A stretch of 64,000 bases of DNA from Gloeocapsopsis crepidinum LEGE 06123 (lineage in GTDB: Bacteria > Cyanobacteriota > Cyanobacteriia > Cyanobacteriales > Chroococcidiopsidaceae), in assembly GCF_015207655.1 (NCBI RefSeq), contig NZ_JADEWN010000001.1:124001-188000 (forward strand), read 5' to 3'. Positions 1-64,000 of the stretch are shown in pieces; position 1 is the stretch's first letter; the number at the start of each line of letters is the position of its first letter. The notes beneath the pieces are model-generated. The model ran no database searches, had not been told where the DNA came from, and was given only the letters and a program-made list of their open reading frames with translations. A program made the position numbers and the translations under genes.

Positions 1-171
1 ATGACCGAAGTCGTGGGTTATGTGCAATACGACTCAGAAGATTTAGTCGAAAGTATCCGCCAGCGCACTGAGCAAGCACTCGAAGAAAAGCGAATTACGC
101 TGTCTGAATCTCAACGATTGCTACAAACATATGAGCAGAGTTTGAGTCGATATACTTACTTGTCTCCATAA
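1..171 (+). CDS. speA: Arginine decarboxylase, C-terminal end (partial)
   Basis: Frame 1 is open from the window edge to a TAA at 169-171 and gives 56 residues. It contains DSEDLVESIRQRTEQAL, then LSESQRLLQTYEQSL, and ends in SRYTYLSP. This matches the C-terminal helical tail of biosynthetic (SpeA-type) arginine decarboxylases, PLP enzymes that make agmatine from arginine for polyamine synthesis. The first codon in the window is an ATG, but it is almost certainly internal because the tail makes no sense alone. No catalytic residue lies in this piece, so the call rests on tail similarity from memory. Confidence 0.72.
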   Translation: MTEVVGYVQYDSEDLVESIRQRTEQALEEKRITLSESQRLLQTYEQSLSRYTYLSP

Positions 172-355
172 ATAGGAGTAGAGGTGCAGGGGAGATATGA
201 GTGTTGAGTGTTGAGTTATGAGTTATGAGTTTAAGAATGATATCCAACCAATCGTACGAAGGTTTGATATTCTTCAATTTAAAATAGTGCCATCCGGCAC
301 CTTTCTTCGCTTTCCAAAACTCAAAACTAATCACTCTTTGACTCGCCCCTCGCTC
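172..355. repeat. Composite intergenic repeat with left arm of a 74-bp inverted repeat
   Basis: The spacer is built of the degenerate words gtgttgagttatgagt, caaaactcaaaactaatcac and cgcccctcgctcc that recur across the window. Positions 227-300 are the reverse complement of 1720-1793 with only three transition differences in 74 bp. The core holds a small hairpin GTGCC-atcc-GGCAC at 287-300. No gene is seen; the 79-residue frame on the minus strand here is repeat-encoded. Confidence 0.8.
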
Positions 356-1519
356 CTAATTTCCATTCCCCAGTAACTCAACGATCGCGCGATGTTCTAA
401 TGGTGGTTGTGACGGTTGGGGATAGCGAGAATCAGTGATTAGCCAGTCAAGAGCTGCCGCTTGCACATCGATGGTTGCACCATTTTTATCAACGCAGTAG
501 CGTCCAAACACTAACTTGTCAACTAAGCGGACTCCAGGTCCCAAACGCGAGTAATCAAAAATTACACTGTTGTCTACTGTCGCGCCACTGCAAATCCAGC
601 AATTAGGACCAATCATTGCTGGTCCAATAATTTTTGCACCATCCTCAATGCGTGTCATACCACCAATGTAAACTGGACCTGTGATATCTACTTTGTCCCA
701 GTTCACAGCAACATTCAAACCAGTGTAGATTCCTGGAGCAACCTGATGACCAGGAATTTCCACATTTTTGATTTCTCTGGAGAGGACACCACGAATAGCG
801 TGCCAGTAATCAGGAACTTTACCAATATCTACCCATTGGAAATCCATAACTAAACCATAAAATGGCGCACCAATTTCTACTAATTTAGGAAATAATTGGC
901 TACCGATATCATATTGCTGACCAGAAGGAATGTAATCCAAAACTTCAGGCTCAAAGATATAAATACCTGTGCTGATATTAGTACTCAGTGCTTCTTCAAC
1001 TGCAGGCTTTTCTTGGAAAGCTTTAACACGTCCTGCATCATCAGTAACAACAATACCGTAACTGGAAACTTCCTCGCGAGGAACTGAGCGCATAATCACA
1101 GTTGCGATCGCGCCTCTATCTTTGTGCCACTTGACGGCCGCAGTGAGATCTAAATCAATCAAAGCGTCACCACACAGCACCACAAACGTATCGTCAAAAA
1201 ATGGAGAAAAATCTTGTATGCGCCGCATTCCACCTGCAGAACCGATCGCTTCACCAACTAACTCGCCATCTTCAATCCGCCCCTCAAAAGAATAGGCAAT
1301 TTGAACCCCAAAATGTTGTCCGTCGCGAAAATAGCTTTCAATTTCACCAGCTAAATGACTGACGTTAACCATAATTTCGTCAAACCCATGTTGACGTAGC
1401 AATTCTAAGAGAAATTCCATCACTGGCTTTTGCAGGATTGGAATCATTGGCTTAGGAATTGTGTAGGTAATTGGGCGTACGCGAGTACCTTTACCAGCCG
1501 CTAGAATCATGGCTTTCAT
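356..1519 (-). CDS. Sugar-phosphate nucleotidyltransferase (mannose-1-phosphate guanylyltransferase-like)
   Basis: 387 residues. The N-terminus carries the pyrophosphorylase signature LAAGKGTRVRPITYTIPKPM (residues 6-25), followed by a Rossmann-like nucleotidyltransferase fold with GDALIDLDL near residue 117. Around residues 285-345 it has hexapeptide-type repeats (VYIGG, AMIGPNCWI, SVIFDYSRLGPGV), the left-handed beta-helix tail of the GlmU/GMPP group. Members activate a hexose 1-phosphate to an NDP-sugar in the cytoplasm for polysaccharide or glycoprotein precursors; GDP-mannose is the usual annotation in cyanobacteria but the sugar cannot be read from sequence. The start is supported by GAGGAG about 9 nt upstream. 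The gene is bracketed by the two arms of the inverted repeat and lies upstream of scpA on the opposite side of a repeat-filled gap. Confidence 0.85.
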   Translation of the reverse strand: MKAMILAAGKGTRVRPITYTIPKPMIPILQKPVMEFLLELLRQHGFDEIMVNVSHLAGEIESYFRDGQHFGVQIAYSFEGRIEDGELVGEAIGSAGGMRRIQDFSPFFDDTFVVLCGDALIDLDLTAAVKWHKDRGAIATVIMRSVPREEVSSYGIVVTDDAGRVKAFQEKPAVEEALSTNISTGIYIFEPEVLDYIPSGQQYDIGSQLFPKLVEIGAPFYGLVMDFQWVDIGKVPDYWHAIRGVLSREIKNVEIPGHQVAPGIYTGLNVAVNWDKVDITGPVYIGGMTRIEDGAKIIGPAMIGPNCWICSGATVDNSVIFDYSRLGPGVRLVDKLVFGRYCVDKNGATIDVQAAALDWLITDSRYPQPSQPPLEHRAIVELLGNGN

Positions 1520-1879
1520 AAATAGTTGCTCCTCAACCTCATGTTTTTATATACCTAAATTAATTGATACCTAATAATCGCCTAAATTCCAGCATTTAGT
1601 CATCATTGAAACCACTGACAGCTTTAAGTAGGGAGTAGGGGTGAGAAGTGAGGGGTAAGTGGTGAGTAGCTAGTGGAAGAGTGACTAGCGCGTGAGTTTT
1701 GAATTTTGTTCGCGTTCGCGTGCCAGATGGCACTATTTTAAATTGAAGAATATCAAATCTTCGTACGATTGGTTAGATATCATTCTTAAACTCAACACTC
1801 ATCACTCATATCTTCCCTGCTTCCTTAGTTTCCCGAGTTCTCGAAAAACCCTGACCTCTGATTTTTGATCCATAACCTC
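1520..1879. repeat. Repeat-filled spacer with right arm of the 74-bp inverted repeat
   Basis: Positions 1628-1715 contain the degenerate words gtgagaagtgaggggtaagt and gtgagttttgaattttg. Positions 1720-1793 are the inverted copy of 227-300. The order of words (direct here, reverse-complemented in the left copy) shows that the similarity extends loosely to about 1675. No gene is seen between the nucleotidyltransferase start and the scpA stop. Confidence 0.8.
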
Positions 1880-2710
1880 TCATATTGCAGTAATTGTCCG
1901 AATTTTGATCTCTTGATAAAACTCATCTTGGGATAGCTCTACTTTTGACTGGGCAGATAGTAACAATAATGCCCAAAAAACGCTGACTCGTTCTTGAACA
2001 GGTGCGTGATTGGAAACTGCGATCGCCTTTGGCGCTGCGCTGTGCGCAATTGCTCTTGAACACTTCATTCGAGTCCACAACTCTACCAATTGATCTAAGT
2101 TCAGCCACGTCTGTTCCTGCTGTCGATCATTATGCCAGCAAGAATTTAAAAACAGCTCAATTTCTGCTGCTACCTCGGTGAGGTTTTCCTGGTGCGCTAA
2201 TTCAAGTGCTTGGCGTAGTTGTGTACGCGATGGCGAGGAGAGCTTACGAGTGCGCGTGTTGTTTGATGATTCTGGTTGCTGCGCTTGCAATTGATTTGCC
2301 ATTAATTGCAACTGAGTGATGAGTTCTTGCAGCGTAACTCGGCGCTTTTGTGGTGGCAAAGCTGCTGGGCGGCGACGTAATTGTTGCTCTAAAGGTAAAC
2401 GTACTCTTGTGTAACTTTCGTTAGCGTCAAGAAAATCATCTTCTGCTGGTTGTAATTCAGCTTGCTGAAATTCTAGTTCAACCAATGTGTTGGCTTTAAA
2501 CAATACGAGCATTGATGCCGATAAAAAGGCTTGTCCTGATTGTGATAAATCTGCTTCAGTAGCTGTTTGGGCAATTTCATCTGTAGCAAGTACTTCACTC
2601 AAATATCGATCAATTACATCAATGACCTGAACATCCCAAGGATCAATTTCTCCTTTTTGGGCAAGATCAATCAAAAGTGTAATTTTTTCTAATAGGTGCG
2701 TAGCATCCAT
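1880..2710 (-). CDS. scpA: Segregation and condensation protein A
   Basis: 276 residues. The N-terminus LLEKITLLIDLAQKGEIDPWDVQVIDVI is the diagnostic start of ScpA, the kleisin that bridges SMC heads with ScpB to compact the chromosome. The middle (about residues 85-150) is rich in Gln/Leu and charged residues as expected of the linker, and the C-terminal winged-helix part ends in VFWALLLLSAQSKVELSQDEFYQEIKI, the kleisin tail that contacts the SMC head. Length is within the family range. It is separated from the downstream nucleotidyltransferase by 360 bp of repeats, so the two are probably not tightly co-transcribed. No strong ribosome-binding site precedes the ATG. Confidence 0.92.
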   Translation of the reverse strand: MDATHLLEKITLLIDLAQKGEIDPWDVQVIDVIDRYLSEVLATDEIAQTATEADLSQSGQAFLSASMLVLFKANTLVELEFQQAELQPAEDDFLDANESYTRVRLPLEQQLRRRPAALPPQKRRVTLQELITQLQLMANQLQAQQPESSNNTRTRKLSSPSRTQLRQALELAHQENLTEVAAEIELFLNSCWHNDRQQEQTWLNLDQLVELWTRMKCSRAIAHSAAPKAIAVSNHAPVQERVSVFWALLLLSAQSKVELSQDEFYQEIKIRTITAI

Positions 2711-3180
2711 AAGGTAGGAATCAGAGTCAGGGATCGGAGGTCAGGGGGTAACAATGATTTAACAGTAGAGGTGTCATACTACTTGCAATTCCTAAATACA
2801 ATGTTTCCCTCATGCCATTGAGGAGCATTGTAGGGAATAGTAACGTTTTAAACAACTGATAAAAAATCTGAAAATTTAGCTGTAGTCAGGTGCTTGATGG
2901 TATGGTGATTATAAATGGTCAAAGATTGACTAAACTATATCAAACTCAATCGCCACACAGTAGCATATAAAATGCTAGTGCGATTACCAAAATATTATCT
3001 TTTGGACATAACACTTTCCTGTCCTATTGCTGATCGCTGTAACTTAGCTTGATTGTTTTGATAGCAGCCGTCATGGGTGGATTGCACTACGGCAAATAAT
3101 GTTGAATCAACCTGACACGCTAGCCTTGCTTAATCTAGAATTTAAAATCTAATCTAGGGCACAAGCAGCGATCGAGCAAC
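2711..3180. other. Intergenic region between divergent scpA and pdxH
   Basis: 470 bp holding the promoters of two divergent genes. No open frame or RNA gene was recognised. A small perfect inverted repeat TAGCAT-ATAAA-ATGCTA lies at 2961-2977. The stretch is AT-rich and, unlike most spacers here, is free of the ggggtgaggag repeat words apart from the first 40 bases. Confidence 0.5.
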
Positions 3181-3825
3181 ATGAACATTAACGTAGCGGA
3201 TCTTCGTCAAGATTACACTCTCCAAGGCTTGCAGGAAAAAAACGCTGATCCCAATCCCTTTAGACAGTTCCAACTATGGTTTGACCAAGCGTTAGCTGCA
3301 CAGATACCTGAACCTAACGCAATGACATTGGCTACTGCAACTTCAGACGGTAAACCTTCAGCAAGAATGGTGTTATTAAAAAACTTTGACGAGCGAGGTT
3401 TTGTATTTTTTACAAACTATTCCAGTCACAAAGGACAAGAACTCGCAGCTAACCCGCAAGCCGCCCTCGTATTTTGGTGGGCGGAACTAGAACGCCAAGT
3501 TCGGATTGAAGGACGTGTAGAGAAAGCATCTGATGCAGAATCTAACGAATATTTTCAAAGCCGCCCATTAAACAGTCGTTTGGGGGCTTGGGCGTCAGAT
3601 CAAAGTCAAGTCGTAGCTAGCCGCGAAGTTTTAGAACAGCGCTTGCAAGCGCTTCAGCAAAAGTATGAAAGCGAGGAAGTTCCTCGTCCGCCCCATTGGG
3701 GAGGATATCGTTTAATTCCTCATCTTATTGAATTTTGGCAAGGACGTCCTAGCCGACTCCACGATCGCCTCAACTATCGTCGTCAGGAAGATGGTAGTTG
3801 GCAAAGGGAACGCTTGTCACCATAA
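3181..3825 (+). CDS. pdxH: Pyridoxamine 5'-phosphate oxidase
   Basis: 214 residues, the normal length. It shows the FMN- and substrate-binding features of Pdx[17 protein letters not shown] near the start, [21 protein letters not shown] (about residues 47-67), [37 protein letters not shown], and the C-terminal [25 protein letters not shown]. The enzyme oxidises pyridoxine or pyridoxamine 5'-phosphate to pyridoxal 5'-phosphate in the cytoplasm, the last step of PLP salvage. It is transcribed alone; scpA is divergent and the downstream gene converges on it. A copy of the ggggtgaggag repeat begins directly after the stop codon. Confidence 0.96.
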
Positions 3826-3884
3826 ATAGGGGTGAGGAGTTAGGGGCGAGGGGCGAGCGAAAGAGTGACTAAAGTGCTAAGCAT

Positions 3885-4718
3885 TCAGGTTGCTTTACTT
3901 TCAGGAGTTAAACTTGGTGCTATCTGAGTTGTGGGATCGGGCATGAAATTATAGCGTAAATAAATTCCGGCTGTTATGAATAAAATAATGATAAAGGTGC
4001 CAATTCCTAATGGATTGGGTAGCCAGAAAATAGCTTCGAGGTGATTGAGTGCGCCTGGCTTAAGTGTCCATACAAGTTGTCTTTCTGCAATTTCGGGCGG
4101 TACGGCGTTCTCATCAGTTTCGACGCTTTTTGCGCCCCAAGGAGTATTTAAGCGAAACTCCAAGTCAAGGATTTCATTAGGATTGATAAGGACGTTACCG
4201 TTAGTTGAAACCAAAGAAAGCGATCGCAGATCTAGTTCATAAGTAAGGCGATTTCTCAGTAAAAAGATAAAGTTGTTTTGGTTGAGCTTGAGCTGGGAAT
4301 TTACAACTGGGATTTCAGATGGTTGGGTAATAGCTGTATTTGTTTTAGCTGTTGGATGAAAGAATTCATTGAACTTAGATTCAAGTTCTGCACCGTTATT
4401 AAAAGGAATTGTGACGGTGAGTTCTTCACTAGAAATGCGCTTGACTTTGCCATCAAGTTTACGGGCACGGCGTTCGATGCTATCTAACCACTCAGTAGCA
4501 GAATCACCACTGAAAGTCATTAGGCGATCGCCTAACTTAATATGCTGGATAATTTCGCCATGATTAGGGCTATCAAAATTAACTCCGGCTTGATACTGCA
4601 CGCAGCCTGAAAGAAGCAGCGATGATAAAAGAACGATCCACAATAGCCGCCATCGTGCTAGAAATCGTAATAAAGTACGCAAAAAGCGAGTTTTATGCAT
4701 TGTCAAAACTGCGGACAT
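3885..4718 (-). CDS. DUF3153 lipoprotein
   Basis: 277 residues. A long positively charged N-terminus (residues 1-25) precedes a hydrophobic segment ending in LLLSGC, a lipobox that would place the acylated Cys near residue 39, so the mature protein is tethered to the outer face of the plasma or thylakoid membrane. The body contains NFDSPNHGEIIQHIKLGDRL and the C-terminus a second hydrophobic helix, LGIGTFIIILFITAGIYL, close to residue 245. This is the DUF3153 architecture, conserved in cyanobacteria and some plastids with no established function. The start at 4718 is favoured over an internal Met by AGGAGG 6 nt upstream. It lies 16 bp behind the next gene upstream, so the two form an operon. 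Confidence 0.78.
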   Translation of the reverse strand: MSAVLTMHKTRFLRTLLRFLARWRLLWIVLLSSLLLSGCVQYQAGVNFDSPNHGEIIQHIKLGDRLMTFSGDSATEWLDSIERRARKLDGKVKRISSEELTVTIPFNNGAELESKFNEFFHPTAKTNTAITQPSEIPVVNSQLKLNQNNFIFLLRNRLTYELDLRSLSLVSTNGNVLINPNEILDLEFRLNTPWGAKSVETDENAVPPEIAERQLVWTLKPGALNHLEAIFWLPNPLGIGTFIIILFITAGIYLRYNFMPDPTTQIAPSLTPESKAT

Positions 4719-4734
4719 TAATCCTCCTATCGAT

Positions 4735-5253
4735 TCAAATCGACCAAATCAACCCAGCAAGTGTTAAAGCGATCGCTATCAGTGCTACCCAGATAAAGCG
4801 ATTGTCTTTTGTATTTACTTTACTAGGATCAATGGGTTCAGGAATCACTGGTGTTTGGGACGGACGTTTTTTACTCACCGTACCACTAGCCAATCGCATT
4901 TGACTTTCATTATCGGGTAATGTACCCAAGTCAGGAATTTGTGTTAACCATTCTTGAGGGCGCTTGAGTTGCGGTGCTTGCAATATGTATAATAATCGCC
5001 GCGCTTGTTTACTTGTTTCCGGATGGGGATGGCGCTTGAGTTGTTCGCACAATAACACAGCTTCTTGTCGCTGTTCTGCGGCTTCATATGCTGTTACTAG
5101 CCATATCTGAATATCTCCCCCTAACCGAGTATTTCGTGCAACAAGGGCGCTGGCTTTTTCCAGATGTTGCACTGCTTCGCGGTACTTTCCCCGTTCAAAT
5201 GCGGCTTTTCCCGCTTGGTACTCACTTTTAACAATTGCTTGTTCAGAAGTCAC
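4735..5253 (-). CDS. Tetratricopeptide-like protein with C-terminal membrane anchor
   Basis: 172 residues from a GTG start. Residues 12-75 form two TPR-like helical pairs (YQAGKAAFERGKYREAVQHLEKA and WLVTAYEAAEQRQEAVLLCEQL). A Pro/Ser-rich linker follows, and the last 20 residues (RFIWVALIAIALTLAGLIWS) are a transmembrane helix with the N-terminal body on the cytoplasmic side by the positive-inside rule. The DUF3153 lipoprotein gene follows after 16 bp, suggesting the two act at the same membrane. The family occurs widely in cyanobacteria without assigned function; a scaffold role is inference from the repeats only. Confidence 0.7.
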   Translation of the reverse strand: MTSEQAIVKSEYQAGKAAFERGKYREAVQHLEKASALVARNTRLGGDIQIWLVTAYEAAEQRQEAVLLCEQLKRHPHPETSKQARRLLYILQAPQLKRPQEWLTQIPDLGTLPDNESQMRLASGTVSKKRPSQTPVIPEPIDPSKVNTKDNRFIWVALIAIALTLAGLIWSI

Positions 5254-5440
5254 GGTCTACTACAAGATATCTTCTTTCTTGATATTGCCACTTATCATCT
5301 GATTTTAGATGGAGTAAGTTTTATGCTACTTGCTCAAACACGGATTAAACTTTCCTAGCCGTGTTCTAAGCTACGGCATCGTTTGAAGTTAGTTGCTAAC
5401 ACTTAACTAGTAAAAAAATGCTTTAAATCAAGAGGTAGTC

Positions 5441-6460
5441 ATGAAACGAGTAGCCATTAATGGATTTGGACGGATTGGACGTGCGTTTTTACGGATTGCT
5501 TATGGTAAGCCAGATTTAGAAGTTGTTGCGATCAACGATATTGTATTAAAACCCGACTTAGCTGCGTATCTACTGCAATATGACTCAGTATATCGGCAGT
5601 TTCCTGCGGAAGTAGGCTATGACGATACAGGTTTGATGATTGATGGGAAAAAAATCGAACTTGTCGCAGAAAAAGATCCGGCGGCGCTTCCGTGGAAGCA
5701 GAGGGATATCGATGTTGTTATCGAATCCACAGGGATTTTCCGCAGTGCAGATAAAGCCGGCTTACACATTGAAGCTGGATGTAAAAAAGTGATTATTAGT
5801 GCGCCAGCTAAGGGTTCTACTGTACCCACGTTTGTGTATGGCGTAAATCACGAAAGTTACGATCCAGAACGCGACTGTGTAATCTCTGCAGCTTCTTGCA
5901 CCACCAATTGTCTCACACCAATCGCTAAGATCCTGAATGATGAATTTGGCATTGAGAAGGCACTGATGACGACAGTTCACGCTTATACTGCCGATCAACG
6001 ATTAGTAGATACAGGACATCCTTCAGAATGGGCACGCGGACGTGGTGCAGCCCAAAATATTGTACCAACGACAACAGGCGCAGCAACGGCAGTTGCTTTG
6101 GTGTTACCAGAATTGAAAGGAAAACTTGATGGCATGGCGTTACGCGTACCGACTCCCACTGGTTCAGTAACCGATTTAAATGCAGTGTTGCAAAAGTCTG
6201 TGTCAGTAGAGGAAGTTAATAATGCTTTACGCAAGTATGCAACGAATGGAATGCGCGAGATTCTCAAAGTCAGTGAAGTTCCTCTAGTTTCTTCAGATTG
6301 TGTAGGAGATCCGCACTCGGCAATTGTAAACCTCTCTTCCACAAGTGTTCTTGGTGATAACTTTGTCAAGGTTCTCGCTTACTATGACAACGAATGGGGC
6401 TATGCAAATCGCTTGGTAGATTTAGCAAGTTACATTTTAAGAGGGGTGAGGAGTGAGTGA
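5441..6460 (+). CDS. gap: Glyceraldehyde-3-phosphate dehydrogenase (NAD-type)
   Basis: 339 residues. It has INGFGRIGRAFLR at the NAD-binding turn (residues 6-18), INDI with Asp33 in the position that favours NAD over NADP, the catalytic loop SCTTNC with nucleophile Cys153, HAYTADQ with the catalytic His, and the C-terminal NEWGYANRLVDLA. It reversibly converts glyceraldehyde 3-phosphate to 1,3-bisphosphoglycerate. It differs from the photosynthetic Gap2 form, so a glycolytic Gap1/Gap3 type is likely. The start is supported by GAGGTAG. Odd feature: the final residues RGVRSE are encoded by the ggggtgaggagtgag intergenic repeat, which seems to have replaced the native C-terminal tail. ppsA follows in the same direction. 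Confidence 0.93.
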   Translation: MKRVAINGFGRIGRAFLRIAYGKPDLEVVAINDIVLKPDLAAYLLQYDSVYRQFPAEVGYDDTGLMIDGKKIELVAEKDPAALPWKQRDIDVVIESTGIFRSADKAGLHIEAGCKKVIISAPAKGSTVPTFVYGVNHESYDPERDCVISAASCTTNCLTPIAKILNDEFGIEKALMTTVHAYTADQRLVDTGHPSEWARGRGAAQNIVPTTTGAATAVALVLPELKGKLDGMALRVPTPTGSVTDLNAVLQKSVSVEEVNNALRKYATNGMREILKVSEVPLVSSDCVGDPHSAIVNLSSTSVLGDNFVKVLAYYDNEWGYANRLVDLASYILRGVRSE

Positions 6461-6590
6461 GTGGTGGCTAGTGGGAGAGTGGGAGAGTAAGAGAGTGGAT
6501 TCTAATTGTTAATCCTACCCGCCTACCCTACTACCCTCTACCCCTCTGCTTCTCGTACTTTTTTTAGATTGGTAGGTATCATTAGTAGAA
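6443..6590. repeat. Dispersed repeat copy overlapping the GAPDH 3' end
   Basis: The string ggggtgaggagtgagtgag starts inside the last codons of the GAPDH gene and continues past the stop as gtggtggctagtgggagag and then a run of pyrimidine-rich ctacccgcctaccctac. The two halves are purine-rich and pyrimidine-rich, giving a loosely self-complementary unit like the other copies in the window. Confidence 0.7.
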
Positions 6591-6597
6591 AAGAGCT

Positions 6598-9057
6598 ATG
6601 GTAAAAGCCGCTAAAGAACATCTTTCGTCTTCGCAAGCGCGATCGCTCATTCTCTGGTTTGATCAGGTTGGCATCGCGGATATCCCTTTAGTAGGTGGTA
6701 AAAATGCCTCCTTGGGAGAGATGATTCAACATAACACATCGCAAGGTGTTAATGTTCCTAATGGTTTTGCGACAACAGCCCAGGCGTATCGCTACTTCAT
6801 TCAAGCAGCGGGGTTAGAAGAAGAACTACGATCGCTGTTTTGCGATCTTGATGTTGCTGATATTAATAATTTACGCCAAGTGGGGAAACGAGCGCGATCG
6901 CTGATTTTAAATACACCGTTCCCTCAAGACTTGCAGCAAGCAATAAGTCAAGCTTATCAAGAAATGTGCCTCCGCTACGGTACAGATACTGACGTTGCGG
7001 TTCGTTCGAGTGCGACTGCTGAAGATTTACCCGATGCGAGTTTTGCTGGACAACAAGAAACATACCTTAATATCAGCGGCATTCACAGAGTACTAGAAGC
7101 CTGCCATCGTTGCTTTGCGTCCTTATTTACTGATCGCGCGATTTCCTATCGGCAAATTAAAGGATTCGACCGCGTTGATGTAGCACTTTCTGTCGGCGTC
7201 CAGAAGATGGTGCGTTCCGATTTAGCAACTTCTGGTGTGATGTTTTCCATTGAAACCGAAACAGGTTTTCAAAATGCAGCACTAATTACAGCAGCCTATG
7301 GCTTAGGAGAAAATGTTGTTCAAGGTGCGGTAAATCCTGATGAATACTATGTTTTTAAACCAACTTTAAAAACTGGATTTCGCCCAATTTTAGACAAAAG
7401 ATTGGGAAGCAAAGAATTAAAGATGGTGTATGATGATGGTTCTAAACTCACTAAAAATATTAAAGTATCGCCTGAGGAAAAAAATCAATTTGCCCTAAAT
7501 GACGAAGAAATCTTACAACTTGCACGATGGGCGTGTTTAATTGAAGATCATTATTCGCAAGTCCACGGCAAACACACACCAATGGATATTGAATGGGCAA
7601 AAGATGGAATGACTCAGGAGTTATTTATTGTCCAAGCGCGTCCTGAAACTGTACAGTCGCAAAAAAGTACTAATGTGCTGCGTAGTTACGAGTTTACCAC
7701 TCAAGTTAAGACACAGCCATTAATTATTGGACGAGCCGTGGGAAGTGCGATCGCCCAAGGAAAAGCCCACGTAATTACCGATGCAAGTAAAATTGATCAA
7801 TTCCTACCAGGAGAAGTCTTAGTTACCGATCGTACCGATCCTGACTGGGAACCAATTATGAAAAAAGCAAGTGCAATGATCACAAATCAAGGCGGGCGCA
7901 CTTGCCATGCTGCAATTATCGCAAGAGAATTAGGGATTCCAGCAATTGTAGGATGTGGTCATGCAACATCTACTTTGCATACTAATCAAGATGTGACAAT
8001 TTCTTGTGCAGAAGGTGAAGAAGGAAAAGTTTATGCAGGTTTATTGCCATTTGAAGTTAAAGAAATTACTCTAGATTTACCTCGTACTCGTACGCAAATT
8101 TTAATGAATGTTGGCAATCCACAAGAAGCCTTTCGCCTAGCTGCAATTCCCAATGATGGAGTAGGCTTAGCCCGCTTTGAATTTATTATTGCTAACCATA
8201 TTCAAGTCCATCCATTAGCCTTATTAAACTACGACAAGTTAGACAATTTTGTTAAAATAAAAATAGCAGAATTAACTGCACTTTACGACAATAAACCACA
8301 ATACTTTGTTGATAAATTAGCACAAGGTGTAGGAAGAATTGCTGCAGCTTTTTATCCTAAGCCTGTCATTGTAAGGATGTCAGATTTTAAGAGTAACGAA
8401 TACGCAAATCTTCTAGGTGGCAAACAATTTGAACCCGACGAAGAAAACCCGATGTTAGGGTGGCGAGGTGCAGCGCGATATTACGATGAAGGCTACCGCG
8501 ATGGTTTCGCATTAGAGTGTCAAGCAATTCTTCGCGTACGAGAGGAAATGGGTTTAACAAATGTGATTCCGATGATTCCTTTTTGTCGCACTCCTGATGA
8601 GGGGCGGATGGTGTTAGCAGAAATGGCAAAACATGGTTTGCAACAAAGTGAAGACTTGCAAGTTTATGTGATGTGCGAATTACCCAACAATGCGATCATG
8701 GCAGAGGAATTTGCCGAAGTTTTTGATGGATTCTCGATTGGTTCTAATGACTTGACTCAGCTAACACTAGGAATTGATCGCGATTCTGCACTTGTCGCAC
8801 GATTATTTGACGAACGCAGTGAAGGAGTCAAACGGATAGTAAAGATGGCGATCGCTGCTGCAAAAAAACACAATCGCAAAATTGGTATTTGCGGACAAGC
8901 ACCCAGCGATTATCCTGAATTTGCCCAGTTTTTAGTCGAACAAGGAATCGATACAATTAGTCTAAATCCTGACTCTGTATTAAAAACAACGCTGATAATA
9001 GCAGCAGCAGAGAAAGCAGAAGATCAAAAGAGACGTAGAGATAGAGAGATTGGATAA
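6598..9057 (+). CDS. ppsA: Phosphoenolpyruvate synthase
   Basis: 819 residues, standard length. The N-terminal nucleotide-binding domain holds GGKNASLGEM (near residue 30) and RSSATAEDLPDASFAGQQET (about 137-156). The central phosphohistidine domain has GGRTCHAAIIARELG with the phosphorylated His437, and the C-terminal PEP/pyruvate TIM-barrel has GSNDLTQLTLGIDRD and the catalytic Cys765 in ICGQAPSD. The enzyme makes PEP from pyruvate and ATP, releasing AMP and phosphate, for gluconeogenesis or for feeding PEP to aromatic and anaplerotic routes. The neighbouring NAD-type GAPDH fits a central-carbon pairing, though a 137-bp repeat-containing gap separates them. Confidence 0.96.
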   Translation: MVKAAKEHLSSSQARSLILWFDQVGIADIPLVGGKNASLGEMIQHNTSQGVNVPNGFATTAQAYRYFIQAAGLEEELRSLFCDLDVADINNLRQVGKRARSLILNTPFPQDLQQAISQAYQEMCLRYGTDTDVAVRSSATAEDLPDASFAGQQETYLNISGIHRVLEACHRCFASLFTDRAISYRQIKGFDRVDVALSVGVQKMVRSDLATSGVMFSIETETGFQNAALITAAYGLGENVVQGAVNPDEYYVFKPTLKTGFRPILDKRLGSKELKMVYDDGSKLTKNIKVSPEEKNQFALNDEEILQLARWACLIEDHYSQVHGKHTPMDIEWAKDGMTQELFIVQARPETVQSQKSTNVLRSYEFTTQVKTQPLIIGRAVGSAIAQGKAHVITDASKIDQFLPGEVLVTDRTDPDWEPIMKKASAMITNQGGRTCHAAIIARELGIPAIVGCGHATSTLHTNQDVTISCAEGEEGKVYAGLLPFEVKEITLDLPRTRTQILMNVGNPQEAFRLAAIPNDGVGLARFEFIIANHIQVHPLALLNYDKLDNFVKIKIAELTALYDNKPQYFVDKLAQGVGRIAAAFYPKPVIVRMSDFKSNEYANLLGGKQFEPDEENPMLGWRGAARYYDEGYRDGFALECQAILRVREEMGLTNVIPMIPFCRTPDEGRMVLAEMAKHGLQQSEDLQVYVMCELPNNAIMAEEFAEVFDGFSIGSNDLTQLTLGIDRDSALVARLFDERSEGVKRIVKMAIAAAKKHNRKIGICGQAPSDYPEFAQFLVEQGIDTISLNPDSVLKTTLIIAAAEKAEDQKRRRDREIG

Positions 9058-9095
9058 TTATGTGTTGAACTATTTTTCAAATTGGTACTGCATAG

Positions 9096-9839
9096 ATGAA
9101 TGCTGGTGTTGAGTGGGCAAATCCACCGTCGAACTTCTCTTTACTTAGTAACGAAGTTCATGTGTGGCGGGTGACTTTAGATATTGATGCAACAATTGTC
9201 CACAGTCTTTTTGCTACTTTGTGCGCTACAGAAAAGCAGCGAGCAGAACGTTTTTATTTACAATTACATGGCGATCGCTTTATCGTTAGTCGTGGGGTGC
9301 TCCGACAAATTCTCGCTAGCTACCTCCAGATTCACCCCAGCGAAATCAACTTTAGCTACAACTCCTACGGTAAACCGAGTCTTGTTGTCGCAGATGCAGA
9401 ACCTCTACACTTTAATTTATCGCACTCGCAGGAACTTGCTTTAATTGCAGTTACCCAAAACTGTGATGTCGGAGTCGATCTAGAATACATCCGCAGTGAT
9501 TTTCCCTGTCAGGAAATTGCAGGGAGATTCTTTTCACCAACTGAAGTAGCTGTGCTGCGATCGCTTCCTTCACATTTACAAACAACTGCTTTTTTCACCT
9601 GTTGGACGCGCAAAGAAGCCTTTATTAAAGCAACAGGAAAAGGGTTATCACTGCCATTAGACAAATTTGATGTTTCCTTGCTTCCAGAAGAACCCGCGAA
9701 GTTACTATACACTTCATGGGATGAATCTGAAGCCCAGCGTTGGACACTGCAAGAAATTATTCCTGATGCTGGATATGTAGGGGCGATCGCATTACCTAGA
9801 AAGAACTGGTGTATTAAGCAGTATAAGTATAATTTTTAG
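9096..9839 (+). CDS. 4'-phosphopantetheinyl transferase, Sfp/HetI type
   Basis: 247 residues. Two family motifs are clear: GVDLEYI (Mg and CoA binding, near residue 128) and FFTCWTRKEAFIKATGKGL (about residues 167-185). The length is that of the Sfp group rather than the short AcpS. These enzymes transfer phosphopantetheine from CoA to a serine of acyl, peptidyl or aryl carrier proteins. Cyanobacteria usually have one such broad-specificity enzyme that serves fatty-acid synthesis as well as polyketide or peptide pathways; no such pathway is in the window. It follows ppsA by 38 bp, so co-transcription is possible. Confidence 0.92.
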   Translation: MNAGVEWANPPSNFSLLSNEVHVWRVTLDIDATIVHSLFATLCATEKQRAERFYLQLHGDRFIVSRGVLRQILASYLQIHPSEINFSYNSYGKPSLVVADAEPLHFNLSHSQELALIAVTQNCDVGVDLEYIRSDFPCQEIAGRFFSPTEVAVLRSLPSHLQTTAFFTCWTRKEAFIKATGKGLSLPLDKFDVSLLPEEPAKLLYTSWDESEAQRWTLQEIIPDAGYVGAIALPRKNWCIKQYKYNF

Positions 9840-9845
9840 TTTGCT

Positions 9846-9861
9846 GTAGGCTTAAGCCTAC
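9846..9861. repeat. 16-bp perfect palindrome
   Basis: GTAGGCTTAAGCCTAC is a perfect palindrome located 6 bp after the phosphopantetheinyl transferase stop. It has no T-tract, so an intrinsic terminator is doubtful; short palindromes of this kind are common dispersed elements in cyanobacterial spacers. Confidence 0.6.
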
Positions 9862-9967
9862 GGATTCGTAATCATCTATATGTCTTTACTCTCGTGTCTA
9901 AATTTTGCTAGCAATGAACTAACACGTCCGTTAGAATCTAAATCTGCATCAACATTTTAAAAAAGCA

Positions 9968-11101
9968 ATGACAAGGAACGGCATTGGTATTCGCACAGCG
10001 CAACTACGTTCTCACCGAGTTGTCGGACAAATTCACGTTTACGATGGTGCCGGAAAAGGTAAGTCTCAAGCAGCTTTAGGCGTCGTTTTACGCTCCATTG
10101 GATTGGGAATTAATACTCGTAGCGCTACCCGCGTTTTGTTACTGCGGTTTCTTAAAGGACCAGGACGTGCTTATGATGAGGATGGCGCGATTGAAGCACT
10201 ACAACAAGGTTTTCCGCATTTAATTGATCAGGTACGCACTGGAAGAGCAGAGTTTTTTAGTGCTGACGAAGTGACTCGTTTTGATCGTCAAGAAGCACGG
10301 CGCGGTTGGGATGTTGCTAAAGGCGCGATCGCTTCTGGCTTATATTCAGTTGTCGTGTTAGATGAACTGAATCCTGTGTTGGATTTAGGATTACTTCCCG
10401 TTGAAGAAGTTGTTCAAACACTCAAATCAAAGCCAGAGGAAGTCGAAATTATTGCGACAGGAAGAGGTGCGCCACAACAACTGCTAGATATAGCCGATTT
10501 ACACTCGGAAATGAAACCTCACCACCATGCGACAGCCGCCGAAAAAGGAATTTCTGGAATTGAAATCTACACAGGTGCCGGTAAAGGTAAATCGACCAGT
10601 GCGTTGGGTAAAGCCTTACAAGCGATTGGGAGAGGAATTAGTCAAGACAAATCACACCGCGTTTTGATTATGCAATGGCTTAAAGGTGGCAGTGGTTATA
10701 CCGAAGACGCCGCGATCGCAGCTTTACAACAGTCATACCCCGCATTAGTCGATCATCAACGTTGCGGGCGCGATGCCATTGTTTGGCGCACTCAACAGCA
10801 AGAATTAGACTATGTAGAAGCAGAACGCGGTTGGGAAATTGCCCGCACAGCGATCGCTTCTGGTTTGTACAAAACTATCATCCTCGATGAACTCAATCCT
10901 ACAGTCGATTTAGAGCTATTACCCATAGAACCGATTGTCCAAGCGCTATTGCGCAAACCCCGCGACACTGAAGTTATCATTACAGGGCGCTGCCACAATC
11001 CACCAGCCTATTTTGATTTAGCTAGCATTCATTCTGAAGTATTCTGCCACAAACACTACGCAAACCAAGGAGTTGAATTAAAGCAAGGCGTAGATTTTTA
11101 G
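9968..11101 (+). CDS. Tandem CobO/BtuR-like P-loop protein
   Basis: 377 residues forming two homologous halves of about 185 each. Half one has Walker A GAGKGKSQAALG (near residue 28) and VVLDELNPVLDLGLL; half two has Walker A GAGKGKSTSALG (near residue 203) and IILDELNPTVDLELL. Both end in a GRGAP/GRCHNPP element and an LHSE/IHSE signature. This is the fold of ATP:cob(I)alamin adenosyltransferases of the CobO type, which adenosylate corrinoids. In CobO the enzyme is normally a homodimer of one such unit, so this gene may be a built-in pseudo-dimer. The RXXXK-type residues that define activity cannot be verified by eye, so the substrate is left open. It precedes a microprotein by 27 bp. Confidence 0.75.
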   Translation: MTRNGIGIRTAQLRSHRVVGQIHVYDGAGKGKSQAALGVVLRSIGLGINTRSATRVLLLRFLKGPGRAYDEDGAIEALQQGFPHLIDQVRTGRAEFFSADEVTRFDRQEARRGWDVAKGAIASGLYSVVVLDELNPVLDLGLLPVEEVVQTLKSKPEEVEIIATGRGAPQQLLDIADLHSEMKPHHHATAAEKGISGIEIYTGAGKGKSTSALGKALQAIGRGISQDKSHRVLIMQWLKGGSGYTEDAAIAALQQSYPALVDHQRCGRDAIVWRTQQQELDYVEAERGWEIARTAIASGLYKTIILDELNPTVDLELLPIEPIVQALLRKPRDTEVIITGRCHNPPAYFDLASIHSEVFCHKHYANQGVELKQGVDF

Positions 11102-11128
11102 TAATATAGAATACATCGAGGTGCAATA

Positions 11129-11236
11129 ATGGAAAATACTCAAGTTCTCGATCTCGTGGCAGGCGGGTTAGCAGTCGTCATTCTCATCGGCGGCTACTTA
11201 ATGATGTTCACTGACATCTTGACAAAAAAGAAGTAG
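11129..11236 (+). CDS. 35-residue single-span membrane microprotein
   Basis: An ATG at 11129 with GAGG 8 nt upstream opens 35 codons. Residues 8-27 (DLVAGGLAVVILIGGYLMMF) form one hydrophobic helix, preceded by acidic and polar residues and followed by DILTKKK, giving a positively charged C-terminus. This looks like the tiny accessory subunits of photosystem, cytochrome b6f or NDH-1 complexes, but no known subunit was recognised. It sits in line between the CobO-like gene and the TIGR02587 gene. It is too short for routine ORF calling. The RBS and sharply bounded helix argue that it is real. Confidence 0.6.
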   Translation: MENTQVLDLVAGGLAVVILIGGYLMMFTDILTKKK

Positions 11237-11248
11237 TGTGATTTTTGT

Positions 11249-11265
11249 ACAGGCATCTTGCCTGT
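11249..11265. repeat. Short hairpin element, caggcatcttgcctg type
   Basis: ACAGGCA-TCT-TGCCTGT is a 7-bp perfect stem with a 3-nt loop. The same element lies between isiB and the hydrolase gene at 41665-41685, and degenerate versions occur near 13484, 27920 and 56129. Here it falls between the microprotein stop and the ATG of the next gene, where it could modulate read-through. Confidence 0.65.
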
Positions 11266-11272
11266 CAGCGCG

Positions 11273-12166
11273 ATGAACGATCAAAGTCAGCAGCAACGAT
11301 CGCTTGTGCGATCGCTCCAAGAATACCTGCGGGGAATTGCCGGAGGGTTACTATTTAGCTTACCCTTGCTTTACACAATGGAAGTTTGGTGGGCTGGATT
11401 TATTACCCATCCTTTGCGCTTACTGATATATGTTCTTGCCACTTTTAGCTTATTGCTTGGTTACAACCGTTACGGCGGTTTACGTCGTTCAGCCAGTCCA
11501 TTAGAAGTTGCTATTGATTCGGTTGAAGAAATGGGGCTAGGATTAATCATTGCTGCGATATTTCTCTGGCTTTTGGGGCGAATCACGGCAGAAATGACTC
11601 TTAATGAAATCGCTGGCAAAATTATCATCGAAGCCATGACAGTTGCAATTGGTGTATCTGTTGGTACGGCGCAGCTAGGTGGAGGTGAAGGCAAACAGCA
11701 AACAGATAGTGGAATGAAAAGCAATTCATCGTTAGACGATCCCGACCCCACACCTTTTTTGACAAAAAGCAATGGTGACTTCGGCGGACAGTTAACAATT
11801 GCTTTATGTGGTGCAGTGTTATTCGCTGCTAATGTTGCCCCTACCGAAGAAATTATTCAGATCGCAGTAGAAAGTAATTCATGGCGGCTTGTAGGTTTTG
11901 CCTTTGTCTCAATGCTCTTAGGGGCAATGATTCTGTTTTATAGTAACTTCACTGGCACACAGCGATTCTCTAAAAAACGCGGCATCGTCAACGTAATTTA
12001 TGGCACAGTTGTTACTTATGCGATCGCTTTAGTTGCTTCCGCTGCAATTTTGTGGTTTTTTGGGCGCTTTGATAACATGTCATTGATTACTTGCTTGGCA
12101 CAAACCGTTGTTTTAGGGCTTGCCGCAACACTAGGTGCTTCAGCGGGAAGACTTCTACTGCAATGA
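11273..12166 (+). CDS. TIGR02587-family integral membrane protein
   Basis: 297 residues from the ATG at 11273; a TTG five codons earlier lies inside the hairpin repeat and is an unlikely start. The sequence opens with RSLQEYLRGIAGGLLFSLPLLYTMEVWW, has six or seven hydrophobic segments, and a polar loop rich in Ser/Asp (about residues 140-165). It matches the architecture of the TIGR02587 (DUF2391-like) family of bacterial membrane proteins with no known role. Its stop overlaps the ATG of the next gene (ATGA), and the partner is the TIGR02588 protein with which this family usually travels. Confidence 0.78.
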   Translation: MNDQSQQQRSLVRSLQEYLRGIAGGLLFSLPLLYTMEVWWAGFITHPLRLLIYVLATFSLLLGYNRYGGLRRSASPLEVAIDSVEEMGLGLIIAAIFLWLLGRITAEMTLNEIAGKIIIEAMTVAIGVSVGTAQLGGGEGKQQTDSGMKSNSSLDDPDPTPFLTKSNGDFGGQLTIALCGAVLFAANVAPTEEIIQIAVESNSWRLVGFAFVSMLLGAMILFYSNFTGTQRFSKKRGIVNVIYGTVVTYAIALVASAAILWFFGRFDNMSLITCLAQTVVLGLAATLGASAGRLLLQ

Positions 12167-12549
12167 AACAACTAGAAAAAAACTGGTTAGAGTGGATTGT
12201 GTTTGCAATTAGTCTTGTCTTAGTGGTTGGTACATTAGGATATCTAGTCTACGATGGGACAAATACAGCAAACTCACCTCCAAGCTTTGAATTTCAACTT
12301 GGGCAACCACAGCCGCAACAAAATTACTTCGTTGTACCAGTATCAGTGACTAATCAAGGTGACGAGACGGCTGAGGGAGTTCTGATTGAAGTTGTCCTAG
12401 AAAGTGATGGAACTGAACAAGAAACAGCTGAATTTGAAATTGCCTTTTTACCAAGACAATCTACTCGTGAAGGTTGGGTAACATTTAAAACCGACCCGCG
12501 TACGGTAGATCAGATGTCAGCACGAGTCATGGGTTTTGAAAAACCTTGA
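12163..12549 (+). CDS. TIGR02588-family membrane-anchored protein
   Basis: 128 residues from the ATG at 12163, translationally coupled to the preceding gene through an ATGA overlap. An upstream in-frame extension exists but runs through the previous gene. Residues 9-30 (LEWIVFAISLVLVVGTLGYLVY) form a membrane anchor; the rest is an extracytoplasmic beta-rich domain with FVVPVSVTNQGDETAEGV, reminiscent of an Ig-like or CARDB fold. The family is always found with TIGR02587 proteins, so the pair probably forms one membrane complex. Function unknown. Confidence 0.8.
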   Translation: MKQLEKNWLEWIVFAISLVLVVGTLGYLVYDGTNTANSPPSFEFQLGQPQPQQNYFVVPVSVTNQGDETAEGVLIEVVLESDGTEQETAEFEIAFLPRQSTREGWVTFKTDPRTVDQMSARVMGFEKP

Positions 12550-12760
12550 GAGAGAAGTAGGTTCTTGTTGGCTTCTAGCGTTGAACTCGGAACCTTATTT
12601 TTTGCTTTGAAGTCTGGATAGATAACAGTGTTTGATACTAATGCGCTACTCGATTGCATCAAATCATACTGAGAAGCACTCTCCTGCAATTGTTCTCAGG
12701 AATGATGGCAATTTTAAGTATGCGAAATAGTGATTTCGTTCTTAAAGGAGAACGTTTAAT

Positions 12761-13456
12761 ATGAATCGTGTTAATTCTTGGCATTCTGGAACAGCTGCGT
12801 TTATGGCACTTGCCGTAACAACGAGTACCATCACTCCTTTAATGTTATCAACTCCTGCAGCTGCGCAACTCTTTCCACAACAACCTTATCCTTCCAGAAC
12901 CTATCCTTCACCAAATTATCCTTCTACTACACAAGTCACAATTCCGGCAGGCACTACAATTCCAGCGCGGTACGATGAAGCTGAACGAATCGTTGTCACT
13001 CCCAACGAAACGATGTCCCTAACCCTGACAGTAGCAACAAACATCATTAACCGTAGCAATACTGTATTAGTTCCCGTTGGAAGTCAAATTGTCGGACAGA
13101 TCCAACCTGTTTATGGTGGTTCGCAGTTTGTGGCAAGAGAACTTGTATTGCCAAATAACCGACGGCAGAGTATCAATGCTTCTTCAAGAGTGTTTAGCCA
13201 AACTCAAGAAATCACCAGAGGTTCCAACACGAATTCGATCTTAAAAGGTGCAGCTATTGGCGCAGCAGCAGCAGCAGCAGTCGCAGCAATTACAGGCGAT
13301 CGCGCGATCGCAACTGAAGAAGTCCTCGGTGGTGCTGGATTAGGAGCATTAGGAGGAGTTTTACTAGGACGCAGACGCGCTGAAGTTCTTGTCATCAATC
13401 CTACGACAGATCTTAATCTAACACTTAACTCAAATCTGCCATTGTCTACCTACTAA
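12761..13456 (+). CDS. Secreted protein with glycine-zipper segment, unknown function
   Basis: 231 residues. A signal peptide of about 35 residues ends in TPAAAQ. A Pro/Tyr/Ser-rich linker follows (about 36-57), then a beta-rich domain with VTIPAGTTIPARYDEAERIVV and VLVPVGSQIVGQIQPV, and near residue 165 an Ala/Gly-rich stretch GAAIGAAAAAAVAAITG plus GGAGLGALGGVLLGRRR, a glycine-zipper-like membrane-associating motif. The domain recalls VirB10/TrbI-type or slr-class cyanobacterial envelope proteins, but no function is established. AAGGAGA lies 12 nt upstream of the ATG, supporting the start. It is followed by the leader region of the ThrRS gene. Confidence 0.72.
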   Translation: MNRVNSWHSGTAAFMALAVTTSTITPLMLSTPAAAQLFPQQPYPSRTYPSPNYPSTTQVTIPAGTTIPARYDEAERIVVTPNETMSLTLTVATNIINRSNTVLVPVGSQIVGQIQPVYGGSQFVARELVLPNNRRQSINASSRVFSQTQEITRGSNTNSILKGAAIGAAAAAAVAAITGDRAIATEEVLGGAGLGALGGVLLGRRRAEVLVINPTTDLNLTLNSNLPLSTY

Positions 13457-13591
13457 TCAGAGAAACTAGTTAACTTTATTGAATGGGCAGGCAGGATGCC
13501 TAACCTACATCACTCCCAATGACGCATATGAAAAGCGGGTAGCTAATTGTATGTTTGCCTGCTAGAGGTGTTATTTAGTTTTCCTGGGTGC

Positions 13592-13621
13592 TTGACATCT
13601 GCTGGAGAATTGAGCTATAGA
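13592..13621 (+). promoter_or_regulatory. Sigma70-type promoter for the ThrRS leader
   Basis: TTGACA at 13592-13597 and TATAGA at 13616-13621 are separated by 18 bp, a near-consensus housekeeping promoter. Transcription would start near 13628, about 23 nt before the first leader peptide ATG and about 330 nt before the synthetase start codon. Confidence 0.65.
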
Positions 13622-13650
13622 AGATATACCAGAACAGAAATTTTCTCATA

Positions 13651-13713
13651 ATGAAAATAGCGCTTGCCCTTATCACCATTACCACCACAACTATCCATTT
13701 AGGAGGGTCATAA
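13651..13713 (+). CDS. Threonine-rich leader peptide 1
   Basis: A 20-codon frame reads MKIALALITITTTTIHLGGS. Five Thr codons lie in six codons (9 and 11-14), flanked by Ile codons, closely resembling in style the ThrL leader of enteric bacteria. The two Gly codons form GGAGGG at 13702-13707, exactly complementary to CCCTCC at 13750-13755 in the following terminator arm. A ribosome stalled on the Thr codons would leave GGAGGG free to pair with that arm; a ribosome reaching the stop codon would cover it. No Shine-Dalgarno stands out. Confidence 0.72.
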   Translation: MKIALALITITTTTIHLGGS

Positions 13714-13748
13714 GGCGCTGCACTGAAATCAATCTTACTGCTTTATTC

Positions 13749-13784
13749 GCCCTCCAGACCAACTCTGGGGGGCAATATTTTTGA
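13749..13784 (+). terminator. Attenuator 1 (intrinsic terminator-like hairpin)
   Basis: GCCCTCCAGA (13749-13758) pairs with TCTGGGGGGC (13764-13773) over 10 bp with one G-U pair and loop CCAAC, followed by aatatttttg. The left arm is also complementary to GGAGGG in leader 1, giving mutually exclusive structures. The U-tract is weaker than that of attenuator 2. Confidence 0.7.
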
Positions 13785-13801
13785 ATTAATAAAGAATACC
13801 C

Positions 13802-13867
13802 ATGTTGTTAATAATGCCACTTGCCACAAACACTACCACCACTACCATCACGCCAGGAGGGACGTGA
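13802..13867 (+). CDS. Threonine-rich leader peptide 2
   Basis: The frame opens at ATG 13802 (21 codons) or at the in-frame ATG 13814 (17 codons, MPLATNTTTTTITPGGT). Eight of the 17 residues are Thr, five of them consecutive (ACT ACC ACC ACT ACC). As in leader 1, the frame ends in two Gly codons read from GGAGGG (13856-13861), one codon before the stop, and this is complementary to CCCTCC at 13896-13901. Conservation of the Thr run, the Gly-Gly segment and its distance to a terminator in two successive copies argues strongly that both are real. Confidence 0.72.
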   Translation: MLLIMPLATNTTTTTITPGGT

Positions 13868-13896
13868 CGATTGATTGTGTATGCAATTTATCTATC

Positions 13897-13927
13897 CCTC
13901 CAAGCCAGCTTTGGAGGTTTTTTTATT
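13897..13927 (+). terminator. Attenuator 2 (intrinsic terminator)
   Basis: CCTCCAAG (13897-13904) pairs with TTTGGAGG (13910-13917), with one G-U pair and loop CCAGC, followed directly by seven T residues at 13918-13924. It sits 35 bp before the ThrRS ATG. With GGAGGG of leader 2 as alternative partner, it forms the second terminator/antiterminator switch. Confidence 0.82.
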
Positions 13928-13959
13928 GCTTAATGGTTGATTTAATAGGAGAAACAAAA

Positions 13960-15177
13960 ATGGCAGATCACCGCGAACTCGCAAGGGATATGGACTTGTT
14001 TCATTTTGAGGAGCATAGTCCAGGAATGGTGTTTTGGCACCCCCAGGGGCTGCGGCTTTTGCGCAGCATTGAAAACTTTATGCAGCAGATTTATCAAGCC
14101 CATGAATTTGAAGAAGTGCGATCGCCTATTGTTCTCAAGCGATCGCTATGGGAACGTTCAGGGCATTGGGAAAAATTTGGCAAGGGGATGTTTGTAGTTG
14201 GCAGCAAAAAAGCAGATGAAGATAATGCAGCCCAATCCATCATTGACGCTGACTATGCACTGAAGCCCATGTCTTGTCCTGCCCATATTGCCATTTATCA
14301 ATCTCACAAGCGCAGTTATCGAGAGAATCCTATGCGATTGATGGAGTTTGGGATATGTCATCGCAACGAATCTGGGACATTATCAGGCTGTATGCGACTG
14401 CGACAGTTTGTCCAGGATGATGCTCATATCTTTTGCCGAGAATCTGATGTGCAGCATGAAATTGGTAATTTTCTCAAGATGGTACAGCAAGTTTACGTTG
14501 CCTTTGGCTATAATCAGTTTTCCCTACAAATTTCCCTCAGACCCCAGCACCGACTTGGCTCTGATCGCTTATGGGATCGCGCTGAATCTCTGTTAATTGA
14601 GACAGTGCAATCTTTGGGGTACAGTTATCAATTAGCTCCGAATGAAGGAGCATTCTATGGTCCAAAACTCGAAATCAGTTTGCAAGATCACTTGGGGCGA
14701 TCGTGGCAGTGTGGCACATTTCAAGTTGATTTCAATCTTCCTCAAATATTTGAGTTAGCGTTTGTGAATGAACGGGGAGAATTGGAACGTCCTATAATGC
14801 TACACCAGGCAATTTTAGGGTCACTAGAGCGTTGGATTGGCATTTTGTTAGAACACCATCGCGGTATCCTCCCTGTTTGGGCTGCTCCTACACAAGTTGC
14901 GATTGCCTCTATTTCTAATAAAGCCTCTGTCTGGGCGGAAACGATTTTCTCTCGGCTCAAGCAACTGGGGGTTAGGGTAGAACTTGACAACCAAGATCAG
15001 ACAATCAGCAAGAAAATTCGAGAACTCTCTAAACGCAGGATTCCAGTGATTGCAATTGTAGGCGAGCAGGAAGCTAAGAGCAAAACGTTGAATCTGCGGT
15101 GTTTAGGTGCTGTAGAACAACAAGAAATCAGCCTTGCTCAACTTGAGCATAAATTGGTAGAGCTTGTCATGCCGTAG
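13960..15177 (+). CDS. thrS: Threonyl-tRNA synthetase, short form lacking TGS and editing domains
   Basis: 405 residues from ATG 13960, preceded by AGGAGA at 13947; longer in-frame starts run back through terminator 2 and are rejected. The protein begins where the catalytic core of ordinary ThrRS begins (DHRELARDMDLFHFEEHSPG) and holds class II motif 1 (FWHPQG), motif 2 (EFGICHRNE) and motif 3 (AILGSLERW), then the anticodon-binding domain (VWAAPTQVAI to the end). The zinc ligands Cys in MSCPAH, His in QDDAHIFC and His in MLHQAI are kept. The roughly 240-residue N-terminal TGS and proofreading domains are absent. Cyanobacteria such as Anabaena PCC 7120 have a second, proofreading-impaired ThrRS (T2) induced at low zinc; this is the likely counterpart. 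Control here appears to be by two Thr-codon attenuators. Confidence 0.88.
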   Translation: MADHRELARDMDLFHFEEHSPGMVFWHPQGLRLLRSIENFMQQIYQAHEFEEVRSPIVLKRSLWERSGHWEKFGKGMFVVGSKKADEDNAAQSIIDADYALKPMSCPAHIAIYQSHKRSYRENPMRLMEFGICHRNESGTLSGCMRLRQFVQDDAHIFCRESDVQHEIGNFLKMVQQVYVAFGYNQFSLQISLRPQHRLGSDRLWDRAESLLIETVQSLGYSYQLAPNEGAFYGPKLEISLQDHLGRSWQCGTFQVDFNLPQIFELAFVNERGELERPIMLHQAILGSLERWIGILLEHHRGILPVWAAPTQVAIASISNKASVWAETIFSRLKQLGVRVELDNQDQTISKKIRELSKRRIPVIAIVGEQEAKSKTLNLRCLGAVEQQEISLAQLEHKLVELVMP

Positions 15178-15306
15178 CAAATTTTCTCCTGATTGCCAGA
15201 AGTTAAAAGACAGGCGATCGCACGCTAACATTGCAGTGAAGCAGATGGATGAGAGATACTTGGTGAGATGCCACTTCTTACTTTCGCTGTTGTGGGAGAA
15301 GTACTG

Positions 15307-15882
15307 ATGTCGCAAGTAGACGAAATTCTCGCGTTTTGGTTTGAACAACCGAATGCAGCTGATTACGGTAAACAACGCACGTTCTGGTTTACTAAAAGCC
15401 CTGAGATTGATCGAGAAATCTGCGAACGATTTTTGAGTGACTATGAACAAGCTGCGACTCATCAATTAAGCTCTTGGCAAGAGTCACCCCGCAACTGCTT
15501 AGCATTAATTTTACTACTAGACCAGTTTCCCCGCAATATCTTTCGCGGTACTCCCAAAGCCTTTGCTACCGACGCTGCTGCTCTTAGCACAGCACAGCAC
15601 GCAGTTGCTCAAGGTTTTGATCGAGAACTATTAAACGTACAGCGCTGGTTTGTCTATTTGCCCTTTGAACACAGCGAGAATCTTGAACATCAACGCCAGT
15701 GTGTTGAATTGTTCGCATCACTAAAGGACGATCCTGAAAGTGCTTCAGCAATAGACTACGCTCAGCGTCATCTAGCAGTCATAGAGCGCTTTGGGCGCTT
15801 TCCTCACCGTAACGAAATCCTCGGTCGCGAATCCACTCCAGAAGAGATAGAATTCCTTCAACAACCAGGTTCGTCGTTTTGA
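15307..15882 (+). CDS. DUF924 family protein
   Basis: 191 residues from ATG 15307; an earlier in-frame ATG at 15268 adds 13 residues that do not match the family start (VDEILAFWFEQP). Hallmarks are EILAFWFE, RTFWFTKSPEIDREI, LALILLLDQFPRNIFRGTPKAFATD (about residues 66-90), RWFVYLPFEHSENLEHQ, and the C-terminal HRNEILGRESTPEEIEFL. DUF924 proteins are alpha-helical, TPR-like and widespread in bacteria; the biochemical role is unknown. It follows the ThrRS gene by about 130 bp on the same strand. A remnant GNAT gene lies just downstream. Confidence 0.85.
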   Translation: MSQVDEILAFWFEQPNAADYGKQRTFWFTKSPEIDREICERFLSDYEQAATHQLSSWQESPRNCLALILLLDQFPRNIFRGTPKAFATDAAALSTAQHAVAQGFDRELLNVQRWFVYLPFEHSENLEHQRQCVELFASLKDDPESASAIDYAQRHLAVIERFGRFPHRNEILGRESTPEEIEFLQQPGSSF

Positions 15883-15905
15883 GAAGATAACTAGGAGTAA
15901 CTTAA

Positions 15906-16271
15906 ACAAAAACCTTACATGGTACTGTAATTGGTTGTTACAGCATAACAGTAGCGTCTGTTGCTCATAAAGACGCTCCAAGTCGGATTGTAAAAGGACT
16001 ACCTAAATATCCGATCCCTGTAGCACTTTTGGCGCGTTTAGCAGTTGATAAAGACAAACAGGGAAAGGGTATTGGCAGAGGTTTATTAAAAGATTGCTTA
16101 AAACGTATTAATGCAGCTGCCGATATCCTTGGTATTCGTGCATTACTAGTTCATGCTAAAAACAATGAAGCACGGGAATGGTATGAGCAATTTGATTTTG
16201 AAAGTAGTCCAACTGATCAACTTCATTTGTTTTTAATGTTGAAAGATATTCGGAGAATTTTAAATCATTAG
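15906..16271 (+). pseudogene. N-terminally truncated GNAT acetyltransferase (TacT-like toxin remnant)
   Basis: The frame is open from 15906 (just after TAA at 15903) and reads GTVIGCYSITVASV, then RIVKGLPKYPIPVALLARLAVD, the acetyl-CoA loop QGKGIGRGLL, and a C-terminal NNEAREWYEQFDFESSP. This is the GNAT fold of type II toxin acetyltransferases acting on aminoacyl-tRNA, which normally run about 160 residues; the first ~45 residues are missing and no ATG is available before 16029 (a TTG giving only 80 residues). No ribbon-helix-helix antitoxin gene lies upstream. A decayed toxin of a lost toxin-antitoxin pair is the best reading; expression of a fragment cannot be excluded. Confidence 0.7.
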
Positions 16272-16339
16272 CAAACATGAGAGTAAGCGAGTAGTCACTA
16301 GTGAAAGAAAAGTATTCTTCCCTGCACCTTTGCTCTCCT

Positions 16340-17224
16340 CTACTGTGGAATAACTTGAATCTGCGCTGGTTGCGAAGGTGGTTCCTGTAAAGCAGCTTGA
16401 ATGCGTGGCGAAGCGAGTAGTTTTTGCGTATCTGCAATCAGACGATCGCCCCATAACTGCTCGCGTAAAAACTGCACGTCACCATAACGTTGGTCGATGC
16501 GTAAAGCAGCTTCTCCCATTGCGATTGCGCGTTGCTGATCGCCTCTAACATAAAGTGCAACTGCCATAGCAAGTTGTGGTTCTGCAGCTTGTTTGTCAAT
16601 ACTTAATGCGGCTTGCCAATACTTTACTGCTGCATTTATATCGCCTTGTTCGTATTTAATTAAACCAATATTATTCGTTGCAGGCCAGAACTTTTTATCA
16701 GAGGCGATCGCTCTGTTGTACTGCTCGATTGCTTGCGGAAACTGTCTTAGCTTATAGTAGGAATTACCTAAATCAAACAGTCCTTCTGGATCGTTGGGTT
16801 TTAACTTCAACCCAGCTTGCAAAGTATCCACGGCTGCTTGGTATTTACCTTGTTGAAAATGAGCTGATCCTAAAGCAAACATAATCGATGCATTTTTCGG
16901 ATCTAACACCCTAGCTTGATCCAATGCGGCGATCGCTTCATCGTATCTGTTCGTTTGCAAATACAAACCACCCAACAAAAACCATGACTGATAGCTTCTT
17001 GGAGCTAATTGAGTTGCTAGTCGCGCTCTTGGTAAAGCTTGTTCGTACTGTTGAAATTGTGCCAGTTGCGCTGCTTCCTGCGCCAAACTTAACCCTTGTT
17101 GCTCTAAAGCAGCTGAATTTAGTTGCGGTGTGCGGGGAATCAGTGCTTGTCCCAATGCTGGTTTTGTGACACCCAGTAAGGCACAGACAATCAAGAATTT
17201 TATCCAGAATTTGTGATTCGGCAC
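16340..17224 (-). CDS. Secreted tetratricopeptide-repeat protein
   Basis: 294 residues. A signal peptide (WIKFLIVCALLGVTKPALGQA) is followed by six or seven TPR units between about residues 40 and 245, for example SYQSWFLLGGLYLQTNRYDEAIAALDQA reading as paired helices, with consensus Gly/Tyr/Ala/Pro positions kept (DPKNASIMFALGSAHFQQGK; DPEGLFDLGNSYYKLRQ). The last 45 residues are a Gln/Pro-rich tail without repeats. Such periplasmic TPR proteins are usually scaffolds for envelope or photosystem assembly; the partner is unknown. Convergent with the GNAT remnant, divergent from the LCP gene. Confidence 0.8.
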   Translation of the reverse strand: MPNHKFWIKFLIVCALLGVTKPALGQALIPRTPQLNSAALEQQGLSLAQEAAQLAQFQQYEQALPRARLATQLAPRSYQSWFLLGGLYLQTNRYDEAIAALDQARVLDPKNASIMFALGSAHFQQGKYQAAVDTLQAGLKLKPNDPEGLFDLGNSYYKLRQFPQAIEQYNRAIASDKKFWPATNNIGLIKYEQGDINAAVKYWQAALSIDKQAAEPQLAMAVALYVRGDQQRAIAMGEAALRIDQRYGDVQFLREQLWGDRLIADTQKLLASPRIQAALQEPPSQPAQIQVIPQ

Positions 17225-17504
17225 AGTACAGCCTCAAACAATAATCTACAGAACCTTCAGTTAGCTTAAACTATTCCGGAGGGAATATGTAGGGAGTAGG
17301 GGAGATAAGGAGAGTCGTGAAGTGTTGAGTTTAAGAGAGTTCTTCTAATTCAAAACGTGCTAACGCACCGCTACGCTAACAAAACTTAAAATTCAAAACT
17401 AGTCACTGGCTCTTTGTTCATCTTTTGTGATAAAAATCTCTACTTGTCTTTCACAGCTTAGATTAACATAGCGTGTAAAGTGCGGTAGTGAGAGGACAGT
17501 TGCT
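17225..17504. repeat. Intergenic copy of the dispersed repeat
   Basis: Positions 17284-17402 carry gtagggagtaggggagataagg, gaagtgttgagtttaagag, caaaacttaaaattcaaaac and tagtcactggctc, the same ordered words seen in other copies. The remainder is the promoter region for the divergent TPR and LCP genes. Confidence 0.65.
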
Positions 17505-18902
17505 GTGGCTAAGGGAGTAGAAACGCACATCAGGGCGAAAATTCAACCTGTGGCAGTACAAGCCAAAAGGCAAGCGAAAGAAGCTAAACAGCATTTACTG
17601 CTGATGCTATGGTTAATGCGCAAGCGCAACCCTTTATTATTTTGGGGTGGCATCATTTCGATGTCTATGGCTTTTGGGGCAAGTGTGGCATTGTTTGCGC
17701 CAATATGGCCGAATAGCAATACTTTTAATCAAGAAAGACAATTCACTGGAAAAGGATTTATTAAAAGGCGATCGCCTGTAGACTTTTGGGCTGATGCTTC
17801 CCAATATCAAATATCACGTCCAGTTAATATTTTAGTGATGGGGATTGATCCTCCAAAAAATACAACCAACCATGCATCAGGAGTTTTTGCTGGTTCTAGC
17901 GATACAATGCTGCTTGTGCGCTTAGACCCTACAAACCAATCTATGAAAGTGCTTTCTATCCCCAAAGATAGCCAGGTTGTCATTCCTGAAATGGGGTTAG
18001 AAAAAATATCTCTAGCCAATGCTAACGGTGGTCCTGCTTTAGCTGCAAGAGTCGTTAGCCGTACTTTGAATAATGTTCCGATTGATCGCTACGTTCGGAT
18101 TACCACAAATGCTTTTCAAGAACTCATCAATACGTTAGGTGGTGTCGAGGTTTTTGTCCCTCAACAAATGTCATATGTAGATGCAACTCAAAAGTTAGAA
18201 ATTAACTTAGCCGCAGGATGGCAAACGTTAGATGGCGATCAAGCACAACAATTTGCGCGATTTCGTAATTCAAACGTTGGTGATTTAGAACGATCGCAGC
18301 GACAGCAGATGTTACTCAAGGCAATTCGCGATCGCCTAACCAGCCCAACTGTATTACCAATATTGCCTAAACTAGCTCGGTCAATGCAAAGTCATATAGA
18401 TAGTAACTTGAGCTTAATTGAAATGCTCGCAATCGTAAACTTTGGCATTACAGTAGAACCACAAAATTTTCAAATGATACTAGCTCCAGGTAGTCTCAGT
18501 CCTCTTAGTTTAGATCCGAGTAGCTACTGGTTGGATGGTATTGGTATTAACCAAGTCATGAGCGAGTATTTTGATGTTAGACCTCTTGGGGGAATGCAAG
18601 CATCCCGCAGGCGATCGCTGACCTCTCTCAAAATTGCAGTACAAAACGCTTCTGGCGACCCTATTTTAAGCGATCGCGTCACCAAGTATTTACAAGAGCG
18701 TGGTTTTGAACGAGTCTACACTGTTTCTGATTGGCTTGACTCGCAGCGTCAAACAGAAATCGTTGCTCAACAAGGTAATTTAACAGCCGCAACCGATCTG
18801 CAACAGATTTTGGGTTTAGGGATTGTAGAACCTACTGCAACTGGCGATCTCGATTCACATCTGACGATTCGTATCGGTCAAGATTGGACACAGCAGCAGT
18901 AA
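17505..18902 (+). CDS. LytR-CpsA-Psr (LCP) family protein with LytR C-terminal domain
   Basis: 465 residues from a GTG. A cytoplasmic basic N-terminus (residues 1-44) leads to a membrane helix (PLLFWGGIISMSMAFGASVALFA). The LCP domain spans about 100-260 with VNILVMGIDPP, SSDTMLLVRLDP, VLSIPKDSQVVI (Arg of the usual SIPRD replaced by Lys), INTLGGVEVFVP and DGDQAQQFARFRNSNVGDLERSQRQQ. The C-terminal 90 residues (LKIAVQNASGDPILSDRVTKYLQERGF) form the LytR_C domain. LCP enzymes transfer undecaprenyl-linked glycans to peptidoglycan or other acceptors at the outer face of the plasma membrane. Transcribed alone. Confidence 0.9.
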   Translation: MAKGVETHIRAKIQPVAVQAKRQAKEAKQHLLLMLWLMRKRNPLLFWGGIISMSMAFGASVALFAPIWPNSNTFNQERQFTGKGFIKRRSPVDFWADASQYQISRPVNILVMGIDPPKNTTNHASGVFAGSSDTMLLVRLDPTNQSMKVLSIPKDSQVVIPEMGLEKISLANANGGPALAARVVSRTLNNVPIDRYVRITTNAFQELINTLGGVEVFVPQQMSYVDATQKLEINLAAGWQTLDGDQAQQFARFRNSNVGDLERSQRQQMLLKAIRDRLTSPTVLPILPKLARSMQSHIDSNLSLIEMLAIVNFGITVEPQNFQMILAPGSLSPLSLDPSSYWLDGIGINQVMSEYFDVRPLGGMQASRRRSLTSLKIAVQNASGDPILSDRVTKYLQERGFERVYTVSDWLDSQRQTEIVAQQGNLTAATDLQQILGLGIVEPTATGDLDSHLTIRIGQDWTQQQ

Positions 18903-19175
18903 CTAAAACGGGGCTAGTAGCTAGTTATGAGTTTTGAGTTTTGAGTTATAGCGATCCTACTTAAGTTGTAAGATTTTTTTGGAAACGAACTATTAAGAAC
19001 ACATTGCCTGTAAGAGTTGCTGTTAGCCGCAGGTGTTAGGATAAGTCACAAAGAGAAGAGAAACAGAGGAATTCTTATGAATTATCTAGGATTGCTGTAA
19101 GAAAATTCTTTATAATTCAAAATTCAAAACTCAAAACTCATATCCCCCAGTCTCTCAAATCTCTCCGTCTTTACT
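18903..19175. repeat. Spacer with two fragments of the dispersed repeat
   Basis: Fragments ggggctagtagctagttatga (18910-18930) with gagttttgagttttgagtt, and further on aattcaaaattcaaaactc (19110-19140), are separated by about 150 bp of unrelated sequence. They are in opposite orientation and could pair. The spacer lies between the convergent LCP and phytyltransferase genes. Confidence 0.6.
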
Positions 19176-20102
19176 TTAGGCTAACAAACAGGCAGCAGGA
19201 AAAATCAGATATTCTAGAAAAAAGAGCTTCCAAATAAACTGATAGAAGTTTGCGATCGCGCTTTTGTCTTGTAAATCGACCTGCCAACTTCGCCACCACA
19301 TCAGCCCTAATAATAGCAAATGAGTACTGATTAAAAATACAACATTAACTTGAGGCAGCCATGCAGCAAAAAGCATTCCTAAATAGCAAATTGTTAGTAC
19401 CCAACGTGCAAGATCAAAGACAGTCTTCTGTCCTAACTTGATCGTCAATGTTGTAATTTGATATTGGCGATCGCCTTCGATATCTGGAATATCCTTAAAA
19501 ATAGCGATCGCAAACGTAAACACCAAAATAAACGCTGTTAGTACCCATACAACGGCAGGAATCGAGCGTTCAATCTGCAATACCCAACTAAAGTGCAAAA
19601 ATAGTCCCAAATTTACGATGGCGCCGCGGACTGAGAAGATGCACAGCGCTGCCCAGAAGGGAAACCGCTTCAACCGAATTGGTGGTAAAGAATAAACAGT
19701 ACCAATTGCTAAGCTAATTGCCACCATTCCTAACAAATATGATCCCAACATCCACGCCAAGAGTAACGCTAGCAAACCTGTCACTGCAACAATGGTTTGC
19801 CCCGTACGTTGCGAAAACTCACCAGATGCGATCGGTAAATGGGGTTTGTTGATTTTGTCAATTGCGACATCTTCTAGTTGATTTAGCCCCACAATGTAGA
19901 CATTGCCACACAAACAAGCAATCCAAGCACCCAAAGGAGAAAGTAAAGATATATTGGTTCGGGCGATCGCATAAGTCAGCACATACACTCCCCACACACT
20001 TAAACTTGTGCCAATAATTGTGTGCGGACGCGCAAACTTCCACAAAGCATGTAACCAGCCACGCCACCCCAACTGCTGCAATCGCTCAAAAACTTGACTC
20101 AT
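19176..20102 (-). CDS. hpt: Homogentisate phytyltransferase
   Basis: 308 residues from the ATG at 20102, which has AGAGGAG 5 nt upstream; an earlier GTG/ATG-type frame start at 20141 would overlap the upstream gene. UbiA-type prenyltransferase with the first Asp-rich motif NQLEDVAIDKINKPHLPIASGE (near residue 80) and the second KDIPDIEGDRQY (near 200), plus eight to nine hydrophobic helices. The enzyme condenses homogentisate with phytyl diphosphate to 2-methyl-6-phytylbenzoquinol, the committed step of tocopherol synthesis, in the membrane. Its neighbour 13 bp upstream is the tocopherol methyltransferase, so the pair forms a tocopherol operon. Confidence 0.93.
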   Translation of the reverse strand: MSQVFERLQQLGWRGWLHALWKFARPHTIIGTSLSVWGVYVLTYAIARTNISLLSPLGAWIACLCGNVYIVGLNQLEDVAIDKINKPHLPIASGEFSQRTGQTIVAVTGLLALLLAWMLGSYLLGMVAISLAIGTVYSLPPIRLKRFPFWAALCIFSVRGAIVNLGLFLHFSWVLQIERSIPAVVWVLTAFILVFTFAIAIFKDIPDIEGDRQYQITTLTIKLGQKTVFDLARWVLTICYLGMLFAAWLPQVNVVFLISTHLLLLGLMWWRSWQVDLQDKSAIANFYQFIWKLFFLEYLIFPAACLLA

Positions 20103-20115
20103 CAACTCCTCTGTC

Positions 20116-20964
20116 CTACTTCCTGCCACACAATAAACCAAACCGAATTAACCCGCGTTCATAACCGCGACTCATCAACCCCAAAGACAAAGCTGCTTGA
20201 ATCGTATCCCAACCCGAAAACAGCAACCCCAAAAGCGCACCAGGATTAAGTGCTGAATCAATCACAACATTCCAAAATGGTGCAACAGCCGTTGACCAAT
20301 CAGCAGTGCGTAGATCTTGTAAGCCAAGATTGCGGGCGATCGCTGCGTATTCTGGTAGCGAAATGACATAAGGTAAACAATAAACTCGGTAAATTTCTGC
20401 TAGATGTTTCCGTTCATCAGCAGTCAGTTCTCCTGCACTACCACCAGTAGGACGATGACACCAAGTGACCATCAACAACGTACCACCAGGTTTAAGAACT
20501 CGATAGCATTCCTGCATAAACTTTGCCTTATCAGGCATATGTTCGCCACTTTCGAGTGACCAGACAAAGTCAAAACTTGCGTCTGCAAAGGGCATATTTA
20601 AGGCATCTGCCACTTGAAACTGAGTTTGTTGACTTAATTGGGCAGCAGCCGCGCGATCGCTTGCTCTTGCTGCTTGCACAGGGCTAAGGGTAATACCTGT
20701 AACATGAGCTTGCAGTTTTTCTGCTAAATATAAAGAACTACCACCAATTCCACAGCCTACATCGAGAATTTTTTGTGCTTGTTCCACTTGGGACCACTGC
20801 AGTAATTCTTCAATCAAGTCAATTTGGGCTTGTCTGCGCTCTTTCTTATCCTTACCTGCTGCACCATAATACCCGTGGTGCATATGTTCGCCCCAAATTT
20901 GTTCCCACAGTCCAGAAGAAGCGTCATAAAATTGTTGAATTCTTTGATTTAGTGTTGCACTCAT
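20116..20964 (-). CDS. Gamma-tocopherol methyltransferase
   Basis: 282 residues from ATG 20964. SAM-dependent methyltransferase with motif I ILDVGCGIGGSSLYLAEK (about residues 68-85), DALNMPFADASFDFVWSLESGEHMPDK and VLKPGGTLLMVTWCHR. The flanking signatures WEQIWGEHMHHGYY and the C-terminal MSRGYERGLIRFGLLCG are those of the VTE4 group, which methylates gamma-tocopherol to alpha-tocopherol, rather than the MPBQ methyltransferase. The downstream hpt gene starts 13 bp after its stop. Confusion with other phytyl-quinol methyltransferases is possible but less likely given the neighbour. Confidence 0.9.
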   Translation of the reverse strand: MSATLNQRIQQFYDASSGLWEQIWGEHMHHGYYGAAGKDKKERRQAQIDLIEELLQWSQVEQAQKILDVGCGIGGSSLYLAEKLQAHVTGITLSPVQAARASDRAAAAQLSQQTQFQVADALNMPFADASFDFVWSLESGEHMPDKAKFMQECYRVLKPGGTLLMVTWCHRPTGGSAGELTADERKHLAEIYRVYCLPYVISLPEYAAIARNLGLQDLRTADWSTAVAPFWNVVIDSALNPGALLGLLFSGWDTIQAALSLGLMSRGYERGLIRFGLLCGRK

Positions 20965-21080
20965 GAACCTACCACAGTGAGCCAAAAACCAATTAGCCTA
21001 GCAATTGATACTCGTAGGCTACCATGTGTGGTTTAAATTAAGTTGAGCTTTTTCCCATTTCTTACTTGTCTTTTCCTCAT

Positions 21081-22415
21081 ATGACTGTTTCTCGCTCGAT
21101 TTGCTTTGGGTTTCTTGCTGTCATTACCGTAGGAACTATTTTACTGATGATGCCGTTTTCTACCAGCAGCGGGATGTGGAATAATCCGATTGTTGCTCTA
21201 TTTACTGCGACTTCTGCAGTATGTGTTACAGGATTAGCTGTGGAAGATACCGGAACCTATTTTTCTTTCTGGGGCCAACTTTTTTTACTAATGTTGGTGC
21301 AGATCGGCGGACTCGGCTACATGACAGCCAACACCTTTCTTTTACTGCTACTAGGACGTAGATTTAGCCTGAAGGACAAAATTGCCATTCAGCAATCTTT
21401 AGATCGACCAGGAATTCATGGTAGTACGCAAATCTTACGTTCAATTATTGCTTTGACAGCAGTTATGGAAATTACAGGAATATTAGTGCTACTACCAATA
21501 TTTAATGCTGATTATGGATTTAATCAAGGTTTATGGTTAGCAGTTTTTCATAGTATTAATTCTTGGAATAATGCAGGTTTCAGTTTGTTTCCTGATAGTT
21601 ATATCAGATACCAGTTTTATTTACCTCTAGTAATTCCTGTTTCTGCCTTAATTATTCTTGGTGGTATTGGCTACCCAGTCATTTTTGAAATGTATTTATG
21701 GATGCGCGATCGCCTCCTAAAAAAACCATATCGCACCGTTTTTTCATTAAACTTTAAAGTGGCTACAAGCACAACTTTAGCATTATTGGTTATTGGAACA
21801 ATTGCTTTTTTATTTATTGAACTAAGAAATCCTGAGACTTTTGGCACAGTGAACTTTGGCAATCAATTAGTTTTAGCTTGGTTTCAATCAGTGACAACAC
21901 GAACTGCAGGTTTTAATTCTATTGATATCGGTCAAATGACAACAGCAGGACTCTTTTTAACAATTGCTTTAATGTTTATAGGCGCAAGTCCTGGTGGCAC
22001 TGGTGGTGGCATTAAAACAACAACAGCTAGAGTACTCGCAAATTGCACTAAAGCAATTTTACAAGGTAAAGAAGATGTAGAAATGTATCAGCGACAAGTT
22101 CCTATATCGTTAATATTAAAAGCTATTGGTGTTGTCGTTGGCTCAACAGTAACAGTGATTTTGGCAACAATTTTAATGTCTGTGACAGATCCATCAGTAA
22201 ACTTTATCAAAATTTTTTTTGAAGTTGTTTCTGCCTTTGCGACAGTTGGACTTTCAACAGGAATCACTGCTAGTGTTTCTGCATCTGGTAAGCTAATTTT
22301 GATCGTCACAATGTTTGTCGGACGAGTCGGAATTTTATTACTAATGGCTGCTTTACTCGGAGATCCCCGTCCTCGCGCCATCCGCTACCCCGAAGAAAAC
22401 CTCTTGGTAGGATAG
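21081..22415 (+). CDS. ktrB: K+ uptake membrane subunit, TrkH/KtrB family
   Basis: 444 residues from ATG 21081 (a TTG 15 nt earlier is in frame but less likely). Four MPM units can be followed by their pore-loop motifs: TATSAVCVTGLAVEDTGTYFS, SINSWNNAGFSLF, TRTAGFNSIDIGQM and VSAFATVGLSTGIT, each with the selectivity Gly. GASPGGTGGGIKTTT is the family signature in the third unit. The protein forms a K+ (often Na+-dependent) channel-like transporter gated by the cytosolic RCK subunit encoded by the next gene, 116 bp downstream. Confidence 0.93.
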   Translation: MTVSRSICFGFLAVITVGTILLMMPFSTSSGMWNNPIVALFTATSAVCVTGLAVEDTGTYFSFWGQLFLLMLVQIGGLGYMTANTFLLLLLGRRFSLKDKIAIQQSLDRPGIHGSTQILRSIIALTAVMEITGILVLLPIFNADYGFNQGLWLAVFHSINSWNNAGFSLFPDSYIRYQFYLPLVIPVSALIILGGIGYPVIFEMYLWMRDRLLKKPYRTVFSLNFKVATSTTLALLVIGTIAFLFIELRNPETFGTVNFGNQLVLAWFQSVTTRTAGFNSIDIGQMTTAGLFLTIALMFIGASPGGTGGGIKTTTARVLANCTKAILQGKEDVEMYQRQVPISLILKAIGVVVGSTVTVILATILMSVTDPSVNFIKIFFEVVSAFATVGLSTGITASVSASGKLILIVTMFVGRVGILLLMAALLGDPRPRAIRYPEENLLVG

Positions 22416-22531
22416 TTGTAGAGAAAATGTCTAGTTAGTTACGAATGTGAACCATACACTGCTAGGGTAGAAATCAAGCATTTTGTACAGAGTTTTAATC
22501 AAACAAGATTTTCTCATTTAAGGGATCAAGC

Positions 22532-23227
22532 GTGAATCTATCTTCTTTAGGTTTTTTCCGCAGTCTACGCCAAGGTAATCATCAGTTTGCAGTTATTGGG
22601 CTAGGACGATTTGGCAGAGCGGTGTGTTCGACACTATATCATCTAGGTTACGATGTGTTGGCAACAGATATTGACGAAAAAAGAGTTGCCCAGGTTTTGA
22701 CAGATCAAATTGCTGCTCATGCAGTTCAACTCGATTCAACTCAGCCTACAGCACTAAGAGAAGCAGGAGTTTTTGAGTTTGATACTGTAATTATTGCGAT
22801 TGGTAACTATCTTGAAGAGAGTATAGTGACGACACTTAATGTTAAAGAAGGTGGGGTTCCTCACGTCGTAGCTAAAGCTTCTTCTGAAGTTCACTATAAG
22901 TTATTGCAGCGTGTGGGAGCAGATCACGTTGTCTTTCCAGAGTATGAAGCAGGATGTGCATTAGCGCGATCGCTAACAAAACCAGCAATTTTAGATCGCT
23001 TTGACCTCGACCCAGATAACAGTATTGTAGAAATTATCGTCCCTGATGAATTTCATGGCAAAACAATTGCTGATTTAAAACTCCGCAGTCGCTTTGGCTT
23101 GAATTTGATCGCCGTCAGTCACAATGGTAAGTTTGTCATCAATCCTCAACCGAACGATCGCCTAGAAAAAGGATGCGCAATGGTTGTGATTGGCTCAAAT
23201 CGAGATATCAATCGATTACCCATATAA
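22532..23227 (+). CDS. ktrA: K+ uptake regulatory subunit, KtrA/TrkA (RCK)
   Basis: 231 residues from a GTG with AAGGGAT upstream. RCK-N Rossmann fold opens FAVIGLGRFGRAVCSTLYHLGYDVLATDIDEK (residues ~18-49, GxGxxG nucleotide loop and acidic residue at the end of strand 2), continues through VVAKASSEVHYKLLQRVGADHVVFPE, and ends in an RCK-C domain (VEIIVPDEFHGKTIADLKLRS). KtrA rings bind nucleotides and gate KtrB. Synechocystis also uses a third subunit, KtrE, not seen here. Confidence 0.93.
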   Translation: MNLSSLGFFRSLRQGNHQFAVIGLGRFGRAVCSTLYHLGYDVLATDIDEKRVAQVLTDQIAAHAVQLDSTQPTALREAGVFEFDTVIIAIGNYLEESIVTTLNVKEGGVPHVVAKASSEVHYKLLQRVGADHVVFPEYEAGCALARSLTKPAILDRFDLDPDNSIVEIIVPDEFHGKTIADLKLRSRFGLNLIAVSHNGKFVINPQPNDRLEKGCAMVVIGSNRDINRLPI

Positions 23228-23283
23228 TAGCGGCACGCAAGCACGAAGTGCGAAAATGACAAGCGCAGCTCCTAAAATTAAAG

Positions 23284-24633
23284 ATGGCAACTCAACTCAA
23301 AGTCATTGTTCTTGATGACGATCCTACAGGTTCGCAAACCGTTCACAGTTGTTTACTTCTGACGCGCTGGGATGAAAAAACTTTACAACTAGGATTAAGT
23401 GATGACTCGCCGATTTTCTTTGTCTTAACAAATACGCGATCGCTTCCGCCAGAACAAGCAGCATCTGTCACTCAAGAAGTATGCCACAATCTAAAAGCTG
23501 CGATCGCCGCCGCTGGAATTGACGATTTTTTAATTGTCAGTCGCTCAGATTCAACCTTACGCGGACATTACCCGATTGAAACTGATGTCATCGCTGCAGA
23601 ACTTGGTTCCTTTGATGCTCATTTTTTAGTTCCAGCGTTTATTGAAGGCGGGCGGATTACTCGCGACAGTATTCATTATCTCATCGTTGATGGTATTCCA
23701 ATTCCAGTACACGAAACTGAATTTGCCCGTGATTCAGTTTTTGGCTACACCTACAGTTACTTACCAGATTACGTTGCCGAAAAAACCCACGGACGCATTA
23801 GCCCCGCTCAAGTTGAACGATTTTTACTAAATGATATTCGTAGTGGTACAGACGTTGCAGGAAATGTCTCAACACTTGAAAGACTACAAAATCTCACAAA
23901 TAATCAATGTGTTGTAGTTGATGCAGAAACACAAGACGATCTCAACCGCTTTGCGCAAGATGTTCTCGCCGCAGCAAAGCAAGGTAAACGCTATTTATTT
24001 CGCAGCGCAGCAAGTTTACTCACAGCACTAGCACAATTACCACCACAGCCAGTACCACCAGAGGAAATGTCGCAATATGTCCGCGCAGGTAAACCAGGTG
24101 TCGTGCTTGTCGGTTCTCACGTTAAAAAGACAACAGAACAGTTAGAAAAACTCTTGCAAGAATCTGACGTAGTAGGGATCGAAGTTGATGTCGCCCAGTT
24201 ACTCACCGACTCATTAGAACAACCACATCAGTTATTAGACGCAACGCTAGAAAAAATCTATGCTACCCACGCGGCGGGTAAAACTTCTGTAGTATTTACT
24301 AGCCGTGAAGAACTAGTCTTTGCTGATGTTCAGACACGTTTGCAGTTTGGTATATCTGTTTCGGCACTGCTAATGGATATTGTACGCGGCTTACCCAGCG
24401 ATATTGGGTTTTTGATTAGTAAAGGAGGCATCACGTCTAATGATGTCTTAAGTACAGGTTTAGCTTTAACAACAGCACGACTTCTTGGGCAAGTTTTAGC
24501 TGGTTGTTCAATTGTCCGCACTCCATCAGATCATCCTCATCCTGACTTACCCGTAGTATTGTTTCCTGGTAATGTTGGCGATGCTAATGCTCTGACGACG
24601 GTTTACAGAAGACTACAAAAACCTCACGAATAG
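23284..24633 (+). CDS. Four-carbon acid sugar kinase family protein (DUF1537)
   Basis: 449 residues. N-terminal substrate-binding domain: VIVLDDDPTGSQTVHSC (residues 7-23), FFVLTNTRSLPPEQA, LIVSRSDSTLRGHYPIETDVI and FLVPAFIEGGRITRDSIHYL. C-terminal nucleotide-binding domain: VVLVGSHVKKTTEQL, a LLMDIVRGLPSDIGFLISKGGITSNDVLSTGL element and VRTPSDHPHPDLPVVLFPGNVGD. This is the two-domain OtnK/DtnK layout of kinases that phosphorylate D-erythronate, threonate or related acids. The usual catabolic partners (dehydrogenase, isomerase, aldolase) are absent, so the substrate is open. It follows ktrA by 57 bp. Confidence 0.85.
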   Translation: MATQLKVIVLDDDPTGSQTVHSCLLLTRWDEKTLQLGLSDDSPIFFVLTNTRSLPPEQAASVTQEVCHNLKAAIAAAGIDDFLIVSRSDSTLRGHYPIETDVIAAELGSFDAHFLVPAFIEGGRITRDSIHYLIVDGIPIPVHETEFARDSVFGYTYSYLPDYVAEKTHGRISPAQVERFLLNDIRSGTDVAGNVSTLERLQNLTNNQCVVVDAETQDDLNRFAQDVLAAAKQGKRYLFRSAASLLTALAQLPPQPVPPEEMSQYVRAGKPGVVLVGSHVKKTTEQLEKLLQESDVVGIEVDVAQLLTDSLEQPHQLLDATLEKIYATHAAGKTSVVFTSREELVFADVQTRLQFGISVSALLMDIVRGLPSDIGFLISKGGITSNDVLSTGLALTTARLLGQVLAGCSIVRTPSDHPHPDLPVVLFPGNVGDANALTTVYRRLQKPHE

Positions 24634-24642
24634 CTTACCAAT

Positions 24643-25719
24643 CTAAGAGTTGATTTTAGTTTTATCTACCGTAGATATAGTGCGATAGTCGCTTGCTGCA
24701 TGCCATTTGTTGAGTACGTCTTTAATCAACACTTCTTTAAGCCAAATCTGAACCACAATCAGTAGCGGAATGGCGAGAAACAAACCCAAAAAACCAAAAA
24801 AACTGGCAAACACTATCACTGCCAAGATCGTAAATACTGGCAAGAGCGCAACTTCTTGTTGCATAATCAGCGGTACTAAAATCAAACTCTCAACTTGTTG
24901 AATGACAACATACAAACCAATGACAGCAGGAGCTTTCCAAGGTGCATCAAGTAAAGCAAGTAAAGCTGGAGGAAAAACACTCAAAGTTGGTCCAATATTA
25001 GGAACAAACTCCAATAACCCCGCTAAAGCAGCATTGACTAGTGGCAGTGGTACGCGTAGCACGGATAAACCAGTAAAGCTCAACAAACCTACAAAAAGCA
25101 TTGTGATTAAAGTCCCTTTGATCCAGCCAATCAGAGCAACTTCACACTCTCGCAGAATGCGATCAACTCGCCGCCGATAAAAAGCAGGAAAAATCCGAAT
25201 CAAAAGCCGACGGTAGGGCGCAGGATTAGCTAGCAGCATCAGAGTGATAACTAAAAACAACAGCAAGCTCAAAAATGCGGTAAGTGAAACATTAAGCAAG
25301 ATTAAAAAATTGCCCAAGATTTGAGCAATCAAGGATTGCAGCTGCCCTGCAAGACTGCTGAAAATAACATTAAAATTATTCAAAACTTCTACAGGAACGA
25401 CTGTTTGCAGCCAGTTGTACCAAATTCTCAGTCGATTGGATACCACAGGTATGAGTAATACCAGTTCTTGTAATTGCTCAATAATTCGCGGTACAATAAC
25501 TGCAAAAAAGCTGATAATTAAAGCTATCAAGACAGTCATTGTCATAGCGATCGCAATACCTCGATTGATGCGATGTCGCTCGATACTGCGCACAACCCGA
25601 TTTAAAAGTGTTGCCAAAACAACAGATGCAAATACTAAAAGAGCTATTTGCTGAACCTGCCACAAAATGTAGAGTGAGATTGCAAGAGCAAGCAAACCCA
25701 GCCATTGCCCAAATGTCAC
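24643..25719 (-). CDS. AI-2E family transporter
   Basis: 358 residues from a GTG with GGAGGC upstream. Seven to eight hydrophobic helices; the family motifs are WIKGTLITMLFVGLLSFTGL (about residues 210-230), GLLEFVPNIGPTLSVFPPALLAL and the C-terminal FFGFLGLFLAIPLLIVVQIWLKE. The name comes from TqsA of E. coli; in cyanobacteria several paralogues exist, and transport of AI-2 is not demonstrated, some relatives acting as Na+/H+ antiporters. Convergent with the DUF1537 gene. Confidence 0.88.
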   Translation of the reverse strand: MTFGQWLGLLALAISLYILWQVQQIALLVFASVVLATLLNRVVRSIERHRINRGIAIAMTMTVLIALIISFFAVIVPRIIEQLQELVLLIPVVSNRLRIWYNWLQTVVPVEVLNNFNVIFSSLAGQLQSLIAQILGNFLILLNVSLTAFLSLLLFLVITLMLLANPAPYRRLLIRIFPAFYRRRVDRILRECEVALIGWIKGTLITMLFVGLLSFTGLSVLRVPLPLVNAALAGLLEFVPNIGPTLSVFPPALLALLDAPWKAPAVIGLYVVIQQVESLILVPLIMQQEVALLPVFTILAVIVFASFFGFLGLFLAIPLLIVVQIWLKEVLIKDVLNKWHAASDYRTISTVDKTKINS

Positions 25720-25913
25720 GGTTTTGCCTCCTTCAAGCTATTGCATGAGGTGTGCTGATACTGTAGTCTTTAGAAACTTAGGTGTCGTCCTCCTTAAGTC
25801 TTGGCAGTTAACTAATTGCTAACGGCTAGCTAATTTTTTGACTGAAAAAGATCCAGTTCTCATTCAGAACTAATCTAAGATGATATTAAGTTGGTTTCCC
25901 AAACCAGTGTTAC

Positions 25914-26699
25914 ATGACTGATTCTGCCTTGCCAGAAATAGAAAACGCAGTAGTCCCTCCCTCAAATACGGTGAATGTTAACTTACAAGTTCGCCTCAAG
26001 GGTGAGGGAGAAAAGTTGTTATTGATTTTGCCGACAGAAACCGAAACTGCGACAGCAACAAGTTGGTCTGATCTTTGGCAACAATTAAAGCAGCGACTAA
26101 ATGGCGGCGATCGCTTTTGGCAACCTAGCACAACTGTTCATCTCATAGCGACAGATCGGTTATTAGACGCTCAACAACTTCAAGCAATTGCCGATGCTTT
26201 ATCAGAAGTTCAACTTCAGTTAACCCGCGTGTTTACTAGTCGCCGTCAAACAGCTGTTGCCGCAGCAACCGCAGGTTATAGTGTCGAACAAACATCCGTT
26301 ACTAAAATTAATCAAACATTAAACGCCACCCCTGTACCTCTGGCAGAACCACTGTATCTCCAAATGACTGTGAGATCTGGTATGGAAATTCGTCATGCAG
26401 GTTCCGTAATTGTGTTAGGAGACCTTAACCCAGGTGGTACTGTAGTGGCAAATGGCGATATTCTAGTTTGGGGTCGTTTGCGCGGAGTTGCCCATGCAGG
26501 TGCTGCTGGTAATTCTAAGTGTCTAATTATGGCACTGCAAATGGAACCAACGCAGCTGCGGATTGCAGAATTTGTCGCGAGGGCACCGACGAATGTTCCA
26601 TCTCAGTTTTATCCTGAGGTTGCTTACGTCATGTCTGAAGGTATTCGGATCGCTAAAGCTGCTGATTTTTCTAAATCCCAATTTTCGTTACCATCATGA
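25914..26699 (+). CDS. minC: Septum site-determining protein MinC
   Basis: 261 residues. The N-terminal ~110 residues are variable as usual; the C-terminal beta-helix domain is clear from LYLQMTVRSGMEIRHAGSVIVLGDLNPGG (about 145-173), then VVANGDILVWGRLRGVAHAGAAGN. MinC inhibits FtsZ polymerisation away from mid-cell and is recruited to the membrane by MinD. Stop codon overlaps the minD start (ATGA), so translation is coupled. Confidence 0.95.
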   Translation: MTDSALPEIENAVVPPSNTVNVNLQVRLKGEGEKLLLILPTETETATATSWSDLWQQLKQRLNGGDRFWQPSTTVHLIATDRLLDAQQLQAIADALSEVQLQLTRVFTSRRQTAVAAATAGYSVEQTSVTKINQTLNATPVPLAEPLYLQMTVRSGMEIRHAGSVIVLGDLNPGGTVVANGDILVWGRLRGVAHAGAAGNSKCLIMALQMEPTQLRIAEFVARAPTNVPSQFYPEVAYVMSEGIRIAKAADFSKSQFSLPS

Positions 26700-27499
26700 A
26701 GCGCATTATCGTTACTACCTCTGGTAAAGGAGGGGTAGGTAAAACCACAGTCACCGCCAACCTGGGCATGGCATTAGCCCGACTAGGGCGTAAAATTGTT
26801 TTGGTGGATGCAGATTTTGGGTTAAGAAACTTAGATTTGCTTCTGGGATTGGAAAATCGGATTGTCTATACGGCAATGGAAGTCGTATCAGGTGAATGTC
26901 GTTTAGAGCAAGCCTTAGTAAGAGATAAACGCGAATCAGGGTTGGTCTTGCTTCCTGCGGCACAAAATCGCAACAAAGAGGCAATCACTGCCGAACAGAT
27001 GAAACAGCTTGTGGATTCTTTGACACAAATGTATGACTATGTTGTCATCGACTGTCCGGCTGGCATCGAAATGGGGTTTAAAAATGCGATCGCCGGTGCA
27101 AAAGAAGCATTAATCGTCACGACACCAGAAATTGCAGCAGTACGGGATGCCGATCGCGTCATTGGTTTACTCGAAGCTCAAGGTATCAAAAATATTCATT
27201 TAATTGTCAACCGCCTGCGACCTGCAATGGTACAGGTAAATGACATGATGTCTGTACAGGATGTCCAAGAAATTTTATCTATTCCTCTGATTGGTGTTGT
27301 TCCAGAAGATGAGCGTGTCATCGTTTCAACTAACCGAGGCGAACCTTTAGTGTTGTCTGAAACTGCCTCACTTGCAGGAACGGCATTCGATCATATTGCT
27401 CGACGATTAGAAGGGGAAAAAGTAGAGTTTCTCGATTTGGAACCTACCCAAGACAACTTCTTTGCTCGCCTGCGTAAGCTGTTGTTTTCTATCATCTAA
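26696..27499 (+). CDS. minD: Septum site-determining protein MinD
   Basis: 267 residues. Deviant Walker A GKGGVGKTT at residues 10-18, VLVDADFGLRNLDLLLGLE (switch I region), YVVIDCPAGIEMGF (Walker B) and an amphipathic C-terminal helix (FFARLRKLLFSII) that binds the membrane. ATPase of the Min oscillator, carrying MinC. Overlaps minC by 4 bp; minE follows after 24 bp. Confidence 0.97.
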   Translation: MKRIIVTTSGKGGVGKTTVTANLGMALARLGRKIVLVDADFGLRNLDLLLGLENRIVYTAMEVVSGECRLEQALVRDKRESGLVLLPAAQNRNKEAITAEQMKQLVDSLTQMYDYVVIDCPAGIEMGFKNAIAGAKEALIVTTPEIAAVRDADRVIGLLEAQGIKNIHLIVNRLRPAMVQVNDMMSVQDVQEILSIPLIGVVPEDERVIVSTNRGEPLVLSETASLAGTAFDHIARRLEGEKVEFLDLEPTQDNFFARLRKLLFSII

Positions 27500-27523
27500 G
27501 CTTCTACCCCTGCACCCACTGTC

Positions 27524-27805
27524 ATGATTACCGAATTTCTCGACCGATTTTTTCCTGTACCGCGTAATGAGAATACCAGCCGCAGTGCAGTTAAGCAGCG
27601 ACTGCAATTAGTACTTGCCCACGATCGCGCTGATCTGAGTCCGCAAGCACTGGAGAGAATGCAACAGGAAATTTTAGAAGTCGTCTCGCGTTATGTAGAA
27701 CTCGAACCAGATGGATTAGAGTTTTGTCTAGAAAATAACCAACGAACAACCGCACTAATTGCCAACTTACCAATTCGGCGTGTTAAAGACGTTGATGTTT
27801 CATAA
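27524..27805 (+). CDS. minE: Cell division topological specificity factor MinE
   Basis: 93 residues. N-terminal membrane/MinD-binding helix ([39 protein letters not shown] is the typical run in two parts) and a C-terminal beta-rich dimer domain ([21 protein letters not shown]). MinE stimulates MinD ATPase and drives pole-to-pole oscillation. Last gene of the minCDE operon. Confidence 0.95.
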
Positions 27806-28147
27806 CCTAGCGAGTGACTAAATGAGCGATTAATTGGCGATCGCCTAATGTTGATTTCTAACCGCTAATCTTCGTATAAATTTTTATAAAAAAGCCTTGA
27901 CTGCCAAACCATAGAACATGGGCAGGTAAGATGCATAACCCATATTTCTTGTTAAATTTGGTTAACCTACTTACCAGTAGAAAGTAGATCAATATAAAAA
28001 CTATTGACCAATTATTATTGTATCTCTATATTTTCTTTTGCTCTGACATACTCGCGTCATATCAGTGCTATATCTAGCACTCAAAATTGAAGATAGTGAT
28101 ATTTAGTAAGTATCTTATCTTCATTTACATAGCGCACACGGTACTTC
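27806..28147. other. Intergenic region between minE and the M28 peptidase gene
   Basis: 342 AT-rich bp without a recognisable gene. It contains a near-palindromic TATAAATTTTTATA at 27876-27889, a degenerate copy of the short hairpin repeat (gggcaggtaagatgcataaccc, about 27923), and the promoter region of the peptidase gene. Confidence 0.5.
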
Positions 28148-29449
28148 GTGACTTATCAAAATTTGCACTTGAACAAACTATCTAACTCCCGACCTTCCCT
28201 ACAGCAAATCGCTAAGTTGCTGGTTGCAGGCGTAAGCGTTCTGAGTATTGGCGTTACAGGGTGTACTCCCGTTTTAGAAGAACGAACGGAGCGTGGCACG
28301 TTACTTAGCCAAGCTGAGAGTACAATTACATCTGAAAGTGCAATTGCTGATGTCCAAGCTTTAGTCAAACTAGGTTCTAGGGTAACAGGCACACCTGTTA
28401 TGGAACAAGCTAGAGCTTATCTAATTGAGCAATACACCCGTGCTGGCTACGAAACAAGAACTCAAACCTTTACATATCCAAAATTTGAGGATCTTGGCTC
28501 AAATATTACAGTTAATGGCCGCACAATTAATGGACGCGCTCTGAATGGCTCGATTGCTGGCAAACAAAGTGCGCGACTTGTCGCTGTTCCGAATGTCGGA
28601 CAAACATCAGATTTTGCTGCGGTTGATGTCAAAGGCGCGATCGCGCTTATTCGGCGCGGTGAAATTCCGTTTCTCCAAAAAGCTCAAAACGCAGCAAAGG
28701 CAGGAGCAGTGGGTGTCGTTATTGTTAACAATGAGCCTGGCGATTTGTACGGTACGCTTGGTGGAGAAGTGCAAATTCCGGTATTAGCACTATCTGGAAA
28801 AGTAGGCAATTCTCTATTCGAGTCGCAGCAGCCACAAGTGTCGCTTGCAATCAATACTCGCCAACGCACTGTCACTGGGACAAATGTCATTGCTCATCTT
28901 CCTGGTGTCACACAACCGCGTGTTGTTGTTGGCGCACATTATGACTCTGTTCCAGGGTCTCCAGGAGCGAACGATAATGCCTCTGGAACTGCTGTTATGT
29001 TAGATGTTGCCCGCAATATGGCTCAAACACCTTTAGCACGTCAAGCTTGGTTTGTGGCATTTGATGGCGAGGAAGATGGTTTACACGGCTCAAGAAGTTT
29101 TGTTAGTCAAGCGCAACCTAGTTTTCTGAAAAGACTGGATGCCATGCTAAATTTTGATATGGTCGGTGTTAATGACCAGCTGCTTGTTGGTGGAACACAG
29201 TCACTCACAAAACTTACGCAAGCAACGCAATCTGATATTTCTGTCTTTGATAGTCAAGGAGGCAGCGATCATGCTCCCTTTGCAAGAGCAGGTGTGCCTG
29301 TCCTCTTCTTTTATCGAGGTCAGGAACCAAATTACCACACTCCTGACGATAAATCTATCGAACCAAGGTTACTAGATGAAACGTCTCAGGTTGGACTTAA
29401 TGTTCTCAAGCAGATACTTAATTCTGATACCGTTACGGTTGCAATGTAA
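28148..29449 (+). CDS. M28 family metallopeptidase, lipoprotein
   Basis: 433 residues from a GTG. Lipobox VSVLSIGVTGC puts the acylated Cys near residue 39, so it is membrane-anchored on the periplasmic or outer side. A PA (protease-associated) domain lies at about 115-235 (IRRGEIPFLQKAQNAAKAGAVGVVIVNNEP). The catalytic domain carries the co-catalytic zinc ligands in VVGAHYDSVPGSPGANDNASG, FDGEEDGLHGS, NFDMVG and HTPDDKS, and the ligand in GGSDHAPF. It probably releases N-terminal amino acids from peptides. A candidate structured element follows its stop codon. Confidence 0.9.
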   Translation: MTYQNLHLNKLSNSRPSLQQIAKLLVAGVSVLSIGVTGCTPVLEERTERGTLLSQAESTITSESAIADVQALVKLGSRVTGTPVMEQARAYLIEQYTRAGYETRTQTFTYPKFEDLGSNITVNGRTINGRALNGSIAGKQSARLVAVPNVGQTSDFAAVDVKGAIALIRRGEIPFLQKAQNAAKAGAVGVVIVNNEPGDLYGTLGGEVQIPVLALSGKVGNSLFESQQPQVSLAINTRQRTVTGTNVIAHLPGVTQPRVVVGAHYDSVPGSPGANDNASGTAVMLDVARNMAQTPLARQAWFVAFDGEEDGLHGSRSFVSQAQPSFLKRLDAMLNFDMVGVNDQLLVGGTQSLTKLTQATQSDISVFDSQGGSDHAPFARAGVPVLFFYRGQEPNYHTPDDKSIEPRLLDETSQVGLNVLKQILNSDTVTVAM

Positions 29450-29487
29450 ACTCATTTTTCATTGCCTGTAATGAGTAGAACTCTGCT

Positions 29488-29555
29488 GTTATGACCAGAA
29501 CGATGCGGCGATCCGTACTCTCAGCCTCTAAGAATGCGAAGTCATAACGAGTACG
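29488..29555 (+). ncRNA. Candidate H-type pseudoknot RNA element
   Basis: GTTATGAC (29488-29495) is perfectly complementary to GTCATAAC (29541-29548), and CGTACTC (29514-29520) to GAGTACG (29549-29555). The pairs interleave, and the second arms are directly adjacent, as in an H-type pseudoknot with coaxial stems. Strand is arbitrary because stems are symmetric; plus is assumed from the neighbouring genes. It might belong to the 3' UTR of the peptidase gene or the leader of the next gene. No known RNA family was recognised. Confidence 0.3.
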
Positions 29556-29647
29556 ATTATATCAGAAATAGTCAAATGTTTATTTGAAATGTGAGGGGCA
29601 GTTAAAACGTTTATCAATTCATTAAGTTGTACATATCCTAAAAAGCC

Positions 29648-30142
29648 ATGCTGAAATTGTTACCTATAGGTGCTGCCTTAGCTACTATCATAAGTGCTCA
29701 AGTTCCTGAAATCTTACCATCTGCAGTCAAAACCACGGAGCACAGATCAAGTACTGCGGCAATGTTTGCAACTCAGCCAACTCATGCTACAAACTTATCC
29801 CACACGATCGCCCAAACTCGTTATCGCACACCACAACAAAGCGATGACTCTGGTCAAGTTGGCACATTAGTTGTTTTAGGAGCAATTGGTGCTACAGCAG
29901 CAGTAGCAGTTGCCAGTAGTACAAAAAATAAATCTTTCTCGCTTGGTAATATAACCAATCAGGGGAGTTTTAATCAAGCTAGCCCTAGACTGCAGAAACG
30001 ATTGATGACGCTACTACACAATGACCAAGCAGCTGCTAACCGCCTCATAAATAATATCAAGCTCAATCATCCGCACCAATCGACAAACTGGGCGATTGAA
30101 AAAGCAATTTATGACCTAGAACGCGATCGCGGTGGTAGATAA
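29648..30142 (+). CDS. Secreted protein of unknown function
   Basis: 164 residues. A hydrophobic N-terminus (LLPIGAALATIISAQVPEIL) acts as signal peptide or anchor. A low-complexity Thr/Ser/Gln linker follows, then a glycine/alanine-rich helix GTLVVLGAIGATAAVAVASS near residue 75, and a C-terminal helical segment (QKRLMTLLHNDQAAANRLINNIKLNHPHQS, then WAIEKAIYDLERDR). The last part resembles a short helical domain seen in other cyanobacterial exported proteins. Not recognised. Confidence 0.6.
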   Translation: MLKLLPIGAALATIISAQVPEILPSAVKTTEHRSSTAAMFATQPTHATNLSHTIAQTRYRTPQQSDDSGQVGTLVVLGAIGATAAVAVASSTKNKSFSLGNITNQGSFNQASPRLQKRLMTLLHNDQAAANRLINNIKLNHPHQSTNWAIEKAIYDLERDRGGR

Positions 30143-30329
30143 GCCCAGGAGTAGAGGAGACTAGGAGTTACTCGTTAAGAGCCTTGAGTTATGAGCTTAA
30201 GAGAGTCGTAAAGTGCTGAGTCATGAGTAAAGAAAACTCAAAATAATTATCTCCCAACGCTTGCGCTTTCCAAAACTAATTACTAACCACTAGCTACTAG
30301 TCACTCACCCCTCACCCCTCACTCCTTCT
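30143..30329. repeat. Dispersed repeat copy between convergent genes
   Basis: Contains gaggagactaggagttactc, gagccttgagttatgagc, ccaaaactaattactaacc and cactcacccctcacccctc, i.e. both the purine half and its complementary pyrimidine half. A near-identical left half (aggagactaggagttactcg) also begins the copy at 30808, so the two copies flank the atp epsilon gene in direct orientation. Confidence 0.75.
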
Positions 30330-30743
30330 TTACAACATTCCACCAGCAGCTTGGAAACGAGCGCGTGCTCTTTTTAAGGCTTGATTAGCTTGAATTTGCT
30401 CTTGACGTGAAGCATTTTGAATTTGATTTATTTTTGCTTCTGCTTGATTGTAAGCAGTACGAGCAGATTCTAAATCAATTTTGTCGCCACGTTCTGCGGC
30501 ATTAACGAGAATAGTGACTTCATCACTTTCAACTTCAGCAAATCCACCCATTAGCGCGATCGCAACCCAATCTTCGTTAGGATTAGGGCGAACTCGCATA
30601 ACGCCTGTATCCAATGCTGTTAGTAGGGGTGCGTGACCGCTGAGAATACCTAGCTGACCAGTAGTACTTGGTAGAATCACTTCTTGTGCTGTTGCATCCC
30701 AAACGGTTTTATCTGGTGAAACAACACGAACAGTTAAAGCCAT
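30330..30743 (-). CDS. atpC: F1F0 ATP synthase subunit epsilon
   Basis: 137 residues from ATG 30743; ten extra in-frame codons upstream are rejected because the family begins [16 protein letters not shown]. The beta-sandwich domain includes [31 protein letters not shown] (split positions about 25-55) and [29 protein letters not shown], followed by a two-helix C-terminal domain. The subunit links rotor to gamma and inhibits ATP hydrolysis in the dark. It lies downstream of the beta-subunit gene in the cyanobacterial beta-epsilon operon (atpB-atpE in plastid naming). Confidence 0.96.
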
Positions 30744-30931
30744 ATTTCTTAAAAAAATCAGGGAAGTTATCAAGTAGCGGAAACTGAAGGTTTCTATAGC
30801 AATGAAAGCTGGGGAGACTAGGAGACTAGGAGTTACTCGTTAAGAGTGTTGAGTTATGAGTTAAGAAACGTCTTCAATTCAAAATTCAAAACTAATCACT
30901 CGCCCCTAATCCCTCGCTCCTCACCCCTCTT
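30744..30931. repeat. Dispersed repeat inserted within the atp beta-epsilon operon
   Basis: Positions 30808-30930 carry gggagactaggagactaggagt, taagagtgttgagttatgag, cttcaattcaaaattcaaaac and cccctaatccctcgctcctc. The spacing between the two ATP synthase genes (188 bp) is long for this operon because of the element; the RNA would form a long imperfect hairpin between cistrons. Confidence 0.75.
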
Positions 30932-32721
<1,790 letters not shown>

Positions 32722-34644
32722 ATGCCCCAGAACTTCTCTGGTCAAAACCTCCGAGGATACTCTTTTAAAGGACAAGACTTAACAGGTGCTAATTTCAGCC
32801 GTGCAGATCTTCGAGGAACAAACTTCACCAATGCCATTCTCAAAGATGCTAACTTTAGCCATGCTTTAGCAGGATTACAGAACTACCGGATTGCAGGTTT
32901 ACTCGTTATTTCTTTAGTGTTCGCAGTTGTTCTAATTCTCAACATTAAAGCAGGGCTACAGCTGCGGTTATGGCCTTTAATTGGTGCAGTGAATGGAGCT
33001 GTTGCTGTCTCTGCAGCGATCGCTACTTCGGTAATTGTTGCTGGAGAAGCCGCTGCAATTCTACATATCGTTGTTGCTGTTCTGGTTGGCACGTTCATAA
33101 TAGTGACAAATCGAGAGCCTTGGTGGACTGTTTGGACAGCATGGACTGTGATATTTTTCAGCGCGTACGTTAGTTGGGGGGCTTTGGGCGATGCTCAGCA
33201 GTATGGCTTAGTCCGCAAAGTTGCTATTACTATTGCTGCTATAGGTGGTACTCGTTTTTGCGGTGCTGATTTAACCGATGCTAATTTTACTAAAGCCACA
33301 TTGAAAGCTGTACAGTTTAGCCGTGCAAAATTAATTCGTACGAATTGGTTTCAAGCAAGACTTGACTTTGCTGATGTCGCACTAACGTATCTTGAAGTAC
33401 CAAAAGTACGGCAGTTAGTCGTCTCTAAACATGGCAGAAATAAAAACTACGATCGCCTCGTGCTACAAGGTATCAACTTACAAGATGCTGATTTAGAAGA
33501 CGCTAGCTTTATCGCTGCAGATCTCAGTGAAGCGACTTTACAAAATGCAAATCTATACCGAGCAAAGCTGGTTCGGACACAACTGTATCATGCCGATTTG
33601 ACATCGGCTTGTTTAACTGGCGCTTACATTCAAGATTGGGCGATCGCTCCTGATACCAAAGTAGAGCAAGTTGAATGCGAATACATCTACACGCACTTGC
33701 CAACAAAGGACGATCCCGATCCTTGTCGTAAGCCAGATAATAAATCGGAAAACTTCAAGCCTGGTGACTTTTCTGACTTTATTGCACCAATTATCAAAAC
33801 ACTCGATCTGTATCGTCATCAAAATGTCGATCCACGTGCCGTTACGTTGAAGACACTTGATCTTTACCATCATCAAGGAATTGATCCTGGTGCAGCTGCA
33901 ATTGCGCTGCAGCAGCTAGCCGCAAACCACCCCAATGCTGAGTTAGAAATTATCGCCCTGGAAGGACGAGGGCAAGACAAAATTCGCTTACAAGCCAAAG
34001 TCGCAGGTCATAGCGATCGCTCGCAACTGAGTGCTGAATATTTTGCTAACTACAGCGAAATTAAAGCTTTACCGTACAAGGATATGCAAGCATTACTTGC
34101 AGGAATTGCAGAGAAAGATCAACGCATTCGCAGCTTAGAAAACATGGTTGTTACTGCAATTCAAAGCAATAAATTTTACGCAGAAACTTACTATAACTTT
34201 GGAGATACTATGTCTGACAATCAAGGAAGTGTCAATATCAGTGGCGTTCAAGGTAGCGTTAGCGGTGTTGCAGCGGCGGGACAAAATCAAAATATGACAG
34301 GAGTCGCGATCGGTCAAATTAGTGGTGCTGTCACAAACACAATCAGTCAACTGCAACAAGCTGAGTCTCCAGAAGCGCTGCAACTTGCCAAATTACTTGA
34401 GCATTTAAAGGCAGCGATTGAGGATGAGGCAGACTTGAACTCAGAGGATAAAGCAGAAGCACTAGAGCAAGTAAAAGTTTTAGCAGAAGCAGGACAAAAA
34501 CCTCAAGCAGGAATGCAAAATGCAGCAAAAACCGCAATCAAGATCCTGAAAGGCACTGCCGCAAGTTTACCAAGTGCTACTGCCTTTGTCGAAGCGTGTA
34601 ATAAGCTACTACCGTTGATTACCAAACTGTTGGTTTTGTGTTGA
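32722..34644 (+). CDS. Membrane pentapeptide-repeat protein with C-terminal adaptor-like region
   Basis: 640 residues from ATG 32722 (a GTG two codons earlier is possible). Pentapeptide block A at residues 5-50 (FSGQN-LRGYS-FKGQD type), four hydrophobic helices at about 55-165, block B at about 175-330 interrupted by LEVPKVRQLVVSKHGRNKNYDRL, an acidic linker, and a ~60-residue duplicated element TLDLYRHQNVDPRAVTLK / TLDLYHHQGIDPGAAAI. Then a Gly/Ser/Asn-rich beta stretch (GDTMSDNQGSVNISGVQGS, GVAAAGQNQNMTGVAIG) and a C-terminal helical domain (residues ~540-640). The architecture suggests a membrane-tethered oligomerising platform; no catalytic motif is visible. The family is mostly cyanobacterial. 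Confidence 0.8.
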   Translation: MPQNFSGQNLRGYSFKGQDLTGANFSRADLRGTNFTNAILKDANFSHALAGLQNYRIAGLLVISLVFAVVLILNIKAGLQLRLWPLIGAVNGAVAVSAAIATSVIVAGEAAAILHIVVAVLVGTFIIVTNREPWWTVWTAWTVIFFSAYVSWGALGDAQQYGLVRKVAITIAAIGGTRFCGADLTDANFTKATLKAVQFSRAKLIRTNWFQARLDFADVALTYLEVPKVRQLVVSKHGRNKNYDRLVLQGINLQDADLEDASFIAADLSEATLQNANLYRAKLVRTQLYHADLTSACLTGAYIQDWAIAPDTKVEQVECEYIYTHLPTKDDPDPCRKPDNKSENFKPGDFSDFIAPIIKTLDLYRHQNVDPRAVTLKTLDLYHHQGIDPGAAAIALQQLAANHPNAELEIIALEGRGQDKIRLQAKVAGHSDRSQLSAEYFANYSEIKALPYKDMQALLAGIAEKDQRIRSLENMVVTAIQSNKFYAETYYNFGDTMSDNQGSVNISGVQGSVSGVAAAGQNQNMTGVAIGQISGAVTNTISQLQQAESPEALQLAKLLEHLKAAIEDEADLNSEDKAEALEQVKVLAEAGQKPQAGMQNAAKTAIKILKGTAASLPSATAFVEACNKLLPLITKLLVLC

Positions 34645-34789
34645 GACTGCGTTTTACACTCAAAATTAGCTATGCGATCGCATCTTGATGAATTGCCATA
34701 CTTAGCAATTTTCCTCTGTCGCACGGAAGATGGCATCAACTTTCAGTATCCTTGAAACTGACAAAAAGTTAACTTACAAAACAGCCTTT

Positions 34790-35539
34790 ATGGATACTGA
34801 GGAACTTCTCAAAAAGTATGCGGCAGGAGAGAGAAACTTTAGTATTGCTAACTTGCGTTCTGCAGATTTGACACGAGCAACGCTGAATACAGTTGACTTG
34901 AGTGAAGCAATTTTAAGCGAAGCAATTTTGACTCAAGCCGAGTTGAGTGAAGCAAATCTCAGTCGAACAATTCTAACAAAAGCAGACTTGACAGAAGCAG
35001 TTTTGGCAGGAGCAAAGCTGACTGGCGCAATCTTGACAGAAGCAGAACTAAGTCGAGTCAATTTATACGATGCTTTTCTATTAGGTGCGAATTTAGCAGG
35101 AGCTAATCTTGCCGAAGGTAACTTAGGAGGCGCTAACCTGAGTCAAGGAAACCTCAGTGGAACTAACTTAAGTGGAGCAAACTTAGCTCAGACAAACTTG
35201 CAAGGAGTTAACTTAACTGAAGCAAACTTGAGTAGAGCCGATTTAACCGAAGCAAATCTGAGTAGTGCAGATCTTAGCAGCGCAATATTGAGCGGAGCAA
35301 TTTTAACTAATGCCAACCTGAGTGATGCCATTCTCAGTCGAGCAGTTCTTACCGAAGCTGTTTTACAAGGCGCGAACTTGAGTGGAGCTGTCTTGAGCGG
35401 TGTTAACCTTACTAAAGTAAACTTAGAAGGAGTAAACTTGAGTAACGCAGTCCTAACTAGTGTAAACCTCACAGAAGTAGACCTGAGTCAAACAAACTTA
35501 AGTGGAGCCACCATGCCTAACGGCAGTACCCACGACTAA
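34790..35539 (+). CDS. Pentapeptide-repeat protein
   Basis: 249 residues from ATG 34790, chosen because MDTEELLKKYAAGERNFS is the usual start; an in-frame ATG 20 codons earlier lacks family similarity. After the N-terminal cap, about 43 consecutive A(N/D/I)LSx-type pentapeptides run from residue 20 to 240, predicting a right-handed quadrilateral beta-helix of ten or more coils. No membrane segment or catalytic motif. The regular codon pattern (ttgagtgaagca and variants) shows internal duplication. It follows the membrane pentapeptide protein by 145 bp in the same direction. Confidence 0.88.
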   Translation: MDTEELLKKYAAGERNFSIANLRSADLTRATLNTVDLSEAILSEAILTQAELSEANLSRTILTKADLTEAVLAGAKLTGAILTEAELSRVNLYDAFLLGANLAGANLAEGNLGGANLSQGNLSGTNLSGANLAQTNLQGVNLTEANLSRADLTEANLSSADLSSAILSGAILTNANLSDAILSRAVLTEAVLQGANLSGAVLSGVNLTKVNLEGVNLSNAVLTSVNLTEVDLSQTNLSGATMPNGSTHD

Positions 35540-35565
35540 ACTTAGAGCCTATCAAAGGAGCATCT

Positions 35566-36570
35566 GTGAAAATTGCCGTCTTTGAAATTGAAGACTGGGA
35601 GCGCAAACTTTTTGATCAGTTAAGTGACAAGCATACTATTGAATACTGTGATGAGCCGCTAACGAGTGAAAATGCCAGTCAATTTACTGATGCTAATGTC
35701 ATTTGTGCATTTATCTACTCGAATCTCAGTCAAAATATTCTACAGCAGTTCAATCAATTAGAACTCATCGCTACGCGATCAACTGGGTTTGACCAAATTG
35801 ACACAACTTACTGTCAGCAACACAATATAAAAGTCTGCAATGTACCTAACTATGGCGAACACACTGTTGCTGAACATGTATTTGCTTTATTATTGGCGTT
35901 AAGCCATAGAGTTGTTGATGCTGTTGATCGCACTCGTAAAGGTGACTTTTCTTTTCAAGGATTACAAGGCTTTGATTTATTAGGTAAAACTCTGGGTGTG
36001 ATTGGTACTGGTGCAATTGGACGTTGTGTTATCTCAATTGCTAAAGGTCTTCGGATGAATGTTGTTGCATACGAACAAAATCCCCGTGAAGAGTTAGCAT
36101 CGCAATTGGGATTTCGTTATGCTCAAATGTCAGAAGTATTAGCAAGTGCAGACATCATTACATTGCACGTTCCTGCAAATAAAAAAACATATCATCTGCT
36201 TTCTGACGAGCAATTTTCTCAAATGAAGGATGGTGTAGTGTTGATTAACACAACTCGTGGAAGTGTAGTGGATATCAAAGCATTGTTACAAGCTTTAGCA
36301 ACCGGAAAAGTCGCTGCTGCCGGCTTAGATGTCTTACCAGAAGAATTTGTGATGCATCACGAAAGTGAATTACTGAAGTCCTTAGTCCACAAACAAAATA
36401 ACTTAGAAGCACTTCTTGCCAATCAAATATTACTGCGTTTATCAAATGTGATTGTGACTCCTCATAGTGCCTTTAATACTTATGAAGCTAGAACGCGAAT
36501 TTTAGATACGACGATTGATAATATTATGAGTTTCTGTCAAGGCAAACCGCAAAATGTCGTTATTGATTAA
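35566..36570 (+). CDS. D-isomer specific 2-hydroxyacid dehydrogenase
   Basis: 334 residues from GTG 35566 with AAGGAG upstream. NAD-binding motif TLGVIGTGAIGRCV (about residues 143-156), LELIATRSTGFDQID, catalytic Arg in INTTRGSVVD (near 230), Glu in LDVLPEEF and His in VTPHSAF. The overall layout is that of D-lactate dehydrogenase-like enzymes, with a longer segment (HHESELLKSLVHKQNNLEALL) before the catalytic His. Likely reduces a 2-oxo acid such as pyruvate with NADH; the substrate is not certain. Only 26 bp behind the pentapeptide gene, so possibly co-transcribed. Confidence 0.9.
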   Translation: MKIAVFEIEDWERKLFDQLSDKHTIEYCDEPLTSENASQFTDANVICAFIYSNLSQNILQQFNQLELIATRSTGFDQIDTTYCQQHNIKVCNVPNYGEHTVAEHVFALLLALSHRVVDAVDRTRKGDFSFQGLQGFDLLGKTLGVIGTGAIGRCVISIAKGLRMNVVAYEQNPREELASQLGFRYAQMSEVLASADIITLHVPANKKTYHLLSDEQFSQMKDGVVLINTTRGSVVDIKALLQALATGKVAAAGLDVLPEEFVMHHESELLKSLVHKQNNLEALLANQILLRLSNVIVTPHSAFNTYEARTRILDTTIDNIMSFCQGKPQNVVID

Positions 36571-36576
36571 TAGGTA

Positions 36577-36852
36577 TTAAGCAGGTATGGTGTAGCGATC
36601 GCGGCTTTCTGTGGCAGAGATAATATTTGATGTTCCTTCTATTTGAGCAGTTTCTTGAGCTAAAGTTTTATCCTTAATTGCCTCTTGGAACCAACAACAT
36701 TATCCTCGTTGGTGCAGATGATAAAGCCAAGTTTTGTCCTCTACTCCTTCTGTTAGTTGAATAAACACGATCAGATTTTGAGCACGCAGGTTTAACTTGA
36801 CTTTATTCGTTGCTAGAGCTAGACAGCGCATCTTTAACGCAGTGTAACATCT
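36577..36852 (-). pseudogene. Decayed 3' end of a protein-coding gene
   Basis: On the minus strand one frame reads LRAQNLIVFIQLTEGVEDKTWLYHLHQRG, then an in-frame TAA (about 36690), then CCWFQEAIKDKTLAQETAQIEGTS and ends RDRYTIPA before a stop at 36577. The pattern WLYHL-x-x-GD-type turn, WFxxxIKDxxLA and a terminal S-x-D/R helix looks like a genuine conserved tail, interrupted by nonsense and with no 5' part, so it is a remnant. Family not identified. The region otherwise holds the downstream part of the dehydrogenase locus. Confidence 0.5.
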
Positions 36853-36991
36853 GGTACAAGCCAGAGATTTTCTAATAAGCTAGCGTATTTCTGATTCAAG
36901 AATGCTTAGATCAAAAATAGAACTTATCAGGAGTAATTGTCATAGGTCGCCTTTACTTCACTAAAATCTATCAATTACTCCTAACTCTGAA

Positions 36992-37747
36992 TCAAGAACC
37001 AAAAGGAGTTTTGTCTTGCGGTGAACCAGGGGCTTGTGAAGGATCTTCGGAATCAGGAGTTGTTACGGCAATACCTTTATCTGGGGTGAGTTGCTGACGC
37101 TTCTTACGGTCAGCAGAAAGAATATCTGCAATTGTTGCTAATGCTTGCTCCATTTTGTCTACATTAGCGCGGTACAGTTCTAAATCCTTATTGAGTTTAT
37201 CTTCTGAGATGTTCAAAGTAGCAGCAATATTCTTCAAAGCTTCGACTCGCTGCTTTTCATCTTTGACTAATGCAGGGTCTGATAGTTCTAATAAGCTGAA
37301 CACTCCGATCGCAAACAAGCGGCTGTATTTAAAGTTGGGATTGTGAGCGATCGCCCGAATTTGTTGTTGGAGATCGCCTACTTCTTCTTTGTGAGATTCT
37401 CCACGCAGCCATGCCATTAACTCAGTATTTGACGCATTCTTCGCAAATAAACCAAGACGTTCGGCATCCTGGCGATATTGTTGTGGATCGCCTTCTACAG
37501 CTTGACACAAGGCATTAAAAATTGACTCTTTATCTTTTTCAGGTTGATAACCTTGCATAAACCGCTCGAAAGCAGTGACTACGCCCAAAGCATAAATTGG
37601 GTTGTAGTTAAAATCGACATTTACTGACAGCAAGTGCATTTCTACCATCAGTTCTTCCACCACTCGACGATAAATTGTATTGATCGGACGAGTGTGGGAT
37701 GTGTAGAAAGCTCGCTTGGTATCGGAAACAGTACGGACGTTATTCAC
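36992..37747 (-). CDS. thf1: Photosystem II biogenesis protein Psb29/Thf1
   Basis: 251 residues from a GTG. The N-terminus VRTVSDTKRAFYTSHTRPINTIYRRVVEELMVEMHLL is diagnostic when read in sequence, followed by FNYNPIYALGVVTAFERFM and FKYSRLFAIGVFSLLEL. A coiled helical stretch (about 175-215) and a disordered Pro/Ser/Asp tail finish the protein. Thf1 binds FtsH proteases and affects PSII repair and thylakoid formation. Transcribed alone, towards the pseudogene remnant. Confidence 0.94.
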   Translation of the reverse strand: MNNVRTVSDTKRAFYTSHTRPINTIYRRVVEELMVEMHLLSVNVDFNYNPIYALGVVTAFERFMQGYQPEKDKESIFNALCQAVEGDPQQYRQDAERLGLFAKNASNTELMAWLRGESHKEEVGDLQQQIRAIAHNPNFKYSRLFAIGVFSLLELSDPALVKDEKQRVEALKNIAATLNISEDKLNKDLELYRANVDKMEQALATIADILSADRKKRQQLTPDKGIAVTTPDSEDPSQAPGSPQDKTPFGS

Positions 37748-37942
37748 TGGACGATTTCAAGGGCGACGTAAACTCATTGTCGCGCTTAATAGCCACTTTG
37801 CCAAGTTGAGCTTTGATCCCCAGCTAGGGGAATATAATCTGAAGTTATATTTCAATGTCTAATAAGGACAAAGCGCTTAGCAGTTAAACATAAGCTAGGT
37901 AGCTACTAAATGACGAGTTACCGACTTTTAACTTTCACTCTC

Positions 37943-38239
37943 CTATTTGCACGTTTTTGTCCGGCTTTGAGGTGGATGTGTTGTAGGTTCGTAATCTAAA
38001 CAATTAATTGCATCCTCCGTAAGTGCTTTGCAAGGATGTACTGTACATTTGAGTCGATAATCTCCGGTGAAGTAGGCGCAGCGGCTACAAGGAACTTGAT
38101 GCAGTTGCTTTAGTCGAGTGATACCATCTCGCGTTGCTATCAAAATACTCCACAGAAAAACTGCTAGCAAAGATGAAACCGAAAGCAAACAAAGTGGGGT
38201 TGTAATCGGTTGGACAACTTGAAGCAATAAATTAAACAT
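37943..38239 (-). CDS. Small membrane protein with four-cysteine cytoplasmic domain
   Basis: 98 residues from ATG 38239 (MFNLLLQVVQPI); a longer frame to 38308 adds 23 unconvincing residues. A hydrophobic segment PLCLLSVSSLLAVFLWSILIA (about 15-35) is followed by a basic linker and CSRCAYFTGDYRLKCTVHPCK, whose CxxC...C...C spacing could bind a metal. The family occurs in cyanobacteria with no role assigned. Placed back to back with isiA, whose promoter region it shares. Confidence 0.6.
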   Translation of the reverse strand: MFNLLLQVVQPITTPLCLLSVSSLLAVFLWSILIATRDGITRLKQLHQVPCSRCAYFTGDYRLKCTVHPCKALTEDAINCLDYEPTTHPPQSRTKTCK

Positions 38240-38342
38240 ATGGGTTATGCCGAGTGGGTGTAAGTTGCAGTGTTTCTGCATCCTTGATGCTGCTTCAACA
38301 GGGTGCACTAATTGCTAGAAATCAAGAATTACAGAAATTTAA

Positions 38343-38414
38343 TGAAAAGGATTGTCAATAACTAACGGTATAGTGTAAGCTATCTTGCAAGTTTTTGAAA
38401 AAGATTTTCAATAA
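38343..38414 (+). promoter_or_regulatory. isi promoter with two near-identical Fur-like sites
   Basis: TGAAAAGGATTGTCAATAA (38343-38361) and TGAAAAAGATTTTCAATAA (38396-38414) match at 17 of 19 positions in direct orientation, 53 bp apart. The second has the inverted arms TGAAAA/TTTTCA. The first overlaps a TTGTCA -35 (38352-38357) with TAAGCT 18 bp downstream as possible -10. Cyanobacterial FurA boxes are AT-rich and of this type, and isiA is a classical Fur target, so repression by Fur is inferred. GGAGG at 38418-38422 is the isiA ribosome-binding site. Confidence 0.45.
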
Positions 38415-38432
38415 TTTGGAGGTAAGATTACA

Positions 38433-39491
38433 GTGACAACTGTTGCTAAGAGTCCACTTTCAGTGGAGCAAGATCTAGCAGAGTCTCCTTGGTGGGCAGG
38501 TAACGCCCGTCTCACAAATCTATCGGGTAAGTTACTCGGTGCTCATGTTGCCCATTCCGGCTTAATTGTGTTGTGGGCAGGAGCAATGACATTGTTTGAA
38601 CTGGGTCATTTTAATCCGGCAAAACCAATGTATGAGCAGGGCTTAATTTTGCTACCGCATCTAGCAGCCCAAGGTTGGGGAGTTGGTGCTAACGGTGCTG
38701 TGGTAGATACGTATCCGTATTTTGCGATCGCTGTTATTCACCTCATCTCATCAGCATTTCTAGGATTTGGTGGCATCTTTCATTCCTTGCGTGGTCCAGA
38801 AAGGTTGGAACGAAAATTTTCTTTTTTTGGCTACGATTGGGCAGATACTAACAAAATGACGACAATTCTGGGTATTCACCTTGTTTTACTCGGAATTGGT
38901 GCCTTTCTCTTAGTTGCTAAGGCAATGTACTTTGGAGGTTTGTATGACCCAAATGTTGAAAATGTCCGGCTTGTAACTAACCCAACGCTCGATCCTACAG
39001 TTATTTATGGCTATCTCTTTGGTGCTGTTGGTAGGTTCTGGATTGCTGGCGTTGACAATCTTGAAGATGTTGTCGGCGGTCATATCTGGGTTGGTGGAAT
39101 GTTAATTTTTGGTGGGTTATTCCACATTGTGACTAAGCCTTTTCGCTGGACTTATCCGTTCTTTGTTTGGTCAGGAGAAGCTTATCTTTCCTATAGTTTG
39201 GGCGCTTTGGCGTTAATGGGGTTTATTGCAACACTGTTTGTCTCGGTTAATACGACTGTTTATCCAGAAGTCTTTTATGGTCCAGCATTGGTAGTACGGC
39301 AGAACGTTGTGCCTTACTTTTCATCGCCCGATCCTAATTTAGTCACCTCTCGCACGTGGCTTGCTAATGCTCATTTTTGGTTAGCGTTTTTCTTTTTGCA
39401 AGGACATATTTGGCATGCTTTGCGATCGCGTGGTTTAGATTTTCGTAAAGGTCGCATTAGTGAGAATGCTGTCATTCCTCAACCTAGTTAA
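38433..39491 (+). CDS. isiA: Iron-stress chlorophyll-binding protein IsiA (CP43')
   Basis: 352 residues from GTG 38433. Six transmembrane helices with the conserved chlorophyll-ligand His residues typical of CP43/Pcb proteins: [99 protein letters not shown] and [25 protein letters not shown]. The large lumenal loop of true CP43 is missing, which defines IsiA. It forms antenna rings around photosystem I, or stores and dissipates energy, under iron limitation. First gene of the isi operon. Confidence 0.93.
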
Positions 39492-39560
39492 TGCAAGTGA
39501 TTAGTGTTTGTTCTAGAAAATTAGTGCTGCAATAACGCAAATAATTCTCAAGGAGTTGCC

Positions 39561-41063
39561 ATGACTGCGGTAATTTCAGATAGCCCTTACAAGAATCAAA
39601 TTCCTGATGTGGGCTGGTGGGCTGGTAATTTTCGTCTGACAAACTTATCAGGTAAGTTATTAGGTGCGCACGTTGCTCATGCAGGTTTAATCTTGCTGTG
39701 GGCTGGAGGAATGACACTGTTTGAGTTGTCGCGCTTTCATCCTGATCAACCGATGTACGAGCAAGGGTTGATTTTGCTACCGCATCTAGCCACATTAGGC
39801 TTTGGTGTCGGGGCTGGCGGACAAGTTGTTAGTACCTATCCCTACTTCGTAATTGCTGTTTTGCATCTGATACCATCAGTTATTCTGGCAGCAGGAGGGC
39901 TTTATCACGCTCTGTTAGGACCCGAAGTTTTAGAAGATAATCCGACCTTAGCTGGTTTTTTTGGCTACGACTGGAAAGACAAAGACAAAATCACGTCTAT
40001 TTTAGGCATTCACCTCATACTTTTAGGCTTGGGTGCATTGCTACTCGTTGCCAAAGCAATGTTCTGGGGCGGATTGTTTGACCCTTGGGCAAGTGGTGGC
40101 GGTGATGTGCGCGTCATCAGTCATCCCACACTCAACCCTATCCGCATTTTTGGCTACCTATTCGGGGCTTGGGGTTCAGAAGGAATGGCAGCGGTAGATA
40201 ACTTAGAAGACGTTGTCGGCGGTCACATTTGGGTTGGATTAATGCTAATTGGTGGTGGACTGTTCCACATCTTGACGCAACCGTTTGCATGGGCGCGACG
40301 CATTTTAATTTATTCAGGCGAAGCTTATCTTTCTTACAGTATTGGTGCTGTTGCCTACATGGGCTTCTTTGCTGCCTACTTTGCGTGGGTCAATAATACT
40401 GTGTATCCAGAAGTTTTTTACGGGCCGGTACATGCTTTAGAATCTGCGCCTGGATTGGTTTCTGTTCGTGGTTGGCTGGTGACATTCCATGTTGTTTTAG
40501 CCTTAATCTTTCTCATTGGTCATATTTGGCACGCCCTCCGCGCCCGCGCTGTTGCGGCTGGATTTGATTTTAAAAAAGGCGACATGGTTCAGCCACCACA
40601 AAATCCTCAAACAGCAACCGCAATCAGTTCTCAAGATGTGACATTGAACTTTCTCAAATACCTACCAATTTATCGCCCAGGAATTAACCCTTTGGCGCGA
40701 GGATTAGAAATTGGGATGGCACATGGTTATTGGCTAGTTGGTCCTTTTGCTGTATTAGGTTCTATTGGTACATTACGCGATGCCAATGTTGGCGATCTTG
40801 TTGGTTTACTCGCTGCTGGAGGTTTAATTCTCCTGCTGACCATCGGTTTTTCAATTTACGGCACTACCAAACTAGAAAAACGCCTAGAGACTTTGCCAAG
40901 ACCAGCTTTTGCAGCAACAGTTCCCAACGTTCCTGAAGCTTTGCAAAACGTAGACGAGTGGAGTCAGTTTACAACAGGCTTTTTCATTGGTGGCATTGGT
41001 GGCGCAATTTTTGCGTACTTACTTTTGAATAGCTGGCGTGCATTTGTGGCGATCGCCAATTAA
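39561..41063 (+). CDS. IsiA-PsaL fusion protein
   Basis: 500 residues with AAGGAG before the ATG. Residues 1-340 are a complete six-helix IsiA/CP43' unit ([65 protein letters not shown]). After a short linker (about 341-357) the remainder matches photosystem I subunit Psa[40 protein letters not shown] is the PsaL helix A region and [21 protein letters not shown] the last helix. PsaL sits at the PSI trimerisation face, so the fusion should plug its antenna domain directly into monomeric or dimeric PSI. Such fusions are known in some cyanobacteria but are not universal. Second gene of the isi operon, 69 bp behind isiA. Confidence 0.93.
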
Positions 41064-41140
41064 TACAACAGGGGCAAAAAAGTATTTGAAACGTGCTTGA
41101 TGCCCCTACAAATTTTGACTCAAGTATTGTAGGTGAAAAG

Positions 41141-41650
41141 ATGTCAGGTATTGGTTTATTTTACGGTTCAACAACTGGAAAAACCGAAATTATTGCCGAG
41201 ATGATTCAACAAGAATTAGGCGAAGAAGTTGTAGGGCTGCATAATATGGCAGATGTAGAGGGTAGTGAATTTAATGATTACGAAAACCTAATTATTGCTT
41301 GTCCTACCTGGAATATTGGTGAATTGCAAAGTGATTGGGATGGTTTTTTCCCTGAACTTGATGACATAGATTTTAGTGGGAAAAAAGTAGCTTACTTTGG
41401 TACAGGCGACCAAGTTGGCTATGCTGATAATTTTATGGATGCGCTAGGAATTCTAGAAGAAAAAATTTCTGAATTGGGCGGAAAAACAGTCGGCTATTGG
41501 TCAACTGACGGATACGAATTTAACGAATCGAAAGCAGTTAGAGATGGTAAGTTTGTTGGTTTAGCGCTTGATGAAGATAATCAATCTGAGATGACTGAGC
41601 AGCGCGTTAAAACTTGGATATCTCAACTGAAGCAAGAATTCGGAGTGTAG
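41141..41650 (+). CDS. isiB: Flavodoxin
   Basis: 169 residues from ATG 41141, with AGGTGAAA upstream; a TTG-start extension to 41093 is rejected. FMN phosphate loop GLFYGSTTGKTE (residues 5-16), isoalloxazine loops PTWNIGELQSDWDGF and GTGDQVGYADNFMDALG, and the long-chain insertion near residue 125 are present. It replaces ferredoxin as PSI electron acceptor when iron is short, matching its position behind the two IsiA genes. Confidence 0.95.
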   Translation: MSGIGLFYGSTTGKTEIIAEMIQQELGEEVVGLHNMADVEGSEFNDYENLIIACPTWNIGELQSDWDGFFPELDDIDFSGKKVAYFGTGDQVGYADNFMDALGILEEKISELGGKTVGYWSTDGYEFNESKAVRDGKFVGLALDEDNQSEMTEQRVKTWISQLKQEFGV

Positions 41651-41664
41651 TTAATGACATTGTG

Positions 41665-41690
41665 GCATAGGCATCTTGCCTGTGCTTTTA
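41665..41690 (+). terminator. Hairpin between isiB and the hydrolase gene
   Basis: GCATAGGCA-TCT-TGCCTGTGC forms a 9-bp stem with one G-U pair, followed by TTTTA. It is another copy of the caggcatcttgcctg element. With a short T-tract it could partially terminate or stabilise the isiAB transcript, lowering hydrolase expression. Confidence 0.5.
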
Positions 41691-41725
41691 TCTATATTTC
41701 TACGGATGTTTATTAGAGACTTTAT

Positions 41726-42457
41726 ATGTCTATAGTTCCAGATGTTTTGTGGATAAATACTAGTCCTAGTCTGCAATGCTTTCATCGCCCACTATTGTGC
41801 TATTTATCCCATCATTTAACAGTCGCGCAGTGGGAATATTCCCAAACTCAAGATGAACCAAGTTCGCTTGAGGTTGCTTTAGAATTACTAGATGATTACT
41901 TACAATCGTGCGATCGCCCTGTTCACTTAATGGGTCACAGTACAAGTGGTTTACTAGGATTATTGTATGCACGCCGGTATCCAGATAAAGTTAAATCACT
42001 TGCCTTACTAGCTGTAGGTGCAGATCCTACTATTGATTGGCAACTTCATTATTATAATCACCGTAAAATTATGAGTTGCCAAAAAGTGCTAACTTCAATG
42101 GCTTATAATTTATTTGGCTCCCATGATAAATGCACAATTAATAGTTTTATTAAACGCTTATATAAAGACTTATATTGTTCGCTATCGCCGCACTCATTGT
42201 TACAACGAGTCAGTTTACCTGCAAGTGGCGTACCAGTGCCATTAATGGTTTGTGGCGGTACAGATGATATGATTGTCGAGCCAGCAGATTTACAAGGTTG
42301 GAAAGAGTATTTTAAAGCAAGCGATCGCCTATGGTTATGTCCTCAAGGCAAACACTTTTTTCATTACTTTCAACCTCAACTTGTAGGGGAACAAATACTT
42401 AATTTTTGGCAATTTACTCATCAATCAGCTTTACTTCATGCTAGCTTGTTGCTTTAA
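41726..42457 (+). CDS. isiC: Alpha/beta hydrolase of the isi operon
   Basis: 243 residues. Nucleophile elbow GHSTSG (near residue 71), acid loop CGGTDDMIVEPADLQGW (Asp near 176) and catalytic His region PQGKHFFHYF (near 215) form an alpha/beta-hydrolase triad. The fold lacks a signal peptide, so it is cytoplasmic. A hydrolase gene of this type often follows isiAB in cyanobacteria and is called isiC; substrate unknown. The symbol is given by position and resemblance. Confidence 0.72.
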   Translation: MSIVPDVLWINTSPSLQCFHRPLLCYLSHHLTVAQWEYSQTQDEPSSLEVALELLDDYLQSCDRPVHLMGHSTSGLLGLLYARRYPDKVKSLALLAVGADPTIDWQLHYYNHRKIMSCQKVLTSMAYNLFGSHDKCTINSFIKRLYKDLYCSLSPHSLLQRVSLPASGVPVPLMVCGGTDDMIVEPADLQGWKEYFKASDRLWLCPQGKHFFHYFQPQLVGEQILNFWQFTHQSALLHASLLL

Positions 42458-42898
42458 GCTTGGCGACTAAAGTCACAGCTTGACAATCAAAGTTCACCTC
42501 CGTGGACTAATTAAATAAGCATTCAAGCAAAAATTTCCAGGAACGCCATGAAACCAGCCGTAGGAGAAACGCCTTTAACCTTTTACCTTTCCCCTTTAAC
42601 CTACTTCTTGTAGGAAGTCTAAGCGTTTATCGTCTGTGTAGCTAGATTTTAACCGCAAAGCTGTTTTGGTCTGCCATGAAACTAAAAACTGGTAAAAATG
42701 TTGTGTTAACACCTTTACCAGAAAAAGATTTATTTAAAAAGGTACGAGCGAGTATCAATGCAGATTGTAGGGGTGAGAAACTAAAGTCTGGGAAATGTGC
42801 GATCGCTTTACTCTTGACCTGTAGCGATCGCTACGCATATTTCTGTTAGTTAAGCTAATATAAATGTTCGTAAAGAAATTAGCTAAAAATCACTCTAT
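42458..42898. repeat. Spacer with MITE-like repeat and a degraded small frame
   Basis: Positions 42463-42512 carry cttggcgactaaagtcacagc, then caaagttcacctccgtggac, a well-marked relative of the element at 56812-56866. Downstream, a 57-codon frame (42676-42849) starting MKLKTGKNVVLTPLPEKDLF and ending in HIP1-rich codons could be a gene remnant; it has no recognisable homology or strong RBS and is not called. The last 50 bp form the NADH dehydrogenase promoter. Confidence 0.5.
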
Positions 42899-44260
42899 AT
42901 GGTTAATGCTGTCGAAAAGCAATCTCCGCATCGTGTAGTGATCGTCGGTGGTGGATTTGGCGGGTTATATGCAGCGAAATCCCTCGGCAGTGTTCCCGTA
43001 GAGGTAACATTAATAGATAAGCGTAACTTTCATTTATTTCAACCTTTACTCTACCAAGTCGCCACAGGGACATTATCGCCAGCAGATATCTCTTCTCCTT
43101 TACGTGCTGTCCTTAGTCGCAACAAAAATACTAAAGTGCTCATGGGAGAAGTTGTTGACATTGACCCAGAACAGCGCAAGGTGACACTGCAAAATCAAGA
43201 CCTACACTACGATAGTTTAATTGTTGCCACAGGTGTTAAACATTCGTATTTTGGTAAAGATGAGTGGTCAGAATTTGCCCCTGGCTTGAAAACCGTTGAA
43301 GATGCACTAGAAATGCGGCGACGGATTTTTGTTGCCTTTGAAGCTGCTGAGAAGGAAACTGATCCGGAAAAACGCCGTGCTTGGTTAACGTTTGTGATCG
43401 TTGGTGGTGGACCTACTGGCGTAGAGTTAGCAGGAGCGATCGCCGAACTCGCTTACAGTACATTAAAGAAAGATTTTCGTAACATCGATACGGCTGAAGC
43501 CAAAATCTTATTACTTGAAGGGATGGATCGCTTACTCCCACCTTATGCAACAGAATTATCGACAAAAGCAACAACATCTCTCCAGCAATTGGGTGTAACG
43601 GTGCAAACAAAAACACTAGTCACTAATATTGCAGATGACATTGTGACAATGAAGCAAGGCGACGAAGTCACGCAAATTGCTGCTAAAACAATTCTTTGGG
43701 CTGCGGGTGTCAAAGCTTCTGCTATGGGAGAAATTTTAGCTAAGCGTACTGGCGCACAAATTGATCGTGCCGGACGAGTTATCGTTGAACCAGACCTCAG
43801 TATTCCAGATCATCCCAATATTTTTGTTGTTGGTGACTTAGCAAATTTCTCTCACCAAAACAGTAAACCCCTACCTGGTGTTGCACCTGTCGCTATGCAA
43901 GAAGGACAATATGTTGCAGCACTCATTAAACAACGGCTACAAGCAAAGACACTACCACCCTTTAATTACTTTGATCGCGGTAGCTTAGCTGTTATTGGAC
44001 GCAATGCAGCAGTTGTAGACTTTGGTTTTGTTAAGTTCTCTGGTTTCTTGGCGTGGCTTACCTGGGTGTTTGTCCACATTTATTTCTTAATTGAATTTGA
44101 TAACAAACTTGTGGTTCTCTTGCAATGGGGTTGGAATTACTGGACGCGCAAGCGTGGTGCAAGATTAATCACAGGCGAAGAATCTTTATTGACAGTAGGA
44201 GTTGATAATCAAGGAGATTTCTACACACCAACTAATAGCAATTCAGCCGTTAAAGTGTAA
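42899..44260 (+). CDS. Type II NADH dehydrogenase (NDH-2)
   Basis: 453 residues. Two Rossmann folds: FAD site VVIVGGGFGGLYAAKSLG (residues 13-30) with Asp in TLIDKRNFHLFQPLLYQVATG, and NADH site FVIVGGGPTGVELAGAIAELA (about 165-185). The FAD-binding second motif is IFVVGDLANF, and AMQEGQYVA is the quinone/NDH-2 signature. The C-terminal 60 residues are amphipathic (WLTWVFVHIYFLIEFDNKLVVLLQW) and bind the membrane. It oxidises NADH and reduces plastoquinone without proton pumping. Closest in style to the Synechocystis NdbA type; a symbol is not assigned. Confidence 0.92.
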   Translation: MVNAVEKQSPHRVVIVGGGFGGLYAAKSLGSVPVEVTLIDKRNFHLFQPLLYQVATGTLSPADISSPLRAVLSRNKNTKVLMGEVVDIDPEQRKVTLQNQDLHYDSLIVATGVKHSYFGKDEWSEFAPGLKTVEDALEMRRRIFVAFEAAEKETDPEKRRAWLTFVIVGGGPTGVELAGAIAELAYSTLKKDFRNIDTAEAKILLLEGMDRLLPPYATELSTKATTSLQQLGVTVQTKTLVTNIADDIVTMKQGDEVTQIAAKTILWAAGVKASAMGEILAKRTGAQIDRAGRVIVEPDLSIPDHPNIFVVGDLANFSHQNSKPLPGVAPVAMQEGQYVAALIKQRLQAKTLPPFNYFDRGSLAVIGRNAAVVDFGFVKFSGFLAWLTWVFVHIYFLIEFDNKLVVLLQWGWNYWTRKRGARLITGEESLLTVGVDNQGDFYTPTNSNSAVKV

Positions 44261-44343
44261 TTTTGTTAATAGATAGTAATATAAATCTGGTTGATTAGTG
44301 GCGATCAAAAGTGACTAGCAACTCAAGTGCTAAACGCTAATTC

Positions 44344-46827
44344 TTACCACTGGGGATTGCTTTTTAGTAAAGCTTTTACTTGCTCAGCGTTGAGAGATTG
44401 AGATATAAAGAACCCTTGCGCATATTCACATTCTAATGTTCTCAGGTAGGCAAGTTGTGCTGGTGTTTCTACACCTTCTGCTGTGACGTCAATATTTAGT
44501 TTATGGGCAAGAGTAATAATTGTTTCAACAATTTCAGCGCTAGCTTGCTCAACACCAATACGTGAAACGAAAGAGCGATCAATTTTTAATCCGTTGATGG
44601 GAAAATGATATAAACGTGCTAGAGATGAGTATCCTATTCCAAAATCATCAATTGATAACTGAACGCCCAAATCTCTTAACTGTAAAAGCTTAGTTGAAAT
44701 AGAATCATTTTCTTCCATAATGACGCCTTCAACAATTTCTAGTCTCAAGTGTGAGGCGATTAAGTTAGTCTGCTGTAGAACTTGCTGAATTTGCTCGACA
44801 ATATTAGGTTGAGAAAACTGCTTGCCAGAAAGATTAATACTTATAATTAAGTCTTTTGCTTCTGCAAGTTGTCGTTGCCATTGACACAATTGATAGCAAG
44901 CCGTGTAAAAAATCCATTGACACAAGCGAGTGATCATCCCAGTTTCTTCTGCTGTTGCAATAAATCTATCTGGGTTTTGCAGACCATATTGGGGATGCTG
45001 CCAGCGGATCAGGGCTTCAAAACCAGTAATTTTGCCTGTCTGCAAAGAAATAATTGGTTGATATTGCACAATAAACTCTTGTCTTTCAATTGCATTGCGC
45101 AGATCTGTTTCTAGTTGTAGGCGTGCAACAGCTTTGGTATACATTGCAGGGTTAAAGATTTCGTAGCGCCCCACACCTTGGTTTTTAGCACGATACATAG
45201 CAATGTCAGCGTTGCGTAGGAGTGCTTCTGGCTGATCGTAATTAGTAGCACTTAGTGCAATACCAATACTTGCAGAGGTAAATATTTGTTGTTCTTCAAT
45301 TTCAAAAGGTAACGAAAGTACTTGTTCAATTCTTTCAGCTACACGAATGGTATCGCTTGCATCTTGAATACCGTCAAGTAAAATTGTAAACTCATCTCCG
45401 CCCAAGCGGGCAACAGTATCAGTTGGTCGCAAGCATTCTTGTAACCGAGACGCGATCGCTACAAGTAACTTGTCTCCAAGAAGATGCCCTAAACTGTCAT
45501 TAATGACTTTAAAGCGATCTAAATCAAGAAAAAGAACTGCAAATAGATAATTTTGATATCTCTTAGCGTGTTGAATTGCCTGTTCTAGACGATCTAGAAA
45601 CAGTGCACGGTTGGGTAAACCTGTCAAGGCATCGTGAAAGGCATTTTGAAGCAATTCCTCTTCTGCTTGCTTGCGTTCAGTAATGTCTCGACAAATTGCG
45701 TGTAATTCTATTGGTTCGCCCTCGTTGTCAATTACTAGTTGATTGCGTTCGCGTACCCAAAGTACTGAACCATCTTTACAAACTTTACGAAGTTCTACTT
45801 CACTACTAGTAATCTTTTCGCGGAAGATACTTTCCATCCATTCCTGCATCCAGTTGCGATCGGCTTCATAAACTGTCATCAATGCAGGTTGACCAATTAA
45901 CTCTTGTTTGTCGTAACCTAAATACTCAGCAGCATAGTTATTGACTGATTTGAGAGTACCATCAGCAGCGATCGCAAAATAAGCATCAGGCGCAAAATCA
46001 AACAACTTTTGATAGCGCTCTTCGCTTTCTTTTAAAGCTTCAGCATTGGCAATTTTAGCACTGAGGCGCTGACCAAAATAGGAACCTACTGATGCCAACA
46101 ACAAAATACTTAAACTAGCAGTACCGGTAGCAATTGCTAAAACAAACCTATCGATTCCGGTAGAACCTTGAGTAAGAAGTTTGATTGAAGGGTAATAGTC
46201 AACTGCCATCATGCCTAGATAATGCAAGGCATCAATGGCAACACCAGCAAAAAGTGCACTACCAACTTTACCTAAACTTTCAGATGACACAATTCTTTCA
46301 GCACTAGCATGAAATGCTAACCACAACGCACTAGTTGACATAAAAATTGTGAAAGCCCCAGCAAAAATAATAAATTGTGGATTATAGACTGGCATTGCAC
46401 CGAGTTGCATTCCCCACATTGCAGTAAAGTGCATCGTAATAATGCCCAACCCTACAAAAATGCCTCCTGTCAATAAAGGCAACCACCTCAGAGGTCTTTG
46501 GCTAGCAGTTGATAATCCGATTCCACAAAAGGCGATCGCGACTAGTAATGATAGTAAGGTTGTTGGAATATCGTAAGTAATTGGTATGGGTAGTTCGTAA
46601 GCAAGCATGGCAATAAAGTGCATGACCCAGATACTAATCCCTAAAGCGATCGCACTACCGCTTAACCACAACTTTCTTGCTGTTCCTTGTGTTACAGGAA
46701 CTTGCCCAGCCATATCAAGTGCCGTATATGAACTGATAATTGCCACAACAAGCGAAAGTACAACCAAACGCAGATCGTAAGTAGCGCTCAAGGCTGTACT
46801 GATGGAAGTTATATCTTTAACAACCAT
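44344..46827 (-). CDS. MHYT-PAS-GGDEF-EAL signalling protein
   Basis: 827 residues. Seven-helix MHYT sensor (residues ~20-245) with motif copies WVMHFIAM (His70), ITMHFTAMW and DALHYLGMM, proposed to bind a metal and sense O2, CO or NO. A PAS-PAC unit (about 270-390) with CRDITERKQAEEE at its end, then GGDEF with intact RLGGDEFTILL (near 470), then EAL with FEALIRW (near 600), IVEGVI, DDFGIGYSSL and DVTAEGVET. Both catalytic motifs are complete, so it may synthesise and degrade cyclic di-GMP. No RXXD inhibitory site is obvious at the position before GGDEF (RPTDTVARLGG is present: RPTD could serve). Isolated gene. Confidence 0.93.
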   Translation of the reverse strand: MVVKDITSISTALSATYDLRLVVLSLVVAIISSYTALDMAGQVPVTQGTARKLWLSGSAIALGISIWVMHFIAMLAYELPIPITYDIPTTLLSLLVAIAFCGIGLSTASQRPLRWLPLLTGGIFVGLGIITMHFTAMWGMQLGAMPVYNPQFIIFAGAFTIFMSTSALWLAFHASAERIVSSESLGKVGSALFAGVAIDALHYLGMMAVDYYPSIKLLTQGSTGIDRFVLAIATGTASLSILLLASVGSYFGQRLSAKIANAEALKESEERYQKLFDFAPDAYFAIAADGTLKSVNNYAAEYLGYDKQELIGQPALMTVYEADRNWMQEWMESIFREKITSSEVELRKVCKDGSVLWVRERNQLVIDNEGEPIELHAICRDITERKQAEEELLQNAFHDALTGLPNRALFLDRLEQAIQHAKRYQNYLFAVLFLDLDRFKVINDSLGHLLGDKLLVAIASRLQECLRPTDTVARLGGDEFTILLDGIQDASDTIRVAERIEQVLSLPFEIEEQQIFTSASIGIALSATNYDQPEALLRNADIAMYRAKNQGVGRYEIFNPAMYTKAVARLQLETDLRNAIERQEFIVQYQPIISLQTGKITGFEALIRWQHPQYGLQNPDRFIATAEETGMITRLCQWIFYTACYQLCQWQRQLAEAKDLIISINLSGKQFSQPNIVEQIQQVLQQTNLIASHLRLEIVEGVIMEENDSISTKLLQLRDLGVQLSIDDFGIGYSSLARLYHFPINGLKIDRSFVSRIGVEQASAEIVETIITLAHKLNIDVTAEGVETPAQLAYLRTLECEYAQGFFISQSLNAEQVKALLKSNPQW

Positions 46828-47049
46828 AAAGTATGATATTAGTTACCTTATGCATAATTGAGTAAAATTTTTATCTTATACTCGAAATGACATTTACAGA
46901 GTTTGCGTAGCTACTGACATTCCAAAAACATTTATTTATTTTCAACTAAAAATCGTAGAAAATATACACTTCAAGCAACTTTTAAGCGTTTGATAGTACC
47001 AAAACTCCTAAAAAATGATAATTTTAATACGTAATGTCATTCATATTCA

Positions 47050-48621
47050 TTATGAAAATCTGCTGACAACAAACATTAAATATTTTGTCAAAGTGAATGC
47101 ATCGACTCCCATTTCTGTACGTTCATCAGCTGCTAAAATACCAGCCTGAGAATGCCACCACGCAGCGCTTGCGACAATTTCTACTAAAGGTATATCTTTG
47201 GAAGTCGCCTGTGCAATCAATCCTCCCAACAAACCTGTTAGCACATCGCCACTACCACCACGTGCTAAAGCTGGGGTACTTTCAGGATTAACCCATACAC
47301 AATCAGCTTGCGCGATCGCAGTCCTTGCACCTTTCAACAACACAACTGCACCACTTTGTTCAGTGGCTGCACGTACAGCGGCAATGCGGTCTTTAGTAGG
47401 ATCGACAGTATCAGGAAACAATCGCTTAAATTCGCCTGCGTGGGGTGTTAAGACGGTGGAGGCTTGTCTATGTTGCAATGTCTGAGTTGTTCCCATTTGA
47501 GCAAGAATATTTAAACCGTCAGCATCTAAAACCAAAGGGCGATCGCTATCTAACACTTCTTGTAAAATTGGCTTGGCATCTACTGTTAAACCAGGACCAC
47601 AAGCGATCGCATCAAACGAACTCAAATCGGTTTTCTCTGGTAATTGCAGTTGTGCGATCGCACCGCTTTCGGTTTCAGGACAGCCGATAATTAAAGCTTC
47701 AGGTAATTGTGCAGATAACAGTGGTTTAATCGATTCTGGAACTGCTATTGAGAGCATTCCAACACCACTTGCTCTTGCGCCCAAGCCCGTCAAAATTGCC
47801 ACGCCTGTATAACGCCGCGAACCGCAGATAAGTAAAAGATGTCCCTGTTTATATTTATGCGTAACAGGAGAACGCTTGAGAGGGAGAGTTGCGATCGCAC
47901 TTTGCGGGGTAATACGTTGGATTTTTGGTGCTTCTAATATTGCTTGGATATCTGTCAGCGGAAGATCAAAATCAATTAATTCTGCTGCACCAACATAATC
48001 TAAAGCTTGGTCTTGCAACAATCCTAGTTTCCACAAACCTAAACAAAAGGTATGTGTTGCTTGTACGGCTGTTCCTAGCGCTTCCCCAGTATCAGTGTGT
48101 AAGCCAGAGGGTAAATCAATACTTACAACTGGCTGTGACCATTCGTTCAACTGATTGACAATTTGATCTACAGGAGAAGATAGCGATCTCTCTAACCCAA
48201 ATCCAAATAAGCCATCAATAAATAAATCGCATTCTGCTAGAGGTTCCAAAGATTCATGAACTGGAATCTCCAAAATCTTGACATATTGTGCGTGTTGTGA
48301 AGTCAAATCTTTTAACTTAGAAAAAGGGCTGCAAACTGCAACCTGATATCCTTGAAAATGCAATTCTCGTGCTACGACTAGCGCATCACCCCCATTATGC
48401 CCAGGTCCTACTAAAATACCGATACGCGATACTTGTGAAAGAGGATAAAGCTCTATAATACGACGTGTAATGAGTCCGGCTACCTTCTCCATCAAGGCAG
48501 CAACTGGCATTCCTTTAGTAAAGATCCGCTCTTCAATATTCCGCATCTGCTGCGCAGTAACGACTATACGAGAAATTTGTTCGCGTCGTGCCGCAAGATG
48601 GGAATGATTTTGATTGAACAT
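47050..48621 (-). CDS. nnr: Bifunctional NAD(P)H-hydrate epimerase / ADP-dependent dehydratase
   Basis: 523 residues. N-terminal YjeF_N epimerase domain (residues ~15-225) with QQMRNIEERIF, GPGHNGGDALVVARELHFQGY and FIDGLFGFGLERSL. C-terminal YjeF carbohydrate-kinase-like domain (~240-515) with GHLLLICGSRRYTGVAILTGLGA, CGPGL, LDADGLNIL, TPHAGEFKRLF, LLKGARTAI and the catalytic GGSGDVLTGLLGG. It repairs hydrated NADH and NADPH. Transcribed alone, convergent with nothing near; downstream lies the signalling gene. Confidence 0.95.
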   Translation of the reverse strand: MFNQNHSHLAARREQISRIVVTAQQMRNIEERIFTKGMPVAALMEKVAGLITRRIIELYPLSQVSRIGILVGPGHNGGDALVVARELHFQGYQVAVCSPFSKLKDLTSQHAQYVKILEIPVHESLEPLAECDLFIDGLFGFGLERSLSSPVDQIVNQLNEWSQPVVSIDLPSGLHTDTGEALGTAVQATHTFCLGLWKLGLLQDQALDYVGAAELIDFDLPLTDIQAILEAPKIQRITPQSAIATLPLKRSPVTHKYKQGHLLLICGSRRYTGVAILTGLGARASGVGMLSIAVPESIKPLLSAQLPEALIIGCPETESGAIAQLQLPEKTDLSSFDAIACGPGLTVDAKPILQEVLDSDRPLVLDADGLNILAQMGTTQTLQHRQASTVLTPHAGEFKRLFPDTVDPTKDRIAAVRAATEQSGAVVLLKGARTAIAQADCVWVNPESTPALARGGSGDVLTGLLGGLIAQATSKDIPLVEIVASAAWWHSQAGILAADERTEMGVDAFTLTKYLMFVVSRFS

Positions 48622-48860
48622 AGTTTTTTAGAGCTACATTGAGTTACTTACTCTCATTTTTCCTAAATTCATCAGAACGCCACCTGTAGTAAGAGAGAAA
48701 TCTTATAGGGAAAGCACAGGAGTAGAGGAGAGTAGAGAATTATGTTTTGTTATCACCATTTTTTATTTAGTTGGATGAACGAGTCTTGTGTAAAAGATGC
48801 AGCATTGAGAGAATTATCCGTATTTAACTCATCGCTGAAAAACACGGGCTAAAAAAAATT

Positions 48861-49691
48861 ATGAAAAACTTCTTTCTCAGCACGGCTGTGTTTTTACTCG
48901 CCTTTTCTCCAGTTTCTCTAGCAAGCGATCGCCAACTGATAGACGCAATTTGCCAGACAGGAAAGCCAAAATGCGTGGAACTTGTTATTCAGGCAATGAA
49001 GCAACGCTACCAACCACTTGCAAAGCAATGCGATCGTGATGGTTTATTTGCACTAGCCTACTTGCGAACGACACAAACTTTTCTCAAAACAATTGATGAG
49101 ATTAACTACAACAATCCTGCATCTGTTATTCGAGAAGATGCCTTATTTGCCGATTATTATTTTCGAGCTTATGACGCTTACCATACAGGTAAAGGTTATG
49201 TTCCCCCAGTTTGGCAAATCGCGTTTGATGCAGCACAGCATCGCTCAGTGTCAGGATCGGGCAATCTCATTTTAGGCTTTAATGCACACATTCAGCGCGA
49301 TTTGCCGTTTGTACTTTATGAGCTTTATTTAAAAGGTCATCCAGTAACCTATGAAGACCACACTCGTGTCAATGAATTTCTTCAACAGGTAAATATATTA
49401 TCGGAAATAGCGCACAAGTTTGATCCGACAGTTGATGATGAAGATATACCAGGTAATGCAGATGATTTGCAACGGTTTCAACTCATTGCTCAGTGGCGTG
49501 AGGGTGCATACCGTAATTTTGAGCGCCTCCGCGATGCAAATACAAATACTCAACGCATCCAAATAGCAGCAGAAATTGAAGCACAGACTGCAGCTACTGC
49601 TTTTCTACTACAACAAAATTTTAGCTATCCGCCTGGGATAGATAGTTCTGAACGGGATACTTATTGCCAAGCGCAGCGGAAACAAAGATAA
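48861..49691 (+). CDS. Exported DUF5995-like protein
   Basis: 276 residues. Signal peptide (FFLSTAVFLLAFSPVSLAS) precedes a helical domain with two internal Cys pairs (ICQTGKPKC; AKQCDRDG). The sequence NLILGFNAHIQRDLPFVLYEL (about residues 130-150) matches the hallmark of DUF5995, a family of all-helical proteins, some with a possible metal site at the HI/D residues. No function known. It ends 3 bp before the stop of the convergent ABC ATPase gene. Confidence 0.7.
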   Translation: MKNFFLSTAVFLLAFSPVSLASDRQLIDAICQTGKPKCVELVIQAMKQRYQPLAKQCDRDGLFALAYLRTTQTFLKTIDEINYNNPASVIREDALFADYYFRAYDAYHTGKGYVPPVWQIAFDAAQHRSVSGSGNLILGFNAHIQRDLPFVLYELYLKGHPVTYEDHTRVNEFLQQVNILSEIAHKFDPTVDDEDIPGNADDLQRFQLIAQWREGAYRNFERLRDANTNTQRIQIAAEIEAQTAATAFLLQQNFSYPPGIDSSERDTYCQAQRKQR

Positions 49692-49694
49692 AGT

Positions 49695-50432
49695 CTACTC
49701 TTGCCGCAACATTCCATCTTCCATGTACGCTACACGGTCAGCTACATCAATAATACGTGAGTCATGAGTTACCATTAACACTGTACAGCCTTCTTCTTTG
49801 GCTAATAACCGTAGTAACTCAATAACATTGTGTCCGCTACGCGAGTCTAAAGCAGCAGTAGGTTCGTCTGCCATGATTAACCGAGGATTACCTGCTAACG
49901 CCCGTGCGATCGCAACCCGTTGTTTCTGTCCGCCAGATAAATCTCCTGGTTTATAGTTCGTATGACTTGCTAAACCTACTTGTTCGAGTAGATATTTCGC
50001 TTGGTTTCTTGCTAATCGTCCTTTAATGCCTTTAATATTCAGCACTAGTTCTACATTTTCGGCTGCTGTCAGCGCTGGAAATAAGTTAAACCCTTGAAAA
50101 ATAAACCCAATATTTTGCAGACGAAAGTTTGCTAACTTATCGCGAGACATTTTTGTAATCTCTTCGCCGAGTAAGTATACGCTTCCTGCAGTTGGCGTCA
50201 GCAAGCCTGCCAAAATTGACAGTAAAGTTGTCTTTCCTGATCCGGATGGTCCCATTAATAGTTGAATATCGCCAGGAGAGACTTCTAAATCAATTCCTTT
50301 AAGGACTTGAAAGCAATCGCGTCCCGATTTGAAAGCCATCTCAACACCTTTTGTCAAGATTGCTTTTGTATTACGTTGGTTAGTTCGTTTTATTGATGTG
50401 GGATCAATCAGGGTACGGCTTGTTATAGACAC
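49695..50432 (-). CDS. DevA-family ABC transporter ATP-binding protein
   Basis: 245 residues from a GTG. Walker A LLMGPSGSGKTTLL (near residue 58), Q-loop IFQGFNLFPALTAAENVEL, signature LSGGQKQRVAIARALAG, Walker B LIMADEPTAALDSRSG and H-loop MVTHDSRI. The FQGFNLFPAL and 'VEMAFKSGRDCFQVLKGIDLEV' style (here split by positions 30-50) place it with DevA/LolD-type MacB-group ATPases that, with DevB and DevC, export envelope lipids or glycolipids. No devBC-like permease lies beside it; upstream is the repeat spacer and clpC. It may serve a remote permease or have lost its operon. Confidence 0.85.
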   Translation of the reverse strand: MSITSRTLIDPTSIKRTNQRNTKAILTKGVEMAFKSGRDCFQVLKGIDLEVSPGDIQLLMGPSGSGKTTLLSILAGLLTPTAGSVYLLGEEITKMSRDKLANFRLQNIGFIFQGFNLFPALTAAENVELVLNIKGIKGRLARNQAKYLLEQVGLASHTNYKPGDLSGGQKQRVAIARALAGNPRLIMADEPTAALDSRSGHNVIELLRLLAKEEGCTVLMVTHDSRIIDVADRVAYMEDGMLRQE

Positions 50433-50818
50433 AATAGGCTTACTTCAAGAATTGTTCAGAACTGAGACTACTTCAATGTATTCAGTTTTAAGGATCTTAA
50501 TAGTATTAGACGCTGCTCGCCACAAAAAAGATTCTACTAATAGGAACAAATTTAGGAGCGAGGGTGAGGAGTGAGTGTTGAGTGTTGAGTTTTGTTCGCG
50601 AAGAAAAGTGCCGGAGGCATTTATTAAAAGAATTTTGAATTTTGAATTGAAGAATTTTCGTAACTCAGCACTCAAAATTCAAAACCAATCACTCACCCCT
50701 CACCCCTCACCCCTCTCAACACTAACGTTTACGTCAAAGATAGACGGGTAATACTCCTTCATGATTACGGCTGTTCCCACTGTGGGAGTTGTTTGTCCAA
50801 AGTTACATTAAACATAAC
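50433..50818. repeat. Spacer with a full copy of the dispersed repeat
   Basis: Positions 50552-50717 contain gaggagtgagtgttgagtg, ttgttcgcgaagaaaagtgcc, gaattttgaattttgaattg, then the complementary half gcactcaaaattcaaaacc and cactcacccctcacccctc. The two halves form a long imperfect hairpin of about 160 nt. The core agtgccggaggcattt matches the hairpin core of the copies at 287 and 1720. No gene seen. Confidence 0.8.
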
Positions 50819-50851
50819 TACATAAAAGTTTATGTAAGGGTAAATGACCCT
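50819..50851 (+). promoter_or_regulatory. Two adjacent palindromes upstream of clpC
   Basis: TACATAAA-AG-TTTATGTA (50819-50836) is a perfect 18-bp inverted repeat, and AGGGT-AAATG-ACCCT (50837-50851) follows directly. They end 29 bp before the clpC ATG and could be an operator plus a 5' UTR hairpin. AAAGGAAA at 50867 is the ribosome-binding site. Confidence 0.4.
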
Positions 50852-50880
50852 ACTTAAACAGCTCGGTAAAGGAAACCACG

Positions 50881-53349
50881 ATGTTTGAATACTTTACAGA
50901 TAAAGCCATCAAGGTAATCATGCTATCCCAGGAAGAGACACGTCGCCTGGGACACAACTTGGTAGGAACCGAGCAGATTCTTTTAGGCTTGATTGGAGAA
51001 GGTACGGGAGTAGCAGCAAAAGTGCTGACCGAGCTGGGAGTATCCCTCCAAGATGCACGCACAGAAGTAGAAAAAATTATCGGTAGGGGAGATCGATTTG
51101 TCCCCACTGAGCTTCCTTTCACTCCCAAAGTTAAGCGTGTTTTTGAGCAAGCTCTAGCTGAAGCTCGGCAACTCGGAAACAACTATATTGATACAGAGCA
51201 CATTTTATTAGGATTACTCCGCGAAGGCGACGGAGTAGCAGCGAAAGTCCTCAGTAATTTGGGTATTCACCCAGAGCAAATTCGCACCGCAGTTATCAAA
51301 AAACATGGAGAGGTAGCGGCAGTTTCTGTAGGTAGTACTGAACGCCGCAGTGGTCGCACTGCAAGTAAAACAGCAACTTTAGACGAATTTAGTACAAATT
51401 TAACGAAGTTAGCTGCTGAAGGTAAACTTGATCCTGTTGTTGGACGCGAGAAAGAAATCGAACGCGCCATTCAGATTTTAGGACGTCGAACAAAGAATAA
51501 CCCTGTATTAATCGGTGAACCTGGTGTTGGTAAAACCGCGATCGCCGAAGGACTCGCCCAACGGATTGTTGCCCAAAACGTTCCTGACATCCTTGAAGAT
51601 CGCCAAGTCGTCAGCCTAGACATGGGTTTACTGATTGCTGGAACGCGCTTTAGAGGTGACTTTGAAGAACGCATCAAAGCAATCATGGCGGAAATTCGCG
51701 CTGCGGGTAATATCATCTTAGTCATTGACGAAATTCACACTTTGATCGGTACTGGTGGTGTTGAAGGTGGTATGGATGCAGCAAATATCCTCAAGCCAGC
51801 ACTAGCCCGTGGTGAATTGCAGTGTCTTGGTGCAACAACCCTAGATGAATACCGCAAGCACATCGAACGCGATGCAGCACTTGAGCGTCGTTTCCAGCCA
51901 ATCATGGTTGGCGAACCTTCAGTTGATGAAACGATTGAAATTCTGCACGGTTTACGTGCGACTTACGAACAGCATCACCGCGTTAAGATTACTGATGTTG
52001 CACTAGAAGCCGCTGCAAAACTATCAGATCGTTATATTAGCGATCGCTTCTTACCTGATAAAGCCATCGACTTGATTGATGAAGCTGGTTCGCGTGTCCG
52101 TTTAAGAAACTCGCAAGCATCTGCGACAAGCCAAGTCAAGCGGGAATTAGTCCAAGTATCGCGCGATAAAGAAGCCGCCGTTAGAGCACAAGACTTTGAC
52201 AAAGCAGGACAGCTACGCGATCGCGAGTTAGAACTTGAAGCACAAATTAAAGCGATTTCTGAAAATCACAACAACGATGTCAACACTCCTATTGTTGATG
52301 AAGAAGACATTGCACAGATCGTTGCTTCGTGGACTGGTGTTCCCGTTAATAAGCTGACTGAAACCGAATCTGAATTACTGTTGCACTTAGAAGATACCTT
52401 GCATCAGCGGATTATCGGTCAACAAGAAGCTGTGACAGCAGTTTCTAGAGCAATTCGCCGCGCCAGAGTCGGCTTAAAGAACCCCGATCGCCCAATTGCT
52501 AGCTTTATCTTCTCAGGTCCTACCGGAGTTGGTAAAACTGAACTAACAAAGGCGCTTGCTTCCTATTTCTTCGGTTCAGAAGAAGCGATGATTCGCCTCG
52601 ATATGTCCGAGTTTATGGAACGCCACACGGTTTCCAAACTGATTGGATCGCCTCCTGGATACGTTGGCTACGACGAAGGCGGACAACTCACAGAAGCAAT
52701 ACGTCGCAGACCTTACACCGTAGTGCTATTCGACGAAATCGAAAAAGCACACCCTGATGTCTTCAACATGATGTTGCAGATCATGGATGATGGTCGCTTG
52801 ACTGATGCCAAAGGTCGTACAGTAGACTTCAAGAATACGCTCCTGATTATGACTTCCAATATTGGTTCGCGAGTGATCGAAAAAGGTGGCGGTGGTATCG
52901 GTTTCGAGATTGCTAACAGTCAAAGTGAGTCTAGCTACAATCGCATTCGCAATCTTGTGAATGAAGATCTCAAGCAACACTTCCGTCCTGAGTTTCTCAA
53001 CCGCGTAGACGACATTATTGTCTTCCGTCAGTTGACTAAACCAGAAATTACGCAAATCGCCGATATCCTGTTAGGTGAAGTTTCCACCCGCTTGGTAGAA
53101 CAAGGAATCGAACTCGATGTAACCGCCAAGTTCAAAGATCGCGTAGTTCAAGAAGGTTACAACCCTAGCTATGGAGCAAGACCATTACGTCGAGCGATCG
53201 TGCGACTGCTTGAAGACAGCTTAGCCGAAGCAATGCTAGCAGGTTTAATCAAAATCGGAGACACAGCCATTGTTGATGTTGACGATCGCGGCGAAGTGAA
53301 GATAGAAAAAGCAGCCAATAAAGAGTTACTACTATCTTCCGTTAGCTAA
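50881..53349 (+). CDS. clpC: ATP-dependent Clp protease ATPase subunit ClpC
   Basis: 822 residues. Two Clp N repeats (residues 1-145), AAA module 1 with Walker A GEPGVGKT near 210 and Walker B VIDEIHTL, a middle domain with the UVR element [20 protein letters not shown] (about 435-455), AAA module 2 with Walker A GPTGVGKT near 545, [13 protein letters not shown] and the ClpP-binding loop [12 protein letters not shown]. It unfolds substrates for ClpP/R proteolysis; ClpC is essential in cyanobacteria. Single transcript ending at a clear terminator. Confidence 0.97.
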
Positions 53350-53368
53350 TCACCTAGCTTAACCCAAA

Positions 53369-53398
53369 CCCCTAGCAATCAAGCTGGGGGATTTTTTA
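53369..53398 (+). terminator. Intrinsic terminator of clpC
   Basis: CCCCTAGC (53369-53376) pairs with GCTGGGGG (53383-53390), 8 bp with one G-U pair and loop AATCAA, followed by ATTTTTT. It starts 20 bp after the stop codon. Confidence 0.85.
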
Positions 53399-53634
53399 TA
53401 TTATTGGGTTGCTAACCATATCAAATCCGGTTAATTACTTACAATTAAAGTAATGAGTGATTAGCAACTAGTTACTAGCCACTAGCAACTCAATCATAGC
53501 CTGGTTATTCAACTGGAGATGAGCTTACCCACTCTTTGCGATCTTTGTGCCTACCCTGCAGGAAGGCTACTGCCAATGTGCTTCGTTAAAGTAAGTAATA
53601 TTATTCTAGTTGCATTAACCATGACCCTGATGCT

Positions 53635-53817
53635 ATGAGCAAACGAGATCTCAAGTCTGGGAAATTTGTGACTGATTCTGAACCAGTGATCAGCAAGCCA
53701 ATCAGTATTCGTCTTCCACCAAGTTTAGAAGCCGAACTACGAGCAGTTGCTGGAGATGCAGTTGCGCCGTGGATTCGAGAAGCGATCGCGGAAAAATTGG
53801 CAAGAGACAAACAATAG
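53635..53817 (+). CDS. Small ribbon-helix-helix-like protein
   Basis: 60 residues. After a basic N-terminus the sequence SKPISIRLPPSLEAELRAVA reads as a beta-strand followed by helix, and GDAVAPWIREAIAEKLARDK as the second helix, the pattern of MetJ/Arc (RHH) DNA-binding proteins. An opposite-strand frame covers the same bases and is treated as a shadow because this one has the domain pattern. It lies alone between the clpC terminator and psbA, without a toxin gene. A regulator role is inference. Confidence 0.65.
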   Translation: MSKRDLKSGKFVTDSEPVISKPISIRLPPSLEAELRAVAGDAVAPWIREAIAEKLARDKQ

Positions 53818-53859
53818 AAACACCCAACACTAGAGTGTCATCTCAATTTACAAGACAAG

Positions 53860-53885
53860 AAAAAGCGCCCCCGTGAAAGAGCGCT
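53860..53885 (-). terminator. Intrinsic terminator of psbA
   Basis: Read on the minus strand, AGCGCTCTT pairs with GGGGGCGCT (three G-U pairs) around loop TCAC and is followed by TTTTT (plus-strand A run at 53860-53864). It lies about 40 bp beyond the psbA stop codon. Confidence 0.75.
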
Positions 53886-53922
53886 CATTAAGCAATCATA
53901 GAAGACAAACTTTTAAGACAAT

Positions 53923-54999
53923 TTAGCTGTTTGCAACTGGTAGTGCTTCTCCGGTAGCTAAATCAAGTGGGAAATTATGTGCATTGCGTTCGTGCATCAC
54001 TTCCATACCCAAGTTGGCGCGATTCAACACATCAGCCCAAGTACTAATCACACGTCCTTGCGAGTCCAGAACCGACTGATTGAAGTTGAAACCGTTCAGG
54101 TTAAACGCCATAGTACTGATACCTAAAGCAGTAAACCAAATACCAACTACGGGCCAAGCTGCAAGGAAAAAGTGCAGTGTACGACTGTTTGCTGTGGTTC
54201 CTAAGATAACCTCGTTTGTGCGTCCAACTAGGCGACCAAAATAGCCATGAGCAGCAACGATATTGTAAGTCTCTTCTTCTTGCCCAAACTTGTAGCCGTA
54301 ACTTTGAGACTCAATTTCAGTTGTTTCGCGCACGAGAGTTGAGGTAACTAGTGAGCCATGCATGGCACTAAACAGCGCACCACCGAAGACACCTGCGACT
54401 CCTAGTTGATGGAATGGATGCATCAAGATGTTGTGTTCAGCTTGAAACACTAACATAAAGTTGAAAGTACCACTAATACCTAACGGCATTCCATCAGAAA
54501 AGCTGCCTTGACCGATAGGGTAAATCAAGAATACTGCGGTAGCAGCGGCGACAGGTGCAGAGTAAGCAACAGCAATCCACGGACGCATCCCTAGACGGTA
54601 GCTGAGTTCCCACTCGCGTCCCATGTAACAGAACACGCCAATGAGAAAGTGGAAAATCACCAGTTGGTAAGGACCACCGTTATACAGCCACTCATCTAAA
54701 CTTGCAGCTTCCCAAATTGGATAAAAATGCAAGCCGATCGCATTCGAGGACGGTACAACTGCACCTGAAATGATGTTGTTGCCATACAACAGCGAACCTG
54801 CAACAGGCTCCCGAATTCCGTCAATATCAACGGGAGGTGCAGCAATGAAAGCAATGATGAAACAGGTGGTTGCAGCAAGCAAAGTCGGAATCATCAACAC
54901 GCCAAACCAGCCTACATAAAGGCGGTTATCAGTGCTAGTGACCCAATTGCAAAACTGCTCCCACAGATTCGCGTCGCGTCTCTGTAGAGTCGTTGTCAT
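53923..54999 (-). CDS. psbA: Photosystem II D1 protein, variant with rewritten QB loop
   Basis: 358 residues. Most is ordinary high-light type D1 (Glu129, equal to Glu130 of the standard numbering). Tyr-Z lies in AVAYSAP; the manganese ligands Asp169, Glu188, and at the C-terminus His and Glu of [13 protein letters not shown] with Asp and Ala are all kept, as are the iron/QB His214, His251 and His276. The exception is residues 258-270: the usual IFQYASFN between GRL and NSR is replaced by [13 protein letters not shown], five residues longer, so the canonical Ser264-Phe265 pair of the QB/herbicide pocket is gone. The gene reads cleanly, no frameshift. It is divergent from a tetR gene with a shared palindromic operator, unusual for psbA. 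Confidence 0.95.
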
Positions 55000-55049
55000 G
55001 ATGTTGGATGATGACGTTAAGGTTTACAGTCAGTTCTCTATTTAAATTA

Positions 55050-55097
55050 ATTAACTGACCTGTTAGTTAATATGCCCTAATAAACTTTTTTTGTCAA
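55050..55097 (-). promoter_or_regulatory. psbA promoter with TetR-type operator
   Basis: On the minus strand TTGACA (55092-55097) forms a -35, with CATATT or TATTAA 17-19 bp on as -10. Positions 55050-55071 are a 22-bp palindrome: ATTAACTGAC and GTTAGTTAAT separated by CT, one mismatch between arms. It overlaps the -10 and start region and is the size and AT-GAC/GTT pattern of TetR-family operators. The divergent tetR gene starts 133 bp away, so repression of psbA, and perhaps autoregulation, is inferred. Confidence 0.6.
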
Positions 55098-55204
55098 CAC
55101 CCAAGTGTGTTTTAGCGATCAAAAAGTCTCAAAGCTTTGACGGAAAAGCATTTCAGCACCTATGATCGAACAGGATGATACGTTAATGGTGTTAAAAAGT
55201 CGTA

Positions 55205-55864
55205 GTGGCAACTAAAGCAGGAAAAGCAGCAAAACAGGTTCGGGATGCAGAGGCGACGAGAACAGCAATACTTGATGCAGCCGAAGCAGAATTTGCACAG
55301 TATGGTTTAAATGCGGCGAAGACGGAAGAGATTGCTGCGAAGACAGGCGTCACTAAGGCGATGATTTACTACTACTTCAAGAGTAAAGAAGATCTCTACG
55401 TAGCTGTGTTGGAACGGATATTTTTTGGTAGGTACATGGATTCGATTCAGCCAGAGGAACTCGAACAGTTATCGCCTGAAGAAGCACTAGAAAAGCTCAT
55501 CCGGCGACAAATCGCTACTGACTTTCATCATCCGCATCTTAACCCGATTCAAATTCATGAAGCGCTGCAAAATCAAGGTAAGTATTACAAACACGTTCTC
55601 AGTAGCGATCGCGCGCAACAGGCTTTTGGTATTGTCACAAGGATTTTAGAGCGAGGAGTTGCAGAAGGATGCTTCCGCAAACTTCATCCACAACACACTG
55701 TAATGAATATTATGGGAGCTTGTAATTTCTACTTCACTGCCTACGAGAATATGAAGTACCTTTGGCAAGGTGCGCCATTACTCAGTCCGGAAACAGTTGA
55801 ACAACATACTCAAGAAGTCGTTGATTTAATTCTAGCTGGTGTCAGAAACCAAAACAATAGATAG
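55205..55864 (+). CDS. TetR/AcrR family transcriptional regulator
   Basis: 219 residues from a GTG. Residues ~15-62 are the TetR helix-turn-helix (ATRTAILDAAEAEFAQYGLN, then TEEIAAKTGVTKAMIYYYFKSKEDLY). The C-terminal two thirds are helical (ligand and dimer domain) with an unusual His-rich segment DFHHPHLNPIQIHEALQNQG near residue 105 and an aromatic C-terminal helix NFYFTAYENMKYLW. Ligand unknown. Its divergent arrangement with psbA and the palindrome between the genes make psbA the likely target. Confidence 0.9.
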   Translation: MATKAGKAAKQVRDAEATRTAILDAAEAEFAQYGLNAAKTEEIAAKTGVTKAMIYYYFKSKEDLYVAVLERIFFGRYMDSIQPEELEQLSPEEALEKLIRRQIATDFHHPHLNPIQIHEALQNQGKYYKHVLSSDRAQQAFGIVTRILERGVAEGCFRKLHPQHTVMNIMGACNFYFTAYENMKYLWQGAPLLSPETVEQHTQEVVDLILAGVRNQNNR

Positions 55865-56205
55865 CTGTGAGTGTGACATTGTTCAGTTGCTTTTTGTCAA
55901 TTGTATAAATAAACTTAATTTCATTTTTTATCCGTAGTATTTTGCTTTCTATAAAAGCGCGATCGCTTCCTGTAAAGATTCTTAATTCTTGAAATAATTC
56001 ATAAACTCTAAAAACGGAAATTATTACTTACAAGTGCTGTTTTGAATGTGCGATCGCCCTCAGCAAACCGAAAACAAAAAATTCGGGTATCTCTCCTGAA
56101 ACTTCTCCGGTTTACCCTACCTGCAAAAGCAGGATGCCTAGGCATTATAGAGATGTGCAGCAAATATGATTAAACAAAGCTAAGAGTAAAAGAGAGAGAA
56201 TAAAT
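55865..56205. other. Intergenic region between tetR and hsp20
   Basis: 341 AT-rich bp. CCTGC-AAAA-GCAGG (56120-56133) and the 12-bp palindrome ATGCCTAGGCAT (56134-56145) sit in tandem about 60 bp upstream of hsp20 and are related to the short hairpin repeat. No CIRCE (TTAGCACTC) element was seen. The purine-rich run aagagagagaataaat before the ATG may serve as ribosome-binding site. Confidence 0.5.
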
Positions 56206-56733
56206 ATGACACTGATTCGTTGGCAACCTTTCCAAGAAATAGAAACATTACGTCGTCAAATGGATCAAGTTTTTGAAGAATTAGCAAGCAATAATCAACA
56301 GCCAGAAACATTTTGGAAACCTGCAGTAGAGTTAAAAGATACTGAAGATAGCTTAATACTTCGGGCTGAGATTCCTGGAGTAGAAGGTAAAGATTTAGAT
56401 GTTCAGGTAACAAGAGAAGCCGTAGCAATTCGCGGTGAATATCGTCGCGAACAGCAAGCACAAGAACGCGGACTTTTCCGCAGTGAATTCCGTTATGGTA
56501 AGTTCCAGCGTGTTGTTGGTTTACCTGTTGCTGTTCAAAATGATCAAGTACAAGCTGAGTTCAAGAACGGCATTTTGACCTTAACACTACCCAAAGTGAC
56601 GGAAGCTCGTCGTAAAGTTGTTAAAGTCAATATTGCAGATACTTCCACTGCTACTCCTGCAATTGCTAGCGAGCAATCTGATAATAACAATCAAGCAGAC
56701 AAACCTGAGGCTGAACCTGCATCAGTTTGGTAA
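56206..56733 (+). CDS. hspA: Small heat shock protein, Hsp20 family
   Basis: 175 residues. Alpha-crystallin domain at about 38-140, starting FWKPAVELKDTEDSLILRAEIPGV and ending in FKNGILTLTLPKV, followed by a 35-residue Asn/Ala/Pro-rich tail. The N-terminal region (LIRWQPFQEIETLRRQMDQVF) is the cyanobacterial HspA/Hsp17 type. ATP-independent holdase, membrane-stabilising in cyanobacteria. Monocistronic, with its own terminator; heat control cannot be seen in the leader by eye. Confidence 0.93.
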   Translation: MTLIRWQPFQEIETLRRQMDQVFEELASNNQQPETFWKPAVELKDTEDSLILRAEIPGVEGKDLDVQVTREAVAIRGEYRREQQAQERGLFRSEFRYGKFQRVVGLPVAVQNDQVQAEFKNGILTLTLPKVTEARRKVVKVNIADTSTATPAIASEQSDNNNQADKPEAEPASVW

Positions 56734-56776
56734 TAAGTGATGCTCTGATTTTGAATAGATAGTTTCATAACTTAAT

Positions 56777-56808
56777 CGCTGAGTAGTCATAATACTCAGC
56801 GTTTTTTT
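56777..56808 (+). terminator. Intrinsic terminator of hsp20
   Basis: CGCTGAGTA (56777-56785) pairs perfectly with TACTCAGCG (56793-56801) around loop GTCATAA, followed by seven T residues. Confidence 0.9.
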
Positions 56809-56811
56809 GTA

Positions 56812-56945
56812 GCTTGGCGAATGAATTCGCTGCTAGACAAACAAAGTCCACCTTCGTGGACTTCCCAACAAAATTTTTATTATTTTAGGGTACGAAGGTA
56901 CACTTTATCTGGGTAGCCCCCGACTTTAGTCGGAGAACTAAAATA
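56812..56945. mobile_element. MITE-like non-coding repeat
   Basis: The unit opens agcttggcgaatgaattcgc, continues gctagacaaacaaagtccacc with hairpin GTCCAC-CTTC-GTGGAC, and ends ctgggtagcccccgacttt / agtcggagaac. Its first part matches 42463-42512. The ends ggcga...ttcgc and cgactttagtcgg are complementary in part, as in small palindromic elements mobilised in trans. No open frame; no target duplication was identified. Confidence 0.5.
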
Positions 56946-57138
56946 TCCCGTGTTCATATCATGATTCTTTGCTAGTGATTGATCTTTACGCTAAATCATT
57001 GGTTATTGGGGGTTTAACTCAAGAAGAGTTGATTTCAGACTAATCTGTATGCTAGAGAGCGATAATTTGCTACAGCGTGCTTTTACAATAGAGCTTTGAC
57101 ATCTACCTCATGGTATGAAAATAAATCATCATAACCAA

Positions 57139-58020
57139 ATGAAGTTGTCGCAGTTGCGGATCTTAGTCGCTGTCGCGGAGTGCGAGAATTTTAGTGAAGC
57201 AGCTTTGCAGTTAGAGATGTCACAATCAGCAGTCAGCCATGCGATCGCGACTTTAGAAGATCATTTAGGTGTCATCTTATTTTCGCGAGGTCGTCATGGT
57301 GCGCGTTTAACTCCAGTAGGTAAAAGAATTGTTGAACACGCCCGCGTTATTGTCAATCGTACTGAGGAAATTACTAAAGAAGCCGAGTCAGCAAAGGGAT
57401 TAAAAGGCGGACAAGTACGCATTGCTTCATTTCGCAGCGTTGCTACGCATATTTTGCCACAGGCGATCGCCGAGTTTCATCGTCGTTTCCCATCGATTGC
57501 AGTTCATCTTACTGAACACGACAGTTGTGATGATGTAGAACACGCACTCCGTGGAGGACAAGATGATATAGGGTTTACGCTATTACCTGCGGGCGAGAAC
57601 TTGGAAGTATGGGAGCTATTGAATGATGAATATGTAGCTTTATTGCCACCAAATTTCAAGTCTCAACCAAAATTAACTTGGGAAGAGTTAATTAATTATC
57701 CCTTGATCGTGCATCCGCTGGAAGACACTATGATGCAGCCAGTTGATGCTCATGTTCGAGCTTGCGGTTATAAATTGCAAGCAGCTTACGAAGTCGAGAC
57801 TGATGCTGCTATTGTGAGCTTAGTTGCGCAAGGTCTAGGTGCGACGATATTACCGCGTTTAGCTGCGCAACCCATTCCAGCAAATGTGCAAATATTTAGT
57901 TTGCCAGTTCCCCTCAAACGAATTATTGGAGTTGCCGTTTTAGCTGACGCACTGCAAACACCTGCGGTTTATGCTTTTTTGGATACGATTAAACATAAAT
58001 CCTTAATGGAGAATTTGTGA
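57139..58020 (+). CDS. LysR-family transcriptional regulator
   Basis: 293 residues from ATG 57139 (MKLSQLRIL); an ATG at 57115 adds eight residues. N-terminal winged HTH: ILVAVAECENFSEAALQLEMSQSAVSHAIATLEDHLG (split at about residues 7-43), then LFSRGRHGARLTPVG. The substrate domain includes VRIASFRSVATHILPQAIAEF and LPRLAAQPI. The family acts as tetramer on a divergent or neighbouring promoter. Upstream lies a MITE-like spacer and downstream decayed sequence, so no obvious target is left. Resembles the cyanobacterial regulators related to CbbR/CysR loosely; specificity unknown. Confidence 0.9.
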   Translation: MKLSQLRILVAVAECENFSEAALQLEMSQSAVSHAIATLEDHLGVILFSRGRHGARLTPVGKRIVEHARVIVNRTEEITKEAESAKGLKGGQVRIASFRSVATHILPQAIAEFHRRFPSIAVHLTEHDSCDDVEHALRGGQDDIGFTLLPAGENLEVWELLNDEYVALLPPNFKSQPKLTWEELINYPLIVHPLEDTMMQPVDAHVRACGYKLQAAYEVETDAAIVSLVAQGLGATILPRLAAQPIPANVQIFSLPVPLKRIIGVAVLADALQTPAVYAFLDTIKHKSLMENL

Positions 58021-58204
58021 CAAGAACTTTAACTTCACGCGCAAAGCCTACTTCATGTGTTACGCATACCATAGTCATTTCATGAGCAGGCGATCACGTC
58101 ACTTATAGAACTTCCTGAACCACTTCGAGATTGTGTACTGATGTTGGTTCTTCAATGAGCATAACGTTGAGTTGCATTGCCAAAGCAAGAAAGAATGGGC
58201 AACG
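58021..58204 (-). pseudogene. Remnant of a polar amino-acid ABC transporter ATPase gene
   Basis: On the minus strand the sequence reads FLALAMQLNVMLIEEPTSVHNLEVVQEVL, then stops, then MTMVCVTHEVGFAREVKVLV in the next frame. These are the ABC signature-to-Walker B and H-loop regions of GlnQ-type ATPases (usual: ALAMxPxVMLFDEPTSALDPE and MTMVCVTHEMGFAREV). Frameshift, stops, and deletion of the D-loop to H-loop spacing show decay. The rest of the transporter is absent. Confidence 0.75.
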
Positions 58205-58389
58205 TATAAGTAGATACTTTTTTTAAATCTAGAATGATAAGCAGCAACAAACACTAAACGAATTAAAAACTCGATTGTGCAATTGCCCAAGGGAGTTATT
58301 GCTATCAAGAAGCTTGTTTAGTCAAATGCCCAATGAAGTAAAGAAACGAGATCGTTAGAGTTAAACGAGTCGTTGCAAAAACATGATGA

Positions 58390-59496
58390 GTGGTTAAGCA
58401 AAACCGCTGGGAATTACAAACTCAAATTGTGATTGTACGCGCTTTACCAGGATTGGGCGATCTTTTGTGTGCCATTCCAGCATGGCGATCGCTCCGTGCA
58501 GCACTACCGCAAGCAAAAATTACTTTAATTGGTCTACCGTGGGCAAAAACCTTTGTTTCGCGTTTTAGGCAATATATTGATGAATTGTGGGAGTTTCCTG
58601 GTTATCCTGGAATTCCTGAAGTGTCACCGCAAATTACAGATTTACCAAAGTTCTTTACTCGCATACAGCAACAACACTTTGATCTGGCGTTGCAGATGCA
58701 CGGAAACGGTAACATTATTAACTCGTTCACTGTTTTATTAGGTGCGCAGGCGAATGCTGGCTTTTACCTACCAGGACAATATTGCCCCGATCCAGAACGC
58801 TTTTTACCCTATCCTGCTAGTGAACCGGAAGTGTGGCGACACCTACGCCTGATGGAGTTTTTAGGAATTCCCTTGCAAGGAACTGATTTGGAGTTTCCTT
58901 TAACTGAAGAGGATTTTGTTGCACTCAATGCAATTCCTGCAGTTAAACATCTGACACGCAAAGAATATGTATGCATTCATCCTGGTGCGAGTGTAGCAGA
59001 ACGACGCTGGTCAACAAAGAAGTTTGCTATCGTTGCTGATTTTCTTGTTAAACGCGGCTTGCAAGTTGTGTTGACAGGGACTACAGCCGAAATTGAAGTC
59101 ACCCAAGCAGTGCGATCGCAGATGCAACATGGCGATTGTGTGATTGATTTAGCAGGACATACTAGTTTAGGTGCGATCGCCGCACTATTAAATCAAGCAA
59201 AATTATTAGTGTGTAACGATACAGGGGTATCGCATCTCGCCGCCGCACTCAAAGTAAAAAGTGTGGTGATTTTTAGTGCTTCTGATCCTCATCGTTGGGC
59301 ACCTTTAGATCGCGATCGCCACCGGATTCTGAGTACTTACTCGCCAGTTTCCTGTGAAGAAGCCAGTCATCAAAGATGTTTGCGAGAAGATTGCACAATT
59401 GCGACTATCACTAAAAATGCAAATCAACGTTTGATTCCTCCAGAAGCAGTCATTGCTGAAGTAGAAAACTTGTTGTCAGAGGTAACTTATGTCTGA
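58390..59496 (+). CDS. Glycosyltransferase family 9 (heptosyltransferase-like)
   Basis: 368 residues from a GTG. N-terminal acceptor domain VRALPGLGDLLCAIPAWRSLRAALPQAKITLIG (in segments from residue 15), C-terminal sugar-nucleotide domain with VCIHPGASVAERRWS (about 197-211), and VCNDTGVSHLAAAL. The layout and motifs match WaaC/WaaF ADP-heptose:LPS heptosyltransferases. It heads an operon that continues with three more glycosyltransferase genes and heptose synthesis enzymes, so transfer of a heptose is likely, though the acceptor is unknown. Confidence 0.87.
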   Translation: MVKQNRWELQTQIVIVRALPGLGDLLCAIPAWRSLRAALPQAKITLIGLPWAKTFVSRFRQYIDELWEFPGYPGIPEVSPQITDLPKFFTRIQQQHFDLALQMHGNGNIINSFTVLLGAQANAGFYLPGQYCPDPERFLPYPASEPEVWRHLRLMEFLGIPLQGTDLEFPLTEEDFVALNAIPAVKHLTRKEYVCIHPGASVAERRWSTKKFAIVADFLVKRGLQVVLTGTTAEIEVTQAVRSQMQHGDCVIDLAGHTSLGAIAALLNQAKLLVCNDTGVSHLAAALKVKSVVIFSASDPHRWAPLDRDRHRILSTYSPVSCEEASHQRCLREDCTIATITKNANQRLIPPEAVIAEVENLLSEVTYV

Positions 59497-59932
59497 TAAC
59501 TGGCAAGTACAACGAGTTTTGGCAATTCAACTAGACTCAGTATCGATTGAGTCAGCATTACAAAAATTGCGTCAGTTACTTCCTGCTGGATCAATCACTT
59601 TAATGACGAGTGCAAGTCAACCACCAGAATTATTTTGGATTGATGATGTTCTGATTTACAAGGAGCCAGTATTTGATAATCCTGAGCAAGAATTTAAGTT
59701 AATTGAACAACTAACGCAACGTCACTTTGACGCAGCAATTATTTTTACCACTACTCAATCACCTTATTCAATAGCTTATATGTGCTATTTGGCAGGCATT
59801 CCAATCCGTGTAGGGCGATCGCCAGAATTTGGTGGTAGCGTGCTTTCACATTGGGTGAAGTCACATTCAGATACGGATTTAGAAGACCAACAATCTTTAC
59901 TGCAATTTCTAATATCAAGTCCGGCTAATTAA
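59489..59932 (+). CDS. Short GT9-like protein (N-terminal domain only)
   Basis: 147 residues, overlapping the GT9 stop by 8 bp. It reads as the N-terminal half of a GT9 enzyme: VQRVLAIQLDSVSIESALQKLRQLLPAGSITLMTS, then HFDAAIIFTTTQSPYSIAYMCYLAGIPIRVGRS. The C-terminal donor-binding half is missing, so catalytic activity alone is unlikely. Either a truncated relic kept by the operon or a partner of the full-length GT9. Confidence 0.65.
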   Translation: MSDNWQVQRVLAIQLDSVSIESALQKLRQLLPAGSITLMTSASQPPELFWIDDVLIYKEPVFDNPEQEFKLIEQLTQRHFDAAIIFTTTQSPYSIAYMCYLAGIPIRVGRSPEFGGSVLSHWVKSHSDTDLEDQQSLLQFLISSPAN

Positions 59933-59962
59933 TTCTAAATTAGTTTTTTTAATCTTATACCT

Positions 59963-60931
59963 ATGCAACCGTTACGTATTTTAACTTGGCACGTCCACGG
60001 TAACTATCTCTATTATTTGACACAAAAAAGTTGCCATCAGTTTTATCTACCAATTAAACCCGATCGACCTGAAGGATACGGCGGGCGTCTCCCTGGATTT
60101 GCTTGGTCTGATAATGTCTGTGATGTTCCTGCACAAGAAGTCAGAAATCTCCCATTTGACTGTATTTTGTTTCAGTCACAAAAGAACTATTTAGAAGACC
60201 AATACGAGATTTTATCGCCAGCGCAACGCCAACTTCCTCGACTTTATCTTGAACACGATCCACCTCAAGGACACCCAACAGATACCCGCCATATCGTAGA
60301 CGATCCTGAAGTACTACTAATTCATGTAACTGCGTTCAATCAGTTGATGTGGGATAACGGACGTACTCCGACTCGTGTTATTGAACACGGCGTTATTGTA
60401 CCAGACGAAGTGCAATATAGTGGCGAACTCGAACGCGGGTTAGTGATTGTTAATAATCTGGCATCGCGAGGACGTCGTTTAGGGGCAGATGTCTTTGAGT
60501 GTGTTCGTGCTGCGGTTCCTTTAGATTTAATCGGGATGAATTCTGAGGAAATGGGCGGTTTAGGTGAAATAGGACACGAAGAATTGCCTCAGTTTGCTGC
60601 GCGTTATCGTTTTTTATTTAATCCAATTCGCTATACCAGCTTAGGGCTTGCGGTGTGTGAAGCGATGAGTATTGGTTTACCCATTATTGGATTAGCAACA
60701 ACAGAAATGGTCACAGTTGTAGAAAACGGATCTGGCTATGTCAACACTGATGTCACCAAGTTAATAGAAACCATGCACGAACTATTGCAACATCCGAGTA
60801 AGGCGCGATCGCTCAGTCACGGTGCAAGAATAGCAGCGCGATCGCGATTTAATATCACCCGCTTTACCCAAGATTGGAACGCAGCTTTTGAACTAGCCTT
60901 TAGCAAACTCGATTTAGCCCCTCATCCCTAG
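59963..60931 (+). CDS. Glycosyltransferase, GT4-like
   Basis: 322 residues. N-terminal domain with LRILTWHVHGNYLYYLTQ and RLYLEHDPPQGHPTDTRHIV; C-terminal donor domain with RVIEHGVIVPDEVQYSGELERGLVIVNNLASRGRRLGADV and the nucleotide-sugar Glu region YTSLGLAVCEAMSIGLPIIG (near residue 235). The fold is GT-B; the spacing is shorter than average. Position after the GT9 pair and before the GT4-GmhA fusion suggests transfer of one residue of the same glycan. Confidence 0.8.
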   Translation: MQPLRILTWHVHGNYLYYLTQKSCHQFYLPIKPDRPEGYGGRLPGFAWSDNVCDVPAQEVRNLPFDCILFQSQKNYLEDQYEILSPAQRQLPRLYLEHDPPQGHPTDTRHIVDDPEVLLIHVTAFNQLMWDNGRTPTRVIEHGVIVPDEVQYSGELERGLVIVNNLASRGRRLGADVFECVRAAVPLDLIGMNSEEMGGLGEIGHEELPQFAARYRFLFNPIRYTSLGLAVCEAMSIGLPIIGLATTEMVTVVENGSGYVNTDVTKLIETMHELLQHPSKARSLSHGARIAARSRFNITRFTQDWNAAFELAFSKLDLAPHP

Positions 60932-60936
60932 CCCCT

Positions 60937-62805
60937 ATGAAACGTATTGCCCTTATTAGCGAACATGCCTCACCACTGGGTACGTTTGGTGGTGCAGATA
61001 GTGGCGGTCAAAATGTCTACGTCGGTCAAGTCGCGAAGCATTTAGCTGTCTTAGGGTACGAAGTTGATATCTTTACCCGCAGAGATTGTCCAAAGCTACC
61101 CGAAATTATTTCTTGGAATGGCGTACGTATTATCCACGTTCCTGCAGGTGCGTCAAAATACATTTGCAAAGAAGAACTTCTTCCTTGTATGGAAGAATTT
61201 ACGGCGTATGTACTGAATTTTTGTCAGTCCACGCACTATGACTTGATTCATGCTAATTTCTGGATGTCAGCAATGGTTGCCGCTGAGGTGAAGCGATCAC
61301 TTGGTATTCCGTTTGTTGTCACGTTTCACGCGCTTGGGCGTGTTCGCCGCTTTTACCAAGGCAAAGCTGACGGTTTTCCTGATGCGCGGTTTGCAATTGA
61401 AGACCGCATTGTTGCTGAGGCGGACTTTATTATTGCAGAATGTCCCCAAGATCAAGAAGACTTATTGTGTCTTTATCATGCCAATCCTGAAAAAATTGCT
61501 ATTATTCCTTGCGGCTTTGACCCATCCGAATTTTACCCAATTGAGAAAACTCACGCACGGGCATTTTTAGGGCTTAATTCTACTGAACCACTGATTTTAC
61601 AATTAGGAAGACTTGTACCGCGAAAAGGTGTTGATACGGCAATTTGTGGTTTTGCTAAATGGTTGCAGCAAAATCGCGTTTCAGCGCAACTTTTGATTGT
61701 AGGGGGCGAATCAGAAACACCTGATGCTAGCCTGACGCCTGAAATTGGTAGATTGAGAGCGATCGCTCGAAGACATAGCATCGAGGATCAAGTGAGATTT
61801 GTTGGTCGCAAGTGCCGCGATCTACTTAAGTATTATTACAGTGCAGCAGATGTCTTTATTACTACTCCTATTTACGAACCTTTTGGTATTACTCCCATAG
61901 AAGCAATGGCGTGTGGTACACCTGTGATCGGTTCGCGGGTTGGAGGTGTCAAGTTTACAGTTAAAGACGAGGAAACAGGGTATTTAGTACCTGCAAAAAA
62001 TCCACAAGCGATCGCCGATAAGCTAACAACTCTCTACGCAAATCCACATCGCGATCTCATGAGTCAGCAAGCTATACACCGCGCTCAAGAATACTTTACT
62101 TGGCAACAAGTCACGCATGATATTGCCGCACTTTATACAAAGATTATTCAGAATCACAAGCCAGTAACAAATAGCACACTTGTTGAGATTGACAGCAGCT
62201 TCGCAGCAGCAATTGATGCATTTACGCGATCGCGTCAGCAATTAATTCCGGCGATTAGCCAAGCAGCACAGGCAATTTTTGAGTGTGTCAATGCAGGGGG
62301 TAAAGTTCTTGTTTGCGGTAATGGTGGCAGTGCAGCGGATGCGCAACATTTTGCTGCTGAATTAGTCGGGCGGTTTCGCGTTCCTCACCGTGCCGGAGTA
62401 CCGATATTAGCACTGACTGCGGATACAGCGTTTTTAACGGCATGGGCGAATGATGTTGGTTTTGAGTATGTGTTTTCACGACAGGTGGAAACTTTTGCTA
62501 AACCTGGAGATTTGTTGCTGGGAATTAGTACGAGTGGGCGATCGCCAAATATGATCGCTGCTTTTAAAACTGCGCGATCGCAACAACTTCGGCGTGTTGC
62601 TTTGTTGGGTAATGATGGTGGTGAGTTACTCAATTTGGCTGATATTGCAGTTGTTGTTCCGGCGTTTGATACGCAACGCATTCAAGAAGTGCAGATTTTT
62701 GTTTTGCATCTTTTGTGTGAGTTGGTGGAACAATTTTTACTCCAGAGTACGCAGGATTTGAGATTGTGTGGTGGGAAGGAAATGAGTTTTAACGAACCTT
62801 ACTAG
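60937..62805 (+). CDS. Fused GT4 glycosyltransferase and phosphoheptose isomerase (GmhA)
   Basis: 622 residues. Residues 1-400 are a GT-B glycosyltransferase with SEHASPLGTFGGADSGGQNVYV (near start), LILQLGRLVPRKGVDTAI and EPFGITPIEAMACGTPVIGS (near 313). Residues ~425-610 are a SIS domain: GGKVLVCGNGGSAADAQHFA (near 452), LVGRFRV, GDLLLGISTSGRSPNMIAAF and IQEVQIFVLHLLCELVEQF, the signatures of GmhA, which converts sedoheptulose 7-phosphate to D-glycero-D-manno-heptose 7-phosphate. Fusing a transferase to the first step of heptose synthesis ties the sugar supply to its use. gmhB follows 17 bp downstream. Confidence 0.9.
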   Translation: MKRIALISEHASPLGTFGGADSGGQNVYVGQVAKHLAVLGYEVDIFTRRDCPKLPEIISWNGVRIIHVPAGASKYICKEELLPCMEEFTAYVLNFCQSTHYDLIHANFWMSAMVAAEVKRSLGIPFVVTFHALGRVRRFYQGKADGFPDARFAIEDRIVAEADFIIAECPQDQEDLLCLYHANPEKIAIIPCGFDPSEFYPIEKTHARAFLGLNSTEPLILQLGRLVPRKGVDTAICGFAKWLQQNRVSAQLLIVGGESETPDASLTPEIGRLRAIARRHSIEDQVRFVGRKCRDLLKYYYSAADVFITTPIYEPFGITPIEAMACGTPVIGSRVGGVKFTVKDEETGYLVPAKNPQAIADKLTTLYANPHRDLMSQQAIHRAQEYFTWQQVTHDIAALYTKIIQNHKPVTNSTLVEIDSSFAAAIDAFTRSRQQLIPAISQAAQAIFECVNAGGKVLVCGNGGSAADAQHFAAELVGRFRVPHRAGVPILALTADTAFLTAWANDVGFEYVFSRQVETFAKPGDLLLGISTSGRSPNMIAAFKTARSQQLRRVALLGNDGGELLNLADIAVVVPAFDTQRIQEVQIFVLHLLCELVEQFLLQSTQDLRLCGGKEMSFNEPY

Positions 62806-62822
62806 ACGCAGAGAGAAGAAAG

Positions 62823-63395
62823 ATGCGAGCAGTGTTTCTTGATAAGGACGGTACGCTGATTGAGGATGTCCCTTACAACGTCGATCCAAAGCGGATTAAG
62901 TTGAGTGAGGGAGCAATTACTGGTTTGCAGCAACTCTCTGAGGCTGGGTATGTGCTGATTGCGATTACGAATCAATCGGGTGTTGCACGGGGGTACTTTC
63001 AGGAGTCAGCTTTACAAGCAGTTAAGGAGCGATTACAGCAGTTGCTCTCACCAGCAGGTGTTTCTTTGTCGGGATTTTACTACTGTCCTCATCATCCTGA
63101 AGGCATGGTTAAAAAGTATACAATGCAATGCAATTGTCGCAAACCTGAACCTGGCTTATTGTTGCAAGCGGCAGTGGAGCATCATCTTAATTTATCGCAA
63201 TCTTGGTTTGTTGGTGACATCCTGAATGATGTTGAAGCAGGACGTCGTGCTGGCTGCAAAACAGTTTTAATTGATAACGGTAATGAAACTGAGTGGCAGT
63301 TATCTCCTTTACGAATACCACACTATACTGTTGCTGACTTAGCTGCAGCAGCCCAGGTGATTATTGAGGTGTCGGGGTTGGTGTATGGTAAATGA
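62823..63395 (+). CDS. gmhB: D-glycero-beta-D-manno-heptose 1,7-bisphosphate 7-phosphatase
   Basis: 190 residues with GAGAGAAGAAAG before the ATG. HAD motif I AVFLDKDGTLIEDVPY (residues 3-18), motif II AITNQSGVARGYF, zinc-binding loop with CPHHPEG and CNCRKPEPG, motif III/IV SWFVGDILNDVEAGRRAG. It removes the 7-phosphate after the kinase step of ADP-heptose synthesis. Stop overlaps the next gene by 11 bp. Confidence 0.92.
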   Translation: MRAVFLDKDGTLIEDVPYNVDPKRIKLSEGAITGLQQLSEAGYVLIAITNQSGVARGYFQESALQAVKERLQQLLSPAGVSLSGFYYCPHHPEGMVKKYTMQCNCRKPEPGLLLQAAVEHHLNLSQSWFVGDILNDVEAGRRAGCKTVLIDNGNETEWQLSPLRIPHYTVADLAAAAQVIIEVSGLVYGK

Positions 63396-64000
63396 TTTGC
63401 TAGATGCGATCGCTGGTTTGAAAGTGCTTGTGATTGGCGAGGCAATGCTTGATTGTTATCTTCATGGCGCGAGCGATCGCTTGTGCCCAGAAGCACCTGT
63501 TCCGGTTGTGAATGTTACGAATATTGATCGCGTTCCTGGGGGCGCAGCAAATACTGCGGTTAATGTTTATTGTCTTGGTGCTGATGTCACGCTGCTTTCG
63601 GTTGTTGGTGACGACTGGGAAGGGACATTGCTACAACAAGCACTTGTAGAACGTGGTGTGTCTTCAGATAATATTTATACGCAACTCGATAGGCGATCGC
63701 TTAGTAAGCAAAGAGTTGTTGCCTCTTCGCAAATTTTAGTTCGCTTCGATCAAGGTAGTACCGTACCCATTTCAGTAGAAATTGAGCAAAAGCTAATCGC
63801 TCAACTCAATCAATTATTTCCTCAATGCGATGCTGTGATTGTCTCTGACTACGGTTATGGAATTTTGACGCCAAGAGTGATTGAGGCGATCGCTAAACTT
63901 CAGCAGGTCACACCGCGAATTTTGGTTGTTGATTCAAAGCATCTAGCGACATACAAACATGTTGGCGTTACTGCGGTAAAACCTAATTACACTGAAGCAG
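63385..64000 (+). CDS. hldE: D-glycero-beta-D-manno-heptose 7-phosphate kinase (partial)
   Basis: At least 205 residues, running off the window. Sugar-kinase (PfkB) fold: VLVIGEAMLDCYLHGASDRLCPEAPVPVVNV (residues 13-43), PGGAANTAVNVYCLGADVTLLSVVGDDWEG (about 52-81), DAVIVSDYGYGIL and LVVDSKHL, matching HldE/RfaE kinase domains. It phosphorylates heptose 7-phosphate at C1. Whether an adenylyltransferase domain follows is beyond the window, so HldA-type is possible. Overlaps gmhB by 11 bp, completing gmhA, gmhB and the kinase in one operon. Confidence 0.88.
   Translation, partial: MVNDLLDAIAGLKVLVIGEAMLDCYLHGASDRLCPEAPVPVVNVTNIDRVPGGAANTAVNVYCLGADVTLLSVVGDDWEGTLLQQALVERGVSSDNIYTQLDRRSLSKQRVVASSQILVRFDQGSTVPISVEIEQKLIAQLNQLFPQCDAVIVSDYGYGILTPRVIEAIAKLQQVTPRILVVDSKHLATYKHVGVTAVKPNYTEA

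Follow-up and report, generated by a model that had tools for sequence, protein, structure and literature searches.

Two putative threonine-codon attenuators in series upstream of an auxiliary threonyl-tRNA synthetase gene in cyanobacteria

The enteric thr, his and trp leaders combine a leader peptide rich in cognate codons, alternative 2:3 and 3:4 hairpins and an intrinsic terminator located before the gene. Vecchione and Sello are said to have found in 2010 that an auxiliary, antibiotic-resistant trpRS of Streptomyces coelicolor is under ribosome-mediated attenuation. At the thrL-thrS locus of Streptomyces lividans, a Thr-containing leader peptide has been reported upstream of thrS, as far as the available part of the source goes (PMC8079986). 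The leader RNA of Salmonella mgtCBR carries two leader ORFs with attenuators, according to the accessible sections of the paper concerned (PMC3641672). In Anabaena, low zinc disables the main threonyl-tRNA synthetase (ThrRS), upon which a second, Zur-controlled ThrRS, T2, takes over; a form of T2 without the N-terminal subdomains has null editing (PMC4787780, available in part). With regard to cyanobacteria, a paper from 2016, of which likewise only a part was available, states that there are no reliable data on an attenuation mechanism (PMC4833913), in agreement with a preliminary description of the locus treated here, in which peptide attenuation was called hardly described in this phylum. 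Searches of open-licence literature gave no report of this leader or of thrS peptide attenuation in cyanobacteria; subscription papers were mostly not covered, and the absence of a report is no proof. As far as found in the literature searched, the classical logic is known, while the phylum and the doubling are new.

The locus described here most probably (a probability of about 0.88) carries two leader-peptide transcription attenuators in series, controlling an auxiliary, editing-less ThrRS and induced by uncharged tRNA-Thr. The anatomy of the leader, its conservation, its specificity for the short gene and its change of fold under ribosome masks are results of this analysis.

The short synthetase gene and its double leader

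The window, i.e., the whole 64-kb stretch of DNA that was analysed, encodes a short ThrRS of 405 aa at 13960–15177 on the + strand, matched by Pfam PF00587 and PF03129 and by TIGR00418 thrS. Pfam recognizes the class II core (PF00587) and the anticodon-binding domain (PF03129) only, the TIGR00418 profile is matched from profile position 171 onward, and the protein aligns with residues 242–610 of 1qf6_A, a chain of 642 residues. The short ThrRS thus begins at the catalytic part of the full-length enzyme, the TGS and editing domains being absent. In the 1qf6_A alignment it retains the Cys, His and His of the motifs MNCPGH, DDAHIF and MIHRAI, presumably the zinc ligands of ThrRS. The source genome (5.67 Mb) encodes one full-length ThrRS besides the short one, and no Thr leader is present in the stretch upstream of that full-length gene.

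The leader transcript has its putative promoter at 13592–13621 (+), composed of TTGACA at 13592–13597, an 18-nt spacer and TATAGA at 13616–13621. It is missing from the listing of the program's promoter scan because the rule applied there demands a T as the last base of the -10 hexamer. Of 21 orthologous loci (L189 being left out), 19 have TTGACA ahead of leader 1, followed after 16–18 nt by a -10-like hexamer that ends 25–49 nt before leader 1. As read from the sequence, leader peptide 1, MKIALALITITTTTIHLGGS plus stop codon, occupies 13651–13713 (+) and has five Thr in codons 9–14, without an evident Shine–Dalgarno region. Within this unit, segment 1 is CCTTAT at 13668–13673 (+), a candidate competitor for segment 2 by way of the ATAAGG at 13710–13715. 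Segment 2 spans 13702–13715 (+), i.e., GGAGGG (13702–13707) up to the stop-codon flank ATAAGG, and is predicted to pair with segment 3 while region 4 is unmade. Segment 3 is the left arm of intrinsic terminator 1 (13749–13782, +), with a 10-pair stem of 13749–13758 and 13764–13773 and a T-rich tail to 13782, and includes the CCCTCC site at 13750–13755.

The second unit repeats this arrangement. Leader peptide 2, MLLIMPLATNTTTTTITPGGT plus stop codon, is read from 13802–13867 (+) and has eight Thr, five of which are consecutive; an alternative in-frame ATG at 13814 would give 17 codons. Segment 2 of this unit, GGAGGGACGTGA including the stop codon (13856–13867, +), owes its assignment to the conserved GGAGGG at 13856–13861, and the corresponding CCCTCC lies at 13896–13901 (+). 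Intrinsic terminator 2 (13897–13924, +) has an 8-pair stem, 13897–13904 with 13910–13917, then TTTTTTT, the left arm again being segment 3. AGGAGA precedes the ThrRS ATG at 13960. Promoter, leaders, terminators, AGGAGA and ThrRS start had all been pointed out in the preliminary description, and sequence reading together with the terminator scan finds each of them in its place. The same description had GGAGGG, read as Gly-Gly, just before each stop; the six bases are there, but one codon (Ser or Thr) intervenes before the stop.

A terminator scan of 13300–14200 yields just terminators 1 and 2 (two found versus 0.7 expected in shuffles), and Thr-run mini-ORFs (10–30 codons from ATG or GTG, with at least four Thr in six codons) are limited to leaders 1 and 2 on both strands of the 64 kb. 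None of 1000 dinucleotide shuffles of 13592–13960 produces a unit of leader plus terminator.

GGAGGG was also considered as a ribosome site for reinitiation and rejected on inspection, as the GTG in GGAGGGACGTGA lies only two bases off and unit 1 has no fitting start. That GTG, at 13864 and overlapping the stop of leader 2, opens a frame continuous with ThrRS (an ORF of 437 residues); L141 and L142 share this open frame, L036 does not. Elsewhere in the window, 9968–11101 (+) encodes a 377-residue protein with two BtuR/CobO stretches, i.e., a tandem corrinoid adenosyltransferase. The - strand has two matches to the IsrR antisense RNA, at 38838–39015 (146.6 bits) and 39972–40158 (133.3 bits), at a distance of about 1.1 kb, as in a duplicated isiA-type region.

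Distribution, conservation and origin

ThrRS genes were sought in three overlapping genome samples, drawn from the phylum (386 genomes), the order (388) and the class (388). No further short ThrRS was found in the phylum sample at 1e-100, the other 28 matches being full-length frames of 639–746 residues. The order and class samples each gave nine besides the window's own, with carriers from other orders in the class sample. Acaryochloris marina MBIC10699 has one on each of two conjugative plasmids, and one further locus (L189 in genome G634), cut by a contig end, was found via the unit-2 RNA model. This brings the number of short-ThrRS loci to 22, from cyanobacteria of at least two orders and the two Acaryochloris plasmids.

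Unit 1, i.e., a Thr-rich leader, the core motif and a terminator, is present in 22/22 of these loci and unit 2 in 21/22. The lack of a Thr run or of a complementary pair in orthologues had been named beforehand as a refutation of the attenuator, and both have turned out to be conserved. GGAGGG is exact in 21 of 22 first units (GGGGGG in L039) and in 19 of 21 second units; the exceptions are L032 (GGAGAG) and L154 (AGAGGG), which have a mismatch in the unit-2 core. CCCTC is found in the left arm of the terminator in all 43 units. A strict terminator rule (loop of at most 9, no bulge) holds in 15 of 22 cases for unit 1 and in 19 of 21 for unit 2; the remaining nine, inspected by eye, have stems of 5–7 pairs, loops of about 10–13 and a T run. 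Frame, stop, GGAGGG and terminator are preserved jointly at 65–70% ThrRS identity. The locus without unit 2 (L153, genome G714) shows a decayed version of it, with a Thr-bearing relic leader about 100–280 nt upstream of thrS that lacks GGAGGG and terminator; its thrS is still open, which makes it a natural single-unit case. In another locus (L155, genome G789), the short ThrRS frame contains one TAG and both leaders are intact.

The leader is specific for the short gene. With L189 left out, a Thr-run leader precedes 21/21 short versus 0/136 full-length ThrRS genes. The full-length controls comprise 31 cyanobacterial loci, 28 from other cyanobacterial families and 77 proteobacterial loci, the last counted out of at least 80, as three had too little upstream DNA. 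A search of 376 genomes of the order with the unit-2 model gave matches below 1e-8 in nine genomes, each directly before a short thrS, and nine weaker matches away from thrS (3.4e-5 to 9.9e-4), six of which were inspected (L190–L194 and L196) and have no Thr run. A wider genomic role was not apparent from a more general pattern either: over the 19 carrier genomes it matched 10, off thrS only in G808 and G747, and in the source genome it matched once, at unit 2. Among the weaker matches, L192–L197 of genus g22 (7.7e-4 to 9.9e-4) represent a conserved hairpin that ends in a T-rich tail and precedes the start of a metK-like gene. This label is the author's reading of the protein start, and L192–L194 and L196, the ones inspected, are without a Thr run.

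Over 21 copies of leader 1, Thr accounts for 132 of the 428 codons (31%), and over 20 copies of leader 2 for 169 of 442 (38%), with a median of six Thr codons per leader in unit 1 and nine in unit 2; all four Thr codons occur. Thr occupies position -4 of unit 1 in 20 of 21 loci and, in unit 2, each of positions -5 and -6 in 19 of 20, and some loci have weak unit-1 runs (four in L151 and L155). In pairwise comparisons of the run region, non-synonymous differences outnumber synonymous ones (872 versus 438 and 589 versus 437), which indicates that the run is maintained as Thr-rich and not position by position. In L040, leader 1 stops before GGAGGG, and in L189 leader 2 reads GGAGGG in another frame (TPRRVVT, then stop); the six bases are still there in both, so that it is the RNA and not Gly-Gly that is conserved.

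A ThrRS tree of 88 rows was built from the 21 short enzymes, 31 plus two other full-length enzymes of the cyanobacterial phylum and a remainder thinned to every third row (8 of 26 from f25 and 26 of at least 80 proteobacterial). In this tree the short ThrRS group as a single clade (100/100) with a long stem, separate from the full-length enzymes of cyanobacteria; among the rows included, those closest to it come from alphaproteobacteria, a placement of weak support (81/50). The window's enzyme pairs with that of G730 from another order (96/93), and the Acaryochloris plasmid genes pair with that of G781, again from another order (99/93). These cross-order pairings suggest that short thrS moves between hosts. 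Each of the two deep branches of the gene tree contains loci with both units. In every one of the 19 carrier genomes open to counting, the short ThrRS is accompanied by one or more full-length ThrRS (three have two matches, one of them partial), which makes the short ThrRS an addition and not a replacement. On the Acaryochloris plasmid pREC1 (L141, 1151–2641), cysS stands divergently beside the short thrS as a second synthetase on the plasmid; no Cys leader was seen by eye upstream of this cysS.

Alternative pairings and folding under ribosome masks

The antiterminator helix 2:3 shares the left arm of the terminator and is mutually exclusive with it. When segment 4 is left out, RNAalifold returns the GGAGGG:CCCTCC pairing as the consensus in four of four subsets. 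The 2:3 pairing can be formed in 89–99% of cells and 3:4 in 87–98%, versus 32–69% in slid controls, those for 2:3 alone reaching 39–69%. Terminator 1 is paired in 97.7% of cells (13 main-clade loci) and terminator 2 in 93.8% (20 loci); the figures for the unit-2 terminator and the clade-B terminator 1 were measured together with the other helix or stem part. The core of the unit-1 1:2 helix reaches 96.0% of cells and the whole 10-pair helix 88.2%, versus 28–50% when slid, without excess covariation over shuffles. The local hairpin of unit 2 is 92.9% paired, yet not dominant.

Covariation is weak. The preliminary description had expected orthologues to conserve Thr runs together with GGAGGG/CCCTCC covariation: Thr runs, GGAGGG and CCCTC are indeed conserved, but the covariation is mostly absent. 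No excess over shuffles was found for the unit-2 pairings or for the main-clade unit-1 pairings. Only clade B departs from this: there, four pairs of terminator 1 are changed on both sides (a score reached by 3 of 500 shuffles) and, as a slight signal, two pairs of the unit-1 2:3 helix (reached by 70 of 500). Examples from unit 1 are GTGAG/CTCAC (L037), GTGAA/TTCAC (L034) and GTAAGG/CCTTAC (L038). Altogether, paired changes are sparse, and most of them affect flanking pairs and the stems of the terminators. The weak signal in GGAGGG/CCCTCC itself follows from the near invariance of this core, which may in turn be explained by its having to fit segment 2 and segment 4 alike, although this is an inference.

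Folding was repeated with a ribosome masking 18 nt upstream and 14 nt downstream of the start of the A site, a size chosen by the author, on 21 first and 20 second units. The antiterminator score (maximum 1.2) describes the 2:3 helix in transcripts that stop short of segment 4. It is 0.00 in 41/41 units when the ribosome sits at the stop codon, while a ribosome at the second Thr codon gives means of 1.09 (first units) and 1.11 (second units). The masked folding that had been proposed as a check thus comes out as anticipated, the ribosome at the stop abolishing the antiterminator and an early stall restoring it. A ribosome at the last Thr before GGAGGG gives means of only 0.09 and 0.38, so a stall at this codon is predicted by the model to leave segment 2 unfreed in most units. 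Without translation, the means are 0.49 for first and 1.15 for second units (1.13 and 1.20 for the window's own), second units folding into the antiterminator almost always. In 11 of 21 first units, the window's not among them, the untranslated antiterminator is weak (at most 0.21 of 1.2), apparently owing to competition from a segment further upstream. For finished transcripts, the terminator score averages 1.00 and 0.98 (first and second units) with the ribosome at the stop, and still 0.88 and 0.73 with a stalled ribosome. As the terminator dominates at equilibrium even during a stall, the switch must be kinetic, decided before segment 4 is made. This is also the accepted view of classical attenuators.

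Proposed mechanism, rival readings and known systems

The ribosome-stalling logic put forward in the preliminary description is supported by orthologue conservation and masked folding, the function itself being inferred. In the proposed sequence of events, RNA polymerase would start at 13592–13621 and a ribosome would follow on leader 1. With ample Thr-tRNA, the ribosome would get as far as the stop and cover segment 2, leaving segments 3 and 4 to pair into the terminator. With too little, it would halt in the Thr run, and the free segment 2 would capture segment 3 ahead of the synthesis of segment 4. After readthrough of unit 1 the polymerase would reach leader 2, where the identical test would be repeated, and thrS would be reached only by transcripts passing both units. 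From this need for two stalls, the preliminary description inferred that the response to uncharged tRNA-Thr would be sharp. The short ThrRS would then be made when the resident full-length enzyme fails to keep tRNA-Thr charged, the possible triggers being Thr starvation, zinc loss of the resident ThrRS or an inhibitor. Transcription start, leader translation, termination, the Thr response and the physiological trigger are all inferred, in the absence of expression, ribosome or 3′-end data.

Several other readings of the leader have to be weighed. ACC/ACT-rich low-complexity sequence might lie by chance near two ordinary terminators, and the runs are compositionally simple and show the non-synonymous excess given above; set against the empty shuffles, the sole occurrence in 64 kb, the restriction of Thr-run leaders to short genes and the joint preservation of frame, stop, GGAGGG and terminator, chance can be put aside, and is, as far as sequence comparison can decide, already refuted by the orthologues. 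Control by a T-box-like element or, as with E. coli thrS, by an operator that binds ThrRS is known from thrS genes of other bacteria, and with such a direct RNA sensor the Thr runs would be incidental. This is very improbable, as an RNA sensor does not need Thr-run frames conserved in place before the switch. Moreover, no Rfam family is matched in the leader at gathering score (no model of the E. coli thrS operator was included), nor a T-box in the whole window; in the scan of 13590–13960, T-box and Thr-leader families are missing even up to E 10. The best of the amino-acid leader families is His_leader, with 19.3 bits versus a cut-off of 49.

It is conceivable, albeit unlikely, that regulation rests with just one unit, the other being a duplication relic or a constitutive terminator. 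L153 keeps an open thrS without unit 2, and unit 1 has fewer Thr codons with some weak runs, which would suit this explanation; the retention of both units in 21/22 loci and in both deep branches of the gene tree does not. There is only a slim chance that the leaders sense general translation stress, i.e., slow or antibiotic-halted ribosomes, instead of specifically uncharged tRNA-Thr. Any stall before segment 2 yields the identical fold in the model, and leader ORFs sensing ribosome-targeting antibiotics have been reported in E. coli, according to the part of the source at hand (PMC12121999). However, the leaders of divergent loci keep their share of Thr codons as the remaining residues change, and in 22/22 loci the gene under control encodes a ThrRS.

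Attenuation in series by uncharged tRNA-Thr, the preferred reading, leaves the purpose of the double gate to be accounted for. By analogy with the N-terminal-less T2 with its null editing (PMC4787780, in the portion available), the short ThrRS may mischarge serine unless the full-length ThrRS edits in trans; its activity is itself inferred. With such mischarging, a tight double gate would make sense. A tentative and rather doubtful extension is that of a mobile, self-contained rescue module: the editing-less ThrRS would have spread between cyanobacteria, also via conjugative plasmids, and its two same-signal attenuators would multiply, keeping it strictly silent until tRNA-Thr charging collapses, a gate that would exist since leaky serine mischarging is harmful. 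If true, the module would be a switch for inducible mistranslation or inhibitor resistance. The locus in any case provides comparative evidence for peptide-mediated attenuation in cyanobacteria, with implications for the tightness of transcription–translation coupling in these bacteria. As a natural same-codon attenuator with two units in series, it makes the question why a gene is gated twice with one signal directly testable.

Compared with the enteric attenuators, the cyanobacterial leader shares the cognate-codon peptide, the alternative 2:3 and 3:4 hairpins and the intrinsic terminator before the gene. Unlike these, it would control an aminoacyl-tRNA synthetase and has two units in series; its segment 2 includes the stop codon, and a stable 1:2 hairpin is no general feature. 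With the S. coelicolor trpRS the proposed control has in common that an auxiliary synthetase is switched on by stalling at codons for its own amino acid, in that case Trp in an actinobacterium and here Thr in cyanobacteria. The S. lividans thrL differs in having two Thr and a single leader in another phylum, and termination is stated to be unclear in the part of the report that was available (PMC8079986). The two units of Salmonella mgtCBR respond to different signals, ATP and proline, and are additive, at least in the sections accessible (PMC3641672), whereas both cyanobacterial units have runs of one codon type. The T1/T2 pair of Anabaena again includes an inducible second ThrRS with impaired proofreading in a cyanobacterium; in T2 the N-terminal domains are retained, and control is exerted via Zur and zinc instead of a leader peptide (PMC4787780, as far as available). 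By analogy, a Thr-tRNA sensor could serve the same end as this zinc control, and the present locus, beside T2, would tie an inducible, editing-less spare synthetase to the sensing of its own substrate.
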